In this document: piece by piece, positions 1-64,000 of the stretch
How positions within the stretch are numbered: the stretch's first letter is position 1
Layout: each line of letters starts with the position of its first letter
Assembly (NCBI GenBank): GCA_009720755.1
Contig: WNKV01000008.1
Span: 124,001 to 188,000 of the forward strand
Reading direction: 5' to 3'
Source: Rhodoplanes serenus
Lineage (GTDB): Bacteria; Pseudomonadota; Alphaproteobacteria; Rhizobiales; Xanthobacteraceae
Length of the DNA stretch: 64,000 nucleotides
Notes under the pieces: model-generated
What the model was told of the DNA's origin: nothing
Database searches by the model: none
Seen by the model: only the letters and a program-made list of their open reading frames with translations
Program-made: the position numbers and the translations under genes

Positions 1-927
<927 letters not shown>

Positions 928-1061
928 CGGAGCAACCTCGGCATGAAGAGGGAGCCGCAGGCGAGCGCCGCGGCGGGCCGGACAATCGAGTTGAGATTAA
1001 GTCGAATTCTCCCCAAATCCGTCCGCCTCCTTGGTCGCCCCAGGGAGCGGGGCGGTTCAGG

Positions 1062-1409
1062 TCAGTCCGGGACGACACCGTCGATCGTGCCGTCGCGGGC
1101 GTGCCGGAACGGCGTCACCGCCCGCACCGCGGCGAGCGGCAGCGGGCCGTAGAGATGCGGGAACAGCGCGCCGCCGCGCGACGGCTCCCAGCGCACCGCG
1201 TCGCCCAGCGCCGCCGACGAGACCGCCACCAGCACGAGATCGCTCTGCCCGGCGAAATGCTTGGCGGCCGTCTCGGCCACCTGATCGGCCGCCGAGAAAT
1301 GGATGAAGCCGTCGGCGCGGTCCACGGCGGCGCCGTCGAACACGCCGGCGCGCTCCGCCTCCCGCCACAGGGAGGCCGGACAAATCTTGTAGATCAGCCG
1401 ATCGGGCAT
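1062..1409 (-). CDS. DUF952 family protein
   Basis: The 115-residue protein has the hallmarks of the DUF952 family. They are an early IYKICPASLWREAERAGVF block (residues 6-24), DGFIHFSAADQVAETAAKHF (33-52), and a late W-EPSR-G-LFPHLYGPLPL block (74-93). The family is related to ADP-ribosyltransferase-like folds and its activity is not established. No signal peptide or membrane segment is visible, so it should be cytosolic. It is divergent from the lipid-kinase-like gene, with a 290-base intergenic stretch in which I see no convincing promoter. Confidence 0.85.
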   Translation of the reverse strand: MPDRLIYKICPASLWREAERAGVFDGAAVDRADGFIHFSAADQVAETAAKHFAGQSDLVLVAVSSAALGDAVRWEPSRGGALFPHLYGPLPLAAVRAVTPFRHARDGTIDGVVPD

Positions 1410-1699
1410 GCCCCCTCCCCTGGTGCGGGCGCGCCGCAGCCCGCGCCCGGCCCGGGCACGGTGACGGCGAGCCCGGCGTCATAGCACAACGGCGGCGCGC
1501 GGTCTGCGGTCACGCGGGCACCGCCCCGCGGGGCACGATCGACTCGCACACGATCGACCCGAAACGGCCCACTGTCCGTCGGCGGCTGCGGCCGAAGACC
1601 GCGCGCCATTCCCGGTGGGGCGGCGAACCGAAGGCGCCGTTCGGCGTTGAGGGCTCGACCGCGGCGCCGGGTGGCGGCGCGCCCAACCCGGACCCCGCG

Positions 1700-2629
1700 A
1701 TGCGCCGCATTCTCGTCCTGCTCAACGCCCGCGCCGGCACCCTGGTCGATCACGGACCGGAGCCGGTGAGGGCGGCGCTCGGCGCCCTCGGCGCCGGCGG
1801 CCGCCAGGTCGACATCCATGTCGTCGCCCCCAAGGCGATGCCGGCGGCGATCGCCGAAGCGGCCCGCTCGTCCCACGACGCCCTCGTGGTCGGCGGCGGC
1901 GACGGCAGCGCCAATCTCGCGGCGAGCGCGCTCGCCGGCACCGGCAAGGTGCTGGGCGTGCTGCCGTTCGGCACCATGAACCTGTTCGCCCGCGATCTCC
2001 GCATGCCGGCCGACATCGACGAGGCCGTGGCGGCGCTCGCTGCGGCCACGCCGCAGGAGGTCGACCTCGCGACCCTCTGCGGCCGGCCGTTCCACTCGCT
2101 CTCCGGCATCGGCTTCTTCAGCCAGATGGCGCGCGCCCGGGAGGAGACCCGCGGCCATCCGCTCGGCCGCTTCCTCGGCGTCGCGGTGGCGGCGCTGCGG
2201 GCGCTGCGACGGAGCGGGCGGTTCCGCTTCGAGGTGGCGGTGGACGGCCGCCGCGAGACCGTGGACGCGGTGGCGGTGCTCGTCACCAACAACCGCTTCG
2301 GCCTCGACTGGCGCCGGCCGCGGCTGGACGAGGGCCTGCTGGAGCTGCACATCGCCGAGGATGCCGGCACGCTCGGGCTGGCCCGCGCCGGGGCCGACCT
2401 CCTCACCGGCGGCTGGCGCGACAATCCCGGCATCCGCAGCATGACGGCGACCAGCGTGACCATCTCGCATGTGCGCCGGCGCGCCTGGACCACCACCGAC
2501 GGCGAGCTGGTGCGGGCCAAGATGCCGCTGCACTACGGGGTGAGGCCACGCGCCCTCACGGTCCTGATGGGACCGCCCGACGAGACCCCCACCCCGGCGG
2601 TGCGCACCGACGCGGTGGCGCCGGCCTGA
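1700..2629 (+). CDS. Diacylglycerol/sphingosine kinase family protein (DAGK catalytic domain)
   Basis: The 309-residue protein opens with MRRILVLLNARAGTL. It carries the nucleotide-binding motif VVGGGDGSANLAAS (about residues 63-76) followed by GVLPFGTMNLFARDL (about 89-103). These are the GGDGT-like and PxGTxN motifs of the YegS/LCB5 lipid kinase fold. The canonical GGDGT is GGDGS here. Family members phosphorylate diacylglycerol, sphingoid bases or related lipids at the inner membrane face; the substrate here cannot be told. The ATG at 1700 directly opens the beta-strand expected at the start of the domain. The gene stands alone between divergent DUF952 and tRNA-Phe. Confidence 0.85.
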   Translation: MRRILVLLNARAGTLVDHGPEPVRAALGALGAGGRQVDIHVVAPKAMPAAIAEAARSSHDALVVGGGDGSANLAASALAGTGKVLGVLPFGTMNLFARDLRMPADIDEAVAALAAATPQEVDLATLCGRPFHSLSGIGFFSQMARAREETRGHPLGRFLGVAVAALRALRRSGRFRFEVAVDGRRETVDAVAVLVTNNRFGLDWRRPRLDEGLLELHIAEDAGTLGLARAGADLLTGGWRDNPGIRSMTATSVTISHVRRRAWTTTDGELVRAKMPLHYGVRPRALTVLMGPPDETPTPAVRTDAVAPA

Positions 2630-2772
2630 CGCGCCGGCCCGGCGCCGCGGGCGGCGATGCGCCGCGGCTCGACGGGAGGGCGGCGCCGGGACCGCCGGTC
2701 GGCCGGGGACGCATCAGATTTGCGCGCTCGGGCAAGGGTTTTGGGGCTTCGTGACAACCGCGTCACGGCGTC

Positions 2773-2801
2773 TGGACATCCGCCTGGGGAGCCTCTATAA
2801 C
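2773..2801 (+). promoter_or_regulatory. Sigma-70-type promoter of tRNA-Phe
   Basis: TGGACA (2773-2778) and TATAAC (2796-2801) are separated by exactly 17 bases. They match the -35 and -10 consensus at 5 of 6 positions each. The expected start near 2808 lies about 40 bases before the mature tRNA-Phe 5' end, which is a normal leader length. The assignment is from sequence alone. Confidence 0.65.
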
Positions 2802-2847
2802 CGCCCGCGCTCGCCGATGCCTTCGGGCATCGCGCACTCGCGGGCAC

Positions 2848-2923
2848 GCCCAGGTAGCTCAGTTGGTAGAGCACGTGACTGAAAATCACGGTGTCGGTGG
2901 TTCGATTCCGCCCCTGGGCACCA
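2848..2923 (+). tRNA. tRNA-Phe (GAA anticodon)
   Basis: A 76-base cloverleaf. The 7-bp acceptor stem is GCCCAGG (2848-2854) with CCTGGGC (2913-2919), followed by discriminator A and encoded CCA. The D-arm contains AGCTCAGTTGGTAGAGC. The anticodon stem CGTGA/TCACG encloses loop CTGAAAA with anticodon GAA at 2881-2883. The T-arm contains GGTTCGATTCC. It decodes UUC and UUU. A clear promoter precedes it, and no T-rich terminator was found downstream. Confidence 0.97.
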
Positions 2924-3067
2924 TCCCGCTGCCCGCAATCATCTTGTCGCCCGCACAGGTCTCTGGCTCGGACTCTGCCGATTGAGCGGCATCCGTCCTT
3001 TTCGCGCATACGCATCTACAGACGCGGTCGCCTGTTGCTGCGCGGCCGATCGTCTGCGACCCATCTC

Positions 3068-3092
3068 GGAACCTTCCGCAACACTCTCAGTT
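3068..3092 (+). promoter_or_regulatory. Candidate EcfG general-stress promoter
   Basis: GGAAC (3068-3072) is followed after 17 bases by GTT (3090-3092). This matches the GGAAC-N16/17-(c)GTT form recognised by EcfG/RpoE2 sigma factors in alphaproteobacteria. It lies 57 bases before the ATG of the small secreted protein at 3150. The base before GTT is A rather than the preferred C. Short motifs like this occur by chance. Confidence 0.4.
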
Positions 3093-3149
3093 GTCCGCCA
3101 CGGGCGGACGCGAGACGGCGTCGTACAGGCATCGAGACAGGATCGAAGC

Positions 3150-3461
3150 ATGACACAGGCGGGTCGCGTCGTGCTGGTGGCTCTCGCAATCGCGACCCTG
3201 TCGTCCCAGGCCATTGCCGGATGGCGCGGCGCCCATGGGACCGGCCGGCCCGTGGTGATCGTCACCCCCGGGGCGTATCCGGGGGATGGCTGGCACGTCG
3301 ACCACGGCCCCGGCCCTTATGCGGCGCCGGTGGTCTTCGGCCGCGCCGTTCGCACGACCGTCTATCCGTACGGCCCGGGAGGCGACGGCGTGCGCGGCTA
3401 CGTGTACCGCCCCACCATCGGATGCGGCTGCGGCCCCGGTTGGTACGCTTCCTGCTGCTGA
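3150..3461 (+). CDS. Small secreted Gly/Pro/Tyr-rich protein, unknown function
   Basis: From the ATG at 3150 the product is 103 residues. It has a signal peptide (MTQAGRVVLVALAIATLSSQ, cleavage near AIA-GW). The mature part is short and low-complexity, rich in Gly, Pro, Tyr and His. The tail GCGCGPGWYASCC holds four cysteines. The open frame extends upstream to 2982, but a GGA-rich ribosome site just before 3150 and the signal peptide support the later start. No family was recognised. A possible stress promoter lies upstream, which would fit an envelope protein made under stress. Confidence 0.55.
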   Translation: MTQAGRVVLVALAIATLSSQAIAGWRGAHGTGRPVVIVTPGAYPGDGWHVDHGPGPYAAPVVFGRAVRTTVYPYGPGGDGVRGYVYRPTIGCGCGPGWYASCC

Positions 3462-3505
3462 CTGCTGCTGAGGCTGAGGCTGAGGCCGCCAGGCCCGTCC
3501 GCCCG

Positions 3506-5059
3506 TCAGTTCATCACCCCGGCCTGCCAGGGCACGAACTCGTCGGCGCCGACGCCGAGCTCCTCGCTGCGCGTCCGCTCGCCCGAGGCGACCGCCAGGA
3601 AACGCTCGAAGATCGCCCGCCCCATCGACTCGATCGTCTCGTCGCCGTCGAGGATCGCGCCGCAATTGATGTCCATGTCGTCGGCGAGCCGGCGATACAT
3701 CGGCGTGTTGGTGGCGAGCTTGAGGGTCGGCGCCGGCACCGAGCCGAAGCACGAGCCGCGCCCGGTCGTGAAGGCGATCAGGTTGGCACCGCCCGCCACC
3801 TGGCCGGTCACCGAGATCGGGTCGAAGCTCGGCGTATCCATGAACACGAGGCCCGCGGCCCGCACCGTCTCGGCGTAGCGGTAGACCGCCATCAGCGGGC
3901 CGGTGCCGCCCTTCATGGCGGAGCCGAGCGACTTCTCCAGGATGTTGGCGAGGCCGCCGGCGGCGTTCCCCTGGGTGATGCGGCCGTTGATCTGGGTGTC
4001 GCGGCCGACCGAGTACTCGTCCTTCCACCAGCGCAGGCGCGCCACCAGCGCCTCGCCGATCTCGCGCGTCGCGGCGCGCCGCGTCAGCGTGTGCTCGACG
4101 CCATAGATCTCGGCAGTCTCCGACAAGATGGCGGTGCCGCCGTGGCGCGTCAGGATATCGACCGCGGCGCCCAGTGCCGGGTTGGCGGTGATCGACGAGA
4201 AGCCGTCGGAGCCGCCGCACTGGAGCCCGACCACGAGGTGGGAGGCCGGCACCGGCTGGCGCACCACGCGGTCCACCACCGGCAGCATGTCGCGCACCGC
4301 CGCGATGCCGGCCTCGATGGTGCTGCGGGTGCCGCCGGCGTCCTGCATCACGAAGCGGCGCAGCAGCGGGCCTGCCGACAAGCCCTCGTCGGCGAACAGC
4401 TCGTCGACGGGATTGCGCTCGCAGCCGAGCCCGACCACCACGGCGGCCGCCATGTTGGGGTGGCGGATGTAGCCGCCGAGCGTGCGCCGCAGGATCGCCA
4501 TCGGCTCGCCGGTCATCTCCATGGCGCAGCCGAGCCCGTGGGTGAGCGCCACGACACCGTCGACGTTCGGGTAGGCGGCGAGCCGCTCCGGCGTGAACCA
4601 GGCGGCGATCCGTTTGGCGACCGTCGCCGAGCAGTTCACGGTGGAGACGACGCCGACATAGTTACGGGTGGCGACGCGGCCGTCCGGCCGCACGATGCCG
4701 TTGAAGGTGGCGCGCTCACGCTCGGGCACCAGATCCAGCGGGCGGAACTCCGAGGCGTGCGCGTAGTCGTGCGCCACGTCGCGGAACGCGATGTTGTGGC
4801 TGTGCACATAGCTGCCCGCCGGCACGTCGGCGGCCGCGAAGCCGATCACCACGTCGTACTTGCGGAACGGCGCCCCGGCGGCGACGTCGGCGAGCGCCAC
4901 CTTGTGGCCGGCCGGGACGGCCTCGCGCGTCACCAGGCCGGTGTCGCCGACCGGCGTGCCGGCCGTCACGGCGCTGCGTGCCACCGCCACGTTGTCGTTC
5001 GGATGCAGCCGGAGAAACGGGCCGAGGGTCTGCTTGCGGGCGGTCTCGATCAGCGCCAT
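3506..5059 (-). CDS. UxaA-family (altronate/galactarate-type) dehydratase
   Basis: The product is 517 residues from the ATG at 5059, preceded by a GGAGA ribosome site. An in-frame upstream ATG at 5113 lacks one and would add a tail unlike the family. Residues about 1-90 form the SAF-like domain (LRLHPNDNVAVA, HKVALADVAAG). The rest is the large UxaA domain, with TRNYVGVVSTVNCSATVAKRI, VVALTHGLGCAMEM, VGLGCERN, VGLQCGGSDGFS and GRGSCFGSVPAPTLKLATN. Family members dehydrate altronate, galactarate or related hydroxy acids with a bound divalent metal. The conserved Cys and His residues in these blocks are present. The next gene upstream on the same strand is a GntR regulator, so this gene and its sugar-acid substrate are probably under its control. 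The exact substrate is not known. Confidence 0.88.
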   Translation of the reverse strand: MALIETARKQTLGPFLRLHPNDNVAVARSAVTAGTPVGDTGLVTREAVPAGHKVALADVAAGAPFRKYDVVIGFAAADVPAGSYVHSHNIAFRDVAHDYAHASEFRPLDLVPERERATFNGIVRPDGRVATRNYVGVVSTVNCSATVAKRIAAWFTPERLAAYPNVDGVVALTHGLGCAMEMTGEPMAILRRTLGGYIRHPNMAAAVVVGLGCERNPVDELFADEGLSAGPLLRRFVMQDAGGTRSTIEAGIAAVRDMLPVVDRVVRQPVPASHLVVGLQCGGSDGFSSITANPALGAAVDILTRHGGTAILSETAEIYGVEHTLTRRAATREIGEALVARLRWWKDEYSVGRDTQINGRITQGNAAGGLANILEKSLGSAMKGGTGPLMAVYRYAETVRAAGLVFMDTPSFDPISVTGQVAGGANLIAFTTGRGSCFGSVPAPTLKLATNTPMYRRLADDMDINCGAILDGDETIESMGRAIFERFLAVASGERTRSEELGVGADEFVPWQAGVMN

Positions 5060-5114
5060 GGGGGGTCTCCGAACAGGGATCGCGGGTCGCGACAGGCCAT
5101 CGGTCGACGCCACC

Positions 5115-5786
5115 TCAGGCCAGGCCGCGCCGCTTCAGCCCCGCCACATAGGCGGTGAGGGACGGCACCAGATGGTCGCGGCAGAGCTGCACCAGGCGGG
5201 CGCGGTCGCCGTCGCGCAGCGCCGTGATCATCGCCTCGTGCTCGGCGCGGGAACGGGCCAGGTGGGCGGGATCGGCGGCCGTGTTGGAGCGCACCCCGTG
5301 CACCTTCTGCACGAACAGCCGGATCGCCTCGGCCAGATGCGGGTTGCCGCAGCTTCCGAACAGCACGTCGTGGAACGCGATGTTGGCCCGGAAGGCGGCG
5401 CGCGGGTCGCCGGCGTCGACCGCGGTGGCGTAGCGTGCCTGCACCGCTGCCAGCCGCTCGACCAGCGCCGGGGCCGCCGGCAGCGGGATTTGCGCGGCCG
5501 CCAGCGTCTCCAGCACCTCGCGCACCGCATAGATCTGCTCCACCTCGCGCGCCGTCAGCATGCGGACCACGGCGCCCTTATTGGGCGTGCGATCGACCAG
5601 GCCCATGCGTTCGAGCCGCAGGATGGCGTCGCGAGCGACGTGTCGCTTGACGCCGAAGCGCACCGCCACCTCCTCCTCCACCAACCGCTCGCGCGGCAGC
5701 AGATAGCCCAGAACGATCTCCTCCTCGAGAACATCGACGAGCGAGGGCGGCTCGTTCGCCGGGCTGGCCGCAGGGGGCGAGGTCAT
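5115..5786 (-). CDS. GntR-family transcriptional regulator (FCD type)
   Basis: The 223-residue protein has an N-terminal winged helix-turn-helix. It includes LLPRERLVEEEVAVRFGVKRHVARDAILRLERMGLV (about 33-68) and the wing PNKGAVVRML. The alpha-helical FCD ligand-binding domain (about 80-215) carries FHDVLF and HEAMITALRDGD, where Asp and His residues usually hold a metal-bound acid. FCD regulators repress catabolic genes until a carboxylate ligand binds. The gene sits between the UxaA-type and IlvD/Edd-type dehydratases, and divergent from the latter. A perfect palindrome at 5805-5822 lies 18 bases before its ATG. Self-repression and control of both dehydratases is the natural inference. Confidence 0.9.
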   Translation of the reverse strand: MTSPPAASPANEPPSLVDVLEEEIVLGYLLPRERLVEEEVAVRFGVKRHVARDAILRLERMGLVDRTPNKGAVVRMLTAREVEQIYAVREVLETLAAAQIPLPAAPALVERLAAVQARYATAVDAGDPRAAFRANIAFHDVLFGSCGNPHLAEAIRLFVQKVHGVRSNTAADPAHLARSRAEHEAMITALRDGDRARLVQLCRDHLVPSLTAYVAGLKRRGLA

Positions 5787-5804
5787 CTGAGGATCTCCGT
5801 TACC

Positions 5805-5839
5805 AGGATTGTTGACAATCCTGTCAGTGAGTCAATACT
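5805..5839 (+). promoter_or_regulatory. GntR operator palindrome over the -35 of the IlvD/Edd gene promoter
   Basis: AGGATTGTTGACAATCCT (5805-5822) is an 8-bp perfect inverted repeat around a TG spacer. Its centre contains the -35 hexamer TTGACA (5812-5817). AATACT (5834-5839) lies 16 bases further on and is a fair -10. The dehydratase ATG is at 5862. A dimeric FCD-GntR protein bound here would block RNA polymerase for the + strand gene and could also shut its own minus-strand gene. The palindrome is seen directly; the binding partner is inferred from adjacency. Confidence 0.7.
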
Positions 5840-5861
5840 GGCATGAACCACGGAGCGGATC

Positions 5862-7577
5862 ATGACAAAGTCGGTGGGCATGCGGCGCAATCTCGCGGGC
5901 TATGGCGACGCGGGATTCTCGGTCTTCCTGCGCAAGGCCTTCATCAAGGCGCTGGGCTACACCGACGATGCCCTCGACCGGCCGATCATCGGCATCGTCG
6001 ACACCGATTCGGGCTACAACGCCTGTCACCGCAACCTGCCCGACCTGATCGAGGCGGCGAGCCGCGGCGTCATGCTGGCGGGCGGGATTCCCATCCCCTT
6101 CCCGGTGATCTCCATCCAGGAGAGCTTCGCCCATCCGACCAGCATGTATCTACGCAACCTGATGGCGATGGACGTGGAGGAGATGATCCGCGCCCAGCCG
6201 ATGGATGCGGTGATCCTGCTCGGCGGCTGCGACAAGACGGTGCCGGCGCTGATCATGGGAGCGGCGAGCGCCTGGGTGCCGGCGATCCTGCTGGTCTCCG
6301 GCCCGATGCTGGCGGGGAGCTGGCGCGGCGAGCGGCTCGGCGCCTGCACCGATTGCCGCCGCTTCTGGGGCCGCTACCGGGCCGGCGATCTGACCGACCA
6401 GCAGATCGCCGAGGTCAACAGCGAGCTCGCCCCGACGGTCGGCTTCTGCGGCGTGATGGGCACCGCCAGCACCATGGCGCTCGCCACCGAGGCGCTGGGC
6501 ATGATGCTGCCGGGCGGCGCCTGCGTGCCGGCCGTGCATGGCGAGCGGCGCCGGCTCGCCGAATTGACCGGCACCCGCGCGGTCGCCATGGCGGCCGAGC
6601 GGCTGACGCCCGACCAGATTCTCACCCCCGCCGCCTTCACCAACGCGCTGCGCACCGTGCTGGCCGCCGGCGGCTCCACCAACGCGCTGATCCACCTCGC
6701 CGCCATGGCGGGCCGGCTCGGCATCGGCATCGACCTCGACGGCATCGACCGCATCGCCCGCGAGACGCCGGTGCTGATCGACCTGAAGCCGACCGGCCAG
6801 GGCTACATGGAGGACCTGTATCACGCCGGCGGGCTCGTCCCCATGCTGCGCGAGATCGCGCCGCTGCTCGATCTGTCCTGCCTCACCGTCACCGGCCGGA
6901 CGCTCGGCGAGAATCTCGACGCGGCGCCGCCGCCCTTCCCACAGTCGGTGATCCGGCCGTTCGCCGATCCGATCTTCTCGGGCGGCGCCATGGCGGTGCT
7001 GCGCGGCAACCTGGCGCCCCACGGCGCCATCATCAAGCAGGCGGCGGCGACGCCCTCGCTCTTGCAGCACACCGGCCGCGCCGTGGTGTTCAAGTCGCTC
7101 GCCGATCTCGCCGCCCGCATCGACGATCCTGCCCTCGACGTCACCCCCGACGACGTGCTGGTGATGCAGAACGCCGGCCCCAAGGGCGCTCCCGGCATGC
7201 CGGAGGCGGGCTATATCCCGATCCCCAAGAAGCTGCTCCAGCAGGGCGTGAAGGACATGGTGCGCATCTCCGACGCGCGAATGAGCGGCACCGCCTTCGG
7301 CACCATCGTGCTGCACGTCTCGCCCGAATCGGCGATCGGCGGGCCGCTCGGCCTGGTTCGCGACGGCGACAACATCCGGCTCGACACCGCCGGCCGCACG
7401 CTGTCGCTCGAGGTGGACGACGCGACGCTGGCGGCGCGTGCCGCCGAGCAGCCGCCCACCCCCACGGGCGAGGGCCGGCGCGGCTATGCCAAGCTCTATC
7501 TCGACACGGTGACCCAGGCGGAACGCGGCTGCGACTTCGACTTCGCCATCCCGCCGATCACCCGCACCATCCCCTGA
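5862..7577 (+). CDS. IlvD/Edd-family sugar-acid dehydratase (iron-sulfur)
   Basis: The 571-residue protein is full length for the family that includes dihydroxy-acid dehydratase, 6-phosphogluconate dehydratase and L-arabinonate/D-xylonate dehydratases. Cys55 (GYNACH), Cys123 (GGCDKT) and Cys196 (GFCGVMG) sit at the three positions that hold the [2Fe-2S] cluster in the sugar-acid dehydratases. DARMSGTAFG carries the catalytic serine. The start has a GGAGCGG ribosome site. The adjacent GntR gene and UxaA-type dehydratase argue for aldonate or aldarate catabolism rather than branched-chain amino acid synthesis. It is cytosolic. The substrate cannot be assigned from sequence alone. Confidence 0.9.
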   Translation: MTKSVGMRRNLAGYGDAGFSVFLRKAFIKALGYTDDALDRPIIGIVDTDSGYNACHRNLPDLIEAASRGVMLAGGIPIPFPVISIQESFAHPTSMYLRNLMAMDVEEMIRAQPMDAVILLGGCDKTVPALIMGAASAWVPAILLVSGPMLAGSWRGERLGACTDCRRFWGRYRAGDLTDQQIAEVNSELAPTVGFCGVMGTASTMALATEALGMMLPGGACVPAVHGERRRLAELTGTRAVAMAAERLTPDQILTPAAFTNALRTVLAAGGSTNALIHLAAMAGRLGIGIDLDGIDRIARETPVLIDLKPTGQGYMEDLYHAGGLVPMLREIAPLLDLSCLTVTGRTLGENLDAAPPPFPQSVIRPFADPIFSGGAMAVLRGNLAPHGAIIKQAAATPSLLQHTGRAVVFKSLADLAARIDDPALDVTPDDVLVMQNAGPKGAPGMPEAGYIPIPKKLLQQGVKDMVRISDARMSGTAFGTIVLHVSPESAIGGPLGLVRDGDNIRLDTAGRTLSLEVDDATLAARAAEQPPTPTGEGRRGYAKLYLDTVTQAERGCDFDFAIPPITRTIP

Positions 7578-7904
7578 GCATCCCGCCGGGTCGCCGGCCC
7601 ACCCGCGCTCCCGAACCGCACAGCCGTCGGCGCCTGGCGGACCCCCAGGCGTGGCGCCGTCATAAGCCCCTTGGCGCGAAGGTGAGAAGACGCGACGGTC
7701 GAGTGCCGGGCGACCATCAGCAGCCGCTTCGTAACGCCATCCGAAACCAGCGGCACCGGGGAGGCGCCGTCCCGCACTTTATATGCATGCGTCCGCCGCG
7801 GGGCACCCCTGCCGTGGGCCTCGTTCCGATTGTGATCACTACCGTCTCGTGCCTAGACTTGGCGACTTTGAGGTTCCTTCCGCCGCTCGCTCGCCGGTGG
7901 GTCC
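7578..7904 (+). other. Intergenic region without a recognised gene
   Basis: These 327 bases separate the dehydratase from the amidohydrolase. No frame has protein-like composition. An 8-bp palindrome GTGATCAC lies at 7832-7839 and overlaps a weak -35-like TTGTGA, but no good -10 follows. Nothing else could be supported. Confidence 0.5.
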
Positions 7905-8936
7905 ATGCTCGAGACGTCCGCCCCGACCTCCCTTGCGCGGCCCACCGCCATCGACGTGCATGCGCATGTCGTCGTGCCGGAGGTGTTCGCCGCGACGCGA
8001 CCGCACAGCCTGTTCGCGCGCGCCGAGGCCGACCCGTCGCTGACCGAGACGCAACGCGCCGCCATCGCGGCCCGCAACGACGCGGTGGTCCGCCGCATGG
8101 CCGACGTCGGCGACCGGATCGCCGCCATGGACGCGGCCGGCGTGGCCGTGCAGGTGCTGAGCCCGAGCCTCGTTCATCAGTGCAGCGACTGGCTGCCGCC
8201 GGACGCGGCGCTTGCGCTCGACCGCCGCACCAACGACACCATCGCGGCGCTGGTGGCGACGACGCCGACCCGCTTCGTCGGGCTCGGCAGCGTGCCGCTC
8301 CAGACGCCCGACCGCGCCGCCGCCGAGCTGGATCGCTGTGTCGGCACCCTCGGCCTGAAGGGCGTCGCGATCCCGACCCGGGTCGGCGACCGCGAGATCG
8401 GCGACGCCGGGCTGCGGCCGTTCTGGGCGGCGGCCGAGGCGCTCGGCGCCGTCGTCTACGTGCATCCGGCCGGCAATCCGGACCCGCGCCTGCGCCCCTA
8501 CATGATGTGGAACAGCCTCGGCCAGTCGATCGAGGAGACCTTCGCGATCGCCTCGCTGTTCTACGAGGGCATCCTCGATGCCTTCCCGGGCCTGCGCATC
8601 TGCATCTCCCACGGCGGCGGCTACATGCCGTTCTACACCGGCCGCATCGCGCGGAACTACGCCGAGAAGCCGGCGACCCGGCGCAACATGACGAAGCCGC
8701 CGGCCGACTATCTGCGCATGCTCCACTACGACACCTGCGTCTACGACGCGCGCGTGCTGCGCCATCTCGTCGAGGTGGTGGGCGCCGACCGGGTGCTGCT
8801 CGGCTCGGACTACCCGGTCGGCGATCCGCAGCCGGTCGCCTTCGTGCGCGACGCCACATTCCTCACCGACGATGAGAGAACCGCCGTTCTGGCCGGCAAT
8901 GCGTCGCGACTCTACGGCATCGATATCGGCCCTTGA
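7905..8936 (+). CDS. Amidohydrolase-family protein (ACMSD-like, metal-dependent)
   Basis: The 343-residue TIM-barrel protein resembles the 2-amino-3-carboxymuconate-6-semialdehyde decarboxylase branch of the amidohydrolase superfamily. Metal-binding features appear in order: DVHAHVV (HxH, about residue 17), VYVHPAGNP (His near 187), CISHGGGYMPF (His near 233) and LLGSDYPVG (Asp near 303). Relatives decarboxylate or hydrolyse aromatic and unsaturated acids using zinc. It precedes a Bug-type solute-binding protein by 19 bases, so the two probably form an operon for an imported carboxylate. There is no signal peptide. The specific reaction is unknown. Confidence 0.85.
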   Translation: MLETSAPTSLARPTAIDVHAHVVVPEVFAATRPHSLFARAEADPSLTETQRAAIAARNDAVVRRMADVGDRIAAMDAAGVAVQVLSPSLVHQCSDWLPPDAALALDRRTNDTIAALVATTPTRFVGLGSVPLQTPDRAAAELDRCVGTLGLKGVAIPTRVGDREIGDAGLRPFWAAAEALGAVVYVHPAGNPDPRLRPYMMWNSLGQSIEETFAIASLFYEGILDAFPGLRICISHGGGYMPFYTGRIARNYAEKPATRRNMTKPPADYLRMLHYDTCVYDARVLRHLVEVVGADRVLLGSDYPVGDPQPVAFVRDATFLTDDERTAVLAGNASRLYGIDIGP

Positions 8937-8955
8937 CCCAGCGAGGAGACAGGCC

Positions 8956-9945
8956 ATGACCCGATCGGTTTCGCGACGTTCCGTGTGCTCCGCCGGCCTC
9001 GCGCTGCTCGCGGTCGCTCCCGCGGCGCTCTCCGGCGCTGCTCACGCCCAGCGCGGTGCGGCGCCCATCACGGTGGTGGTACCCTACACGGCCGGCAGCG
9101 CCCCCGACCTGTTCGCCCGCCTGCTGGTCGAGCACATGCGGCAGCTCTCGGGGCAGACCATCATCGTCGAGAACCGGGTCGGCGCCAGCGGCAATCTCGG
9201 CACGCTCAGCGTCGCCCGCGCGGCCCCGGACGGCACCACGCTGCTGGTCACCGCCAACACCATCGTGATGAACCCGAGCCTGTTCAAGTCGCTCCAGTAC
9301 GACCCGGTGAAGAGCTTCGAGCCGGTGGCCGCGCTGGTGAACGCCAACTTCGCCCTCACGGTCAACGCCGGGCTCGGCGTCGCGACGCTGGCCGAGTTCG
9401 TCGCCAAGGCCAAGGCCGCTCCGGCGCCGATCAACTACGGCTCACCCGGCATCGGCACACCGCATCACCTCTGCATGGAGCTGTTCCGCCGCAAGGCCGA
9501 CATCGCGCTCCAGCACGTCCCGTATCGCGGCCTGGCGCCGGCGGTCGCCGATCTCGCCGGCGGCCACATCAGCGCGATGTTCATGCAGATCAACGCCGCC
9601 ACCGAGCTGGCCCGTGACGGCCGCGTGCGGGTGCTGGCGCTGATGGGCAGCGCCCGCAATCCGGTGGCACCGAGCGTCGCCACCTTCGCCGAGCAGGGCA
9701 TCACCGATGTCGACGTCGACAACTGGTGGGGGATGTTCGCGCCGGCCGGGACCCCGGCCGAGGTGGTCAAGCAGCTCAACGCCCGCGTCAACGAGGTGCT
9801 GCGGCTGCCCGAGGTGCAGAAGGCGATGGAGACCCAAGGCCAGGCCGCCATGGGCGGCCCGCCCGAGCGCCTGAAGGAGATCGTCGACACCGATCGCGTG
9901 CGCTGGGCCGAGGTGATCAAGGCCGCCAACATCGCGCTGGAGTGA
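8956..9945 (+). CDS. Bug-family (TctC-like) periplasmic solute-binding protein
   Basis: From the ATG at 8956, preceded by GAGGAGA, the product is 329 residues with an export signal ending AHAQ. The mature part has the TctC/Bug layout: ITVVVPYTAGSAPDLFARLL, IIVENRVGASGNLG, the PDGTTLLVTANT block, INYGSPGIGTPHHLCMELF, VPYRGLAPAVADLAGGHI, and a C-terminal WGMFAPAGTPAEVVKQLN. Such proteins bind carboxylates for tripartite tricarboxylate transporters, but many Bug genes stand without membrane partners, as here. An upstream in-frame ATG at 8872 lies inside the amidohydrolase gene and lacks the signal peptide context. Confidence 0.93.
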   Translation: MTRSVSRRSVCSAGLALLAVAPAALSGAAHAQRGAAPITVVVPYTAGSAPDLFARLLVEHMRQLSGQTIIVENRVGASGNLGTLSVARAAPDGTTLLVTANTIVMNPSLFKSLQYDPVKSFEPVAALVNANFALTVNAGLGVATLAEFVAKAKAAPAPINYGSPGIGTPHHLCMELFRRKADIALQHVPYRGLAPAVADLAGGHISAMFMQINAATELARDGRVRVLALMGSARNPVAPSVATFAEQGITDVDVDNWWGMFAPAGTPAEVVKQLNARVNEVLRLPEVQKAMETQGQAAMGGPPERLKEIVDTDRVRWAEVIKAANIALE

Positions 9946-10204
9946 CGGCCGCCGCGGCGACCTCCGATCCGTCGCATTCGACGAGACTTTTCCGGAATCG
10001 ATGAGGCCGAAACCCGCGGCGGACCCTAACCGCCGCACCACGGCCGGATGCTAGAGTCCATCGAGACCGGACCTCGACGCGACGCGGCGGCTTAACGGCC
10101 CAACGGCGCGCGGCGGCGCGCCGAGGCCGCGGTCTGCATCGCGACGGATCATCAGCGAGACGAACCACAAGGGCCGCCGCGGCCCGCTTTCGGAGGACCG
10201 GCCC

Positions 10205-10369
10205 ATGCGCCTCTTCCTCGTGGTGCTGGTGATGGTGCTGCTGCTCCTGTCCTACGACACGATGGCGCTCGGCGGCCGCTGGCAGCACGGGCTGGTGGCG
10301 AGCGCCTCGCATTACGGCACGGCGGCGCGCCACGAGACCCGCGACGTCTTTCGCCGGCGCGGCTTGTGA
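10205..10369 (+). CDS. 54-residue putative single-pass membrane protein
   Basis: A short frame from ATG 10205 to TGA 10369 is preceded by a strong GGAGG ribosome site about 10 bases upstream. The product starts MRLFLVVLVMVLLLLSYDTM, a single hydrophobic helix. A basic hydrophilic tail ending RHETRDVFRRRGL follows. It could be a small membrane protein or an uncleaved signal anchor. The ribosome site, helix and clean stop support translation; no family was recognised. It converges with the GcvH-like gene. Confidence 0.55.
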   Translation: MRLFLVVLVMVLLLLSYDTMALGGRWQHGLVASASHYGTAARHETRDVFRRRGL

Positions 10370-10390
10370 GGAGATAGCGCTCTCCGGGCG

Positions 10391-10831
10391 TCAGCTCGTC
10401 CGCGTCTTGTAGGCGCCGCCGAGGAGCCACGCATCGAAGGCTGCCGTGATGGCGGCGCCGGTCACGAGGCCGTCGCGCCAGTCGTCGCGGTCCGGCCGTA
10501 GCCGCGCCATCCAGCCCGCGCCGAACGCATCGGTGCTCAGCAGCTCCGGATGCTCGACCAGCTCGGCGTTGTGGCCCAGCATGACGCCGTCGAACGCGGC
10601 GCGCGCCGCGCCGACCCATTTGCCGCCTTCCACCATGGCGAACCAGCGGTCCTTCTCGACCGCCTGCCCGGTCCGCTTCGGCGTGAACACCAGCACGTCG
10701 CCCATCAGCGCGGTGGCCCAGGGGGTGAAGCCGGCCCGCACGGCGCCGTCCGCCTCTAGCGCGTACCAGATCTGGTTCTCCATGTCGTAGAACAGATCGT
10801 CGGGATAGTCGGCGTCGAGCACCTTCGCCAC
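10391..10831 (-). CDS. GcvH-like lipoyl-domain protein
   Basis: From a GTG at 10831 with a GAGGA ribosome site the product is 146 residues. It follows the glycine-cleavage H-protein fold: YALEADGAVRAGFTPWATALMGDVLVFTP, then AVEKDRWFAMVEGGKWVGA with Lys71 at the lipoylation position. HNAELVEHPELLSTDAFGAGWMARL completes the fold. In normal GcvH the lysine lies in ES-K-A; here the flanks are EGGKWVG, so it is a divergent paralogue. It has no gcvT or gcvP neighbours. It is the last gene of a run that follows selC. By analogy with lipoate-binding proteins of sulfur oxidation, it may carry sulfur or selenium, but that is inference. The frame is open further upstream only as chance reading across the DsrE gene. 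Confidence 0.75.
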   Translation of the reverse strand: MAKVLDADYPDDLFYDMENQIWYALEADGAVRAGFTPWATALMGDVLVFTPKRTGQAVEKDRWFAMVEGGKWVGAARAAFDGVMLGHNAELVEHPELLSTDAFGAGWMARLRPDRDDWRDGLVTGAAITAAFDAWLLGGAYKTRTS

Positions 10832-10896
10832 GGCATCCTCGCGGTTCGATCGAGCCGGTTCCGAAAGATCGGCGCTCGCTCGTGATGTTGCCGGAT

Positions 10897-10943
10897 CGCA
10901 TTTTCGACGGCGAACCGGCGTCCACTTCGCCGGAAAATGCTCT
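10897..10943. repeat. Dispersed intergenic palindrome (GCATTTTC...GAAAATGC type)
   Basis: GCATTTTC (10898-10905) and GAAAATGC (10933-10940) form the outer arms. GGCGAA (10909-10914) and TTCGCC (10926-10931) form the inner arms. The whole is a 47-base hairpin-forming unit. It resembles the abundant palindromic repeat found between genes in Bradyrhizobium and Rhodopseudomonas relatives; that comparison is from memory. It sits between the DsrE-like and GcvH-like genes, and its edge overlaps the DsrE stop codon. Confidence 0.7.
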
Positions 10944-11319
10944 AGTAGGTCAGCACCCGGCCGTCGCCTTCCATCAGGTCGCGGATCATCGCGGCCGCCC
11001 CCATCATGCCGCTGCATTCCGGAATCAGCTCGTCCTCGGTCATGTCGAACAGATCGAGATTGGCCGGGCAGGCCCAGAACCGCGCGCCCTGCTCGTGCGC
11101 CTCGCGAATCCAGTCGAGCACCGTCTTCGGATGGCCGGGCTTGATGCGGATCGCGGCGGCGACGCCCTGGCGCATCAGCCGTCCGGCGGTCGCCGTGCAG
11201 ACGACGTCGACCTCGTAGTCCATCGCGGCCGCCACGGCCGCATGATAGAACGGCGCGCCCAGCTCCTCCGGATTGCGCGGGTCGGTGTTCATCAGCACGA
11301 TCAGCAGGCGTCGGGCCAC
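10942..11319 (-). CDS. DsrE-family protein
   Basis: From a GTG at 11319, with GGAGA upstream, the product is 125 residues. It has the DsrE/DsrF-like fold: RRLLIVLMNTDPRNPEELGAPF, AAVAAAMDYEVDVVCTATAGRL, and a cysteine-bearing C-terminal half (RFWACPANLDLFDM, PECSGMMGAAAMI). Cysteines are at 41, 84 and 102. DsrE-like proteins take part in sulfur-atom relay, often with TusA. The gene lies 26 bases after the 152-residue gene and co-directional with selB and selC. The TAG stop lies at the edge of a palindromic repeat. A role in sulfur or selenium handling is inferred from family and context. Confidence 0.85.
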   Translation of the reverse strand: MARRLLIVLMNTDPRNPEELGAPFYHAAVAAAMDYEVDVVCTATAGRLMRQGVAAAIRIKPGHPKTVLDWIREAHEQGARFWACPANLDLFDMTEDELIPECSGMMGAAAMIRDLMEGDGRVLTY

Positions 11320-11345
11320 TGTCCGTCTCCGGCCTCCGCGGCGTT

Positions 11346-11804
11346 TCAGAAATCGACCAGCGGCGTCTCGGGCATGTAGCGGTCGAACAGGCTCCAGAAC
11401 GGCGTGCCCCGGCTCTCGACATACCAGCCCTCGAAGTCGGCGAGCGCCGCCTGGGGCGAAGGATCGGGCTCGTCCTCGCCGGTCAGGCTGCGGAACAGGG
11501 CCTGGAGCACCGGCGCGAAGCGCACCGCCACCTCGTCGCGCGCCTCGCTGTCGGTTGTCCAGCCGAGCTTCGCACGCAGCGCCGCAAGGCCGCAGGCCAC
11601 GGCGACCGGCTCGTCCTCGGCGGCCGCCATCGCGTCGGACAAGGCCCGCACCAGGCCGAGCCGCCGGTACGCGAAGGCGCGCTCCTGCTCCAGCGCCGCG
11701 ATGCGCTGTGCCGCCTCCTGGCGGTACTGCCGTTCCGCCGTCTCGGCGTGGCCGGCGGCGGCTTCGAGGGCGCGCAGCACCGGCAGGGTGTCGACGACGG
11801 TCAT
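11346..11804 (-). CDS. Uncharacterised 152-residue protein downstream of selC
   Basis: The ATG at 11804-11802 overlaps the TGA that ends the selB frame (ATGA). This ties its translation to selB or to the selC region. The protein has a helical, charged N-terminal half (about 15-45, RALEAAAGHAETAERQYRQE, then AQRIAALEQERAFAYRRLGL), which may form a coiled coil. An acidic middle follows, then an aromatic C-terminus DFEGWYVESRGTPFWSLFDR. There is no signal peptide, no cysteine except one near residue 71, and no membrane helix. I do not recognise a family. Position suggests a partner of the DsrE-like and GcvH-like products. Confidence 0.65.
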   Translation of the reverse strand: MTVVDTLPVLRALEAAAGHAETAERQYRQEAAQRIAALEQERAFAYRRLGLVRALSDAMAAAEDEPVAVACGLAALRAKLGWTTDSEARDEVAVRFAPVLQALFRSLTGEDEPDPSPQAALADFEGWYVESRGTPFWSLFDRYMPETPLVDF

Positions 11805-13912
11805 GGCACGCTCCGGCTCCGGATGGATGGCGGAAGAGAATGGGAGTCGAACCCACCAGAGACCGGCTCGCGGCCCCTCCCGGATTTGAAGTCCGGACGC
11901 CCCACCGGGGACGATTCTCTTCCAGGCTCCGTCTCGCCCGGATCGGACGTGATCCGGCCGGGCGATAGCACATCGGTCGTCCTCGCGCCCGACCCGAACA
12001 GGTCGAGCCGATGCCTGTTCATGCGCCGCAGATCGCCGCGCCGCAAGGTGACGCCATGGCGATCGAGGAACTCCAGGATCTGGATGGCGACCTTGCGGCC
12101 GTTGTCGAGGCGGTCGCGCAGCTGCGCCGCCGTGAAGGTGCCGTCGGGGCTCGTAGCAGCCACGTCGGCCGCGATGGCGACCATCTCGACGACGGTCTCC
12201 CTCAGGAAGTAGTGGTCGTGGGCGACCTCGTCGACGCGGGCGCTGCGCGCCGACAGCTTGAGGACCCGCCGGACGTCAGGCTCGGGCACCGCCAGCAGGC
12301 CGGCGAGATCGCGCACCCGCGGCGGCCGGAACCGCTCGGCGCCGGCGAGCTGCGGCGCAATGCGCTGCCACAGCCGCTCCTCCGCCTCGCTCAGCCGCAC
12401 CACATGGCCGGGCCGCCGCACCCAGGCGCCATCGAGCGCCACCACGCCGGCCCGCGCGAGGCCCTGGAGCAGCGCCCGGAACGCCGGCGCCGGCAGCCGC
12501 GGCTCGACCTGCATGCGCAGCCGCTCCAGCCCGAGGCCCGGCAGGTCGGGATTGTCGGCGTGAAAGCCGTCGAGGATCGCGCCGAGGCTCCGCGTCAGCG
12601 CCGCGGCGGTGTCGGGCGCCAGCCCGATCTCGCGGTCGCGGTCGGCGATGCGAACGAGGTCGAGATCGGCGGCGAGGCGGTCGCGCTCGTCCGCCGACAG
12701 CGCGTGATCGCGCCCGAACGCCGTCAGGTCGACGAGCCAGGGGGCGCGGCCGACGAGGGCGGCGAGCGCCGCGGCCGGGCTCGGCAGCGCCAGCGCGTCG
12801 AGCTGGGCGAGCCGCTCCGGCGTGCGCCGCTTGCGGGCCGGCGCCCGCAGATCGAGGAAGCGGCCGCCCCCGAGGGTGCGGCTCGCCGAGACGTCGCGCA
12901 GCACGAAGCGGTCGCCGGCCGCGGCGGCGATCGGCCGCTCCAGCACGAGCTGGACGCGACCCTCGCGGCCGGGCGACAGCGGCGCGTCGTCGAGGAGCAC
13001 GATGCGGGCCCCGACCTCGGTGGCGGCGTGATGGAGCCGCACCGGCAGCCATTGGGACACGGCGCGGGTCTCGCTCGGCAGCAGGCGAAGCCGCGCGTCG
13101 ATGCGGTCGGCGGGCGCATGGAGCGCCGGGTCGAGCACCACGTCGCCACGATGGATGGCGTCCTTGGTGATCGCCTCGCCGGTCAGCGCCAGGGCGCAGC
13201 GGTCGCCGGCCCGCCCCGCCTCGGCCGGCCGGTTCTGGGCATGGATCGAGCGCACCCGGGCGGCCAGCCCGGTCGGGCTCACGGTGACGCGGTCGCCGAC
13301 CGCGACGCGGCCGGACAGCACCGTGCCGGTCACCACCGTGCCGGTGCCGGCGAGCGTGAAGGAGCGGTCGACGGCGAGCCGGAAGGCGCCGGCATCGGCG
13401 CGGCGGCCGAAGTCGCGGGCCACGGCGAACAGCCGGGCGCGGAGATCGTCGATTCCCTCGCCGGTCACCGACGACACCGGCACGACCGGCAGCCCGGCGA
13501 GCCCGGTGGGAGCGAGCGCCTCGGCGATCTCCGCGGTCGCCTCGGCGCGGCGCTCCGCCGTCACCAGGTCGGCCTTGGTGAGGGCGACGACACCGTGGCG
13601 GATGCCGATCAGATCCACGATGGCGAGGTGCTCGCGCGTCTGCGGCATCACCCCGTCGTCGGCGGCGACCACCAGGAGCACGACGTCGATGCCGGTCGCG
13701 CCTGCCACCATGGTGTGGACGAAGCGCTCGTGCCCCGGCACGTCGACGAAGCCGAGCACGCCGCCGTCCGGCGCCGGCAGATAGGCGAAGCCGAGCGCGA
13801 TGGAGATGCCGCGGGCCTTCTCCTCCTTCAGCCGGTCGGTGTCGACGCCGGTCAGCGCCCGCACCAGCGCGGTCTTGCCGTGGTCGATGTGGCCGGCGGT
13901 GCCGATGATCAC
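11801..13912 (-). CDS. selB: Selenocysteine-specific elongation factor SelB
   Basis: SelB is the GTPase that brings Sec-tRNA to UGA codons marked by a SECIS hairpin. The GTG start at 13912 overlaps the selA stop (GTGA). G-motifs: [14 protein letters not shown] (4-17), [10 protein letters not shown] (33-42), DVPGHE (57-62) and LTKADLV. Beta-barrel domains follow ([20 protein letters not shown]). A winged-helix C-terminus ends near [17 protein letters not shown] and DLFG at about residue 640, where SelB proteins normally end. Here the frame continues for 63 more codons, right through tRNA-Sec, to a TGA at 11803-11801. So the predicted protein is 703 residues. Whether the tail is made depends on whether selC is cut from the transcript first. 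Confidence 0.95.
11828..11923 (-). tRNA. selC: tRNA-Sec (UCA anticodon)
   Basis: A 96-base tRNA. The acceptor GGAAGAGA pairs with TCTCTTCC and is followed by an encoded GCCA end. The acceptor branch is extended, as tRNA-Sec requires. The anticodon stem TCCGGA-C/TCCGG region holds TCA at 11889-11887. A long variable arm (GGGAGGGGCCGCGAGCCGGTCTCT region) and T-loop GGTTCGACTCC follow. It reads UGA at the SECIS of fdnG. It lies entirely inside the open frame of selB, same strand. The tRNA 5' end coincides with a selB codon boundary (codon 664). Confidence 0.96.
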
Positions 13913-15375
13913 CGGGCGGGCTCCGTGGTGGTGCCGGGGGTCGGCAGCGCCGCGAGCGCGCCGACCAGCGCCGCGTCGTCGTCGAGGCAGCGCAGGTCGA
14001 GCACCAGCGCCCCGTCGGCGACGCGGCCGATCACCGGCACCGGCAGGGCGCGGAGCGCCGCCGCGAGGTCGCTCAGCACCCGGCCGCCACCGCGCACCGC
14101 GCGTGGGCGAGCCGCGAGGCCGGCGCTCGGCACCGTCGCGGTCGGCAGCGCGCCGGAGCCGATCTGGCTCGCGCATTCGACCGCCTCCACCGCGACGGCG
14201 GGACCGAACGCGGCGGCGACGGCGGGCGCGAGGCGCCGCGCCTGCGCCATCACGTCGGCCTGCGGCCGGGCGAGATGCCGGATGGTAGGCAGCCTCTCGG
14301 CGAGGCGGTCGGGATCGCGGTAGAGCGCCAGCGTCGCCTCCAGCGCGGCAAGGCGGATCTTGTCGATGCGCAGCGCCCGCTTGAGCGGATTGCGGTTGAG
14401 ACGGGCGATCAGCTCCTTGCGCCCGACGACGAGGCCGGCCTGCGGGCCGCCCAGGAGCTTGTCGCCCGAGAAGGTGACGAGATCGGCCCCGGCCGCGACC
14501 GCGTCGGCGACGGTCGGCTCCGGCGCGAGGCCGAAGCGGGCGAGGTCGATCAGGCTGCCGGAGCCGAGATCGTCGACCAGCGGCACGCCTCTCTCGCGCG
14601 CCAGCGGGGCCAGCGCGCGCGCCGGCACCGCGGCCGCGAATCCCTCGATGCGGTAGTTCGAGGTGTGGACCTTGAGGATCAGCCCGGTGCGCGGCCCGAT
14701 CGCCTCGGCATAGTCGCGCAGGTGGGTGCGGTTGGTGGTGCCGACCTCGACCAGCCGGGCGCCGGCCCGCGCCATGATGTCGGGCATCCGGAAGGCGCCG
14801 CCGATCTCGATCAGCTCGCCACGCGACACGATGGCGTCGCGCCCCTTAGCGACGGTGTTGAGCACCAACAGCACGGCGGCGGCGTTGTTGTTGACGACGG
14901 TGGCATCCTCGGCGCCGGTCAGCTCGCGCAGCAGGCCGCGGACGTGGTCGTCGCGCTCGCCGCGCCGGCCGGTCGCGAGGTCGAATTCCAGCGCGATCGC
15001 GCCCCGCATGGCGGCGGCCGCCGCCGCGACGGCCGCCTCGGCCAGCACGGCGCGGCCCAGATTGGTGTGCAGCACCACGCCGGTGAGGTTGAGCACCGGA
15101 CGGACGGCAGGGCGCGCCGCCGCGGCGAGCCGCGCCAGCGCCGCCAGCGCGATGCTCTCGGGGCCGGCGCTCTCGGGGCCGGCGGACGCTTCGGCGCCCC
15201 ACGCGGGCGCCGGCAGGCCGTCCCGCAGCGCTGTCCGGATCTCGTCGAGCGTCGCTCGTACCGCGGCCACCGCCGCCGTGCGGCCATGAGCCGTCACCGC
15301 CGCCTCGGCCGCGGCGGTGCGCAAGACCTCGTCGACCGAGGGCAGACGGCGGAGCAGGCCGGCGGCGGCCGTCAT
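13909..15375 (-). CDS. selA: L-seryl-tRNA(Sec) selenium transferase SelA
   Basis: The 488-residue PLP enzyme is full length. It converts Ser-tRNA-Sec to Sec-tRNA-Sec with selenophosphate. Motifs: [18 protein letters not shown] (about 94-111), [12 protein letters not shown] (162-173), [41 protein letters not shown], and [14 protein letters not shown] with the PLP lysine at 306. It overlaps selB by 4 bases and lies 7 bases after fdhE, so the three are one operon. A short GPES duplication at residues 66-74 comes from a 15-base repeat near 15160-15190 and has no evident role. Confidence 0.97.
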
Positions 15376-15382
15376 GACGCCC

Positions 15383-16312
15383 TCAATAGCCGAGCATGAA
15401 CGGATCGGTGCTGCCGCGGGCGAGCCCCGTCTCGCGCACCAGGAGATCGAGCCCGAGGCTGGCCACGTCGTCGGCCACCGGATCGAGCGCCGGGTCCTTG
15501 TGCTGGTGGAGGATCTTCACGTACCGGCGACACTCGGCGCAGGTCTCCACCTTCACGGTGCCGGGACCGCCCTCGATCTCCTGGAGCGAGATGCCCTTGG
15601 TCGATCCGCACATCACGCATTTGATGCGGACGTGATGCCACTGGGTGCTGCACAGGGAGCAGACGCAGTAGCGGGTGCCGTGGGCACCCTGCCGGCCGGT
15701 GATCAGCGACACGCCCGGTCGGCTGCCGCAGGCCGGGCACACGCCGTCGCCGATCGGATGCAGCGCGGCGGGATCGATGAGCGCGGCGCGGCGCGCGAAG
15801 TCCACCTGGAGGGCGGCGGCGACCAGCACATGGCCGGCGATCGCCTCGACCGGAATCTGATCGGCCAGCACGGCACGCATCATCACGGTGCGGCTGTCGG
15901 CATCGGCGTCGGCGAGGTGGCGGAGCGCCGCCCGGGCCGGGTCCGGCATGTCGCAGTCGGCGAACAGGACGAGCAAGCGATCGAGGGTCGCGGTGCAGGC
16001 CGCGTCCGGTTCGAAGCCGGTGCGATCGATCGGCGGCATGCCATGGGTGCGGGCCCGCGCCAGCACGGCGGAATCGACCGGCGCCGCCGGCGGCAGCTCC
16101 TGCTGCACCCAATGCTGGGCGCTCGACAGGTCGGCCAGGAAGATCAGGTAGGGCTTGAGCGGATGCCCCTCCGCCAACGCTCGGAATCGGTCGCTGCGGC
16201 GCAGGAACAGGGTTTCGGGGTCGGGGCGCACCGCGAAAGCGGGGGCCGAGATCTCGCCGAGCACCCCGAAGGCGCCGCTCGATCCCCCGGACGATCCGAC
16301 ATTACTCATCAC
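15383..16312 (-). CDS. fdhE: Formate dehydrogenase accessory protein FdhE
   Basis: The 309-residue cytoplasmic protein matches FdhE. An N-terminal helical region includes [27 protein letters not shown]. The C-terminal rubredoxin-like half has paired cysteines: [32 protein letters not shown] and ETCAECRRY. FdhE binds iron and the formate dehydrogenase catalytic subunit before Tat export and is required for activity of respiratory FDH. It heads the fdhE-selA-selB-selC run. A GC-rich hairpin lies between it and fdnI upstream. The first ATG at 16312 is followed by a low-complexity Gly/Ser stretch, and a slightly later start is possible. Confidence 0.93.
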
Positions 16313-16526
16313 TCACCTCACGAACCGCACGGGCCACGTGACACGCGGGATTCCACGATCGATCGGGCGCCGGCCGGCGACGGCGATCACTCTACGACCC
16401 CGCGGCGCGCCCGTCCAAGCCCGCCCTCGCGGGCCGAAACCACGCAACGTCGCCGACCGCGACCGGGCGCTCGCGGCCGGTTGCTGCGGCCAGCCCCGCG
16501 GCGCGTGGACGATGCCGAAGGGGCGT

Positions 16527-16552
16527 GGCGCCGGCCACACGCGGCCGGCGCC
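16527..16552 (-). terminator. Strong GC hairpin after fdnI
   Basis: GGCGCCGGCC (16527-16536) and GGCCGGCGCC (16543-16552) are perfect 10-bp arms around a 6-base loop, 10 bases after the fdnI stop codon. There is no T-run, so it may act as a partial terminator or a 3' stability element. Either would lower fdhE-sel expression relative to fdnGHI. Confidence 0.55.
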
Positions 16553-16562
16553 GCCGAGACGG

Positions 16563-17261
16563 TCACTCGGCCGGGGTCGCGGTCCCGCGGTTGGCCTTCG
16601 GATCGGCGGCCAGCTCGCGCAACCACTTGCGATGGTGCCGCCACGCCCAGCCGCCGGTCACCCGGCCCTTGATCATCGCCGTCATGGTGCCGCGCGCCCA
16701 CAGGGCGCCGTACACATGCACGATGACGATGCAGATCATCACGATGGCGGCGACGGAATGGATCAGCACCGCCCACCGCTTCTGGTCGACCGTGGTGTAG
16801 GCCGCGAAATACTGCTCCCAGATGACCAGGCCGCTGGCGATGGAGATCATGATCAGGATTCCCATCCACCAGAACACCGCCTTCTGGGCGAAGTTGTAGC
16901 GGCCGACCTCCGGCATGTCCTCCTCGTGGCCGATCAGGAAGACATGCAGCTTCTTGAGCCAGGTGCCGTCCGTCGGGGTCCACAGGTTGACCTTCCAGAA
17001 GCGGAAGAACAGGCCCATGTAGCCGAGGAACAGGAACAGCCCGATCCACGGATGGATGGCCCGCGTGTTGGAGCCACCGCCGAACAATCCGGTGAGGAAG
17101 TAGAGCGCCGGATGGAACAGCGCGAGCCCCGACAGGGCGAGCAGCACCAGGCTCGCCGCGGTCATCCAGTGATTGAAGCGGGCGGCCGTCGAGTAGCGGT
17201 CGATGACCACCGGATCGCCCGGGTGGAGGGCGTCGCCCTCCACGATCTCGTCGCGTCTCAT
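16563..17261 (-). CDS. fdnI: Formate dehydrogenase-N gamma subunit (cytochrome b556)
   Basis: The 232-residue integral membrane subunit carries the diheme cytochrome b that passes electrons from FdnH to quinone. Four hydrophobic spans are visible: [56 protein letters not shown] and [23 protein letters not shown]. Histidines fitting heme or quinone roles lie in [18 protein letters not shown] and VIVHVYG. The ATG overlaps the fdnH stop by 4 bases (17258-17261). It is the last gene of the structural operon. Confidence 0.95.
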
Positions 17262-18217
17262 GGTGACGCCCTTTCCTTGGTTTCCTCCTCGCGGGCGAGC
17301 CGCTGGGCGTTGGTCTCGTCCTCGCGGGAGACCTCGCTACGCCCGGCCACCAGGCGGTGCAGCACGCTGCCGACCGCCAGCGCGCCGATGGCGGCGAAGC
17401 CGGCATACTTGGCGACGCCCTTCCACAGCTCGACCAGCGGGCTGATCTTCGGGTTGTTGGGCAGGCCGGCATAGATCTCCGGCTTGTCGGCGTGATGCAG
17501 CACGTACATCACATGGGTGCCGCCGACGCCCGGCGGATCGTAGAGGCCGGCGTTCTTGTAGCCGCGCGACTTGAGATCCGTGATGCGCCCGTCGGCGTGC
17601 TTCTTCATCTCCTCCTTGGTGCCGAACACGATTGCCTGGGTGGGACAGGCTTTCGCGCAGGCCGGCCCCTGCCCGACCGCGACGCGATCGGAGCACAGCG
17701 AGCACTTGTACGCCTTCTCGTCGACGCGGGAGATGCGCGGGATGTTGAACGGGCATCCCTTCACGCAGTAGCCGCAGCCGATGCAGTTCTCCTTCACGAA
17801 ATCGACGATTCCGTTGGAGTACTGGACGATGGCGCCGGGGGCCGGGCACGCCTTCAGGCAGCCCGGGTCCTCGCAGTGCATGCAGCCGTCCTTGCGGATC
17901 AGCCATTCGAGGTTCTGGGTCTCCGGGTTCACCCATTCGGTGAACCGCATGAGAGTCCAGCTCGCCGGCGTCAGGTCGTGCGGGTTGTCGTAGACGCCGG
18001 TGTTGACGCCGACCTCCTCGTGCTGGTCGTTCCACTCCAGGCAGGCCGACTGGCACGCCTTGCAGCCGATGCACTTGGAGACATCGATCAGCTTCGCCAC
18101 CTCGGTCTGACGCTGGGCCGGCGGCGTCACGGTGGAGGCCGAGCGGCGGATCAGATCCTTGTCGCCGAAGCGGGCGGGGCCGGGCGCCGTGGACGGGTTC
18201 GGAAGCGGGGGAAACAT
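17258..18217 (-). CDS. fdnH: Formate dehydrogenase-N beta subunit (four [4Fe-4S])
   Basis: The 319-residue electron-transfer subunit has four ferredoxin-like cysteine groups: [15 protein letters not shown] (about 49-63), [14 protein letters not shown] (about 112-125), [14 protein letters not shown] (about 144-157) and CSLCSDR with CAKACP (about 171-191). A single C-terminal membrane helix ([20 protein letters not shown], about 270-290) anchors it to the periplasmic face, as in E. coli FdnH. It has no Tat signal of its own and should be exported with FdnG. It lies 12 bases after fdnG and overlaps fdnI. Confidence 0.96.
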
Positions 18218-18229
18218 GGCCTGTCCTCC

Positions 18230-21200
18230 CTACGCGACCGGCCCGGCGACGGGCTCGATGTCGACCAGAAACGCCTTGTACTCCGGCGTCTCGATGTTGG
18301 CGTCGCCGACGAAGGGCGTCAGCGAGTTCGGCCCGAAGCCCTTGCGGGCGGCGCCGGTGAATCCCCAATGCAGCGGGATGCCGACGATATGGACGGTCTT
18401 GCCGTCGCAGACGAGCGGCCGGATGCGCTTGGTGACCACCGCTTTGGCGGTCACCGAGCCGCGTTTCGACCATACCCGCACGGTGCCACCCGGCTTGATG
18501 CCCTTCTCCTTGGCGAGCTGCTCGCTGATCTCGACGAAGAACTCGGGCTGGAGCACCGCATTGGCGTGGGCGTGCTTGGTCCAGAAGTGGAAGTGCTCGG
18601 TGAGCCGGTAGGAGGTCGCCGCGTACGGGAACTCCTTGGCGTCGCCGAACTGCTCCATGTCGTTGCGGAACACCCGGGCGACCGGATTGCCCCGCACCTT
18701 GGGCGCGACCACGTTGACGACCGGCGACTCGAACGGCTCGTAATGCACCGGGAACGGGCCGTCCCGCATCATGCCGCGGGTGAACAGCCGCGACACGCCT
18801 TCCGGATTCATGATGAACGGCCCGACCTCCTCGGGCTTGGCGGTGGGCGCGATGTCCGGCACGTCGTAGCCGGTCCACTTGGTGCCGTCCCATTCGAGCA
18901 GCTTGCGGCTCGGGTCCCACGGCTTCCCGGAGCGATCGGCCGAGGCGCGGTTGTAGAGGATGCGGCGGTTGGCCGGCCACGACCATGCCCACTTGGAGTA
19001 CGCGCCGGTCTCGTCCGGATCGGTGGTGTCGCGCCGCGCCATCTGGTTGCCGGCCTCGGTGAAGCTGCCGGAATAGATCCAGCAGCCGCACGCGGTCGAT
19101 CCGTCGTCGCGCAGAACCGCGAAGCCCGGCACCTGCTTGCCCTTGGCGATGACCACCTTGGTGGGATCGTTGGGATCGGTCAGGTCGGCGGTGGTGTAGC
19201 CGTTCAGCTCCTTGGCGAGCTCCTCCGGGCTCGGCTCGTTCGGGTCCTTGTAGCGCCAGTCCAGATTGACGATCGGCTCGGGAACCGGGCCACCCTCCTT
19301 GCGGTACAGCTCCTTCAGCCGCAGATGGATCTGCGCCATGATCCAGGTGTCGTGCTTGGCCTCGCCGGGCGGCGTGCCGCCCGCCCAGTGCCATTGCAGC
19401 CAGCGCCCCGAATTGACGAGAGAGCCCTCGTCCTCGGCGAAGCAGGTGGTCGGCAGCTCGATCACCTCGGTCTGGATCGCGGCCGGGCTCACGTCGTTGT
19501 TGGCGCCGTGATTCTCCCAGAAGCGCGCCGTCTCGGTCTGCAACGGGTCCATCACCACCAGGAACTTCAGCTTCGACAGCGCGGTGGTGATCTTCTTGCG
19601 GTTCGGGAACGACAGCAGGGGGTTGAAGCCCTGGCAGAAGTACCCGTTCATCTTGCCCTGGTGCATCAGCTCGAAGGCCCGCAGCACGTCGTAGGCGGGA
19701 ACGTCGAGCTTGGGCAGCCAGTCGTACGCGAAGGCGTTGTCGGCGGTCGCCGCCTCGCCCCACATCGCCTTCTGGAAGCTGACGAAGAACTTCCGGTAGT
19801 TCTGCCAGTAGCTCATCTGGCCCGGCCGCAGGGGCTTGAAGCCGCGCGTCGCCATGTAGGCGTCGAAGCTCGGCTCCCGCTCGGTCGGGATCGTCAGGTA
19901 TCCGGGGATCAGGTTCGACATCAGGCCGATGTCGGTGAGCCCCTGGATGTTGGAGTGCCCGCGCAGCGCGTTCATGCCGCCGCCGCGCACCCCGATATTG
20001 CCGAGGATGAGCTGGAGCATCGCCATCGCCCGGATGTTCTGCGACCCCTTGGAGTGCTGGGTCCAGCCGAGCGCGTACATCGACGTCATCGTGCGGGTCG
20101 GCGACGCGCACTCGGCGATCATCCGGGCGATCTGGACGAACTTGTCCTTCGGGGTGCCGCAGATGCGCTCGACCATCTCGGGCGTGTAGGTGGCGACGTG
20201 CTGCTTCAGCAGGTTCCACACACAGCGCGGGTTCTGGAGCGTCTCGTCGACCACCGCATAGCCGTCCGGGCCGATCTCGTAGTCCCAGGTCGAGCGGTTG
20301 TAGTCACGCCGGCTCTCGTCGTAGCCGGTGAACAGCCCGTCCTGATAGGCGAAGCCCTCCTTGACCACATAGGCCGCGTTGGTGAAGGCGCGGACGTAGT
20401 CCCACTGCACCTTGTCGGTCTGCATGCAGTGATTGATGACGCCGAGCAGGAACGCGATGTCGGTGCCCTGGCGGATCGGCGCATAGACGTCGGCGACCGA
20501 CGCCGTGCGGGTGAAGCGCGGGTCGACCACGATCAGCTTGGCGCCACGGTTGGCCTTCGCCTCCGTGACCCACTTGAAGCCGCAGGGATGCGCCTCGGCG
20601 GCATTGCCGCCCATGACGACGACGAGGTCGGTGTTCTTGATGTCGGTCCAAGAATTCGTCATCGCACCACGGCCGAACGTCGGGGCCAGACTGGCCACCG
20701 TCGGGCCGTGTCAGACACGGGCTTGGTTGTCGAACACCACCATTCCGGTGCTGCGCACCACCTTGTAGGTCGCCCACGCCGTCTCGTTGGTCGTGGCGGA
20801 GGCGGCCAGGAAGCCGGTCGTCGTCCACCTGTTCACGGTGACGCCGTCGGCGTTCTTGAGCACGAGGTTGCGGTCGCGGTCGTCCTTCATCAGCCGGGCG
20901 ATGCGGTCGAGCGCCTGCTCCCAGCTCACACGCTCGAACTTGTCGGAGCCCGCCTTGCGGATCTGCGGATAGAGCGTCCGCGTCTTCGAATGCACCACGT
21001 CGAGCAGCGCCGAGCCCTTCGGGCACAGGGTGCCGCGATTGGTCGGATGGTCGGCGTCGCCCTCGATGTGGATGATCTCGGCCTTCTCGCCCTTCTTCAG
21101 ATCGCCCTTGGAGTACAGGATGATGCCGCAGGCGACCGAGCAGTAGGTGCAGGTGTTGCGGGCTTCCGCCGTGTTGGCGAGCTTGAACGGCCGGATCGAC

Positions 21201-21310
21201 GCCGCATGCGCCGCTTCGACATCGCCGAAGCCGAAGGCGCCGAGCGTCGTGCCGGCCACTCCCGCACCGGCGCCGGCCAGAAAGCCGCGCCGCGAGAGCT
21301 CCATGTTCAT
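18230..21310 (-). CDS. fdnG: Formate dehydrogenase-N alpha subunit, selenocysteine-containing
   Basis: The gene is read through an in-frame TGA at 20713-20711, giving 1026 residues with selenocysteine at 200. Flanks NQARV-U-HGPTVASLAPTFGRG equal the E. coli FdnG context. It oxidises periplasmic formate at a molybdenum bis-MGD centre. Features: Tat signal (LSRRGFLAGAG), [4Fe-4S] cysteines 54, 57, 61 and 96, then the molybdopterin oxidoreductase domains (VVVMGGNAAEAHP, GWTQHSKGSQNIRA) and a C-terminal MGD-binding domain. ATG 21310 is preferred because AGGAGG lies 8 bases upstream; ATG 21316 is only 2 bases from it. If the TGA were read as stop, only a 199-residue fragment would form. The tRNA-Sec and factors encoded nearby argue against that. 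Confidence 0.97.
20672..20713 (-). promoter_or_regulatory. SECIS element of fdnG
   Basis: Directly after the UGA (20713-20711) the mRNA can fold a hairpin. GGCC pairs with GGCC around loop AGUCU (20692-20688). A bulged U lies just below, and outer pairs GG/CC and CCGACG/CG-UUCGG extend the stem. Bulged U and a GU-containing loop about 16 bases after UGA are the features SelB recognises in E. coli fdhF and fdnG. The fold was drawn by eye. Confidence 0.85.
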
Positions 21311-21985
21311 GGACATTCCCTCCTGTTTGAGTTGGTCGCCGCGTTGCGCTGGACCCGCGGGGACGTTGGACGACAGCAGCCTCGCGGCGCTCTCGGATCA
21401 GCGAGTCAGATGGTCGGCAAAAAGGCTATTTTGGAGACATCCCAAAGTCAAAACGATTCGAGGTTGAGGCGAGCCGAGACCCACGATTCGAAGAGGAAGC
21501 ACAGGTATTTTCATGCGCCCGTTTCTATTGCGACGCACCATGAGATAGACGGACCGTCGTGGCGGCTTGACAGTCACAGAAGCTAATACCGACTTTAGGA
21601 TAATAGATCGGATCACGGTTGACCGCAGGGCACGCGGGCCGGCACACTGCCGGGGTGATCTCGACGACGGCTCCCGAGGCTCGGGGCAACTCCTTTCGCT
21701 CGCTCGTACGACCCGGATGGTCATGCCGCGGCGTCTTCCGCACGCGGTGCTCGGCTGCGGTCTCGACAGCCGGCGACCTGCCGTGCGAGGACGCGGTGCA
21801 GCGCGAGCCGACGCAGTGCGGCGGCCGCCCGGGTGGCCGCAGGACGCGCGGAGCAGGCCGGCCCCGCTTCGCCGCGACGCTCCGTCACACCCGAGCAAAG
21901 CGCGCACGGGACCGCGAAACGTGCCGCATCGGCGTGCCGTTCATCGCGCCGTCCTCCGCGCCCTCGACGGGAGAGTACCGTCCGC
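21311..21985. other. Divergent intergenic region between fdnG and the tusA-selD pair
   Basis: These 675 bases hold no credible gene. They are locally richer in A and T (about 21420-21610) than their surroundings. A fdnG promoter candidate is given separately. On the + strand TTGACA (21567-21572) has no acceptable -10 at 16-18 bases, although GATAAT occurs at 21599-21604. No FNR-type TTGAT-N4-ATCAA site was seen, despite the expectation of oxygen control for this enzyme. Confidence 0.5.
21423..21451 (-). promoter_or_regulatory. Candidate fdnG promoter
   Basis: On the minus strand TTGACT (21451-21446) and TAGCCT (21428-21423) are 17 bases apart, about 113 bases before the fdnG start. The -35 is good and the -10 is weak (3 of 6), as expected for an activator-dependent promoter. 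The dyad TTTGG-N7-CCAAA lies between the two hexamers and could be a regulator site. Confidence 0.35.
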
Positions 21986-22228
21986 ATGACATCGGACCCG
22001 ACCATGGAGACGGTGCTGGATCTGCGCGGGCTGCTGTGCCCGCAGCCGGTGCTGCGGGCCAAGAAGGCGCTGCGCGCCGTGCCGATCGGCGGCTCTCTGG
22101 TGCTCGAATGCACCGATCCGCTGACCGTGATCGACGTTCCGCACTTCGTCACGCAGACCGGCCACCGCCTCGTGGCGCAGGAGCGTGTCGCCGATCTCTA
22201 CGTGTTCCGGATCGTCAAGCAGCGCTGA
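21986..22228 (+). CDS. TusA-like sulfur-carrier protein beside selD
   Basis: From the ATG at 21986, preceded by GGGAGAG, the product is 80 residues with the TusA/SirA/YedF fold. [19 protein letters not shown] (11-29) carries the CPxP cysteine (Cys18) that holds persulfide in TusA. It then reads [26 protein letters not shown], a compact beta-alpha unit. It lies 106 bases before selD on the same strand. TusA-like YedF proteins co-occur with selenium use in many bacteria. A role in carrying sulfur or selenium toward SelD is a reasonable inference. The open frame begins at 21833, but its first 50 residues are not family-like. Confidence 0.85.
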
Positions 22229-22334
22229 GAGCCCGTTTGGACACTCGGACGCGGCCCGATCCCTGTCCCGCCCGCCCCGTTCGCCGCGTGCTCGACGCGG
22301 CCGGCGTGGCGGCGCGATCGCCCGGAGCTCCGCC

Positions 22335-23384
22335 ATGACGGTTCACGATGTCCGCCTCACCAGCCTCGCGCATGGCGGCGGCTGCGGCTGCAAGCTCGCC
22401 CCCGCGGTGCTTCAGAAACTCCTCGCCGGGCAGGCGGCCGGCGGCCCGTTCGAGCGCCTGCTGGTCGGCACCGAGACCGGCGACGACGCCGCCGTCTGGC
22501 AGCTCGATGCCGACACCTGCGTGATCGCCACCACCGACTTCTTCATGCCGATGGTGGACGATCCGTTCGACTTCGGCCGCATCGCCGCCACCAACGCCAT
22601 CTCGGACGTCTACGCCATGGGCGGCCGACCGATCATGGCGCTCGCCATTCTGGGCATGCCGATCGACAAGCTGGCGGCCGACGCGATCCGGCAGATCCTG
22701 GCGGGCGGCGCCGCCATCTGTGCCGAGGCCGGCATCCCGGTCGCCGGCGGCCACTCGATCGATTCGCCCGAGCCGATCTACGGGCTCGCCGTGATCGGCA
22801 CCTGCCGGCCCGAGCAGGTGCGGCGCAATGCCGACGTCCAGCCGGGCGACGATCTCATCCTCACCAAGCCGCTCGGCGTCGGCATCTACTCGGCGGCGAT
22901 CAAGAAGGGGCAGCTTCCGGCCACCGCCTATGCCGAGATGATCGCGTCGACGACGCGGCTCAACCGCATCGGCGCCGAGATCGGCCGCGATCCCGCCGTG
23001 CATGCCGTGACCGACGTGACCGGCTTCGGCCTGCTCGGGCACGCGCTGGAGATGGCGCGCGGCTCCGGCGTGACGCTGACGGCATCGCTCCAGGCGGTGC
23101 CGCTGTTCGCCGAGGCGGCGCAGCTCGTGCAGGCCGGCTGCGTCACCGGCGCCTCGCATCGCAACTGGGCGAGCTATGGCGACGCCGTGATGCTGCCGGA
23201 CGACCTGCCCGACTGGCGGCGCCACCTCCTCACCGACCCGCAGACCTCGGGCGGACTGCTGATCGCCTGCGCGCCGGAGCGCACCGACGATCTGCTGCGC
23301 ACCGTGATCGCGGCCGGCTATCCGGGAGCGAGCCGCATCGGCCATGCCGAGATGGGACCGGCGGCGATCCGGGTGGTGACCTGA
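22335..23384 (+). CDS. selD: Selenide, water dikinase SelD
   Basis: The 349-residue enzyme makes selenophosphate from selenide and ATP. The ATG at 22335 has GGAG 7 bases upstream. The Gly-rich start [11 protein letters not shown] places Cys17 and Lys20 as in E. coli SelD, so this SelD uses cysteine, not selenocysteine. The AIRS-type ATP domain follows: [78 protein letters not shown] and a DPQTSGGLL block. It supplies SelA in the same island and possibly tRNA 2-selenouridine synthesis elsewhere. A palindromic repeat block starts right after the stop. Confidence 0.97.
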
Positions 23385-23399
23385 GCGGCCCTGCGGCTC

Positions 23400-23963
23400 C
23401 TTCGCCCAGCGGAGCGGGGAGAGGTGAGCCAGAGCGGGCGCCGCCCTCCCTCGCCCCGCGGAGCGGGGAGAGGGTGGCGAGGACCGAAGGTCCGAGCCGG
23501 GTGAGGGGCCGCAGCGGTTGCGGCCACACTCGGTGTCGCGATGGGTGGTGACGCCCCCTCACCCGGATCGCAGGTCTTCGACCTACGATCCGACCTCTCC
23601 CCGCACGGCGGGGAGAGGTGAGCCAGAGTGGGCGCTGGTCCGACCGGATCAGCTTCGGGTCCGGACGTTCTGCGGGATCGTATTGTCTCCGGCGAGCCGG
23701 ACTTTAAGGCGACCCGGACGTCCGCGCGCCGGCGCTTCCCCTCCCTCGCCCCGCGGAGCGGGGAGAGGGTGGCGAGAACCGAAGGTCCGAGCCGGGTGAG
23801 GGGCCGCAGCGGTTGCGGCCATCTCGGTATCGCGACTGCGATGCCCCCTCACCCGGATCGCGGGTCTTCGACCTACGATCCGACCTCTCCCCGCACGCGG
23901 GGAGAGGTGAGGCAGTGCGGACGCCGCGCTCCCTCGCCCCGTGGAGCGGGGAGAGGTGAGCCA
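23400..23963. repeat. Block of dispersed palindromic repeats
   Basis: Two near-identical units of about 175 bases lie at roughly 23444-23620 and 23739-23914. Partial copies lie at 23400-23432 and 23925-23963. Each unit has CTCGCCCC-GCGGAGC-GGGGAGAGG at one end and CCTCTCCCC-GCA(C)-CGGGGAGAGG at the other. In between is a long inverted pair GGGTGAGGGG / CCCCTCACCC. Together they make a strongly foldable structure. The same family recurs at 59969-60112. No coding frame here is credible. The unequal spacing and lack of unique spacers exclude a CRISPR array. Confidence 0.8.
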
Positions 23964-23981
23964 GTGCAGACGAGCGGCGCG

Positions 23982-24866
23982 TCACTGCGGCATGCGGGCC
24001 AGCAGGGTTTCCAGCATGCGGGCGCCCGCCTCGCCCTTATGGGCGCGGCTCCACTGCTCCGTGATGGTCGACTTGAACAGGCGCACCGCCTCCGGGGTCG
24101 CGGTCACCATGGCGATGCCCGACGTGATGTTGGGATGGTCGCCGAGCCGATAGGGGCTGAGGGTGACGGCGACGCTGTCCTTCGCCTCGAACACCTGGAA
24201 GGTCTGCGACGGCGCCTGATCCTCGACGATGCCGATCTGCACCCCGATCGGCGGATGCACCAGCAGGGCGGCCAGCCGCTCGACCTCGCGCGCGGCCGCG
24301 CGGCGGCGCTCGCGCACCACCTCGGCCGGCAGGTCGAAACGCCCGACCAGGCCGGAATGCAGGAAGCGCTCGACGTCCGGGCCGCTGACGATGCTCAGCA
24401 CCGGCGTGTGCCGCCTCGCCGCCACCCGGCGGCGGGCCTCCAGGATCGCCATCACGCCGTCGATCACCGCCCGCACCGCGGCCGGATCGCGATGGGTGGC
24501 GGCGATGCCCTCCATCAGCATGGTGCGCAGATGGCCGAGATACTCGTCCGACAGCAGCAGGAACGAGAACGGCGAGAAGTTGCCGAGAACGTGAACGGCG
24601 TTCTCCTCGAGCTGTCGCATGCGCTCGAAGAACGATATCGCGCTGGCGTAGTACTCGACCCCGACCCCCATCAGCGAGGGCAGCGAGATCTCCAGGAGAT
24701 CGGAGATCTTCTCCAGCGTCTCGATCTTGACGAGCTCGCCGCGCTCGAGCCGGTACACCGCCGCGCGCGACACGCCGATCTGCTCGGCGATCCGGCTCAC
24801 GGTCAGATTTTTGCCGAGCCGGTAGGCGCGCAGCCTCCGCCCGATCTCGGCCAGATGGTCCCCCAT
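23982..24866 (-). CDS. XRE-family transcriptional regulator with large C-terminal domain
   Basis: From the ATG at 24866 (GGAAGGA upstream) the product is 294 residues. The Cro/CI-type helix-turn-helix is at residues about 7-62: IGRRLRAYRLGKNLTVSRIA, EQIGVSRAAVYRLERGE, and a second helix pair. The remaining 230 residues are mostly helical and resemble a ligand-sensing region of unknown family (VEYYASAISFFERMRQ, PVLSIVSGPDVERFLHSGL, GDHPNITSGIAMVT). That fits a substrate-binding-protein-like or cupin-free sensor. It is divergent from an MFS transporter, whose substrate it may sense. The open frame begins further upstream at 25043, but those residues are not HTH-like. Confidence 0.85.
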   Translation of the reverse strand: MGDHLAEIGRRLRAYRLGKNLTVSRIAEQIGVSRAAVYRLERGELVKIETLEKISDLLEISLPSLMGVGVEYYASAISFFERMRQLEENAVHVLGNFSPFSFLLLSDEYLGHLRTMLMEGIAATHRDPAAVRAVIDGVMAILEARRRVAARRHTPVLSIVSGPDVERFLHSGLVGRFDLPAEVVRERRRAAAREVERLAALLVHPPIGVQIGIVEDQAPSQTFQVFEAKDSVAVTLSPYRLGDHPNITSGIAMVTATPEAVRLFKSTITEQWSRAHKGEAGARMLETLLARMPQ

Positions 24867-25250
24867 CGCGTCCTTCCCCCGATCGGCTAGGCGTCCTGCC
24901 GGACCTTTCGGCAACGCGCACCGCCGACCTGCGGTTGTTCTTGTCTCATTTTTTGTATGCAGCGCAACAGGAAACCGGACCACGCGGCGATCCGCTCCGA
25001 GATTTCCACCACATCGCGTGATGGCGCGACAGCTCGAACCCACCGAATCGGACTATGGCGCGAAAATTGTCCACTACCGAGGGGCGAGCCGCCGATCCGG
25101 ACCAGTTCACCCGCGCCGGGTTCTCCCCTGCCATTCGCAGAAATTCTGCGCGCCTGAATTGTCAGAAGTGTCTCAATAATGATACATGAGCCTGGGGGGC
25201 CTCCCGCACGGGTGGCCGTTCAGTCTCGTCACCGCATTCAGGAGAGGACC
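24867..25250. promoter_or_regulatory. Divergent control region between XRE regulator and MFS gene
   Basis: The 384 bases contain a perfect 13-base palindrome GCAGAAATTCTGC (25137-25149). Two direct repeats beginning TGTCTCA, at 24942-24960 and 25169-25187, share TGTCTCA-N-T-N2-T-N2-TA. One repeat is near each gene. They are candidate operators for the XRE protein. TTGTCA at 25160-25165 is a fair -35 without a good -10. The assignment is inference from position and repetition. Confidence 0.45.
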
Positions 25251-26477
25251 ATGTCGGCTGTCTCGGACTCCGCCCTGTCGGCGGGCGAACAGGAAAGCTA
25301 CGCGAGGAAGGCTCTGTGGGGCTCGGCCATCGGCTATGCCATGGACGGCTTCGATCTGCTCATCCTCGGCTTCATGCTGTCGGCGATCGCCGCCGAGCTG
25401 CACTTCACGCCGGCGCAGTCCGGTTCGCTGGTCACCTGGACGCTGGTCGGCGCGGTGATCGGCGGCGTCGTGTTCGGCATGCTCAGCGACATCTACGGCC
25501 GGGTGCGGGTGCTGACCTGGACCATCCTGCTGTTCGCAATCTTCACCGGCCTGTGCGCCTTCGCCCAGGGCTATTGGGATCTGCTCGCCTACCGCACCAT
25601 CGCCGGGCTCGGCCTCGGCGGCGAGTTCGGCATCGGCATGGCGCTCGCCGCCGAGGCGTGGCCGGCCGAGAAGCGCGCCCGCGTCTCGTCCTATGTGGGC
25701 CTCGGCTGGCAAGCCGGCGTGCTGCTGGCCGCCTTCGTCACCCCGGTGCTGCTGCCGATCATCGGCTGGCGCGGCATGTTCGCGGTCGGCATCCTGCCGG
25801 CGGTGGTCGCGTTTATCGTCCGGCGCACCATCGGCGAGCCGCCGATCTTCGTCGAGAAGTCGAAGGAGCGGAAGGTGCTGCCGCTCGGCCTGCTGGTCAA
25901 GGACGTCGAGACGACCAAGATCAGCCTCGGCATGTTCATCCTCTGCTCGGTGCAGAACTTCGGCTACTACGGCGTGATGATCTGGCTGCCGAACTATCTC
26001 GCCAATCGGTTCGGCTACACGCTGACCAAGTCGGCGGTGTGGACCTCGGTGACGATCATCGGCATGGCGTTCGGCATCTGGCTGTTCGGCCAGCTCGCCG
26101 ACCGTTTCGGCCGCCGGCCGATCTTCTTCCTCTATCAGGCGGGCGCCGCCATCTCGGTGATCGCCTACTCGCAGCTCACCGACCCGATGCACCTGCTGAT
26201 CGGCGGCGCCATCATGGGCATGTTCGTCAACGGCATGCTGGGCGGCTACGGCGCGCTGATGTCGGAGCTGTATCCGACCGAGGCGCGGGCGACGGCGCAG
26301 AACGTGCTGTTCAATCTCGGGCGCGGCGTCGGCGGCTTCGGCCCGCTGGTGGTCGGGGCGCTCGCGGCGCAGTACTCGTTCGCGGTGGCCATCGGCCTGC
26401 TGTCGATCCTCTACGTGGTCGACATCATCGCCACCGCCCTGCTGATCCCGGAGCGCAAGGGCGCCCCGCTGACCTGA
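25251..26477 (+). CDS. MFS transporter (sugar/organic-acid porter type)
   Basis: From the ATG at 25251 (AGGAGAGG upstream) the product is 408 residues with about 12 membrane spans. It has the two-half MFS layout. DGFDLLILGFML (TM1) has the Asp of the aromatic-acid/sugar porter families. GMLSDIYGRVRVL (loop 2-3) matches the G-x-L-(S)D-x-x-G-R motif, as does LFGQLADRFGRRP in the second half. IAGLGLGGEFGIGMALAAEAWPAEKRA matches the motif after TM4, and SELYPTEARATAQN follows TM10. Members import aromatic acids, shikimate or alpha-keto acids with protons; the substrate is unknown. It ends at a strong terminator. Confidence 0.93.
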   Translation: MSAVSDSALSAGEQESYARKALWGSAIGYAMDGFDLLILGFMLSAIAAELHFTPAQSGSLVTWTLVGAVIGGVVFGMLSDIYGRVRVLTWTILLFAIFTGLCAFAQGYWDLLAYRTIAGLGLGGEFGIGMALAAEAWPAEKRARVSSYVGLGWQAGVLLAAFVTPVLLPIIGWRGMFAVGILPAVVAFIVRRTIGEPPIFVEKSKERKVLPLGLLVKDVETTKISLGMFILCSVQNFGYYGVMIWLPNYLANRFGYTLTKSAVWTSVTIIGMAFGIWLFGQLADRFGRRPIFFLYQAGAAISVIAYSQLTDPMHLLIGGAIMGMFVNGMLGGYGALMSELYPTEARATAQNVLFNLGRGVGGFGPLVVGALAAQYSFAVAIGLLSILYVVDIIATALLIPERKGAPLT

Positions 26478-26669
26478 GGCGGGCCGCATGAGGTGGCCCA
26501 TCCGGCGCGGCACGCCGCGCCGGTCTGGTCCGGACCTCGACGAGCCCGCCCGAGGGGCGCACTCGCCGCCGAAACCCGCCAGGTAGGCCGGGTGCGCCCC
26601 TCGGACTGCCCGATCCCGACACGGATCGCGCGCCACGATCGCCGATCCGCCACGACGGTGCCAGAACGC

Positions 26670-26700
26670 AAAAGAGTGCCCCACGGGGCACTCTTTTTTT
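26670..26700. terminator. Bidirectional intrinsic terminator
   Basis: AGAGTGCCCC (26673-26682) and GGGGCACTCT (26685-26694) form a 10-bp stem with a tiny loop. A 7-base T-run follows on the + strand, and an A-run precedes it, which gives U residues on the minus transcript. It lies between convergent genes, the MFS transporter and the 107-residue gene, and can serve both. Confidence 0.9.
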
Positions 26701-26777
26701 GTGCACGTCGTGTGGCGCCGACGGCGAGCGAGAGCGGGAGCGCGGCGCCCCGGACGGGCGCGCGCGGCGGATGCCGC

Positions 26778-27101
26778 TCAGCCGAGATCGGCGGCCGCGA
26801 TGGCGTTGAGGGTGGCGAGCTGCTCGGCCGCCGGCGCGCGCAGCGACGCGGTGGCCCGCTCGGTGAACGCGATGAGGTGGTCGAACGCCTGGTCGGCGAC
26901 GTCGCCGGTCAGCGGATGCTCCTCGTAGGAATCGATGAAGCGGCCGACCAGCAGGCCGAGGATTTGATAGAGCGCCACATGCTCGCGGTCGGTCGTCGCG
27001 AGGTGGAGCACCCGCTGCTGGAAGTCCTTGTAGGTCCGAAGGCCGTTGTGCTGCGACTTCAGCCAGGTGAGCAGTTCGTCCAAGAGCGTTCCCTCCCTCA
27101 T
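26778..27101 (-). CDS. Uncharacterised 107-residue helical protein
   Basis: From ATG 27101 the product is 107 residues, predicted all-helical and acidic, without cysteine, signal or membrane segment. Notable stretches are LDELLTWLKSQHNGLRTYKDFQQRV and LYQILGLLVGRFIDSYEEHPLTGDVADQAF. The ribosome-like AGGGAGGGA lies over the first codons and would better place the start at TTG 27083 (LDELL), giving 101 residues. Family not recognised. It is transcribed away from pyrK and ends at a bidirectional terminator. Confidence 0.6.
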   Translation of the reverse strand: MREGTLLDELLTWLKSQHNGLRTYKDFQQRVLHLATTDREHVALYQILGLLVGRFIDSYEEHPLTGDVADQAFDHLIAFTERATASLRAPAAEQLATLNAIAAADLG

Positions 27102-27465
27102 GCGGCATGGACGGCCGGAGCGCGTCGCCCGGGCAACGTCCACGGAGAAGAAACTACCGTTAGTACCACAGCAAGCGGAAAAAAAAAGAGAATTGATGAG
27201 ATGGAAAGACCCTGGAGAAATCCGGGAAACAACTGGCCCGGCTCTGCACACTGTCATGAGAGCGTTGTTCCGGCGGTATAAATTTGAAGGTTCCCGCGCC
27301 CCGCCATTGACAAGACGGCGCCCACCTGCGAATGTCTCAAAAAAGAGACGGTCACGGCCGCCCCCACCCGGTGATGTCCATCGGAGCCCGGCGGCCGGAT
27401 TCGATTCGAGCGCGGGGCCGACCCGGCAGGGTCGGGTCGCCCGCGCCCCGGTCAGAAAGGGCGCC
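27102..27465. other. Divergent intergenic region before pyrK
   Basis: The 364 bases are locally AT-richer (27140-27300). TTGACA at 27307-27312 is a perfect -35, but the hexamer 17 bases on is poor. GTCTC-AAAAAA-GAGAC (27334-27349) is a 5-bp dyad just where the start of transcription would fall, a possible operator. TATAAA at 27277-27282 has no fitting -35. No gene is supported in this stretch. Confidence 0.5.
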
Positions 27466-28335
27466 ATGGGCCAGACGATCAGCCTGCAAACGGTCAGCCC
27501 CGACGACGCGCCGAGCCCGGCCGCAGCCGTTCTCCCCGCCCCGGCCGCCGACGTGCTCGGCGTCGTCGTCTCGCATGTGTGGCTGAACGACGAGTACCGT
27601 CACCTCGTGCTCGAGGCACCGGAGCCGGCGCCGCTCGCCCGCGCCGGCCAGTTCTTCAATCTCGAATGCCCGCACACCGCGGAGGACAAGCCGTATCTGC
27701 GCCGGCCCATGAGCCTCTATCGGGCCGATCCGGCAAACGGCATCGTCGAGTTCCTCTACAAGGTGACCGGCGTCGGCACCCGCGGGCTCGCCTCCATCAA
27801 GGTCGGCCGCACCATGCGGCTGCTCGGCCCGCTCGGCGTCGGCTTCTCGATCGATCCGGCGGCGCGCAGCATCGTGGTGCTCGGCCGCGGCGTCGGCCTG
27901 GCGACGCTCGCACCGCTCGCCGAGCTGGCGGCGAGCCGCGGCGTCGCCGTCACGGCGATCCTCAGCGCCCGCACGCCCGCCACCGTCATGTCAGTCGACC
28001 GCTTCGCGGCGATCGGCGCCCGCATCGAGATCGTGCTGGATTCCGACGGCAGCAGCGACCCCGCCAATGTCGAGCGCATCCTGCGCGCCTGCGCGGCGGA
28101 GGGGCGTGCCGACGCCTTCTATACCTGCGGCTCCAACCGGCTGATGCTGCTGATGCAGCGCCTCGGCCGCGAGCTGTCGATCCCGGGCGAGGTGGCGCTC
28201 GAGCAGCAGATGGCCTGCGGCCTCGGCATGTGCTTCTGCTGCGTGCGCAACTTCTCGGTCGGCGGCGACATCGAGGCGCGGCGGGTGTGCAGCGAAGGCC
28301 CCGTGTTCCGGCTCGACGAGGCGATGCCATGGTAG
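27466..28335 (+). CDS. pyrK: Dihydroorotate dehydrogenase electron-transfer subunit (PyrK-like)
   Basis: The 289-residue iron-sulfur flavoprotein follows the ferredoxin-reductase plan. FAD site RRPMSLYRADPANGIVEFLYKV (about 78-99). NAD site SIVVLGRGVGLATLAPLAELA (about 137-157). C-terminal [2Fe-2S] loop ACGLGMCFCCVRNF...VCSEGPVF (about 249-284). The cysteine pattern matches PyrK of class 1B dihydroorotate dehydrogenase, which lets the enzyme use NAD. It overlaps pyrD by 7 bases. Long upstream frame is not PyrK-like, so ATG 27466 is preferred. Such PyrK/PyrD-1B pairs are uncommon in aerobic alphaproteobacteria. Confidence 0.88.
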   Translation: MGQTISLQTVSPDDAPSPAAAVLPAPAADVLGVVVSHVWLNDEYRHLVLEAPEPAPLARAGQFFNLECPHTAEDKPYLRRPMSLYRADPANGIVEFLYKVTGVGTRGLASIKVGRTMRLLGPLGVGFSIDPAARSIVVLGRGVGLATLAPLAELAASRGVAVTAILSARTPATVMSVDRFAAIGARIEIVLDSDGSSDPANVERILRACAAEGRADAFYTCGSNRLMLLMQRLGRELSIPGEVALEQQMACGLGMCFCCVRNFSVGGDIEARRVCSEGPVFRLDEAMPW

Positions 28336-29351
28336 ACGCCCGCACCGACTCCCATGTCCCGGCGCTCGGCGGCGGTGGCGATGCCGCCGCGGTCGACAGC
28401 CGCGTCCGCATCGGCGACCTCGTCCTGAGGAATCCGGTGATGCCGGCCTCCGGCACTTTCGCCGAGGGACTCGCCCCCGTGGTGCCGTTCGAGCGCCTCG
28501 GCGCGCTCGTCACCAAGACGGTCACGCCGGAGCTGCGCGGCGGCAACCCGACCCCGCGAGTCTGCGAGGTCGGCCAGGGCATGCTCAACTCGATCGGCAT
28601 CCCCAGCAAGGGCCTCGACTACTTCGTCGCCCACACGGTGCCGTTCTATCGACAATTCTCGACCCCGCTGGTGGCGAGCATCTCGGCCCCGTCGGCCGAT
28701 GCCTTCGCGGCCGGCGTCGAAAAGCTCGCGGTCCCGGGCGTCGCCGTCATCGAGGCCAACATCTCCTGTCCGAACATCGAGGAGGACGGCAAGGCGTTCG
28801 CCATGGACCCGCGGCCTACCGCCCAGGTCGTCGCCCGGATGCGCCGCGCCACCACGCTGCCGCTGTGGGTGAAGCTGTCGCCCAACACCGGCGACATCGC
28901 CAGCGTGGCGCGGGCCGCCGCCGATGCCGGCGCCGATGCGCTGGTGGTCGGCAACACCATCCTGGCCATGTCGATCGACATCGAGACGTTCCGGCCGCGC
29001 CTCGGCAACGTGATGGGCGGGCTCTCCGGCCCCGGCCTCAAGCCGATCCTGGTGCGGATGACCTATCAGTGCGCCCGTGCCGTCTCGATCCCGATCATCG
29101 GTTGCGGCGGCATCGCCACCGCGGCCGACGCCATCGAGTACATGCTGGCGGGCGCCAGCGCCGTGCAGGTCGGCACCGCCACCTTCGTGCGGCCGACCGC
29201 CATGCTGTCGGTCATCGACGGCCTCGCCGCCTTCTGCGCCCGCAAGGGCATCGCCCGCGTCGCCGATCTCACCGGCGCGCTGCACGACACCGACATGAAG
29301 GTCGAGGCCCACGACCACGATCACGACCATATGAGCGAGGCCGTGTCATGA
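28329..29351 (+). CDS. pyrD: Dihydroorotate dehydrogenase, class 1B (PyrD-like)
   Basis: The 340-residue FMN barrel has the class 1 blocks: NPVMPASGTFAEG (about 35-47), GGNPTPRVCEVGQGMLNSIG (71-90), ANISCPN with active Cys147, WVKLSPN, VVGNT, GGLSGPGLKP, IIGCGGI and GASAVQVGTATF. Cysteine in the active loop and the PyrK partner indicate class 1B. It is soluble. The first 25 residues form a non-conserved extension. The C-terminus ends in an unusual His/Asp-rich tail (HDHDHDH, about 328-334). The stop overlaps the start of the M20 hydrolase (ATGA). A role in catabolic oxidation of dihydropyrimidine-like rings is an alternative. Confidence 0.88.
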   Translation: MVDARTDSHVPALGGGGDAAAVDSRVRIGDLVLRNPVMPASGTFAEGLAPVVPFERLGALVTKTVTPELRGGNPTPRVCEVGQGMLNSIGIPSKGLDYFVAHTVPFYRQFSTPLVASISAPSADAFAAGVEKLAVPGVAVIEANISCPNIEEDGKAFAMDPRPTAQVVARMRRATTLPLWVKLSPNTGDIASVARAAADAGADALVVGNTILAMSIDIETFRPRLGNVMGGLSGPGLKPILVRMTYQCARAVSIPIIGCGGIATAADAIEYMLAGASAVQVGTATFVRPTAMLSVIDGLAAFCARKGIARVADLTGALHDTDMKVEAHDHDHDHMSEAVS

Positions 29352-30631
29352 GCGACGCCGCCGTCGTCCGCCTGCCCGAGCCGCTGCGCCTGCGCGACAT
29401 CGCCGCCGACCTGTTCGACGCCCTGCGCGAGCGCAGCTTCGACGGCACCGGCATCACCCGCGAATGCTACGACGAGGGCGAGAACGCCGCCATCGCGCTG
29501 TTCCGCGAGACCGCCGAGCGCCACGGGCTGGAGGTGCGCTTCGACGCCGCCGCCAACATGATCGTGTCGCTGCCGGGCGACACCGGCACCAAGCCGGGGC
29601 TGCTGCTCGCCTCGCATGCCGACTCGGTGCCCCAGGGCGGCAACTTCGACGGCGCCGCCGGCATCGTGGCGGGGCTGCTGACGCTGATCCGCCTCGCCGC
29701 CGACGGCACCCGCCCGCCCTGCCCGGTGCGCGTCATGGTGCTGCGCGGCGAGGAGAGCGCCTTCTACGGGCGGGCCAATATCGGCTCGCGCATCCTGTTC
29801 GGCCAGATCGATCCGCGCGACCTCGCCGCCAAGCGCCGCGGCAGCGGCCGCACGCTGCGCGAGGCGCTGACCGCCACCGGCATCGACGCCGACGCCGTGG
29901 CGGCGGGGCGCCGCATGATCGATCCGGCGACCGTCAAGGCGTATCTGGAGCTGCACATCGAGCAGGGCCCGGTGATGGTGGCGCGCAAGTTTCCCACCGC
30001 GGTCGTCACCGGCATCCGCGGCAACCTGCGCCATCGCGCCATCGTGTGCCGCGGCGAGGCCGGCCACTCCGGCACGGTGCCGCGCTGGCTGCGCCGCGAC
30101 GCGGTGTTCGCGGTGTCGGATCTCCTGGTGCGGCTCGACGAGCATTGGATGCGGCTCCTGGAGCGCGGCCTCGACCTCGTCGTCACCACGGGCGTGATCG
30201 GCACCGATCCCGACCAGCAGGCGATCAGCCGCATTCCCGGCGAGGTGACCTTCTCGTTCGAGGTGCGCAGCCAGAGCTACGAGACGCTGGAGGCGTTCTA
30301 CGAGCTGTTCCGCTCGGAGTGCCGCGCGGTCTCCGACATGCGGCACGTCAAGTTCGAGTTCGACGATCGCGTCTACACCGAGCCGGCCCGCATGGACGAG
30401 GCGATCGTCCGCAAGCTGGTGGCGCTGTCGGAGCGGCTCGGCCTGCCGAGCGAGACGCTCGCCTCCGGGGCCGGTCACGATGCGGCGGTGTTCTCCAACG
30501 GCGGTATCCCGTCCGGCATGATCTTCGTGCGCAACGCCAACGGCTCGCACAATCCGGCCGAGGCCATGGACCTCGACGACTTCATGCGCGGCGTCGAGCT
30601 GATGCACGCCTTCGCGGTGGACGGGCCGTGA
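29348..30631 (+). CDS. M20-family N-carbamoyl amino acid hydrolase / allantoate amidohydrolase
   Basis: The 427-residue zinc enzyme belongs to the hydantoinase/carbamoylase branch of M20. Metal ligands: His90 ([13 protein letters not shown]), Asp101 (GNFDGAAG) and the GEES pair (Glu135-Glu136). [13 protein letters not shown] (about 196-208) is the branch signature. The lid domain has [17 protein letters not shown]. The C-terminal [12 protein letters not shown] gives the last His. Relatives hydrolyse N-carbamoyl amino acids, beta-ureidopropionate or allantoate. Its 4-base overlap with pyrD ties it to pyrimidine or ureido metabolism; which direction is unknown. Confidence 0.88.
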
Positions 30632-30804
30632 GGCCGGGCGCCGCACGCGCCGCGGGTATCCCGCAGCATGGCGGCGCCGATTCCGTTCCTCCCTGGCGAC
30701 CCGATCATCCCTCGCGGGCCGACACGATGACGCGGCCCGCCGCTTTCGGCGGAGCCTGCCGCGCGAAGCTGGGGACACGTATTTTCGCCAACCCTGTGAG
30801 TCGG

Positions 30805-30833
30805 TTGACTGGTTGGTCGCCGGGCGCGATAAG
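30805..30833 (+). promoter_or_regulatory. Candidate pyrE promoter
   Basis: TTGACT (30805-30810) and GATAAG (30828-30833) are 17 bases apart, matching consensus at 5 and 4 of 6 positions. It is the best + strand pair in the gap and lies about 105 bases before the preferred pyrE start at 30939. Confidence 0.5.
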
Positions 30834-30938
30834 AGCCGAGTCGCGCTCAGGTACGAGAGATGTCTCGGCGTCGGGGAGCTTGGCTCGTCGGCGTGTTTTC
30901 GCGCGCGGCTCATGTCGGTGCCAGAGACGGAGGACCCC

Positions 30939-31697
30939 GTGAGCACGTTTTCCCCCCCGACCGAGAAGCGCGTGATCGCCCATCAGACCGCGCGGATGCT
31001 GCTGGAGATCAAGGCGATCCAGTTCAACGCCAGCCAGCCTTTCGTGTTCACCTCGGGTTGGGCGAGCCCCGTCTATGTCGACTGCCGCAAGATCATCTCG
31101 TATCCGCGGCTGCGCTCGGCCCTGATGGACTTCGCCGCCTCCACCATCCTGACCGAGGTCGGCTACGAGTCGATCGACAACATCGCGGGCGGTGAGACCG
31201 CCGGCATCCCGTTCGCCGCCTGGATCGCCGACAAGCTGATGCTGCCGATGCAGTACATCCGCAAGAAGGCGAAGGGCTTCGGCCGCAACGCCCAGATCGA
31301 GGGCGAGGTGGTGGTCGGCTCCCGCACCCTGCTGGTCGAGGATCTGGCCACCGACGGGCGCTCGAAGGTCAACTTCTGCAATGCGCTGCGCAAGGCCGGC
31401 GCCCGCGTCGACCACTGCTTCGTGCTGTTCTATTACGACATCTTCCCGATGGTGTCGGGCAACATGCGCGATCTCGGCGTCGAGCTGCATCATCTCACCA
31501 CCTGGCGCGACGTGCTCGAGGTGGCGGAGGCGAGCGGCCATTTCGATGCGGGCGTGCTGGCCGAGGTGAAGGCATTCCTCAACGCGCCGTCGCAATGGTC
31601 GGCCGCGCACGGCGGCATCTCGTCGTTCGACGGCACGCCGGAGAGCGTCGGCACCGGCGCCGGCGGCCCCAAGGGCGACGCGAGCGCGGCGGCCTGA
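30939..31697 (+). CDS. pyrE: Orotate phosphoribosyltransferase
   Basis: The enzyme joins orotate to PRPP to make OMP. GTG 30939 is chosen because GGAGGA precedes it at good spacing and because the family begins here; ATG 30912 is an alternative. The product is 252 residues. Motifs: [23 protein letters not shown] (about 33-55), [18 protein letters not shown] (about 84-101), [13 protein letters not shown], and the PRPP loop [14 protein letters not shown] (about 131-144). A 25-residue Ser/Gly/Ala tail is added at the end. Position after the pyrK-pyrD run supports pyrimidine biosynthesis. Confidence 0.94.
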
Positions 31698-31776
31698 GCG
31701 GCATGAACAGCCCGATGGTCGCCGGCCGGGCTGCGGGGCGATGCCCTTGGAAGCGATACCCGTGGAGGCGATGCCC

Positions 31777-32538
31777 GTGACGGCAGCGCGCGTCACCCTG
31801 CGTCGCCGTATCGTGCTGATGGATCTCGACGGAACCATCAGCGATCCGGCCGACGGCGTCTTCGCCGCGTTCCGTCATGCGGTCGCCGCGATGGGCCGGC
31901 CGTGGCCCGATGGTCAGCCGCTCGACTGGGTGATCGGTCCGCCGTTGCGCGAGAGCTTCGCCCGCGTGCTCGGGGACGAGACGGCCGCGACAGCGGCGCT
32001 GGAGCACTACCGCGTCCACTACGCGGCGGGCTCGATGTTCGACAACCAGCTCTATCCGGGCATCGTCGACGCGATCGGCGGACTGTGCGACGACGGCGTC
32101 CGCCTCTATGTCGCGACCTCCAAGCTGAACACTTTCGCAGCCGCCATCATGGCGCGATTCGGCCTCGCCGGTCGCTTCGCCGGCATCTACGGCTCGACTC
32201 CCGATTGCCGCGTCGAGACCAAGGCCGATGTCATCGCGAGCTGCCTCGCCGCCGAGGGGCTCGATCCTGCCGATTGCCTGATGGTGGGCGACCGCGAGCA
32301 CGACGTGCTCGGGGCGCGCGAGCACGGCATCGGCTGCATCGGCGTCACCTGGGGCTATGGCAGCGCCGACGAGCTGGCCGGCTCCGGTGCGGTGGCGCTG
32401 TGCGATCGTCCCGCTATGCTGCCGGCCCTGGTGGCCGATGTCTTCGCCGCACGATCGCCCGCCTCAGCCGACGGCCCGGCCGGCTTGCGGAGCGATATGG
32501 CGCTGGACGGAGCCTCGCCCGACCGCCGGACGTCCTGA
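31777..32538 (+). CDS. HAD-superfamily phosphatase (phosphoglycolate phosphatase-like)
   Basis: The HAD core has nucleophile motif VLMDLDGTISD (about 14-24 from ATG 31741, slightly fewer from GTG 31777), motif II VATSKLN, and motif IV MVGDREHDVLGAREHG. TWGYGSADEL near the end resembles phosphoglycolate phosphatases. Three starts are in frame: ATG 31741, ATG 31771 and GTG 31777. GGAGG at 31764-31768 fits GTG 31777 best. An imperfect 15-base duplication covers the start region. The 3' end overlaps the convergent gene by 75 bases. Substrate unknown; cytosolic. Confidence 0.85.
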   Translation: MTAARVTLRRRIVLMDLDGTISDPADGVFAAFRHAVAAMGRPWPDGQPLDWVIGPPLRESFARVLGDETAATAALEHYRVHYAAGSMFDNQLYPGIVDAIGGLCDDGVRLYVATSKLNTFAAAIMARFGLAGRFAGIYGSTPDCRVETKADVIASCLAAEGLDPADCLMVGDREHDVLGAREHGIGCIGVTWGYGSADELAGSGAVALCDRPAMLPALVADVFAARSPASADGPAGLRSDMALDGASPDRRTS

Positions 32539-33330
32539 CGGCGCCAGCGACGGCGACCGGGTGGGCAGCAACAACGACCGCTCCGGCGTCGCGGTCGGCT
32601 GGGCCGGTAGCGGTTGCACCGGTGCCGACGGTGTCGTCCCGACGTCCGATGTGATCGTGCGCGACGTGATCGGCATCGGCGCGAGCGTCTCCGCCTTCGC
32701 GGCCGCCACCATCGCCTCCAGGCGCTCCGGGGGGAAGCCGCCGGCCAGCATCAGGCGGCGGTCCGTCGCCCGCATCGCGAGCACGTCGAGCGGCATCGCC
32801 GGCCGTCCATCCATCACCGCCGCCCGCGCCAGCAGGCTGGTGGCGGCACGTGCCGCGAAACGCTCCTTCTCCTTGGCGAAGGCCAGCATGTAGGTGCGAT
32901 AGCTCATGTCGTCGAGCCGGCGGCCGAGGATCTGGATGCCACGCCGGCTGTACTGGGTCAGCGGCGCGTAGACGGTGGGCTCGCACGAGCAGGCGAACCG
33001 GCTGAGCAGCACCATCAGCGACGCGGTGGTGATGCGCGCCTGCACGGCCTGGAAGTTGAGCTCGTCGACCAGCGCATAGGCATCGGCCGACGGCGACAGC
33101 ACGCCACACAGCAGCGGGCGCGCGGTGTCTTCCAGGAAGGCGCGGACCTGCTCGCGCTGGCCGCGCCGCAAACGGTCGGTCAGATCCCAGTCGGCGAGCC
33201 AGCGGTCGAGCATCGGCAGGGTCAGCACCGTCGTCGACGTCATCCGCGCCGCGAAGGCTGCCTCGCCGGATCGCCATCGCGCCAGCGCCGCATCGATCGA
33301 CAGGTCGTCGAGATACCGATGATCACGCAT
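32464..33330 (-). CDS. Uncharacterised 288-residue protein
   Basis: From ATG 33330 (AGGA upstream) the product is 288 residues. The first 200 residues are helical, with three Trp early (LARWRSGEAAF, LDRWLADWDLTDRL). SRFACSCEPTVYAPLTQYSRRGIQILGRRLDDMSYRTYMLAFAKEKERF is notable. The last 85 residues are Pro/Thr/Arg-rich and likely disordered. The stop lies inside the HAD gene on the other strand, a 75-base antisense overlap. There is no signal or membrane segment. No family recognised; the conserved-looking middle argues that it is a real protein. Confidence 0.6.
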   Translation of the reverse strand: MRDHRYLDDLSIDAALARWRSGEAAFAARMTSTTVLTLPMLDRWLADWDLTDRLRRGQREQVRAFLEDTARPLLCGVLSPSADAYALVDELNFQAVQARITTASLMVLLSRFACSCEPTVYAPLTQYSRRGIQILGRRLDDMSYRTYMLAFAKEKERFAARAATSLLARAAVMDGRPAMPLDVLAMRATDRRLMLAGGFPPERLEAMVAAAKAETLAPMPITSRTITSDVGTTPSAPVQPLPAQPTATPERSLLLPTRSPSLAPSGRPAVGRGSVQRHIAPQAGRAVG

Positions 33331-33740
33331 GTTCTCATTCCTGTTGGACGCCTTGCGGGAAAGCGTGCAGCATCGCCCGCCCCCATCGAGACGGATGCGG
33401 ATGCGGCAGCGAAAGCGTCGAGCGTGCGGGCGAAACCCAGCGGGAGAGCGCGGGAGGCAGGCCCGCTGCGACGACAACGCATGAGGGCCCGATCGGTTCA
33501 CCCGGCTCGGCCAGATCTTTTAGTTTTAACAAGGATGTAAATCAGTACCACAAGGGCATGATCGAGGCTGCGGCGCCGCTCTTGACCCAGGTCAACGTGC
33601 GGCGTCACGGTCCGGTGACACTCGACTCGGACGCGGCACGGTCTGTCGGGCGGCGGCGCCGAGGCATCCCACAAGGTATCCCGACGAGGCATGACTTGGC
33701 CCGGCATGCCGCGAGCAAGACGATCAGCAGGAGACTTGTC
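33331..33740. other. Intergenic region between divergent genes
   Basis: These 410 bases separate the 288-residue protein and the secreted helical protein. About 33515-33550 is AT-rich (TTTTAGTTTTAACAAGG) and is the likeliest promoter zone, though no pair of hexamers is convincing. No gene or RNA was recognised. Confidence 0.45.
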
Positions 33741-34280
33741 ATGTCGAGACCACGATCCCTGGGCATCGCCGTGGTGGCGATCACCGCTCTCGGGCTGTTC
33801 GGGTCTGCGACCATCGCGGCCGCCCAGCCGGCGCCGGTTGGGCCGTCGGCGCCGGCCGAGGCCGCACGCAGCACCCGCGCCATGGTGCTGCTGCCGGGCG
33901 TGATGACCGGACCCGGCACGCTCGGCACCGGCGGCATGCGCCGGCTGTGCGATCCGCGCTCCGTCGGGCTCACGCAGTGGCGGGTGACCTGGATCGAGCG
34001 GGTGGTGCAGCCCAAGGACGCCCAGATCAAGGCGCTCGACGATCTCAAGGCCGCCTCCGCCAAGGCGGTCGAGCTGTTCGCCACCGCCTGCCCGCGCCGT
34101 GCGCCGCGGCTCCAGACCGCGACCGCCCAGCTCGAGATGATGGAGAAGCGTCTCGATACCGCCATTCAGGCGGTGCGCATGGTGCGCCCGGCCTTCGAGG
34201 CGTTCTACGCGAGCCTCGACGCCACCCAGAAGGCCAAGGTGGACGAGCTCGGCCCCAAGCGCAGCGGCTGGCTGTGGTGA
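33741..34280 (+). CDS. Secreted helical protein, Spy/LTXXQ-like
   Basis: ATG 33741 has CAGGAGA upstream. The 179-residue product has a signal peptide (SLGIAVVAITALGLFG, cleavage near AAAQ about residue 29). The mature part has two basic/helical regions, including LCDPRSVGLTQWRVTWIERVVQPKDAQIKALDDLKAASAKAVELF and TAQLEMMEKRLDTAIQAVRMV. It ends FYASLDATQKAKVDELG, close to the LT-x-x-Q type motif of periplasmic Spy/CpxP-like proteins. Two cysteines (CDPRS and ACPRR) could pair. A chaperone-like role in the periplasm is inferred. Confidence 0.75.
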   Translation: MSRPRSLGIAVVAITALGLFGSATIAAAQPAPVGPSAPAEAARSTRAMVLLPGVMTGPGTLGTGGMRRLCDPRSVGLTQWRVTWIERVVQPKDAQIKALDDLKAASAKAVELFATACPRRAPRLQTATAQLEMMEKRLDTAIQAVRMVRPAFEAFYASLDATQKAKVDELGPKRSGWLW

Positions 34281-34310
34281 GCCGCATCGCGTCGGTCGAT
34301 ATCGCGGCGA

Positions 34311-34604
34311 TCAGTCGAAGATGCGGTCGCCCTGGAGGTCGACGATCTGCCGTGCCTTGGCTACCGTGAATGTCGTGGCCTCCTCCAACGAGGCATGGCT
34401 GTCGGCGCGGATGAACCGATGCTCCTTGCGGACGCCGTCGACGTCCTTCTCGATGCTGCCGGCGGTCTGGTACTGGCCGCCGTCATTGCGGAACGGCGCC
34501 GGGCGGATCACATAGCCGTTGTACTCGACCGGCTCGCCTTGCGGGGCCGCGGCCGCGTGGGATGAGGCGGGTCCCCCGCCGAACAGCGTCTTCCAGAACG
34601 ACAT
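34311..34604 (-). CDS. HlyU-family protein
   Basis: The 97-residue protein matches the small HlyU family of Rhizobiales: SFWKTLFGG at the start, EYNGYVIRPAPFRNDGGQYQTAGSIEKDV (about 27-55), and KEHRFIRADSHASLEEATTFTVAKARQIVDLQGDRIF. The family is annotated as a transcriptional regulator from one Vibrio member, but this version shows no helix-turn-helix, so the name may mislead. ATG 34604 is preferred over GTG 34607, directly before it. It is convergent with the secreted helical protein gene. Confidence 0.85.
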   Translation of the reverse strand: MSFWKTLFGGGPASSHAAAAPQGEPVEYNGYVIRPAPFRNDGGQYQTAGSIEKDVDGVRKEHRFIRADSHASLEEATTFTVAKARQIVDLQGDRIFD

Positions 34605-34659
34605 CACCGATCACCTGGTCTCGCGATTCACCTGATCTCGCGATCGAGAGCGCTCACGC

Positions 34660-34690
34660 CACGGCACGCATGCGTCACGGCACGCATGCG
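34660..34690. repeat. Tandem 16-base repeat
   Basis: CACGGCACGCATGCG occurs at 34660-34674 and again at 34676-34690, one base apart. Each contains the palindrome GCATGC. It lies upstream of the HlyU-family gene and could be a protein-binding site or slippage product. Confidence 0.6.
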
Positions 34691-34765
34691 CCACGCCACC
34701 GCCAACCGGGCGAGACCCGGCGCGGTGGCGCGGCCATCGCTTTATAGCAGCGGTCTCGCCGACCG

Positions 34766-35008
34766 TCACACCGGCCGGCGGCGCGGCTCGGCAGCCGGTG
34801 CCCGATCGCGCTTCGAGGTGTCGCGCAGCGTGCCGTCCATGGCCAGGATGGTCATGATCCAGGATGTGACGAAGTTGCCGAAGAACAACGTGAGAAAGAC
34901 GAGGAGCCCCATCCCCTGCGAGACCGACCGCTCCACATAGGAGCCGACCAGCGCCGCCAGCGCAGCACCGATCACGACGAACAGGGTGTAGAGAACCAAC
35001 GCCTTCAT
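34766..35008 (-). CDS. 80-residue membrane protein of unknown function
   Basis: ATG 35008 has a strong GGAGGTGA ribosome site. The product has two membrane spans: [22 protein letters not shown] (about 4-25) and GMGLLVFLTLFFGNFVTSWIMTIL (about 32-55). A basic hydrophilic tail follows (LRDTSKRDRAPAAEPRRR). The open frame starts further upstream at 35125, but those residues lack protein character. No family recognised. Confidence 0.75.
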   Translation of the reverse strand: MKALVLYTLFVVIGAALAALVGSYVERSVSQGMGLLVFLTLFFGNFVTSWIMTILAMDGTLRDTSKRDRAPAAEPRRRPV

Positions 35009-35298
35009 GCAGTCACCTCCAATCCGGGACGTCTTCGGACAACGCGGACCCTGGCGTGTTCGCACCGCGACGGCGCCGTGACGCGACGCCGCGCCACCCG
35101 GACGCGATGCGGCGCTCCTGCACACGCGCGTCGCTGTTGTGGCTCAGGGTTGTTCCGGGTGATCAGTTCGCCGTCGTTCCAGCGTGGCACCCGGCGACAC
35201 ACGTCAGCCGGCGGCAAACTCTGGACTTTCGGCTGGATTCCGGACAGCCGCTTCGCGGCTTCCGGAATGACCCCCGCATGGATCACCCGGATCTCGCA

Positions 35299-36336
35299 TC
35301 ACACCTGGAATTCGAGGCTGACGCAGCAGCCGCGCTGCGCCGGATAGGCGATCTCCGAGCCGAGGCCCCGCGCCATGGCGGCGACGATGCGGGTGCCCAT
35401 GCCGGTCCCCTTCGCGGGTCCCTCGCCACGCCAGCCCACGCCGTCATCCTCCACCCGCAGGGTTACCTTGCCGTCGGCGATCTCGTTGAAGCGGACCCGG
35501 ATCTCGCCGCCGCCGCCGTCCGCCGGATAGGCGTACTTGAAGGCGTTGGTGACCAGCTCGGTGACGACGACGCCGATCGACACCGCCTTGTCGGTGGGCA
35601 CCCGCACCCGCTCGGCGGCGAGCCGCAGGGTGGCGGCATGGCCCGAGGCCCGCATGGTCGCTTCGAGATCACCCAAGAGGCTCGCCAGGTATTCGGAGAT
35701 CTCGACCGAGCGCACGTCGTCGGAGTTGTAGAGCCGGCGATGCACGCCGGCGATCGCCATGATGCGCGCCTGCATCTCGCGCAGCGCGTTCTGGGCCGCC
35801 GGATCGCTCACTTCCTTGGCCTGCATGTGGACCAGCGCGGCGATCAGCGCGAGGCTGTTGGCGACGCGATGGTTGACCTCGTGCAGCAGCACCTCGGCCC
35901 GCTCCTTCGCCTCGCGCACCTCGCGCTCGGCGCGGTCGCGCTCGGCGGCGAGCCGCGCCTTCTCCAGCGCCTGGTCGATGGCGCTTTCGAGCAGGGTCAG
36001 AAACTCCTCGCCGACCGTCTTGGAGACGTAGTCGGCGGCCCCGGCCTTGAGGGCGGCCACCGCCACGGACGCCTCCCCCGACGCGGTCACGTAGACGACC
36101 GGCGGCGGTGCCGGCCGCTCGCGCAACACCGCTAGCATGTCGAGCCCGGTGCCGGTCGGCAGGAAGTGGTCGAGCACGATCACGTCGATGCCGTCGCGCT
36201 CCAGGCGGGCCAATCCCTCCTCGGCGGTGCTCACCCGCTCCACCACATAGCCGCGCCGCCCGAGCGCCCGCTGCACGAGCCGCGCCAGGCCGGGATCGTC
36301 GTCGACGTGGAGGATGGTGACGGGTTGGTGGGGCAT
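35299..36336 (-). CDS. Receiver-HisKA_2 histidine kinase fusion
   Basis: From ATG 36336 the product is 345 residues. The receiver domain (1-120) has LHVDDDPGLARL, phospho-acceptor Asp56 in VIVLDHFLPTGTG and Lys106. It is joined to a HisKA_2 dimerisation domain with His152 in VLLHEVNHRVANSLALIAAL and a HATPase domain (about 210-345). The HATPase has VVTELVTNAFKYA (N box), VEDDGVGW (G1) and GTGMGTRIV. HisKA_2/HWE kinases are frequent in alphaproteobacteria and often feed the general stress response or light signalling. It starts 5 bases after the single-domain receiver stop. TTG 36345 is an alternative start. Confidence 0.9.
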   Translation of the reverse strand: MPHQPVTILHVDDDPGLARLVQRALGRRGYVVERVSTAEEGLARLERDGIDVIVLDHFLPTGTGLDMLAVLRERPAPPPVVYVTASGEASVAVAALKAGAADYVSKTVGEEFLTLLESAIDQALEKARLAAERDRAEREVREAKERAEVLLHEVNHRVANSLALIAALVHMQAKEVSDPAAQNALREMQARIMAIAGVHRRLYNSDDVRSVEISEYLASLLGDLEATMRASGHAATLRLAAERVRVPTDKAVSIGVVVTELVTNAFKYAYPADGGGGEIRVRFNEIADGKVTLRVEDDGVGWRGEGPAKGTGMGTRIVAAMARGLGSEIAYPAQRGCCVSLEFQV

Positions 36337-36341
36337 GGGGA

Positions 36342-36788
36342 TCAATCGGCTTCGGGAACCTGCATGACGGCGAAGAACAGCCCGAGCTGACGGATGGCGT
36401 GGGCGAAGCCCTCGTAGTTCACCGGCTTGGTGATGTAGACATTGGCGCCGAGATCGTAGCAGCGCTGGATTTCACGGGCATCGTCCGTGGTGGTGAGCAC
36501 CACGACGGGAGCCCGGCGGGTGTGCGGGTTCGACTTGAGGCGCTCCAGAATGTCGATGCCGGTCATGTCGGGCAGGTTGAGATCGAGCAGGACCAGGAGC
36601 TGACGCCCCGAGCTGACCTCGCCGGAGCCGTCGGGGCCGAGCAGATAGGCGAGCGCCTCCGTGCCGTTGGCGAACGGCAGGATCTCGTTGTTCACGCCGG
36701 CGCGGCGAATGTTCTTCTCGATCAGCCGAGCATGCCCCTCGTCATCCTCGATCATCACGATTTTGACTGGTCTCGCGTGCTGGTTCAC
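36342..36788 (-). CDS. Single-domain response regulator
   Basis: The 148-residue CheY-like receiver has VMIEDDEGHARLI (11-23), phospho-acceptor Asp69 in LLVLLDLNLPDMTG, Thr100-Thr101 and Lys121 in VYITKPV. No output domain follows. This type (Rcp1-like) commonly pairs with bacteriophytochrome or CHASE3 kinases. Its 5' end overlaps the upstream kinase gene by 47 bases. Its stop is 5 bases before the receiver-HisKA_2 fusion, which indicates one translationally coupled phosphorelay. Confidence 0.95.
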   Translation of the reverse strand: MNQHARPVKIVMIEDDEGHARLIEKNIRRAGVNNEILPFANGTEALAYLLGPDGSGEVSSGRQLLVLLDLNLPDMTGIDILERLKSNPHTRRAPVVVLTTTDDAREIQRCYDLGANVYITKPVNYEGFAHAIRQLGLFFAVMQVPEAD

Positions 36789-38289
36789 GGGCGTTCACTC
36801 CGGCTGATCTGAGGGATTTGCGCAGGTCGCGGGGGAGATCGACCTTCATCGTGGTTCCTCGGCCGAGCTGCGACGCGAGGGTGATGTCGCCGCCGAGATT
36901 GCGCACCATGGCGCGCACATGGGCGAGGCCGATGCCTTCTCCGGGCTGGTCCTGGGTGCCGGACCGGCGGAACAGGTCGAAGACACGATCGTGATCGTGT
37001 GCCGCGATACCGCGCCCGTTGTCCTCGACCTCAACGACGAGGCGCTGGCCGGGTTCCGACCGAGCCCCTACCCGGATGCGGATCGGCCGCTCGGGAGAGC
37101 GGTATTTCACGGCGTTGTCGAGAAGATTGCCGAACACCTGCTCGAGCGCCAGCCGGTCGGACACCACCGTCGGCAGCCCCGGCGCGATCTCGATCTCGCC
37201 GCCCGCCTCGACGACCTGATGGCGGATGCTGTCGGCCGCCGCTTCGAAGAGAGCCCCGAGATCGATCCGCTCCGGCCGCAGCGTCCGTCGTCCTTCGCGC
37301 GACAGCTTGAGGATGGCGTTGATCAGGCCGTCCATCTTGCGGGTCGACGAGCGGATGAAGCCGAGCGCCTCGGGCGCGTCCTCCACGGCGGCGAGCCGGG
37401 CATCCTCGGCGATCGGATCATCGGCCGGAACACCGGCCTTGTCGAACCAGGCGCGGATCGACGCGAGGCTCGCCTCCAGCTCGCTGGTGAAGCCCATGAT
37501 GTTGACCAGGGGCGCCCGCAGATCGTGGGTGACGATGTAGGCGAAGCGCTGGATCTCCTCGTTGGCGCGGCCGAGATCGGCGGTGCGCTCGCGCACCCGC
37601 TCCTCCAGCCCGGCCGCGAGCGCCTCGACCTCGCGTTGAGCGGCGACGAGCTGGCGGGTGTAGACCACCGCCATCCAGGTCGCCCCCGCCACCACGGCGA
37701 CGATGACGAGGGCGCCGAGCAGCGTCACCCAGTAGAGCCATTTGATGGTGGCCTGCTGGCGCGCCACGCTGTCGGCGATGCGCTGCTCGGCATTGGCCAC
37801 CATGCTCTCGAATAGCCGGCGCGCCTCCTCCATCAGGACACGGCCACGATCGGTGCGCACGATCGCCAGGGCCTCGTCGCGGCGGCCGGCCTGCACGAGC
37901 TCGATGGTCTGCTGCATCTCGGTGAGCTTGCCCGAGATGATCTCGACCACCCGCGCGACCGCGGCGGTGTCCTCCGGCACGCCAGCGAGCCGCGTCCGCA
38001 CCAGCTCGATCTGCGCCGCCAGGCGCCGGCGCGCCTCGTCGTAAGGCGCCAGATAGGTCTCCTCGCCGGTGAGCAGGAAGCCGCGCTGCCCCGTCTCGGT
38101 GTCCTGGAGGAGAATGCGCAGATCCACCAGCGCGGCGCGCTGCAAGCGGATCGCCATCGAGAGGCGCGTGTAGGTCCCCGTCTCGGACACCAGCCAGAAC
38201 GTGGTGGCCACGATGGCACCGAGCGCCGCGAGGCCGATCAGGAAGGCGGCGATGGTGGAGCGGATGACAGCGAGCTTGGAGATCGGCAT
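36742..38289 (-). CDS. CHASE3-domain sensor histidine kinase
   Basis: The 515-residue membrane kinase has TM1 (about 8-30) and a CHASE3 periplasmic sensor. The sensor carries the usual LLQDTETGQRGFLLTGEETYLAPY (about 60-83). TM2 (185-210) follows, then a short coiled coil (LAAGLEERVRERTADL), HisKA with His255 in AYIVTHDLRAPLVN, and HATPase with LDNAVKYRSPE and VEVEDNGRGI, GEGIGLAHVRAM. It is typical of kinases paired with Rcp1-like receivers. The signal is unknown. The C-terminal 25 residues are basic, charged and encoded in the overlap with the receiver gene. Confidence 0.95.
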   Translation of the reverse strand: MPISKLAVIRSTIAAFLIGLAALGAIVATTFWLVSETGTYTRLSMAIRLQRAALVDLRILLQDTETGQRGFLLTGEETYLAPYDEARRRLAAQIELVRTRLAGVPEDTAAVARVVEIISGKLTEMQQTIELVQAGRRDEALAIVRTDRGRVLMEEARRLFESMVANAEQRIADSVARQQATIKWLYWVTLLGALVIVAVVAGATWMAVVYTRQLVAAQREVEALAAGLEERVRERTADLGRANEEIQRFAYIVTHDLRAPLVNIMGFTSELEASLASIRAWFDKAGVPADDPIAEDARLAAVEDAPEALGFIRSSTRKMDGLINAILKLSREGRRTLRPERIDLGALFEAAADSIRHQVVEAGGEIEIAPGLPTVVSDRLALEQVFGNLLDNAVKYRSPERPIRIRVGARSEPGQRLVVEVEDNGRGIAAHDHDRVFDLFRRSGTQDQPGEGIGLAHVRAMVRNLGGDITLASQLGRGTTMKVDLPRDLRKSLRSAGVNAREPARETSQNRDDRG

Positions 38290-38489
38290 TGCGACTTTCG
38301 GGGGCGGCGAAGGACGGCCGCAACATAGGCATTCCGATCCGCCACGGACAGCCCGGCTCGCCCGGAACAGGGCTTGTACCCCGGAAGATTTGCGCGCCGA
38401 CTACCGCTTTACCGCCTTCTGTTCAAACGTGAACACAAGGGCTTGGCCGATCGGCCGTCGCAGATCGGGTCGACGGATCGGCGCGACGC

Positions 38490-39332
38490 TCACTCGGTCA
38501 GCCGCTCGGCGAACAACGCCATCGTCTTGCGGTAGATCACCGAGCGATTCCACTCGCGCATCACCTCGAAGTTCGGCGTGCCCTCGCCGAACGGCGCGCC
38601 CGGCTGCCAGCCGTTCACCTTGAGCAGATTGGCGGTCGAGGCGAGCACGTCGGGGATGGAGTGGCGCAGGTCGACATGGCCGTTACCGTCGTAGTCGACG
38701 CCGTACTTGATGTAGGACGACGGCAGGAACTGGGTCTGCCCGAGCTCGCCCGCATAGGCGCCGATGAGATCGCGCAGCGGCAGGTCGCCGCGCTGGACGA
38801 TCTGGAGCGCTGCGATCAGCTCGCGCTGGAACAGCTCCGTGCGGCGGCAGTCGTGAGCGAGCGTCGCGATGGTGCGCACCACCGGCAGCTTGCCCATGTC
38901 GCCGGTGCCGTTGTCGCTCTCCAGCGTCCAGATCGCCATCAGCAGCTCCTTCGACACGCCGAACTGCCGCTCGACGCGGCCGAGCAGCGCCGCGTGCTTC
39001 TGCATCAGCGTGCGGGCCCGCTTGATGCGGGCCGGGACGACGCGGGTCGCGGCATACTCCTCGAAGGTCTTGCGGAAGGTGCCGCGCTGGCGGCGGTCGA
39101 AGGCGAGCACGGCGGGATCGGCGGTGACACCGGCGAAGGCCTGATCGATCACGGCGCGCGACACGCCCTGCGCCTGCGCCTCCCGCCCCATAGCGGCCAG
39201 AAACGTGCCGAAGTCGCCGCCACACTGGGCCGCCACCGCCGGGCCGGCGCCGATGCCGACCGACACGGCCAATGCCGCGGCGAGAGGGCGCAGCCGAGCC
39301 GCGGCGGCGCGAATCATCATTCCGATCCCCAT
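38490..39332 (-). CDS. Lytic murein transglycosylase (MltB/SltB family)
   Basis: The product is 280 residues with a signal peptide (PLAAALAVSVGIGAGPAVA-AQ). SLT-like domain: FGVSKELLMAIWTLESDNGTGDMGKLPVVRTIATLAHD, with the catalytic Glu in TLESD. It then has QRGDLPLRDLIGAYAGELGQTQFLPSSYIKYGVDYDGNGHVDLRHSIPDVLASTANLL, the MltB family signature. It cleaves peptidoglycan to 1,6-anhydro ends in the periplasm. ATG 39332 is used; ATG 39320 with GGGGATCGG upstream is equally good. No lipobox is seen, so it is soluble. Confidence 0.93.
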   Translation of the reverse strand: MGIGMMIRAAAARLRPLAAALAVSVGIGAGPAVAAQCGGDFGTFLAAMGREAQAQGVSRAVIDQAFAGVTADPAVLAFDRRQRGTFRKTFEEYAATRVVPARIKRARTLMQKHAALLGRVERQFGVSKELLMAIWTLESDNGTGDMGKLPVVRTIATLAHDCRRTELFQRELIAALQIVQRGDLPLRDLIGAYAGELGQTQFLPSSYIKYGVDYDGNGHVDLRHSIPDVLASTANLLKVNGWQPGAPFGEGTPNFEVMREWNRSVIYRKTMALFAERLTE

Positions 39333-39550
39333 GCGAAGCGATCCCTGTGCGAGCGAACAGCGGCCGGAGATTGGCACCGGGGTGCGGCAGCGACAAGGCG
39401 GGGGTGTCGGGTGGGCGGGCGGTGGGCGCGCTCGCCACAGCTCGACGATGCCGAAGCCGGCATCGAGCGGGGACTTCCGGCTGAGATCGATCATCGCTCC
39501 CGGGCTTCGCTGCGCTCAGAGCCCAGGCTACAACTGGAAACACCTCGACG

Positions 39551-39748
39551 TCAGAATGCCTTCGGCAGCCCGGCCTGACGCAGGATGGCATTGGCCGTGT
39601 GGCGGCTGGGGATGCCGATCGGTACGGCGAAGTTTCGCTTCGTGATAGGGCTGTACCAGATCTCGTGGCTGCCGCGCCCCTGGCGAACGAGCCTGCACCC
39701 CGCCGCTTTCAGAAGTTCGCGCAAGGCACGGTCGAACTGCGGCGCCAT
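39551..39748 (-). CDS. hicA: HicA-type mRNA interferase toxin
   Basis: The 65-residue protein has the dsRBD-like HicA fold: LLKAAGCRLVRQGRGSHEIWY with catalytic His28 in GSHEIW. It ends with IPSRHTANAILRQAGLP. HicA cleaves mRNA and is neutralised by a HicB partner. The ATG overlaps the stop of the upstream DUF1902 gene (ATGA), so antitoxin comes first, which is the less common hicBA order. Length and motif are normal for HicA. Confidence 0.88.
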   Translation of the reverse strand: MAPQFDRALRELLKAAGCRLVRQGRGSHEIWYSPITKRNFAVPIGIPSRHTANAILRQAGLPKAF

Positions 39749-39987
39749 CAGGCCGCCGCCAGCGGCTCGGCCTCGCGCAGTGCCGTGATCTGTACGAACA
39801 CCGAGGCCGGATCGATGCCGGGATGGTTGTCGGGCAGCAGGTCGAGAGCCATCGCGGAGATCTTGGCCATCAGTTCGTCGAGCGTCGGCGCGTCGGCAGC
39901 GGCCGGGATGTCGTCGCAGTGGCCGCTCCACACTGCGGCCTCGGCGTCCCACACGGCCGAGATGGTGAAGATCACGGGCCTGGTCAT
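39748..39987 (-). CDS. hicB: DUF1902/HicB-like antitoxin
   Basis: From ATG 39987 with a GGGAGGG ribosome site the product is 79 residues. It has a HicB-like fold: VIFTISAVWDAEAAVWSGHCDDIPAAADAPTLDELMAKISAMALDLL. The DUF1902 type lacks the C-terminal ribbon-helix-helix seen in full HicB proteins, so DNA binding is not evident. Overlap with the HicA gene indicates the antitoxin role. The frame extends upstream to 40065 without support. Confidence 0.8.
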   Translation of the reverse strand: MTRPVIFTISAVWDAEAAVWSGHCDDIPAAADAPTLDELMAKISAMALDLLPDNHPGIDPASVFVQITALREAEPLAAA

Positions 39988-40105
39988 TCGATCTGCCCTC
40001 CCGTGGGTGGCCCGCACAAAAGCGTACTCGCCATCAGTATAATCTGTCGCGGTCCGTGTGGGCACGGCGCGTCGCGCCTTTGCCCACCCTCGCCGATCAT
40101 CCCGG

Positions 40106-42208
<2,103 letters not shown>

Positions 42209-42603
42209 GAGTTCTCCTGAAACCGCGCTCGCGCCCCGACCGCCGATCCGGGCGACCACCCCTCGCCGTCCGTGCCTTCGCCGCCGTGGTGAACGTCGGC
42301 GCCGCCCGCGCCGTGTGCACCCTGCGGGCAGCCCCTCACGGCCCACCACCTGTCCTGATCCGATGCGGGCCGTCTCCTCGATCGACCCGCCGAGGAGGCC
42401 GCAACCGGACTCGTCACCCGTCGCCCGCCGTCGTCACCCCGTCGCCTGCGATCGTGCCCAGGCCGGACCGGGGGAGGTATCGCCCCTCGAAATCCCCTCT
42501 CGATGGCGGCCTGTCCGCCCGCCCCGGCACCTCCCGGCGCGGCCCGGACAACCGATCTGCCCGAATCTGCCCCCCGGCCGACGCGAGCCGCCGCCACGGC
42601 GTA
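42209..42603 (-). other. dnaG-rpoD intergenic region
   Basis: These 395 bases lie between dnaG and rpoD. Codon-like frames on the + strand are only shadows. I could not find a consensus -35/-10 pair or a heat-shock promoter. The region is very GC-rich and may fold, but no specific hairpin was convincing. Confidence 0.4.
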
Positions 42604-44589
42604 TCAAAACCCCCTTGCCGGGCGCCCCGACAGGGCGCCGAAGCCCTCGATCGAGGCTTCCGTACCCTCGACCGCGGCGAGCCGCCCCTGAACGTCGCGC
42701 AACCATGCATAATTACGCTCGCTGGGCTCCTCGCCCAGCGCGCGCTCGGCCTCTTTGAGTTCCTTATTTAGCGTCCGGTTCTTATGATGCAAGGTGAGAA
42801 CATGATGCCACCAGGGGCGGACATCCTCCGGGGCCGCGTCCGGGCGGGCCGGCCAGTCTGCCACATGGGTCAGCGCGGCCTCGATCCGCCCGATGAGGCC
42901 GGCGAGCCCCTGCGCCGCCACGGCCTCGCGCAGCCCCTCCCCGGTGATCTCCCGATGCGCCGCCTCCTCGGCCGCGACGGTGTCCAGTACGGCCCGGCGC
43001 AGCCGATCGGCGTCCGGATGGACGAGGTCGAGAGCGGCGAACACCTCCGCGGCGCCGTCGAGCAACCAGGGGTGGTTGAGGACGGACAGCACGATCAGCG
43101 CCTCGCGGGCCGGCAGCACCGCGCGGGCGCCGCGCACCAGCGGGCTGGCGGAGAGCCGCGGGCTCACCACGGTGGGGAACGGCTCGCGCCCGGCGCCGCC
43201 ACGGCCGCCGAAGCGGCCTCCCTTGCCGAAGCGGCCGTTTCCCTTGCCGAATCCGGCGCTGCCGCCGGAGCGATCGTGGCCCCCGGCCCGGCTCGGAAAC
43301 CGGCCGGTCGCGCCGCCGGCCGGCGCCATCAGGCTGCGCAGCCGCTCGGCCAGGTCGGCTCGGTAGTATTTTCGCACCGAATCATGGCCGATGCCGGCCA
43401 AGAGCCCGTCGAGCCGCGCCTCCAGGCCGGCCCGCCGCTCCGGCGTGTCGAAGCGGCCCGCCTCGGTCTCGCGCAGCCACAGGATGTCGGCGAGCGGCTG
43501 GGCCGCCGCCAGCACGTCCGCCATCGCGCCTTGGCCGCCGGAGCGGATCAGGTCGTCGGGATCGTGGCCCTGCGGCAGGGTGGCGAAGTACAGGCTCTTG
43601 CCGGGCTGGAGCAGCGGCAGCGCGAGGTCGACGGCCCGGAAGGCGGCGCGGCGGCCTGCGGCGTCGCCGTCGAAGCAGAGCACCGGCTCGTCGGCGATCT
43701 TCCACATCAGGGCGAGCTGGTCGGCGGTCAGCGAGGTGCCGAGCGGCGCCACGGTGCCGGCAAAGCCGGCCGTCACCATGGCGATGACGTCGATGTAGCC
43801 CTCGACCGCGATCAGCGGCGCGCCCTGGTGGGCAGCGGCCCGGGCGCGCGCCCCATTGTACAGCAGGCCGCCCTTGTGAAACAGTGAAGTTTCCGGCGAA
43901 TTCAAGTATTTGGCGGGCGCATCCTTGTCCAGCGCGCGGCCCCCGAAGGCGACGATGCGGCCGCGCAGATCGGTGATCGGGAACATCACCCGGTCGCGGA
44001 AGCGGTCATAGGGAACCGGGATATCGTCGCCGGCGACCAGCAGGCCGGCCTCGACAATGTCGTCGACCGAGACCCCCTGGGCGCCGAGATGCTCCTTGAG
44101 GGCGAAGCGGTCGGGGGGCGCGTAGCCGATCCGGAAGGCGAGCTGGGTTGACGGGTCGAGGCCGCGATCGGCCAAATAGCCGCGGGCGCGGGCACCGGCC
44201 CGGGCCGCCAGCGTCGCCTCGAAGAAGGCGGCGGCGAGCTCGACCACGTCGAGCAGGGTGCGGCTGTGGCGGGCCTGGCGGGCCGCTTCGGGCGACGCCT
44301 TGGGCACCGGCATGCCGGCCGCCTGCGCCAGCCGCTCCACCGCCTCGGGGAACGACAGGCCCTCGGTCGCCATCAGGAAGTCGAACACATTGCCGTTGCG
44401 GCCGGACGAGAAGTCGAACCACATCCCCTTGGAGTCGTTGACGAAAAACGACGGGGTCTTCTCCTGGTTGAAGGGCGACAGGCCCTTCCACTCGCGCCCC
44501 GCCTTCTTCAGCTTGACGCGCCGGCCCACCACCTCCGAGACCGGCAGGCGGGCGCGCAGCTCGTCGAGGAATTCGGGCGGGAACCGCAT
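42604..44589 (-). CDS. dnaG: DNA primase DnaG
   Basis: From ATG 44589 the product is 661 residues. It makes RNA primers for replication. The N-terminal domain (1-100) has KKAGREWKGLSPFNQEKTPS and DFSSGRNGNVFDFLMATEG. The zinc ligands Cys-x-x-His and Cys-x-x-Cys of E. coli are replaced by Ser38/Asn41 and Asp59/Ser62. TOPRIM core: YNGARARA, LIAVEGYIDVIAM (Glu), EPVLCFDGDAAGRRAAFRA (DxD-like). The catalytic core before it has RFRDRVMFPITDLRGRIVAFGGRAL. A Gly/Arg/Phe-rich linker (about 445-480) leads to the C-terminal helicase-binding domain. Loss of the zinc ligands is, to my knowledge, shared by related Rhizobiales. Confidence 0.97.
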   Translation of the reverse strand: MRFPPEFLDELRARLPVSEVVGRRVKLKKAGREWKGLSPFNQEKTPSFFVNDSKGMWFDFSSGRNGNVFDFLMATEGLSFPEAVERLAQAAGMPVPKASPEAARQARHSRTLLDVVELAAAFFEATLAARAGARARGYLADRGLDPSTQLAFRIGYAPPDRFALKEHLGAQGVSVDDIVEAGLLVAGDDIPVPYDRFRDRVMFPITDLRGRIVAFGGRALDKDAPAKYLNSPETSLFHKGGLLYNGARARAAAHQGAPLIAVEGYIDVIAMVTAGFAGTVAPLGTSLTADQLALMWKIADEPVLCFDGDAAGRRAAFRAVDLALPLLQPGKSLYFATLPQGHDPDDLIRSGGQGAMADVLAAAQPLADILWLRETEAGRFDTPERRAGLEARLDGLLAGIGHDSVRKYYRADLAERLRSLMAPAGGATGRFPSRAGGHDRSGGSAGFGKGNGRFGKGGRFGGRGGAGREPFPTVVSPRLSASPLVRGARAVLPAREALIVLSVLNHPWLLDGAAEVFAALDLVHPDADRLRRAVLDTVAAEEAAHREITGEGLREAVAAQGLAGLIGRIEAALTHVADWPARPDAAPEDVRPWWHHVLTLHHKNRTLNKELKEAERALGEEPSERNYAWLRDVQGRLAAVEGTEASIEGFGALSGRPARGF

Positions 44590-44822
44590 GGTGATTCGCT
44601 GGTGATAACGGCTGCCCCGAATATAGGGTGCCGGCCCCCCGGCGTGACCCGCGAAGGCGGCGGAGCCGCGTTGTCCCGGATTTCCACAGGACGAGGGTGA
44701 ACGCGCGAGGAAGACCGCGCGGGGCGGATGGCGACCCGGGATTATAGGGCAGCGATTAGGAAGTCGTGAATGGCCGGTCGCGCCGCTCCACCGGCGGGCC
44801 GCCCGCCGGTTCGTCCTTCCGG

Positions 44823-45134
44823 TCAGCCGCGCGGTAGGCTGACGAGGCGCTCCCGGCCGCTGTCGTCGTAATGCGCTCCGTCGGGCGCCGGCGCGCAGCC
44901 CTCCAGATCGTACTCGTCGAAGACGTGCTCGGGCACCGCATAGGGCGGCCCCTCGTACCAGCTCGGATCGTGATCGAGATCGAGGCGGATCGCCGTGACG
45001 GTGCGGGTGCCGATATCGGTGCAGCGCCAGCGGCCCGTGGCGGTGAGGAACTCGCACCCGATGCTGAAGTCCGACAGCGCCATGCCGAGACGCTCGGTGG
45101 TGGTCGTGCCGCGGTCCATGCATGCAGTCGTCAT
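44823..45134 (-). CDS. Uncharacterised 103-residue protein next to hemG
   Basis: ATG 45134 follows a strong AGGAGGCG ribosome site and sits 2 bases after the hemG stop, so the two are co-translated. The protein has LSDFSIGCEFLTATGRWRCTDIGTRTVTAIRLDL and a Tyr/Pro-rich part DPSWYEGPPYAVPEHVFDEYDLEGCAP. This pattern looks like a conserved alphaproteobacterial family, but I cannot name it. No signal peptide. It may assist a heme- or flavin-related step. Confidence 0.7.
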   Translation of the reverse strand: MTTACMDRGTTTTERLGMALSDFSIGCEFLTATGRWRCTDIGTRTVTAIRLDLDHDPSWYEGPPYAVPEHVFDEYDLEGCAPAPDGAHYDDSGRERLVSLPRG

Positions 45135-45136
45135 GA

Positions 45137-45703
45137 TCACGCCTCCTGGTCGCCTGTCTGGGGCGCGGCGACCTCTGCCGCGACCGCGGCGATCTGCGCC
45201 GCGAAGGCATCGACCTTGTCCCATGAGGTGTACTCGACCACCGCGGTCGGGTCGGTGGGGCCGCTGGTGATCAGCATGATGAAGCGGATCGCCAGCCGGT
45301 CGAAGAAGCCGTAGCGGGGGTAGTCGAGCCGGCCCGCGAACGCGGTGGCGAGCACCGGGGCGAGCCCGTTGCGGGCGATCAGCTTGCGCAGATAGACGTT
45401 GCCCTCGGCGGTGTCCTTGCCGGGCTTGCGCGCCGTGAGGTTGACCGAGGCGAGCACCAGCGGCGGCGGCGCCGCGAGGCTCTTGAAGGTCTCGACGAAG
45501 CGCAGGCCCTCCGGCAGATGCTTGCCGTAGCGGATCGACATGATGGCGACGACCAACGGCGAACCGGCCAGATCGGCGGCCGAGGGCGTCGCCTCGGCCA
45601 GGTCGGTCGGCGTCGCCGCAATCCCGCGGGCGGCGAGACGGCCGGCGATGTGGGTTGCGATCTTGCGGGACTGCCCGTCGCGCGAGGCGAAATAGATCTG
45701 CAT
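45137..45703 (-). CDS. hemG: Menaquinone-dependent protoporphyrinogen oxidase-like flavodoxin (HemG)
   Basis: From ATG 45703 the product is 188 residues. Flavodoxin P-loop: IYFASRDGQSRKIATHIAGRL (3-23). MSIRYGKHLPEGLRFVETFKS, ASVNLTARKPGKDTAEGNVYLRKL and GRLDYPRYGFFDRLAIRFIMLITSGPTDPTAVVEYTSWDKV then follow HemG closely. The long insert typical of HemG is present. It would oxidise protoporphyrinogen IX at the membrane with quinone as acceptor. HemG is mostly gammaproteobacterial; other alphaproteobacteria use HemJ or HemY, so its presence is worth noting. Other flavodoxin-type roles cannot be excluded. Confidence 0.85.
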   Translation of the reverse strand: MQIYFASRDGQSRKIATHIAGRLAARGIAATPTDLAEATPSAADLAGSPLVVAIMSIRYGKHLPEGLRFVETFKSLAAPPPLVLASVNLTARKPGKDTAEGNVYLRKLIARNGLAPVLATAFAGRLDYPRYGFFDRLAIRFIMLITSGPTDPTAVVEYTSWDKVDAFAAQIAAVAAEVAAPQTGDQEA

Positions 45704-45805
45704 GGAACGGCTCGAACAATCAAAGAGTGTCAATGGCCGGCCGCGGCGGCGGCTCGGCCTACGGCTTCTCCTCCGCGGCGGCGACCGCGTCGACGAGGCG
45801 GATCG

Positions 45806-46258
45806 TCACTGGAGCAGACCCTTCACGATCGCGCTCGCCTTGGCCATGTCGAGCTGCCCGGCGTGGCGCTCGCGCAGGCGGGCCACCACCTTGCCCATAT
45901 CCTTCATGCCGGCGGCCCCCACCTCGGCGATTGCCGCGCGGGCGGCCGCCTCGGTCTCGGCCTCCGACATCTGCTGCGGCAGATAGCCCGAGATGACCGC
46001 GATCTCGTCGCGCTCCTGGGCGGCCAGCTCGGGGCGGCCGCCCTTCTCGTACAGCTCGACCGACTCCTGGCGCTGCTTGACCATCTTCTGGAGGGTGCCC
46101 ACCACCTCGGCATCGCCGAGCGGCGGCTTGCCCTGGCCGCGCGCCTCGATATCGGCGTTCTTCAGGGCCGAGACGACGAGCCGCAGGGTCGACACCCGGC
46201 GGGCGTCGTGGGCCTTCATGGCCTCCTTCAAGGCCGCACTGATGTCGTCACGCAGCAT
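45806..46258 (-). CDS. GatB/YqeY domain protein
   Basis: The 150-residue protein matches the YqeY family: LRDDISAALKEAMKAHDARRVSTLRLVVSALKNADIEARGQG (2-43), LQKMVKQRQESVELYEKGGRPELAAQERDEIAVISGYLPQQMSEAE, and KDMGKVVARLRERHAGQLDMAKASAIVKGLL. It resembles the tRNA-binding tail domain of GatB but is free-standing; its function is unclear. It is divergent from carA across 178 bases, the common alphaproteobacterial arrangement. GGGCAGG lies before the ATG. Confidence 0.93.
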   Translation of the reverse strand: MLRDDISAALKEAMKAHDARRVSTLRLVVSALKNADIEARGQGKPPLGDAEVVGTLQKMVKQRQESVELYEKGGRPELAAQERDEIAVISGYLPQQMSEAETEAAARAAIAEVGAAGMKDMGKVVARLRERHAGQLDMAKASAIVKGLLQ

Positions 46259-46273
46259 CGCCTGCCCTTTCAC

Positions 46274-46297
46274 GCCGAGGCGGAACCTTGCCTCGGC
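46274..46297. promoter_or_regulatory. Leader hairpin between GatB/YqeY gene and carA
   Basis: GCCGAGGC (46274-46281) and GCCTCGGC (46290-46297) form a perfect 8-bp stem with an 8-base loop. On the minus strand it falls in the leader just before the ribosome site of the YqeY gene. On the + strand it is followed by CGCCTTTTAT, a short T-run. TATAAA at 46307-46302 (minus) is a possible -10 with no clear -35. Confidence 0.4.
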
Positions 46298-46436
46298 GCC
46301 TTTTATACGCAAATAAGGCGGGACGACCAGAGCGAGCCGGCCGCCACGGCCCGAGGCGCCACCCGGGTGGGCTTCGGCCGTTTTGGCACGCCAGGCCGCA
46401 GACCCGCATTCGGAACGCACCCGGAACCCGCGCCCC

Positions 46437-47621
46437 ATGTCGAACGACACCTCCGCCTGGGCGGACCCCACCCCCACCGCCCTGCTGGTGCTGGCCGACG
46501 GCACCGTGATCGAGGGCTTCGGCCTCGGCGCCATCGGGCACGCGGTCGGCGAGGTGTGCTTCAACACCGCCATGACGGGCTACCAGGAGATCCTCACCGA
46601 TCCTTCCTATGCGGGCCAGATCATCACCTTCACGTTCCCCCACATCGGCAATGTGGGGACCAACGAGGAGGACATCGAAACCCTCAACATGGCGGCGACG
46701 CCGGGCGCCTGCGGGGTGATCCTGCATTCGGCGGTGACGTCGCCGTCGAACTACCGGGCCACCCGCCATCTCGACCAGTGGCTGAAGGCCCGCCGGGTGA
46801 TCGGCCTCGGCGGCATCGACACCCGGGCGCTGACCAGCCTGATCCGCACCAAGGGCATGCCCAACGCGGTGATCGCGCATGCGCCGGACGGCCGCTTCGA
46901 TCTCGACGCCCTGAAGCGCGAGGCGGCCGCCTGGCCGGGGCTCGTCGGCATGGATCTGGTGCCGCAGGTCACCTCCGGCCAGCGCTTCACCTGGGACGAG
47001 ACCCCGTGGGAATGGGGCAAGGGCTACGGCCGCCAGGAGAGCCCCGATCTCCATGTCGTCGCCATCGACTACGGCATCAAGCGCAACATCCTGCGGCTGC
47101 TCGCCGGGGTGGGCGCCAGGGTGACGGTGGTGCCGGCGACGACCCCGGCCGACGACATCCTGGCGCTGAAGCCGGACGGCGTGTTCCTCTCCAACGGCCC
47201 CGGCGATCCGGCCGCGACCGGCGCCTATGCGGTGCCGGTGATCCGCGCCGTGGTCGACTCCGGGCTGCCCACCTTCGGCATCTGCCTCGGCCACCAGATG
47301 CTGGGCATCGCGCTCGGCGGCACCACCCGCAAGATGCATCAGGGCCACCACGGCGCCAACCACCCGGTCAAGGACCTGGACACCGGCAAGGTCGAGATCA
47401 CCTCGATGAATCACGGCTTCGCGGTCGACCGCAACAGCCTGCCGGCGAGCGTCCGCGAGACCCATGTGTCGCTGTTCGACGGCTCGAACTGCGGCCTCGC
47501 CCTGACCGACCGCCCGGTGTTCTCGGTGCAGTACCACCCGGAGGCGTCGCCCGGCCCGCGCGACAGCCATTATCTGTTCCAGCGCTTCGCCGGCGCCATG
47601 CGGGACCACAAGCGGGCCTGA
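46437..47621 (+). CDS. carA: Carbamoyl-phosphate synthase small subunit
   Basis: The 394-residue glutaminase subunit gives ammonia to CarB for arginine and pyrimidine synthesis. The N-terminal domain has LVLADGTVIEGFGLGAIG and FNTAMTGYQEILTDPSYAGQIITFTFPHIGNVG. The class I glutamine amidotransferase domain has catalytic Cys283 (GICLGHQ), His367 and Glu369 (QYHPEASPGP), and FLSNGPGDP. The start is ATG 46437; 54 upstream in-frame bases look non-coding. carB is not next to it; a hairpin and unrelated genes follow. Confidence 0.97.
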   Translation: MSNDTSAWADPTPTALLVLADGTVIEGFGLGAIGHAVGEVCFNTAMTGYQEILTDPSYAGQIITFTFPHIGNVGTNEEDIETLNMAATPGACGVILHSAVTSPSNYRATRHLDQWLKARRVIGLGGIDTRALTSLIRTKGMPNAVIAHAPDGRFDLDALKREAAAWPGLVGMDLVPQVTSGQRFTWDETPWEWGKGYGRQESPDLHVVAIDYGIKRNILRLLAGVGARVTVVPATTPADDILALKPDGVFLSNGPGDPAATGAYAVPVIRAVVDSGLPTFGICLGHQMLGIALGGTTRKMHQGHHGANHPVKDLDTGKVEITSMNHGFAVDRNSLPASVRETHVSLFDGSNCGLALTDRPVFSVQYHPEASPGPRDSHYLFQRFAGAMRDHKRA

Positions 47622-47630
47622 GCCGGCCGT

Positions 47631-47666
47631 CGCTCCGTCCTGGACCTGTGGTCCAGGGACGGAGCG
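47631..47666 (+). terminator. Stable hairpin after carA
   Basis: CGCTCCGTCCTGGACC (47631-47646) pairs with GGTCCA-G-GGACGGAGCG (47650-47666) with one bulged G and a TGT loop. It begins 10 bases after the carA stop. No T-run follows, so it is a weak terminator at best but likely protects the carA mRNA end. Confidence 0.55.
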
Positions 47667-47768
47667 AGGCGGAGGCCCCGCATTAAAGGGGCACCGAAAA
47701 ATCGCTCGCAATAGTTGCATCAATCGCAATATTCAATATTCTGTTCGAGCATTCGCCCGACGCCCTCG

Positions 47769-47820
47769 TGCGCAGTCATTGCACATTTTCCTTGACGATG
47801 CGCAACCATTGCACTATATC
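47769..47820 (+). promoter_or_regulatory. Promoter with paired direct repeats for DUF4160/DUF2442 operon
   Basis: TTGACG (47792-47797) and TATATC (47815-47820) are 17 bases apart. A 16-base direct repeat TGCGCA-NN-CATTGCAC occurs at 47769-47784 and 47799-47814. The second copy fills the spacer and the first lies just upstream of the -35. The copies are exactly 30 bases apart, close to three helical turns. This is a good operator arrangement for repression by the helix-turn-helix protein of the operon. Confidence 0.65.
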
Positions 47821-47836
47821 GACTGTTATCGGGTAG

Positions 47837-48082
47837 ATGGCAATGCCGGAGATCGTGCGGCTGAGCCAATGCAGGATCTGCATCTATCCCGGCGACCATC
47901 TGCCTCCGCACTTTCATGTGCGAGGGCCGGGTTGGACTGCGGCGGTTCAGATCGGATCGCTGCGGGTCATGAAGGGAGGAGGTCCGCGGAGTGCCCTGGA
48001 GGAGGCGATCCGGTGGGCCGGTTGCCCGAGCAACAGCTATCGGTTGTCGTACGAGTGGAGACGGCTCAATGAGCGAGACTGA
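47837..48082 (+). CDS. DUF4160 protein
   Basis: The 81-residue protein matches DUF4160: MPEIVRLSQCRICIYPGDHLPPHFHVRGPGWTAAVQIGSLRVMKG, with the family motif PPHFHVR. It is followed by a helix (ALEEAIRWA). Such proteins occur with a DUF2442 partner and are suspected toxin-antitoxin-like or DNA-linked pairs, not proven. Two starts (47837, 47843) are possible. It overlaps the next gene by 14 bases. Confidence 0.85.
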   Translation: MAMPEIVRLSQCRICIYPGDHLPPHFHVRGPGWTAAVQIGSLRVMKGGGPRSALEEAIRWAGCPSNSYRLSYEWRRLNERD

Positions 48083-48569
48083 CATCCTCGACACGGGCGT
48101 TCTCGACACGGGCGTTCCGATGGCCCGGATCGCGGCGGCTCGCGTGGTCGGTCCGTCGCACCTGGAGATCACCTGGGCGGCCGGCAACCGCGGCGGACGC
48201 ACCGAGACGGTCGACGTCGCTCCGCTGATCGGCAGCTACAAGGTCTATCGCCCGCTGCGCAGCGACGCCGCGCTGTTCGCCACCGCGCGGCTGATCGACG
48301 AGGGCGACGCAATCGCATGGGACGGCCCCGACCTGGAGATGTCCGCCGACCTGATCGAGACGATCGCCGAGCAGGAGATGGACAGTGCCGAGTTCGCGCG
48401 GTTTCTCAAGCGCAACAAGCTGACCCAGGAGGCCGCGGCGGCGCTGCTCGGCCGCAGCCGCCGCCAGATCGGCTACTACCTCAACCCCGGGCCGGTGCCG
48501 CGCATCGTCGCGCTGGCCTGCTTCGGCTACGAGGCGCTGGCCGCCAGGCGGCGCTCCGACGCGGCATGA
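48069..48569 (+). CDS. DUF2442 protein with C-terminal helix-turn-helix
   Basis: The 166-residue product starts at ATG 48069 with GGAG upstream. Residues about 18-90 are DUF2442-like (HLEITWAAGNRGGRTETVDVAPLIGSYKVYRPLRSDAALFATARLIDEGDAIAWDGPDLEMSADLIE). Residues about 104-140 form a Cro-like helix-turn-helix (FARFLKRNKLTQEAAAALLGRSRRQIGYYL). So the pair encodes a likely autoregulator. The Asp/Thr-rich N-terminus has a small repeat, ILDTGVLDTGV. The gene end carries a tandem duplication described separately. Confidence 0.85.
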   Translation: MSETDILDTGVLDTGVPMARIAAARVVGPSHLEITWAAGNRGGRTETVDVAPLIGSYKVYRPLRSDAALFATARLIDEGDAIAWDGPDLEMSADLIETIAEQEMDSAEFARFLKRNKLTQEAAAALLGRSRRQIGYYLNPGPVPRIVALACFGYEALAARRRSDAA

Positions 48570-48630
48570 GACCACAGCCGGGCGCTCCGACGCCGCATGA
48601 GACCAGCCCGGCGCTCGGACGTGGCGTGAG
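48551..48630 (+). repeat. Three tandem imperfect repeats over the DUF2442 gene end
   Basis: Units beginning GCGCTCCGACGC-GCATGAG start at 48551, 48582 and 48611, about 30 bases apart. The first includes the last codons and TGA of the gene; the others repeat that sequence after the stop. Slippage or unequal crossing-over is the likely origin. Confidence 0.65.
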
Positions 48631-48766
48631 CGCCCGCCGGCGGCGACATGACGGACAAATGCCCGCAGGCATCCCACCACGGACATCGCCGCCCGCAACA
48701 CTATAGCGTCGTCGATAGTATAACCCGGGCGATCCACCTAGATTCATCGCGACGAGGAGGTGGATC

Positions 48767-49504
48767 ATGGGTGTCGGCTGCTGCGGTCACGAGGCGCGAT
48801 TCGACGGGCTGTCGCCCGACTACCGGCGACGGCTGTGGCTCGTCATCGCCATCAACGCCGCCATGTTCGTGACCGAGATGACGGCCGGCGCGCTCGCCGG
48901 CTCGCAGGCGCTCCAGGCCGACGCGCTCGACTTCCTCGGCGACACCCTCACCTACGGCATCAGCCTGGCGGTGATCGGCGCCGCGCTGCGCACCCGCGCG
49001 CTGGCGGCGCTCGCCAAGGGGCTCAGCCTCGCCGCCATGGGCCTGTGGGTTCTCGGCTCGACCGCCTGGCATGTGGTCGTCGCCGGCGTGCCGCGGGCCG
49101 AGATCATGGGCGGCATCGGGGCGCTGGCGCTCGCCGCCAATGTGGCGAGCGTCATGATCCTCGCCCGCTACAAGGACGGCGACGCCAATGTCCGCTCAGT
49201 CTGGCTGTGCTCGCGCAACGACGCCATCGGCAACGTGGTGGTGATGCTCGCCGCCCTCGGCGTGTGGGGCACCGCGACCGGCTGGCCGGATCTGATCGTC
49301 GCCGGCCTGATGGCGAGCCTGTTCCTGTGGTCGTCGTGGCAGATCGTCGCCCAGGCGGCGGCCGAGCTGCGGGCCACCCGGGCCGGCCCGACAGCCGCGG
49401 GGCACGAGCACGGGGCGCACGAGCCCGCGGCCCATGCGCATAGCGCGACGGGCTGCTGCGGCAGCCCGCCGGCCGACCGGCGCGAATTGGAACATCTCGC
49501 TTAA
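48767..49504 (+). CDS. Cation diffusion facilitator-type transporter
   Basis: The 245-residue protein has six spans, beginning LWLVIAINAAMFVTEMTAGALAGSQALQADALDFLGD. Asp residues in DALDFLGD (TM2) and the ND-x3-N pattern in SRNDAIGN (TM5) form the metal site of the CDF family. Cys-Cys pairs at both ends (GVGCCGH and TGCCGSPP) and a His-rich tail (HEHGAHEPAAHAHS) suggest metal binding. It is smaller than typical CDF proteins and lacks a full cytoplasmic domain. Metal unknown (Zn, Co or Ni are candidates). GAGGAGG precedes the start. A dyad ACTAT-N10-ATAGT lies 48-67 bases upstream at 48700-48719. Confidence 0.88.
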   Translation: MGVGCCGHEARFDGLSPDYRRRLWLVIAINAAMFVTEMTAGALAGSQALQADALDFLGDTLTYGISLAVIGAALRTRALAALAKGLSLAAMGLWVLGSTAWHVVVAGVPRAEIMGGIGALALAANVASVMILARYKDGDANVRSVWLCSRNDAIGNVVVMLAALGVWGTATGWPDLIVAGLMASLFLWSSWQIVAQAAAELRATRAGPTAAGHEHGAHEPAAHAHSATGCCGSPPADRRELEHLA

Positions 49505-49574
49505 GTGCACCTTAAACCGAGGCCCGCACACTCCGGCGAGAAGACCGCCGGCACAGGGCGGCCGAGGTGAAAGC

Positions 49575-50150
49575 ATGCAACGAGACGAGTCTGCCTGGAG
49601 CACCCCCGAGACCTTCCGGTTCGCCGACGACGGGATCATTCCGAACAACCCGGCGCTCTCCCTGGCGGTGTTCCGCGACGCCATCGACCTGAAGGGCTCT
49701 CCCGATCCCGAGCACCTGATCGAGAAGACCTTCAGGCGGCACGGCTGGGTCGGCGTCTGGCGCAACGGCATCTACCCTTACGCGCACTACCATTCCCGCA
49801 TTCACGAGGTGATGAGCATCGCGCGCGGCCGCGCCTGCGTGCGCTTCGGTGGCCCCCACGGGGCCGAGATCGATCTCAAGGCCGGAGACGTGGTGGTGCT
49901 GCCGGCCGGCACCGCCCATCAGAAGGTGCGGGCGACCGCCGATCTGGTGGTGATCGGCGCCTACCCGCCGAGCGGCACCTACGATCTCTGCCGCGGCAGC
50001 CGGGCCGAGCACGCCAAGGCGCTGATGTCGATTCCGGAGGTGCCGCTGCCCTCCACCGATCCGGTGCGCGGCAAGTCCGGCCCGCTGGTGAAGCTGTGGG
50101 CCGCCGAGACCCTGGCGGCTGCCGCGCAGCGGGCCGAGGACGCGGCCTGA
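49575..50150 (+). CDS. Cupin-domain protein
   Basis: The 191-residue protein carries a cupin barrel: HYHSRIHEVMSIARGRACVRFGGPHGAEIDLKAGDVVVLPAGTAHQKV (about 75-120). His residues and the Glu of the first motif can bind a metal. Its N-terminal part SAWSTPETFRFADDGIIPNNPALSL and C-terminal STDPVRGKSGPLVKLW are conserved-looking. It resembles uncharacterised YjlB-type cupins. It is cytosolic and stands alone between the CDF gene and the glycosyltransferase operon. Reaction unknown. Confidence 0.85.
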   Translation: MQRDESAWSTPETFRFADDGIIPNNPALSLAVFRDAIDLKGSPDPEHLIEKTFRRHGWVGVWRNGIYPYAHYHSRIHEVMSIARGRACVRFGGPHGAEIDLKAGDVVVLPAGTAHQKVRATADLVVIGAYPPSGTYDLCRGSRAEHAKALMSIPEVPLPSTDPVRGKSGPLVKLWAAETLAAAAQRAEDAA

Positions 50151-50303
50151 GCCTGTCCCAGCGCGGCGGCTGCGCCCCGCTCCGTTCCCCCCTCCCATTC
50201 CTGTCCGCCCCCTCGACGGCGCCGCCTCCCCGGCGGCGCCGGCTTGATTCTTCGATCCGAGTGTGCCCTGAACGGCGCCGGCGCGGACAGCCAGGAGAAC
50301 CAG

Positions 50304-51344
50304 GTGGCGGTCGGATCGGAACGGCGGACAAGGGAGCAGGGACCACTCCTCTCGATCGTGCTGCCCGCCTTCAACGAGGCCGGCAATGTCGGCCCCATGG
50401 CGGCGCGGCTCGGCGAGATGGCCGGCGCCCTCGGCCGCATCGAGATCGTCTTCGTCGACGACTGCTCGCGCGACGGTACGCTGGCCGAGCTGCGCCGGCT
50501 GGCCGCCGCCGACCCGCGCATCCGCTACGTCTCCTTCACCCGCAATTTCGGCCACCAGTCGGCGCTGCGCGCCGGGCTGCGCCACGCCACCGGCGATGCC
50601 GTGGTGCTGATGGACTGCGACTTCGAGCACCCGCCCGAGCTGATCCCCGAGATGGTGGCGCGCTGGCGCGAGGGCGCCCGCATCGTCGCCGCCCAGCGCG
50701 AGAGCGCGCCTGGTGACGTGTCGCTGTTCAAGCGGCTGACCTCGCGGCTCTACTACCGGGTGCTCGACGCCATCGGCGACGTCCGCATCGAGCCCGGCAG
50801 CGCCGATTTCCTGCTGCTCGACCGCGCCGTGGTCGACACCATCAACGGCTTCGAGCACCACGACCTGTTCCTGCGCGGCCTGGTGCGCTGGCTCGGCTAT
50901 CCGCTGGTGACCGTGCCGTACCGCCAGGGCGTTCGCAGCGAAGGCGAGTCGTCCTACACGCTACGCCGGATGGTCGATCTCGCCGTCACCGGCATCATCG
51001 CCCACAGCGTGCGGCCGCTGCGCATCGCCATCCACCTGGCGCTCGCCTTCGCGCTGATCGGGGTGCTGCTGCTCGTCTACTCCGTCGTCAGCTTCCTGGC
51101 GATCGGCCACACCGTGGCGGGCTGGACGTCGATCATGTCGGCGATCGCCATTCTGGGTGCCGGCCAGTTCCTGGTGCTGGGCATCATCGGCGAGTACATC
51201 GGCCGGGTGCTGCGCGAGACCCGCCGCTGGCCCGCCTTCCTGATCGCCGAGACCGAGGCGTCGCCGCCGGGCGCCGCCGGCGAAACGCTACGCCATCAAG
51301 CACCACGCGAAGAGACGCCGCGCCGGGCGTCGGCCAGCTCATGA
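50304..51344 (+). CDS. Family 2 glycosyltransferase, polyprenyl-phosphate type (GtrB/DPM-like)
   Basis: GTG 50304 is preferred because AGGAGA lies 6 bases upstream; the frame opens at 50244 without support. The 346-residue product has a GT-A fold: LLSIVLPAFNEAGNVG, EIVFVDDCSRDGTL, RNFGHQSALRAGL, and LMDCDFEHPPELIPEM as the DxD site. Two C-terminal spans (IAIHLALAFALIGVLLLVYSVV and IAILGAGQFLVLGIIGEYIG) are typical of GtrB-like enzymes that transfer sugar to undecaprenyl phosphate. It overlaps the next gene by 4 bases. Part of a three-gene surface glycan-modifying operon. Confidence 0.92.
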   Translation: MAVGSERRTREQGPLLSIVLPAFNEAGNVGPMAARLGEMAGALGRIEIVFVDDCSRDGTLAELRRLAAADPRIRYVSFTRNFGHQSALRAGLRHATGDAVVLMDCDFEHPPELIPEMVARWREGARIVAAQRESAPGDVSLFKRLTSRLYYRVLDAIGDVRIEPGSADFLLLDRAVVDTINGFEHHDLFLRGLVRWLGYPLVTVPYRQGVRSEGESSYTLRRMVDLAVTGIIAHSVRPLRIAIHLALAFALIGVLLLVYSVVSFLAIGHTVAGWTSIMSAIAILGAGQFLVLGIIGEYIGRVLRETRRWPAFLIAETEASPPGAAGETLRHQAPREETPRRASASS

Positions 51345-52957
51345 GCGCCCCCGCGATTACCGCCCCGACCTCGGCGGCGCGCCGAGCCATCGGCGCCTTC
51401 CTCGACCATGCCGACGACGGCCGCGCCACGCTGATCCTGCTGGCGCTGTTCGTCGCCGCCTGGACGGCGTTTCAGACCATCTCCTACGCCTCGCTCGATC
51501 TCCATCCCGATCTCGTCGAGGTCTATGCCTGGAGCCGGCATCCGAGCCCTGGCTACTACAAGCACCCACCGCTCGGCGCCTTGATGGCGGCGGCATGGTT
51601 CTCGGTGTTCCCGGTCGCCGACTGGGCGTTTCACCTGCTCGCCATGGTGAATGCCGCGCTCTCGCTGCTGATCGTCGACCGCATCGCGTCCCGCTACGTG
51701 TCCGGCGACAAGCGTGTGCTGGTGCTGCTCCTGCTGCTGATGACGCCGTTCTATCAGTTCCACGGCCAGCGCTTCGCCTCCAATCAGACGCTGCTGCTCA
51801 CCTGGCCGCTGGCAACGTGGTGCTTCCTGCGTGCCTTCGAGACCCGCACGCTCCTGTGGTCAGCGGCAGCCGGCGCCGCCTGCGCGCTCGCCATGCTGGG
51901 CAAGTACTACTCGATCTATCTGGTGGCGAGCCTGCCGGTCGCGGCGCTGTTGCATCCGGCACGCTGGACCTATCTCAAGTCGCCGTCGCCCTGGGTGTCG
52001 ATCGTCGCCGGCCTCGCGGTGCTGGCGCCGCATCTGTGGTGGCTCGTCGACACCGGATTCCAGCCCTTCGGTTACGCCTATGCGGTGCATGGCGGCGCCA
52101 CCCAGGCGGCGATCCTGTGGAAGGCGGCCCTGTATCTGGTCGGCGCCCTCGCCTATGTGGCGGTGCCGATCCTGGTGTGGATCGCCATCGCCCGGCCCGA
52201 CCGGCGCGCCGTCGCCGCAGCGTTGTGGCCGCGCGATCCCGACCGTCGCCTGCTGGTGCACCTCCTGGCGCTGCCGCTGCTGATCCCGGCCGCCACGGCG
52301 CCCTTCGTCGGGGTCGAGCTGACCTCGCTGTGGACCATGCAGGCATGGTTCCTGCTGCCGATCGTGCTGCTCGCGCCGGCCGAGGTGACGGTGCCGCGGT
52401 CGGCCGCCATCGTCGTTACCGCGGCGGTCGCCATCGTGACGCTGGTGATCGTCGCGGCGGCGCCGGCACTCGCCCTGGTGCGCCACTGGCAGGGCAACAA
52501 GGAAGGCCGCGCCTACTACGTCCCGTGCGCCGAGGCGGTCGGGCGCGAGTGGAGCGGCGCTACCGGGCGGCGCCTCTCCGTCGTCATCGGCGACCCCGAC
52601 CTCGGTGCCGCCATGACGTTCTATCATCCCGACCACCCGGACTCGGTGCCGGGCTTCACCCTGACGCCGACGCCGTGGCTCGATCCGGACCGCCTGGTGC
52701 GCGACGGCTATGTCATCGTCTGCCGTCTCGACGATCACTTCTGCTGCGACGCGCTGCGGGCGCATGCCGAGCGCGAGCCCGATGCCCGCGTCGTCGATCT
52801 CACCGTCACCCGCACCTTTTTCGGCGACACCAACCGGCCGGCGCCCTACCGCATCCTGATCGTGCCGCCGCAGTCCGGGCCGCGCAGTGCCGCTCTCTCT
52901 GGATCCGGAGCCGCGCATCCCTGCAACGTGCCCTCTCCGGACAGGACATCGGCATGA
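51341..52957 (+). CDS. Family 39-type membrane glycosyltransferase (ArnT/PMT-like)
   Basis: The 538-residue protein has about ten membrane spans. The first periplasmic loop has SYASLDLHPDLVEVYAWSRHPSPGYYKHPPLGALM, with the acidic residues and YYKHPP motif of PMT_2 enzymes that take sugar from polyprenyl phosphate. GQRFASNQTLLLTWPLATW and LGKYYSIYLVASL follow. The C-terminal periplasmic domain (about 385-520) has cysteines. With the GT2 upstream it would form a flippase-type donor and transfer pair. ATGA overlaps link it to both neighbours. Its acceptor, lipid A or other glycan, is unknown. Confidence 0.92.
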   Translation: MSAPAITAPTSAARRAIGAFLDHADDGRATLILLALFVAAWTAFQTISYASLDLHPDLVEVYAWSRHPSPGYYKHPPLGALMAAAWFSVFPVADWAFHLLAMVNAALSLLIVDRIASRYVSGDKRVLVLLLLLMTPFYQFHGQRFASNQTLLLTWPLATWCFLRAFETRTLLWSAAAGAACALAMLGKYYSIYLVASLPVAALLHPARWTYLKSPSPWVSIVAGLAVLAPHLWWLVDTGFQPFGYAYAVHGGATQAAILWKAALYLVGALAYVAVPILVWIAIARPDRRAVAAALWPRDPDRRLLVHLLALPLLIPAATAPFVGVELTSLWTMQAWFLLPIVLLAPAEVTVPRSAAIVVTAAVAIVTLVIVAAAPALALVRHWQGNKEGRAYYVPCAEAVGREWSGATGRRLSVVIGDPDLGAAMTFYHPDHPDSVPGFTLTPTPWLDPDRLVRDGYVIVCRLDDHFCCDALRAHAEREPDARVVDLTVTRTFFGDTNRPAPYRILIVPPQSGPRSAALSGSGAAHPCNVPSPDRTSA

Positions 52958-53679
52958 CCACCATCCGCGACTGGGTCGGCTTCTGGGACAATCCGCACTC
53001 GATCTACGTCAACGCGCGGCACGCCGACGTGCATTACCGCGACGTCGCCGAAGCGATCGTCCGCCTGCTGCCCGGCCCCGACGCGCGGGTGCTCGACTTC
53101 GGCTGCGGCGAGGCGCTGCATGCCGATCTGGTCGCCGCCGCGGCCCGCACGCTGGTGCTCTCCGACGCCGCGCCGAGCGTGCGCCGGAATCTCGCGACGC
53201 GCTTCGCCGCCGTGCCCAACATCGCGGTGGCGAGCCCGGAGGAGCTGCGCGGCGAGCCCGACGGTTCGTTCGACCTGATCGTCGCCAACTCGGTGGTGCA
53301 GTATCTGTCGCGCGCCGATCTCGACGCGCTGCTCGCCCAATGGCGACGGCTCATGTCGCCGAGCGGCGCGCTGATCGTCGCCGACGTGATCCCGCCCGAC
53401 GTCGGTGCGGTGAGCGACCTCGTCGCGCTGCTGCGCTACGCCGCCGCCAACGGCTTCCTGATCGCTGCCGGCATCGGCGTCGCCCGCACCGCCTTCTCGT
53501 CTTATCGCAAGCTGCGCACCGAGCTGGGCATCGCCAAGTACACCGAGGCGGAGTTTCGCGGCATCCTGGCGGCCGCCGGATTCACGGCCGAGCGTCTGCC
53601 CGCGAACATCGAGCACAATCCGGCCCGCATCAGTTTCCGGGCGAGGCGCACCGATGCGCCGGCACGCGCAGGATCGTGA
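52954..53679 (+). CDS. SAM-dependent class I methyltransferase
   Basis: The 241-residue protein has motif I VLDFGCGEALHADLV (about 46-60), motif II LVLSDAAP, motif post-II DGSFDLIVANSVVQYLSRADLDALL and a WRRLMSPSGALIVADVIPP motif III. This is the Methyltransf_11 type. It ends a GT2-GT39-methyltransferase operon with 4-base overlaps. So O-methylation of the transferred sugar or its lipid carrier is plausible. There is no membrane segment. Substrate unknown. Confidence 0.9.
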   Translation: MTTIRDWVGFWDNPHSIYVNARHADVHYRDVAEAIVRLLPGPDARVLDFGCGEALHADLVAAAARTLVLSDAAPSVRRNLATRFAAVPNIAVASPEELRGEPDGSFDLIVANSVVQYLSRADLDALLAQWRRLMSPSGALIVADVIPPDVGAVSDLVALLRYAAANGFLIAAGIGVARTAFSSYRKLRTELGIAKYTEAEFRGILAAAGFTAERLPANIEHNPARISFRARRTDAPARAGS

Positions 53680-53751
53680 TTTCGCCGGCGGCGGTCCTGC
53701 CGCCATGATCCCGGTGCCCCGAGCTCCGGGGTGCAATGGCGACGGTGACCG

Positions 53752-55959
53752 ATGCGGCGATCTCTCGGCCTGGTTCTGATCGGACTGTCGCTGCTCGGCG
53801 CGGCTCTGGTCGCTGCGACCGCGATCCCTCTCCGGGCGGCGGACGGTCCCGGCACCGCCGCGGCGACGCCGGTCCTGCGCCCGCCGGTGGCGCCGAAGAT
53901 CCCGACCTTCATCCGCGAGCACGGTGGCGCGCGTACCGATCCCTACCACTGGCTGGCCAACCGCGACGATCCGGCGGTGCTGGCCCATCTCGCCGCCGAG
54001 AACACTTATGCGGAAAGCCGGCTCGACCCGATCCGTCCGCTGATCGACGAGATCGCCGGCGAGATGACGGCGCGCCGCGCCCCGCGCGAGACCAGCGTGC
54101 CCTATCGGGACGGCGGCTTCCTGTATTCCCGCCGCTTCGCCGAAGGCGCCCAGTATCCGGTGATCGTGCGCCGGCCCGACACGCCCGAAGGCGCCGCCGG
54201 TGCCGAGCCGCCCGAGGAGATCGTGCTCGACGTGCCGGCACTCGCCGCCGGCCACGCCATGTACCGGCTCGGCCGCTGGCAGCCGAGCCCGGACGGCCGC
54301 CGCGTCGCCTTCATGGTCGACTTTTCCGGCGACCGTCAGAACCGCCTGTTCATCCGCGATATCGCCACCGGCGCGGTGACCGAGCAGGGCATCACCGACG
54401 GCGCCGAGAGCTTCGCGTTCGCGGCCGACTCGACCACGCTGTTCTACGTGCGGCGCGAGCCGGTGACGCTGCGCGGCTTCCAGGTCTGGCGCCACCGCGT
54501 CGGGGCGCCCTCCGATCACGACGTGCTGGTCTACGAGGAGCGCGATCCCACCTTCAGCGTCGCGGTCCGCCGCACCAAGTCGCGCCGCTACATCCTGATC
54601 GAGAGCGAGCACGAGGAGGCGAGCGAGATCCGCTATCTGGCGGCCGACGATCCGGACGGTCCCTTCCGGGTGGTCGAGCCGCGCCGGCCGCGCCTGCGTT
54701 ACGACATCGACCACGTCGGCGACACGTTCTTCGTCCGCACCGATCTCGACGCGCCGGACTTCCGGGTGATGACGGCACCGGAGGCGACGCCCGGCGCGAC
54801 GCACTGGCGCGAGCTGATCGCCGAGCGGCCCGGCCATGTGCTCCATCGCGTCGAGCCGTTCCGCGACTTCGTCGCCGTCGACGAGGAGCACGAGGGCGGC
54901 ATCCGCATTCGCGTGCTGCGCCTCGCCGACCGTCGCGAGATCACGGTGCCGCTGCCGGCCGGCATCGGGGTCGCCACCACCGGCTTCTTCTTCGGCGGCT
55001 TCGGCGGCAATCGCGAGCCCGACTCGAGCGTCCTGCGCTTCCGCTTCAGCGGCCCGCTCCAGCCCGAGCGCATCTACGACTTCGACATGGCGACGGGCGC
55101 GCTGACGTTGCGGCGGGACGAGCCGGCGCTGTGGCTGCGGCCGCAGGACTACGCGGTCGAGCGCATCGCCGCGACGGCGCCGGACGGCGAGACGGTGCCG
55201 GTCACGCTCGTCTACAAGCCGGCGCTGCGGCGCCCCGGCGGCAACCCCACTCTCGTGGTCGGCTACGGCGCCTACGGCTACAGCCAGCGCCCGGTGTTCA
55301 ACGAGACCGCCTTCAGCCTGATCGACCGCGGCTTCGTGCATGTGCTCGCGCATGTGCGCGGCGGTCACGAGAAGGGCGAGCGCTGGCACCGCGACGGCCG
55401 CGGGCTCGCCAAGAAGAACAGCTTCACCGACCTGATCGCGGTCGGCGAGACGCTGATCGCGCGCGGCATCGCCGATCGGCGCGCGATGTTCGCGCGCGGC
55501 GGCTCGGCCGGCGGGCTCCTGGTCGGCGCCGTCGCCAACATGCGGCCGGATCTGTTCGCCGGTATCGTCGCCGAGGTGCCGTTCGTCGACGTGCTCACCA
55601 CCACGTCGGACCCCAGCGTGCCCCTGACCACCCTCGAATGGGTCGAGTGGGGCAACCCGCAGGACCCGGTGCAGCGCGCCTACATCGCCTCCTACTCGCC
55701 CTACGACAACATCGAGGCGAAGGCGTATCCGGCCATGTTCGTCACCTCGGGCTTCCACGATAGCCAGGTGCGCTATGTCGAGCCGGCCAAATGGGTGGCG
55801 CGGCTGCGCGAGCGGCGCACCGACACCCGCGAGCTCCTGTTCAAGACCGACATGGGCGCCGGCCATGCCGGCCGCTCCGGCCGGCTCGGCACGGTACGCG
55901 AGAGCGCCGAGATCGCCGCCTGGCTGGTGACCCGGGCCGGCGGGGCGGAGCCGCGGTAG
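53752..55959 (+). CDS. Secreted S9A prolyl oligopeptidase-family peptidase (oligopeptidase B-like)
   Basis: The 735-residue protein has an N-terminal signal or anchor (RSLGLVLIGLSLLGAALVAATAIPL, with RAAD near residue 30). A seven-bladed propeller follows (DPYHWLANRDDP, then RRFAEGAQYPVIVRR). The alpha/beta hydrolase domain carries the catalytic triad Ser585 (GGSAGG), Asp670 (SGFHDSQV) and His705 (GAGHAG). PTLVVGYGAYGYSQRPVFN and AHVRGGHEKGERWHRDGR are hallmarks of the oligopeptidase B group, which cleaves short peptides after basic residues. Export of such an enzyme is less usual than a cytosolic one. It stands alone. Confidence 0.95.
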   Translation: MRRSLGLVLIGLSLLGAALVAATAIPLRAADGPGTAAATPVLRPPVAPKIPTFIREHGGARTDPYHWLANRDDPAVLAHLAAENTYAESRLDPIRPLIDEIAGEMTARRAPRETSVPYRDGGFLYSRRFAEGAQYPVIVRRPDTPEGAAGAEPPEEIVLDVPALAAGHAMYRLGRWQPSPDGRRVAFMVDFSGDRQNRLFIRDIATGAVTEQGITDGAESFAFAADSTTLFYVRREPVTLRGFQVWRHRVGAPSDHDVLVYEERDPTFSVAVRRTKSRRYILIESEHEEASEIRYLAADDPDGPFRVVEPRRPRLRYDIDHVGDTFFVRTDLDAPDFRVMTAPEATPGATHWRELIAERPGHVLHRVEPFRDFVAVDEEHEGGIRIRVLRLADRREITVPLPAGIGVATTGFFFGGFGGNREPDSSVLRFRFSGPLQPERIYDFDMATGALTLRRDEPALWLRPQDYAVERIAATAPDGETVPVTLVYKPALRRPGGNPTLVVGYGAYGYSQRPVFNETAFSLIDRGFVHVLAHVRGGHEKGERWHRDGRGLAKKNSFTDLIAVGETLIARGIADRRAMFARGGSAGGLLVGAVANMRPDLFAGIVAEVPFVDVLTTTSDPSVPLTTLEWVEWGNPQDPVQRAYIASYSPYDNIEAKAYPAMFVTSGFHDSQVRYVEPAKWVARLRERRTDTRELLFKTDMGAGHAGRSGRLGTVRESAEIAAWLVTRAGGAEPR

Positions 55960-56104
55960 CAACTCGCTACCGCGCCGACCGGCTGTGGATGCGGCGTGGC
56001 CCCGCCAGCGAACAAACCGCGAATCCGCTAGACTCGCGACGCGCGAATCGGTGCGCCGGCGGGTGCACTGCGGCGCTCGATCCGTGCCGCGTCACAGGTG
56101 TCCC

Positions 56105-57223
56105 ATGCGTCTCGTCCATACCGCCGACTGGCAGATCGGCAAGCCGTTCGTCCGCTTCGGCGACAAGGCCGAGGCGCTGCGCCGGGCGCGGCTCGACGCC
56201 GTCGAGGCGGTCGGCCGGCTCGCCGTCGCCGAGGGCGCTGCCCATGTGCTGGTCGCCGGCGACATCTACGACAGCGACACCCCCGCCAACGTCACGCTGC
56301 GGGCGCCGATCGAGCGCATGCGCGGCTTCTCCACGGTGACCTGGCACCTGCTGCCCGGCAATCACGACGCTCATCGGCCGGGCGGCCCGTGGGAGCGCCT
56401 CGCGGGGCTGGGGCTGCCCGCCAATGTCCGCGTCCATCTCGGCGCCGAGCCGGTGGCGCTGGCGTCCGATGCGGTGCTGTTGCCCGCCCCGCTGACCAGC
56501 CGGGCCGAGACCCGCGACCTCACCGCCCGCATGGACGAGACGGAGACCTCGCCCGGCACCCTGCGGATCGGCCTCGCCCATGGCGCCGTCACCCGCTTCG
56601 GCGTCGCCGCCGACGAGGGCGAGGCGACCAACCAGATCGATCCCTGCCGCGCCGAGAAGGCCGGCCTCGACTATCTGGCGCTCGGCGACTGGCACCGCAC
56701 CCGCGAGATCGGCCCGCGCACCTGGTACGCCGGCACGCCGGAGCCCGACCGCCACGACAGCCAGCCGGTCGGCACCGCGCTTCTCGTCGACCTGCCGCGG
56801 GCCGGCGCCCCGCCGGTGGTGACGCCGCATGCGGTCGGCACCTTCCGGTGGGCGAGCGAGGCGCTGGAGCTGGCCGACGCAATGCCGCTCGCCGGCCACG
56901 AGGCCGCCCTTCTCCGGACCCATGCGCCGCTCTCCCGGCTGGTGCTCAAGCTCGACGTCGGCGGCATGCTGTCGATCGCGGCGCGCCGCGCGCTCGACGA
57001 ATGGCTGGAGCGGCTGCACGCCGCCGTCTTCCACCTCGATGCGGCGCTCACGCTGGCGGTCCGGCCCGATCCCGCCGATCTCGAAGCCATCGACTTCGAC
57101 GGCGTGCTGCGCCGCGTCGCCGAGAGCCTGAAGGCACGCGCCGCCGATCCGGCGCTGTCGGCCGCCGACCGGCAGGTCGCCGAGGACGCGCTGCTCACCC
57201 TCTATCTCGACGCGACGGCGTGA
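56105..57223 (+). CDS. SbcD/YhaO-like DNA repair exonuclease (metallophosphoesterase)
   Basis: The 372-residue protein has the phosphoesterase motifs: LVHTADWQIGKPF (3-15), VLVAGDIYDSDTPAN (48-62), HLLPGNHDAHRPGG (about 82-95), GLAHGAVTRFG, and LALGDWHRT. A capping domain occupies the C-terminal third. It is the nuclease half of an SMC-linked complex. It lies 8 bases before the ATPase gene, so both are one operon. The upstream in-frame start at 55985 is not family-like. It resembles the YhaO type more than classical SbcD. Metal Mn likely. Confidence 0.9.
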   Translation: MRLVHTADWQIGKPFVRFGDKAEALRRARLDAVEAVGRLAVAEGAAHVLVAGDIYDSDTPANVTLRAPIERMRGFSTVTWHLLPGNHDAHRPGGPWERLAGLGLPANVRVHLGAEPVALASDAVLLPAPLTSRAETRDLTARMDETETSPGTLRIGLAHGAVTRFGVAADEGEATNQIDPCRAEKAGLDYLALGDWHRTREIGPRTWYAGTPEPDRHDSQPVGTALLVDLPRAGAPPVVTPHAVGTFRWASEALELADAMPLAGHEAALLRTHAPLSRLVLKLDVGGMLSIAARRALDEWLERLHAAVFHLDAALTLAVRPDPADLEAIDFDGVLRRVAESLKARAADPALSAADRQVAEDALLTLYLDATA

Positions 57224-57231
57224 GGACCGCG

Positions 57232-59937
57232 ATGATCATCACCCATCTCGCCGTCGAGGGCGTCGGCCGCTTTCGCGCCCGCCATGTGGTGCAGGGGCTC
57301 GGCCCCGGCCTCAACCTGCTCTGCGCCCCCAACGAGGCCGGCAAGTCGACGCTGTTCCGCGCCCTCCAGCACGCGCTGTTCGCCCGCCACGGCAGCAAGC
57401 ACAAGGACATCGGCGCCCTCGCCTGCCTCGGGGCCGAGTTGCCCGCGGTGGTCGAGGTCGGGTTTCGCCGCGGCAGCGACGATTACCTGATCCGCAAGTC
57501 GTTCCTGCGCAGCACCAGCGCCAAGTTCTTCCGCGCCGGCACGCTGGTGGCTGACGGCCGTGCCGCCGACGAGGCGGTGTGGGCGACGCTCGAGCTGACG
57601 CCCGGCACCTCGGCCGCGGACGAATCGGCCTTTGGCCTCCTGTGGGTGCCGCAGGGCCAGTCGTTCAAGCCGATCGAGCCGACCGACGACACCAAGGCGC
57701 TGCTGTCGCGCATCATCGAGGCCGAGGTCGGCGAGGTGCTGGGGGGCGAGCGCGGCGAGCGGGTGTGGCGGCGCGTCACCGAGCGGCTCGCCGAGGAGGA
57801 GACCGCCCGCGGCCCCAAGGCCGGCGGCACCTGGAAGGCGGCGCTCGACCGCCGCGCCGCCGCTCAGGCCGAGCTCGCCGAGCTGCGCCGCACCCTGGAG
57901 GCGCTGGAGGCCGACCGTGCCGCCCTCCTGGACAGGCTGCGGGAGCGCGACGCCCTCGCCGATCCGACGGGCGCCGCCCGGCTGCGCACCGATCTCGCCG
58001 CCGCCGAGGCGGAGGTCGCCGCCGCCATGCGGGCCGACCAGGCGGCCCAGCAGGCCGAGACCGAGCAGGCGCAGCGCGAGCTGATGCTCGACCGCGCCCG
58101 CAAGCGGCACGAGGACCTGCTGGCGCTCGACCAGCGGATCGCCCGGGCGCGCGAGCGGATCGCCGCCGAGGAGCGGCGGGCCGCCGAGGAGCGCGACGCC
58201 GCGGCCGCCCAGGCGACCGCACTGACGGCGCGCGAGAGGGATCTGGGCGAGGTGGCGACGCGGCTCGCCGAGGCCGAGCGGGCCGTCGACACAGCGCGCC
58301 GCCGGGAGACCGCGGCGCGCGACGCCGAGCGGGTGGCCGAGCTGACGGCCCGGCTCGACCGCGCCAGGCGGCTACGCGACGAGGAGGCGCGGCTGCGCCA
58401 GGCGATCGCCCGGCTCGCGGTGCCTGCCGAGGCGGTGCGCCGCATCGAGAGCGCCCAAGGGGCGCTCGATGCCGCCCGCGCCCGCCTGGAGGCGAAGGCG
58501 CCGCGGGTCCGCGTGCGGCTCGGCCCGGCGGGGGCCGGCCTGGTCACCTGCGGCGGCGAGCCGATCGCCGACGGCGGCGAGCTGGTGGCGACGAGCCCGC
58601 TCGCCGTCGCGGTCGCCGACCTCGCCACCATCGAGATCGTGCCGGCCGCGAGCGAGGACGCCGGCGCCGTCGCGGCCGCCCGCGACACCCTGGCCGGGGT
58701 GCTGCGCGAGGCCGGCGTGGCATCGCTGGCCGAGGTGCACGAACGGCGGACCCAGGCCGTGGATCTCGACAGCGAGCGGCGCGCCGTCATGGCCGAGCTG
58801 GCCGCGCTCGCGCCCTCGCCCACGACGGCGGCACGCCCGCCGTCCGGCGGCAAGCCGGGCCCCGGGTCGGACGACGGCCTCGCGGCGCTGGAGCGGGCGC
58901 TGGCCGAGGCCCGGGCCGGCCTGGATGCGCTGGGAGCCGCCCCCGGCGAGGACCTGCCGGACCGCGCCGCTCTCGCCCGCGCCCGCGAGGCGGCCGAGCA
59001 GCAGCGCGACGCGCTCCGCCGCGCCCATGCCGATGCCCAGGCCGGGGTGGCGGCGGCCCGTCAGCAGGCGGCCGCCGAGGCGGTTCGGCTCGACACCCTG
59101 GTGGCCGGCATCGAGGAGCAGAAGCGCCAGCTCGCCACCGATCTCGCCGCCAGCCCGGACGACCGCCGCGCCGGCGCCCTGGTGGCGCTTGCGGCCGAGG
59201 CCGCGGAGGCCCGCGCCGCCTTCGAGGCCGCCGCCCGGCAGGCTGCGGACCGGCGTGCCGCGGTGCCGGGACCGGACGAGCGCGAGGCCGTGGCGGCCCG
59301 CGTCCGCCGGCTCGCCGAGGCGATCCGCACCCGCGATGCGCGGCTGAACGCGGCCGAGCAGGAGATCGCCCGCCTCCAGGGCCGCATCGCCACCCGCGGC
59401 GGCGAGGGCTTGGGCGAGCGCGAGGCCGCCGCCGTCGAAGCTCTGGCGCTGGCCGAGACCGAGGTCGCCGCCATCGAGCGCCGGCTGGCGGCGCTGCGGC
59501 TGTTGCGCGACACCCTGGAGGCCGGCCGCCGCGCCGCACAGGACAGCTTCGTGGGCCCCGTGAAGGCCGCCCTGCGGCCCTATCTGCACGCCCTGTTCCC
59601 GGGCGCCGACGCGGCGCTGGCCGACCTCTTCGCGGTCGACGGTCTCACCCGGGCGGGCAGCGCGGAGCCGTTCCTGTCGCTGTCCGACGGCACCCGCGAG
59701 CAGATCGCCATCATCGTGCGGCTCGGTCTCGGCCGGCTGCTCGCCGAGCGCGGCCGCCCGGTGCCGGTGGTGCTCGACGACTCGCTCGTCTTCTCGGACG
59801 ACGATCGCATCGAGCGCATGTTCGACGTGCTGACGCGCGCCGCCGAGAAGCAGCAGGTGATCGTGCTCACCTGCCGCAGCCGCGCCTTCCTGTCGTGCGG
59901 CGGTCGCACCCTGTCGATCGTGCAGCAGGACGGCTGA
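57232..59937 (+). CDS. SbcC/YhaN-like AAA ATPase (Rad50-type coiled-coil)
   Basis: The 901-residue protein has Walker A CAPNEAGKST (31-40) at the start. A long Ala/Glu/Arg-rich coiled coil (about 190-750) is broken near 415-470 by a small beta domain (VRVRLGPAGAGLVTCGGEPI). The C-terminus has the ABC signature LSLSDGTREQIAI and Walker B VPVVLDDSLVFSDDD. No CxxC zinc hook is visible in the middle, unlike Rad50 and SbcC, so this is the YhaN type. With the adjacent phosphoesterase it would process DNA ends. GCCCCC-rich coding bias matches its neighbours. Confidence 0.9.
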   Translation: MIITHLAVEGVGRFRARHVVQGLGPGLNLLCAPNEAGKSTLFRALQHALFARHGSKHKDIGALACLGAELPAVVEVGFRRGSDDYLIRKSFLRSTSAKFFRAGTLVADGRAADEAVWATLELTPGTSAADESAFGLLWVPQGQSFKPIEPTDDTKALLSRIIEAEVGEVLGGERGERVWRRVTERLAEEETARGPKAGGTWKAALDRRAAAQAELAELRRTLEALEADRAALLDRLRERDALADPTGAARLRTDLAAAEAEVAAAMRADQAAQQAETEQAQRELMLDRARKRHEDLLALDQRIARARERIAAEERRAAEERDAAAAQATALTARERDLGEVATRLAEAERAVDTARRRETAARDAERVAELTARLDRARRLRDEEARLRQAIARLAVPAEAVRRIESAQGALDAARARLEAKAPRVRVRLGPAGAGLVTCGGEPIADGGELVATSPLAVAVADLATIEIVPAASEDAGAVAAARDTLAGVLREAGVASLAEVHERRTQAVDLDSERRAVMAELAALAPSPTTAARPPSGGKPGPGSDDGLAALERALAEARAGLDALGAAPGEDLPDRAALARAREAAEQQRDALRRAHADAQAGVAAARQQAAAEAVRLDTLVAGIEEQKRQLATDLAASPDDRRAGALVALAAEAAEARAAFEAAARQAADRRAAVPGPDEREAVAARVRRLAEAIRTRDARLNAAEQEIARLQGRIATRGGEGLGEREAAAVEALALAETEVAAIERRLAALRLLRDTLEAGRRAAQDSFVGPVKAALRPYLHALFPGADAALADLFAVDGLTRAGSAEPFLSLSDGTREQIAIIVRLGLGRLLAERGRPVPVVLDDSLVFSDDDRIERMFDVLTRAAEKQQVIVLTCRSRAFLSCGGRTLSIVQQDG

Positions 59938-59968
59938 TCCGAGATCCGGCTGATCGGTTCGGGATCTC

Positions 59969-60112
59969 ACCCTCTCCCGTGGGGAGAGGGTCGGCGAGCA
60001 GAGCGAGCCGGGGTGAGGGCATGAGCATCTGGAATGGTGTTCACCCCCTCACCCGACGCGCTCTTGGCGCTGGCGCGCCGCGCGTCGACCTCTCCCCGCC
60101 GGGGAGAGGTGA
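59969..60112. repeat. Dispersed palindromic repeat unit (same family as 23.4-24.0 kb)
   Basis: The unit starts with CCCTCTCCC-GTG-GGGAGAGGG (59970-59990) and ends with ACCTCTCCCC-GCC-GGGGAGAGGT (60088-60110). Between them GGGTGAGGG (60011-60019) pairs with CCCTCACCC. It lies just after the SbcC-like gene in a 399-base gap with no other supported feature. Confidence 0.8.
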
Positions 60113-60336
60113 AAGCCGTGCCACTCGCACTCCCCGAGCCGATCGAACGGATTGCGCATGAGAGCGATCCGGCTGCCGGAAGACGCCGCGGCGCCATCCC
60201 GGGCACAACCGGCGCGTCATGCAGCCGTCACCGCTCCCTCATCGGGACGCAACAGGAATCGACGACCGTCGGCGAATGATCGGCGGAGCGGTGTCGTCGC
60301 AGCGGGCGACGGCCTTCGCCGGCACCGCGACGGCCG

Positions 60337-61200
60337 ATGCCGCTCACCGCCGACCCGTCCGCCGACACCGCCGCCCGGCCCGCCGACTGGATCGCCGCCG
60401 ACTGGGCCGGCGCCGGCGAGATCCTGCGTCGGCCGCTGCCCGGCCTCGGCCTCGCCGACCGCTGGCTGCTGCGGGCCGTGGCCCTCTCGGCCTCGACCCG
60501 GATGAGCGCGATCACCGGCCTGGAGCACGTCCGGCCCGCCGCCGATCCGTTCGTCCTCATCCTCAACCATTCGACCCGCAGCGAGGCGCTGCTGGTGCCG
60601 GCACTGCTGACGCTCCTTCGCGGCGGTCCGCTGATCCATTTCATGGCCGACTGGAACTTTGCGCTGATTCCGGGCGTCGGTTTCCTCTACCGCAAGGCCG
60701 AGGTCCTCACCGTGACGGCGAAGCCGGCACGCCCGCGCATGCTCGACCGGCTGCGGCCGCTCTACCGCGCCGACATCTCGGTGCTCGACCGCGCCCGCGA
60801 CGCGCTGCGGTGCGGCCGCTCCGTCGGCATCTTCCCGGAAGCCACCGTCAATCGTGATCCGCACCGGCTGCGGCCGGGCCGGCGCAGCGCCGCCCTGCTG
60901 TCGCTCACCACAGGCGTGCCGGTGGTGCCGGCCGGCATCCGCTTTCCCGACGCCTCCCCCGACCGGCCGATCCGCGATCGCGACCGCATGGAGCTGCGCA
61001 TCGGCCCGCCGCTGCGGCCACCGCCCCCCAGCGAGCGCCCGGCGCCCGCCGATCTGCGCGCCTGGCACGCCACCGTGATGACCGCAGTCGCCGCGCTGTC
61101 CGGCAAGTCGTGGTCAGACACGGCGCCGGCCGCCGCAGCGGCGCCGACCGCCTGTTCCCCTCCCCCCACCAGCACGGAGGCTCGCCATGCGACTGGATGA
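60337..61200 (+). CDS. PlsC-like acyltransferase (OlsA-type candidate)
   Basis: The 287-residue protein resembles lysophospholipid acyltransferases: FVLILNHSTRSEALLVPALL (about 72-91), where NHSTRSE stands for the NHx4D motif but with Glu. FPEATVNRDPHRLRPGRRSAALLSL replaces the usual FPEGT. GVPVVPAGIRFPD is a typical third block. The Asp-to-Glu and Gly-to-Ala changes mean the catalytic motif is altered but not lost. No clear ribosome site was found at 60337, and the start may be later. It overlaps the next acyltransferase by 14 bases, like the olsA/olsB logic of ornithine lipid synthesis. That role is inferred. Confidence 0.8.
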   Translation: MPLTADPSADTAARPADWIAADWAGAGEILRRPLPGLGLADRWLLRAVALSASTRMSAITGLEHVRPAADPFVLILNHSTRSEALLVPALLTLLRGGPLIHFMADWNFALIPGVGFLYRKAEVLTVTAKPARPRMLDRLRPLYRADISVLDRARDALRCGRSVGIFPEATVNRDPHRLRPGRRSAALLSLTTGVPVVPAGIRFPDASPDRPIRDRDRMELRIGPPLRPPPPSERPAPADLRAWHATVMTAVAALSGKSWSDTAPAAAAAPTACSPPPTSTEARHATG

Positions 61201-61864
61201 CCGGGTGACCGCCGACCGGGTGACCGACGAGGCCGGACGGCAGCAGGTGCTCGCCGTGCTGCGCGCCACCTACCTGCGCGAGAAGCGGTGGGTGAACGAT
61301 CCCGAGACGCAGTTTCCGCCCGCGGATCTGGGCCGCGACGACGTCTCGTGGTTCGTGGTGGCGGTCCGCACACGGCCGATCGGCGTCCGGGTGCGGCCGG
61401 CCGGCGTGGTGCGGGTCGTCTACGATCCGCCGCTCGCCGCCTATGCGAGCTACGGCTTCGCGCCGCTCGACCCGTCGCTAAGTATCGAGGAGATGATCCG
61501 CGACAACCGCATCGCCGAGATCGGCCGCTTCGCCGTGGTGCCGCGCTTCCGCCGTCGCCTGGTGGTCGCCGCCGCGCTGATGCGGGCCGCCGCCGCCGAG
61601 ACCGTGGCGCGCGGCTACACCCATTATCTCACCGACGTGTTCGAGGACGACCCTCACAGCCCCTATGGTTTTCATACCAGGGTCATGGGCTTCCACCCGG
61701 TCGCCACCCACGATGTCGGCGAGCTGAACTGCCGCAGCCGCCGCATCACCCTGGTGCTCGACCTCAAGGCCGCCTACCAGCGCCTGAAGGCGCGCGGCAA
61801 CTGGCTGTTCCGCTACCTGACGGGTCATTGGGACGACGCGCTGCACCAGCGCCTGGTCGCCTGA
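61187..61864 (+). CDS. GNAT/N-acyl amino acid synthase-like acyltransferase (FeeM/OlsB-type)
   Basis: The 225-residue protein has the FeeM-like GNAT layout: LRATYLREKRWVNDPETQFPPADL (about 25-48), GVVRVVYDPPLAAY, EIGRFAVVPRFRRRLVVAAALMRAAAAE and YLTDVFEDDPHSPYGFHTRVMGF. GEIGRFAV and RRR are the usual acyl-carrier and substrate regions. GGAGG lies before ATG 61187. FeeM-like enzymes attach long acyl chains to amino acids, as OlsB does in ornithine lipid synthesis. With the upstream PlsC-like gene it would make an aminolipid. Product unknown. Confidence 0.75.
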   Translation: MRLDDRVTADRVTDEAGRQQVLAVLRATYLREKRWVNDPETQFPPADLGRDDVSWFVVAVRTRPIGVRVRPAGVVRVVYDPPLAAYASYGFAPLDPSLSIEEMIRDNRIAEIGRFAVVPRFRRRLVVAAALMRAAAAETVARGYTHYLTDVFEDDPHSPYGFHTRVMGFHPVATHDVGELNCRSRRITLVLDLKAAYQRLKARGNWLFRYLTGHWDDALHQRLVA

Positions 61865-61979
61865 CATAGAACCGCGGCCGCGGCGATACGCGGCCCCGCG
61901 GCCCCGCTGCCAACAAGAGCGAACGAAACGTGAACTGGCCGGTATGCCGCGACGTCGAACATGCCTGTGGCATCGAGTC

Positions 61980-62004
61980 GGAACGGCGCCGGCGGGGCGG
62001 CGTT
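61980..62004 (+). promoter_or_regulatory. EcfG general-stress promoter of ku
   Basis: GGAAC (61980-61984) and CGTT (62001-62004) are separated by exactly 16 bases, matching the alphaproteobacterial EcfG/RpoE2 consensus. The ku ATG is at 62034, leaving a leader of about 20-25 bases. Stress control of Ku is reported in Sinorhizobium, which supports the assignment. Confidence 0.65.
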
Positions 62005-62033
62005 GAGTCGTCGTTTGTGCCGGAGTACGCCGC

Positions 62034-62894
62034 ATGGCCCCGCGTGCGAACTGGAAAGGCCATCTGCGCCTTTCGCTCGTCTCCTGTCCGATCGCGCTCT
62101 ACCCGGCGACCACGGACCGCGAGAAGATTCGCCTCAACCTCCTCGACAAGTCGACCGGCCACCGCATCCGCATGCAGAAGGTCGACGCCGACACCGGCGA
62201 GCCGGTCGATCCCGGCGACATCGTCCGCGGCTACAAGACCGCCGAGGGCTATGTCGAGATCACCGAGGAGGACCTCGACGCGATCGAGATCGAGAGCACC
62301 CGCACCCTCGACATCACCCGTTTCGTTCCCCGCGACGAGATCGACGACCTCTATAACGTCCGTCCGTATTACGTGGTCCCGGACGGCGATGCCGGCCGCC
62401 AGGCCTTCGCGGTGATCCGCGAGGCGATCCGCGCCCGCGGCATGGTGGCGCTCGGCCGCGTGGTGATTGCAACCCGTGAGCACATCGTGGCGCTGGAGCC
62501 GCGCGGCAAGGGCCTGCTGGCGACCCTGCTGCGCTACCCCTACGAGGTGCGCGACGAGGCCGAGTACTTCGACGACATTCCCGACGAGCCGATCCCCAAG
62601 GAAATGATCGACCTCGCCACCCACATCATCGACACCATGAAAGGGCCCTTCGAGCCCGACACTTTCGAGGACCGCTACGAGACCGCCCTGCGCGAGCTGA
62701 TCGCCCGCAAGGAGGCCGGCGACGACACGCTGCCGGCCCGCCCCAAGGCACCCGCCAAGGTCGTGAACTTGATGGATGCGCTGCGCCGCAGCGTCGAGGC
62801 GCAGGCCGGCCCGCCGACCCGCAAGAGCCCGCCGCGCCGCAGCGCGGCCAAGAAGCCGCGCCGCGCCGGCCCCGCTCGGCGAAAGGCGAGCTGA
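62034..62894 (+). CDS. ku: Ku-family non-homologous end-joining protein
   Basis: The 286-residue protein has the bacterial Ku core: WKGHLRLSLVSCPIALYPAT (7-26), RIRMQKVDADTGEPVDPGDIVRGYKTAEGYVEITEEDLDAIEIESTRTLDI, and YVVPDGDAGRQAFAVIREAI. It ends in a Lys/Arg/Pro-rich tail (about 255-286). Ku binds double-strand ends and recruits LigD. No ligD lies in the window. CGGAG precedes ATG 62034 at good spacing. The presence of an EcfG-type promoter suggests use in stationary or stress phase. Confidence 0.96.
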   Translation: MAPRANWKGHLRLSLVSCPIALYPATTDREKIRLNLLDKSTGHRIRMQKVDADTGEPVDPGDIVRGYKTAEGYVEITEEDLDAIEIESTRTLDITRFVPRDEIDDLYNVRPYYVVPDGDAGRQAFAVIREAIRARGMVALGRVVIATREHIVALEPRGKGLLATLLRYPYEVRDEAEYFDDIPDEPIPKEMIDLATHIIDTMKGPFEPDTFEDRYETALRELIARKEAGDDTLPARPKAPAKVVNLMDALRRSVEAQAGPPTRKSPPRRSAAKKPRRAGPARRKAS

Positions 62895-63371
62895 CCAGCG
62901 CGGCCCACGCGCTAACGCCCATCGGCGACGGACGGCGGACGGCGGACCGTCTGGATGCGGCGTTTCGCTGACCATGATGCAATGCGGTCGTGATCACGAC
63001 GCCGGCCGCCCCGCCGCCGTAACGCCCCTCCTCCGCCACACCGACCTGCGCGCCGCCGGCCCCACACTGCCGCGCCCAGCCCCGTCGCGCCGGACACGCC
63101 TCAAGCCAGCGTGGTCCCGTTCGCTTACGCAGAATGCCGGATGATGCTGCGAGCCGAAGCGGCCGGCGCGGTCGGCGCCGCTGCGCGAGCGCCGCAACAT
63201 CCCGTGCTACGGCCGCTTGTTGCACTGCGGCGGTGAAACTGACCGTCCTGTTGCGCCTGTAATGCGCGCCGCGCGGGGCAGGCCGCCGGGAGCCGTTGCT
63301 TTTCCCTGGATCACGGATGGGGCAGCATTCGGCGCGGCGACCATGCAGGCGCCAGCCGGAAGGGAGACCCC
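62895..63371. other. Intergenic region without a recognised gene
   Basis: The 477 bases between ku and the Bug-family gene contain only short shadow frames. Tandem GGCGGAC repeats near 62930-62950 are the only low-order repetition. I found no convincing promoter or terminator hairpin. Confidence 0.45.
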
Positions 63372-64000
63372 GATGAGCTCGATTCGGAGCACAGCGACGC
63401 CTCTGCGTCTGTTCGGTTCCGCGGCGGCCGCCGCTCTTCTGATCGCCGTGCCACTCGGCACGGCACGCGCCGAATTCCCCGACAAGACCATCGAGATGAC
63501 CACGCTGTTCGGCGGTCCCGCCCAGACCACCAGCCAGGTGCTGGCCGATCTGATGTCCAAGAATATCGGGCAGCCGGTCATCACCGTCAGCCGGCCCGGC
63601 GGCGGCGGCGCCATCGGCTACACCTACGTGCAGAGCGCGCCGGCCGACGGCTACAGCATCGTGTTCAGCTCGAACTCGATCTCGACCGTCTACTATCAGG
63701 GCAACCTGCCGTTCAACTACACGGCGCTCGCGCCCATCGCACATATCGGCATGGAGGTTCCGGTTCTCGCGGTGCGCGCCGACTCCGGCTGGAAGGATCT
63801 CAAGAGCATGCAGGCCGCCGCCAAGGCGAGCGGCAAGAAGCTGCGCGTCGGCGTCTCCGGGCTCGGCACCTTCACGCATCTCGCCTCGGCCGCGCTGTTC
63901 AACCGTCTCGGCCTCCAGGTCGTGTACATCCCGTACGGCGAAGGACGCGCCCCCGCCGAGCTGCTCGGCGGCCGTGTCGATGCGGCCTTGCAGTGGTCGA
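63372..64000 (+). CDS. Bug-family (TctC-like) solute-binding protein (partial, C-terminus outside window)
   Basis: ATG 63372 follows GGAAGGGAGA. The visible 209 residues begin with a signal peptide (LFGSAAAAALLIAVPLGTARA-EFPDK). Then the TctC layout follows: TIEMTTLFGGPAQTTSQVLAD, PVITVSRPGGGGAIGYTYVQ, ADGYSIVFSSNSISTVYY, LRVGVSGLGTFTHLASAALF and VVYIPYGEGRAPAELLGGRVDAAL. It is the second such protein in the window and only distantly similar to the one at 8956. It probably binds a carboxylate in the periplasm. It is cut only by the window edge. Confidence 0.9.

Follow-up and report, generated by a model that had tools for sequence, protein, structure and literature searches.

In the window (the whole 64,000-nt stretch of Rhodoplanes serenus DNA analyzed here), the reading frame of selB continues through the complete gene for tRNA-Sec, selC, and ends on the start codon of the following gene. 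Judged from this locus and its relatives, selB and selC almost certainly constitute a single nested gene whose reading frame is under selection. Across the relatives the frame is clearly protected against frameshifts, and early stops in the spacer between the two genes are probably selected against.

The locus comprises the following parts, all on the minus strand:

11993..13912, minus strand: selB core, residues 1–640, with the end motif DLFG and with GTP-binding, β-barrel and winged-helix domains (TIGR00475, 400 bits; Pfam SelB domains)
11924..11992, minus strand: spacer of 69 nt (23 codons), stop-free in the selB frame
11828..11923, minus strand: selC, tRNA-Sec with encoded CCA, 32 codons in the selB frame (ARAGORN; Rfam RF01852)
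11801..11827, minus strand: part of the selB frame beyond selC, 8 codons to the TGA
11346..11804, minus strand: gene of 152 amino acids of unknown function, its start overlapping the selB stop
13909..15375, minus strand: selA, its stop overlapping the selB start (Pfam SelA, 534 bits)

The selB frame extends from a GTG at 13912 to a TGA at 11803–11801 on the minus strand and encodes 703 amino acids. These coordinates agree with the initial annotation, which had described a selB frame open to 11803–11801 across all 96 nt of selC. It had also placed the end of SelB proper near codon 640, followed by a tail of 63 residues. This was borne out by the match to TIGR00475, the selB family, which covers residues 1–631 (400.2 bits, curated cut-off 242.25), and by the position of DLFG at residues 637–640. 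The tail consists of 23 codons from the spacer, 32 from selC with its CCA and 8 beyond it. ARAGORN located tRNA-SeC with the anticodon tca at 11923–11828, and the Rfam tRNA-Sec model RF01852 scored 81.8 bits at this position (gathering cut-off 47). The 5' end of selC indeed falls between selB codons 663 and 664, as 13912 − 11923 = 1989 = 663 × 3. With CCA included, selC is 96 nt long, a multiple of three, and its translation reads GRESS...SLPP, with Gly (GGA) as the first and Pro (CCA) as the last residue. The overlap with the 152-residue gene was likewise found as described: the tetranucleotide ATGA at 11804–11801 combines the TGA of selB with the ATG of this gene. Two GGAG motifs are located between the CCA of selC and this ATG.

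The product of the 152-residue gene had no Pfam or NCBIfam match at an E-value of 0.01. When spacer, selC and trailer were folded together, the cloverleaf was present, and the stability was not above that of shuffled sequences (z = −0.65). A scan of 11300–12300 for the sigma-70 consensus yielded no promoter and none in shuffled sequences either, and no terminator-like site was found.

A family search of the surroundings of selABC identified FdoH-like (Form-deh_trans) and cytochrome b subunit-like proteins, FdhE and SelA. The frame at 18230–21310 (minus strand) stays open only when a single in-frame TGA is decoded as an amino acid, in the context DNQARV-U-HGPTV. By recognition, we take this frame to be the formate dehydrogenase major subunit FdoG. 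It is likely a selenoprotein served by the sel system of the window; no match was obtained in a motif look-up for the precise position of this TGA. Divergent from the fdo-sel cluster, a small gene at 22004–22228 (plus strand) is followed by a gene carrying Cys instead of Sec at 22335–23384 (plus strand); from recognition, these are presumably TusA-like and selD-like, respectively. A DsrE/DsrF-like gene (10942–11319, minus strand) lies directly after the 152-residue gene.

For the comparison with relatives, 330 selC or selB loci were collected in draws at the order, genus, class, family and phylum levels and in a scan of named genomes (80 listed of 235). From the order draw we used the 31 matches of at least 62 bits, the window included; the next listed matches reached at most 54 bits and were taken as other tRNAs. 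Seven weak matches from the genome of the window itself (L002–L008) were excluded except in the tRNA control, and one place of the family draw, at a contig start (G1054), was left out. The selB frame reads through selC in 153 of the 330 loci, stops inside it in 16, stops before it in 88 and is open to the contig end in 1. A locus was classed if selB lies upstream on the same strand and its stop was found, which holds for 257 loci. A further 72 of the 330 were left unclassed: in 61 no selB match was obtained, owing to a divergent selB or a short flank, in 6 ARAGORN detected no selC, in 4 selB lies downstream and in 1 it is on the opposite strand. Removal of duplicates resulted in 242 distinct selB-selC loci, of which 143 are read-through loci, 83 stop before selC and 16 stop inside it.

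Within the genus of the window genome, selC was detected in five of six genomes; the sixth, 58% complete, had no selC match. All five, the window genome included, are open through selC in the same phase and stop just past it. An assembly error in the window was rejected because the other four selC-bearing genomes of the genus agree with it. By SelB, three Rhodoplanes records (78–79%) are the closest named relatives among the matches listed. Among the named relatives (80 listed of 235), 51 read through, 16 stop before selC and 6 stop inside it, while 6 lack an ARAGORN selC and 1 carries selC on the other strand. Read-through in this listed set was found in 15 of 16 Mesorhizobium, 12 of 14 Microvirga, 4 of 4 Hyphomicrobium and 3 of 3 Rhodoplanes loci, besides others. 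In Methylobacterium sp. BTF04 (L092), selC lies on the strand opposite to selB, 9 nt beyond the selB stop.

Among newly fetched loci of the family draw, 88 of 117 read through, compared to 2 of 54 in the class draw (26 without a selB match) and 0 of 44 in the phylum draw (20 without a selB match). Read-through is thus frequent among relatives close to the window and becomes rare with distance. It is also dispensable, since selB stops before selC in 83 of the 242 distinct loci, including loci of genera in which read-through is otherwise the rule; in Microvirga, for example, this applies to 1 of the 14 loci among the matches listed. In a small control of 12 other tRNAs, a coding-like frame ran through none of them, versus 142 of 307 selC genes.

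A single phase of selC relative to selB was observed in 142 of the 143 distinct read-through loci, whereas loci with a stop before selC are spread over the three phases (31/30/22). Stops in the other frames of selC were rejected as the cause of the fixed phase, because all three frames are stop-free in 114 of the 143 read-through loci. In the one deviating locus (L165) the frame changes inside the conserved selB core; past this change, a normal SelB end, the spacer and selC share one frame. The 16 loci with a stop inside selC comprise 9 in the usual phase and 7 in another (7 of all 242 distinct loci), which indicates that the frame can be lost. In six loci of one genus, g3 (L230, L234, L235, L263, L265 and L269), the selB frame runs into selC out of the usual phase and terminates there; these natural frameshift variants are useful for testing the loss of the trait. 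Beyond the 3' end of selC, the median distance to a stop is 24 nt in the selB frame versus 395 and 127 nt in the other two.

Spacer lengths were analyzed in 139 of the 143 read-through loci (L112, L165, L279 and L315 were left out). They range from 3 to 147 nt, and every one of them is a multiple of three. Pairs were compared on a SelB tree of 194 loci (at least 50% identity, a match reaching residue 600 and at least 300 residues), 6 of which lack the anchor residue. Where the spacers of disjoint sister pairs are of unequal length, the difference is a multiple of three in 34 of 34 pairs; in control pairs with a stop before selC this was the case in 4 of 15. Since frameshifted loci can leave the read-through class, we corrected for this ascertainment bias with a survival figure: a random frameshift in the spacer leaves selC open in 74% of cases (0.739). 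The share of multiples of three expected given openness is 0.40, and 34 out of 34 then corresponds to P of about 4e-14.

Comparison of the spacers in 63 read-through pairs gave differences at 826 of 3006 sites, and 2.2% of random changes would create an in-frame stop. This yields an expectation, which ignores GC pressure and multiple hits, of about 18 stop gains in the spacer versus 1 to 10 counted. The range in the count derives from the 15 nearest pairs of mixed class, 10 of which combine read-through in one partner with a stop before selC in the other. A single one of these 10 pairs is in phase; in the remaining nine, the stop may have come first and the loss of phase afterwards. The corresponding Poisson probability of the deficit is 3e-7 for a count of 1 and 0.03 for a count of 10, at which the deficit is small.

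The sequence of the tail itself is constrained only weakly, as judged by the mild excess of third-position differences in the spacer (90/102/133 at codon positions 1/2/3, 34 pairs). The part after selC gave 20/24/32 (17 pairs) and the last 100 SelB codons 645/535/1684 (54 pairs). Taken together, the comparison of selB-selC junctions in relatives that the initial annotation had suggested came out in its favor: the frame is conserved and constrained.

Clear purifying selection on the frame implies that ribosomes enter selC and that this entry matters. The selection tests thereby support translation into selC but do not amount to evidence for RNase P cleavage, for a non-stop mRNA or for competition of RNase P with translation. 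How such a frame may be used is described by the model of Mukai (2021), given here with a ribosome-rescue step in our own wording. An uncut transcript would yield SelB with its tail. Folding of the tRNA and cleavage by RNase P at 11924/11923 would leave a selB mRNA without a stop codon. Ribosome rescue tags the products of ribosomes stalled on stop-less mRNA for destruction; ribosomes on the non-stop selB message would stall, and their product would be tagged in this way. One transcript could then give either tRNA-Sec or further SelB, and SelB would be held low relative to its tRNA. That this either/or switch is the reason for the nested, selected frame is a reading we put forward tentatively. 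It is conceivable, though more doubtful, that selection actively keeps selB stop-free upstream of the RNase P site, so that maturation of the tRNA destroys the message. In such a built-in non-stop switch, a single RNA would become either a tRNA or the message for the factor carrying that tRNA. Its genomic signature would be twofold: the kept frame, found also in loci without the known downstream families, and the scarcity of stop gains in the spacer.

Three other explanations were weighed. An open frame that simply happens to persist in GC-rich DNA is plausible for one locus: a random 55-codon stretch of the window in a random frame is stop-free with a probability of 0.57, a shuffled spacer with a probability of 0.63, and none of the three frames of the window's selC contains a stop. 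With openness this probable by chance (0.57–0.63), one locus is weak evidence and the weight rests on conservation. Phase and spacer lengths, however, are conserved over many genera, so the comparison of relatives refutes chance, which we regard as extremely improbable. A harmless tail would account for the conserved frame without any switch or regulation: selB would have lost its stop, and the frame would be kept since the other two frames give hydrophobic stretches. The most hydrophobic stretch of nine residues is indeed lowest in the used frame (mean 0.21 versus 1.26 and 0.94), but mean hydropathy does not single this frame out (−0.75 versus −0.79 and −0.25). With a harmless tail, gaining a stop before selC should be neutral, but the counts given above suggest fewer gains than expected. 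We consider this explanation rather unlikely.

Translational coupling would keep the frame for the benefit of the downstream gene and not for the balance of SelB and tRNA, with ribosomes crossing selC to reach the start codon in ATGA. Homologues of the 152-residue gene occur in 102 of the collected loci, 96 of which are read-through loci. In total, 72 frames of 80 or more codons begin on the selB stop, and 71 of the 139 measured read-through loci contain such a frame. Of these 72, 61 belong to the family of the 152-residue gene and 8 to a second family; the remaining three (L069, L077 and L164) fit neither family and are possibly not genes. Downstream of selC, a member of one or the other family is present in 97 of the 139 read-through loci. 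Coupling is also in line with two Roseomonas species that retain a short SelB extension overlapping ORF2 with no clear trace of the tRNA (Mukai 2021, PMC8124441). On the other hand, the frame is also kept in the 42 of 139 loci in which neither family was found (9 of 9 unequal spacer pairs differ by multiples of three), so coupling to those genes is not the sole reason. In addition, a GGAG, AGGA or GAGG motif lies between CCA and the start of the ORF in 42 of the 72 coupled loci, and with such a motif of its own the downstream ORF could initiate without coupling; the 152-residue gene of the window has one as well (GGAG). Coupling as the reason for the frame seems unlikely to us. On balance, the non-stop switch may be the most likely reason, a view we hold with some reserve, and the harmless tail and coupling are serious rivals to it. 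Should the switch exist, it would set the ratio between a tRNA and the elongation factor dedicated to it with no need for a regulator, by way of RNase P and ribosome rescue.

The nesting of selC in selB has been described in diverse Alphaproteobacteria (Mukai 2021, Int J Mol Sci 22:4605, PMC8124441). In many of these cases the stop of selB and the start of the following ORF overlap, and an either/or model was proposed in which tRNA processing produces a non-stop selB mRNA and lowers SelB. The same paper noted that a tRNA length of 96 or 93 nt may help to keep the frame. The reviews PMC9312934 and PMC13188914 cite this work for the nested arrangement and PMC12685816 cites it in passing; no wet-lab test of the nested selB-selC model was found in the open-licence papers searched. 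With regard to the either/or interpretation of the initial annotation, the architecture and the conserved, constrained frame are in its favor; the balance of SelB and tRNA-Sec corresponds to the published model of Mukai (2021) and is not demonstrated by the frame tests.

A partial overlap of selB and selC, with the stop at selC nucleotides 46–48, was reported for Dyella and Luteibacter (Mukai 2021, PMC8124441). These share the phase of the window, and in both arrangements selB terminates downstream of the predicted RNase P site; unlike in the window, the stop at 46–48 means that the 5' half of selC alone is translated. Among the named loci listed (80 of 235), selB ends inside selC in 5 of 11 Dyella loci. 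A TGA at selC nucleotides 46–48 terminates selB in L281, L291, L015 and L106 as well as in the Dyella loci L073, L090, L099, L109 and L115. Loci with this TGA occur in the family of the window, in Dyella and in one Eremiobacteraeota metagenome-assembled genome and have a similar variable arm. This pattern suggests lateral transfer.

Like the nested genes of Mukai (2021), the window has the whole of selC in the selB frame on the same strand, a selC-encoded tail segment running from Gly (GGA) to Pro (CCA), a stop over the next start and an fdoGHI-selABC neighborhood. It differs in the genome concerned: the word Rhodoplanes is absent from the text of that paper, although its figures may include the genus. 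Both the arrangement and the either/or model are therefore already known, and the window is another case, from a Rhodoplanes-like genome. The published text does not examine phase, spacer length or stop gain statistically. New here is such a quantitative test, which shows selection on the selB-selC frame; the comparison adds measurable selection to the published idea and names coupling and a harmless tail as competing reasons.
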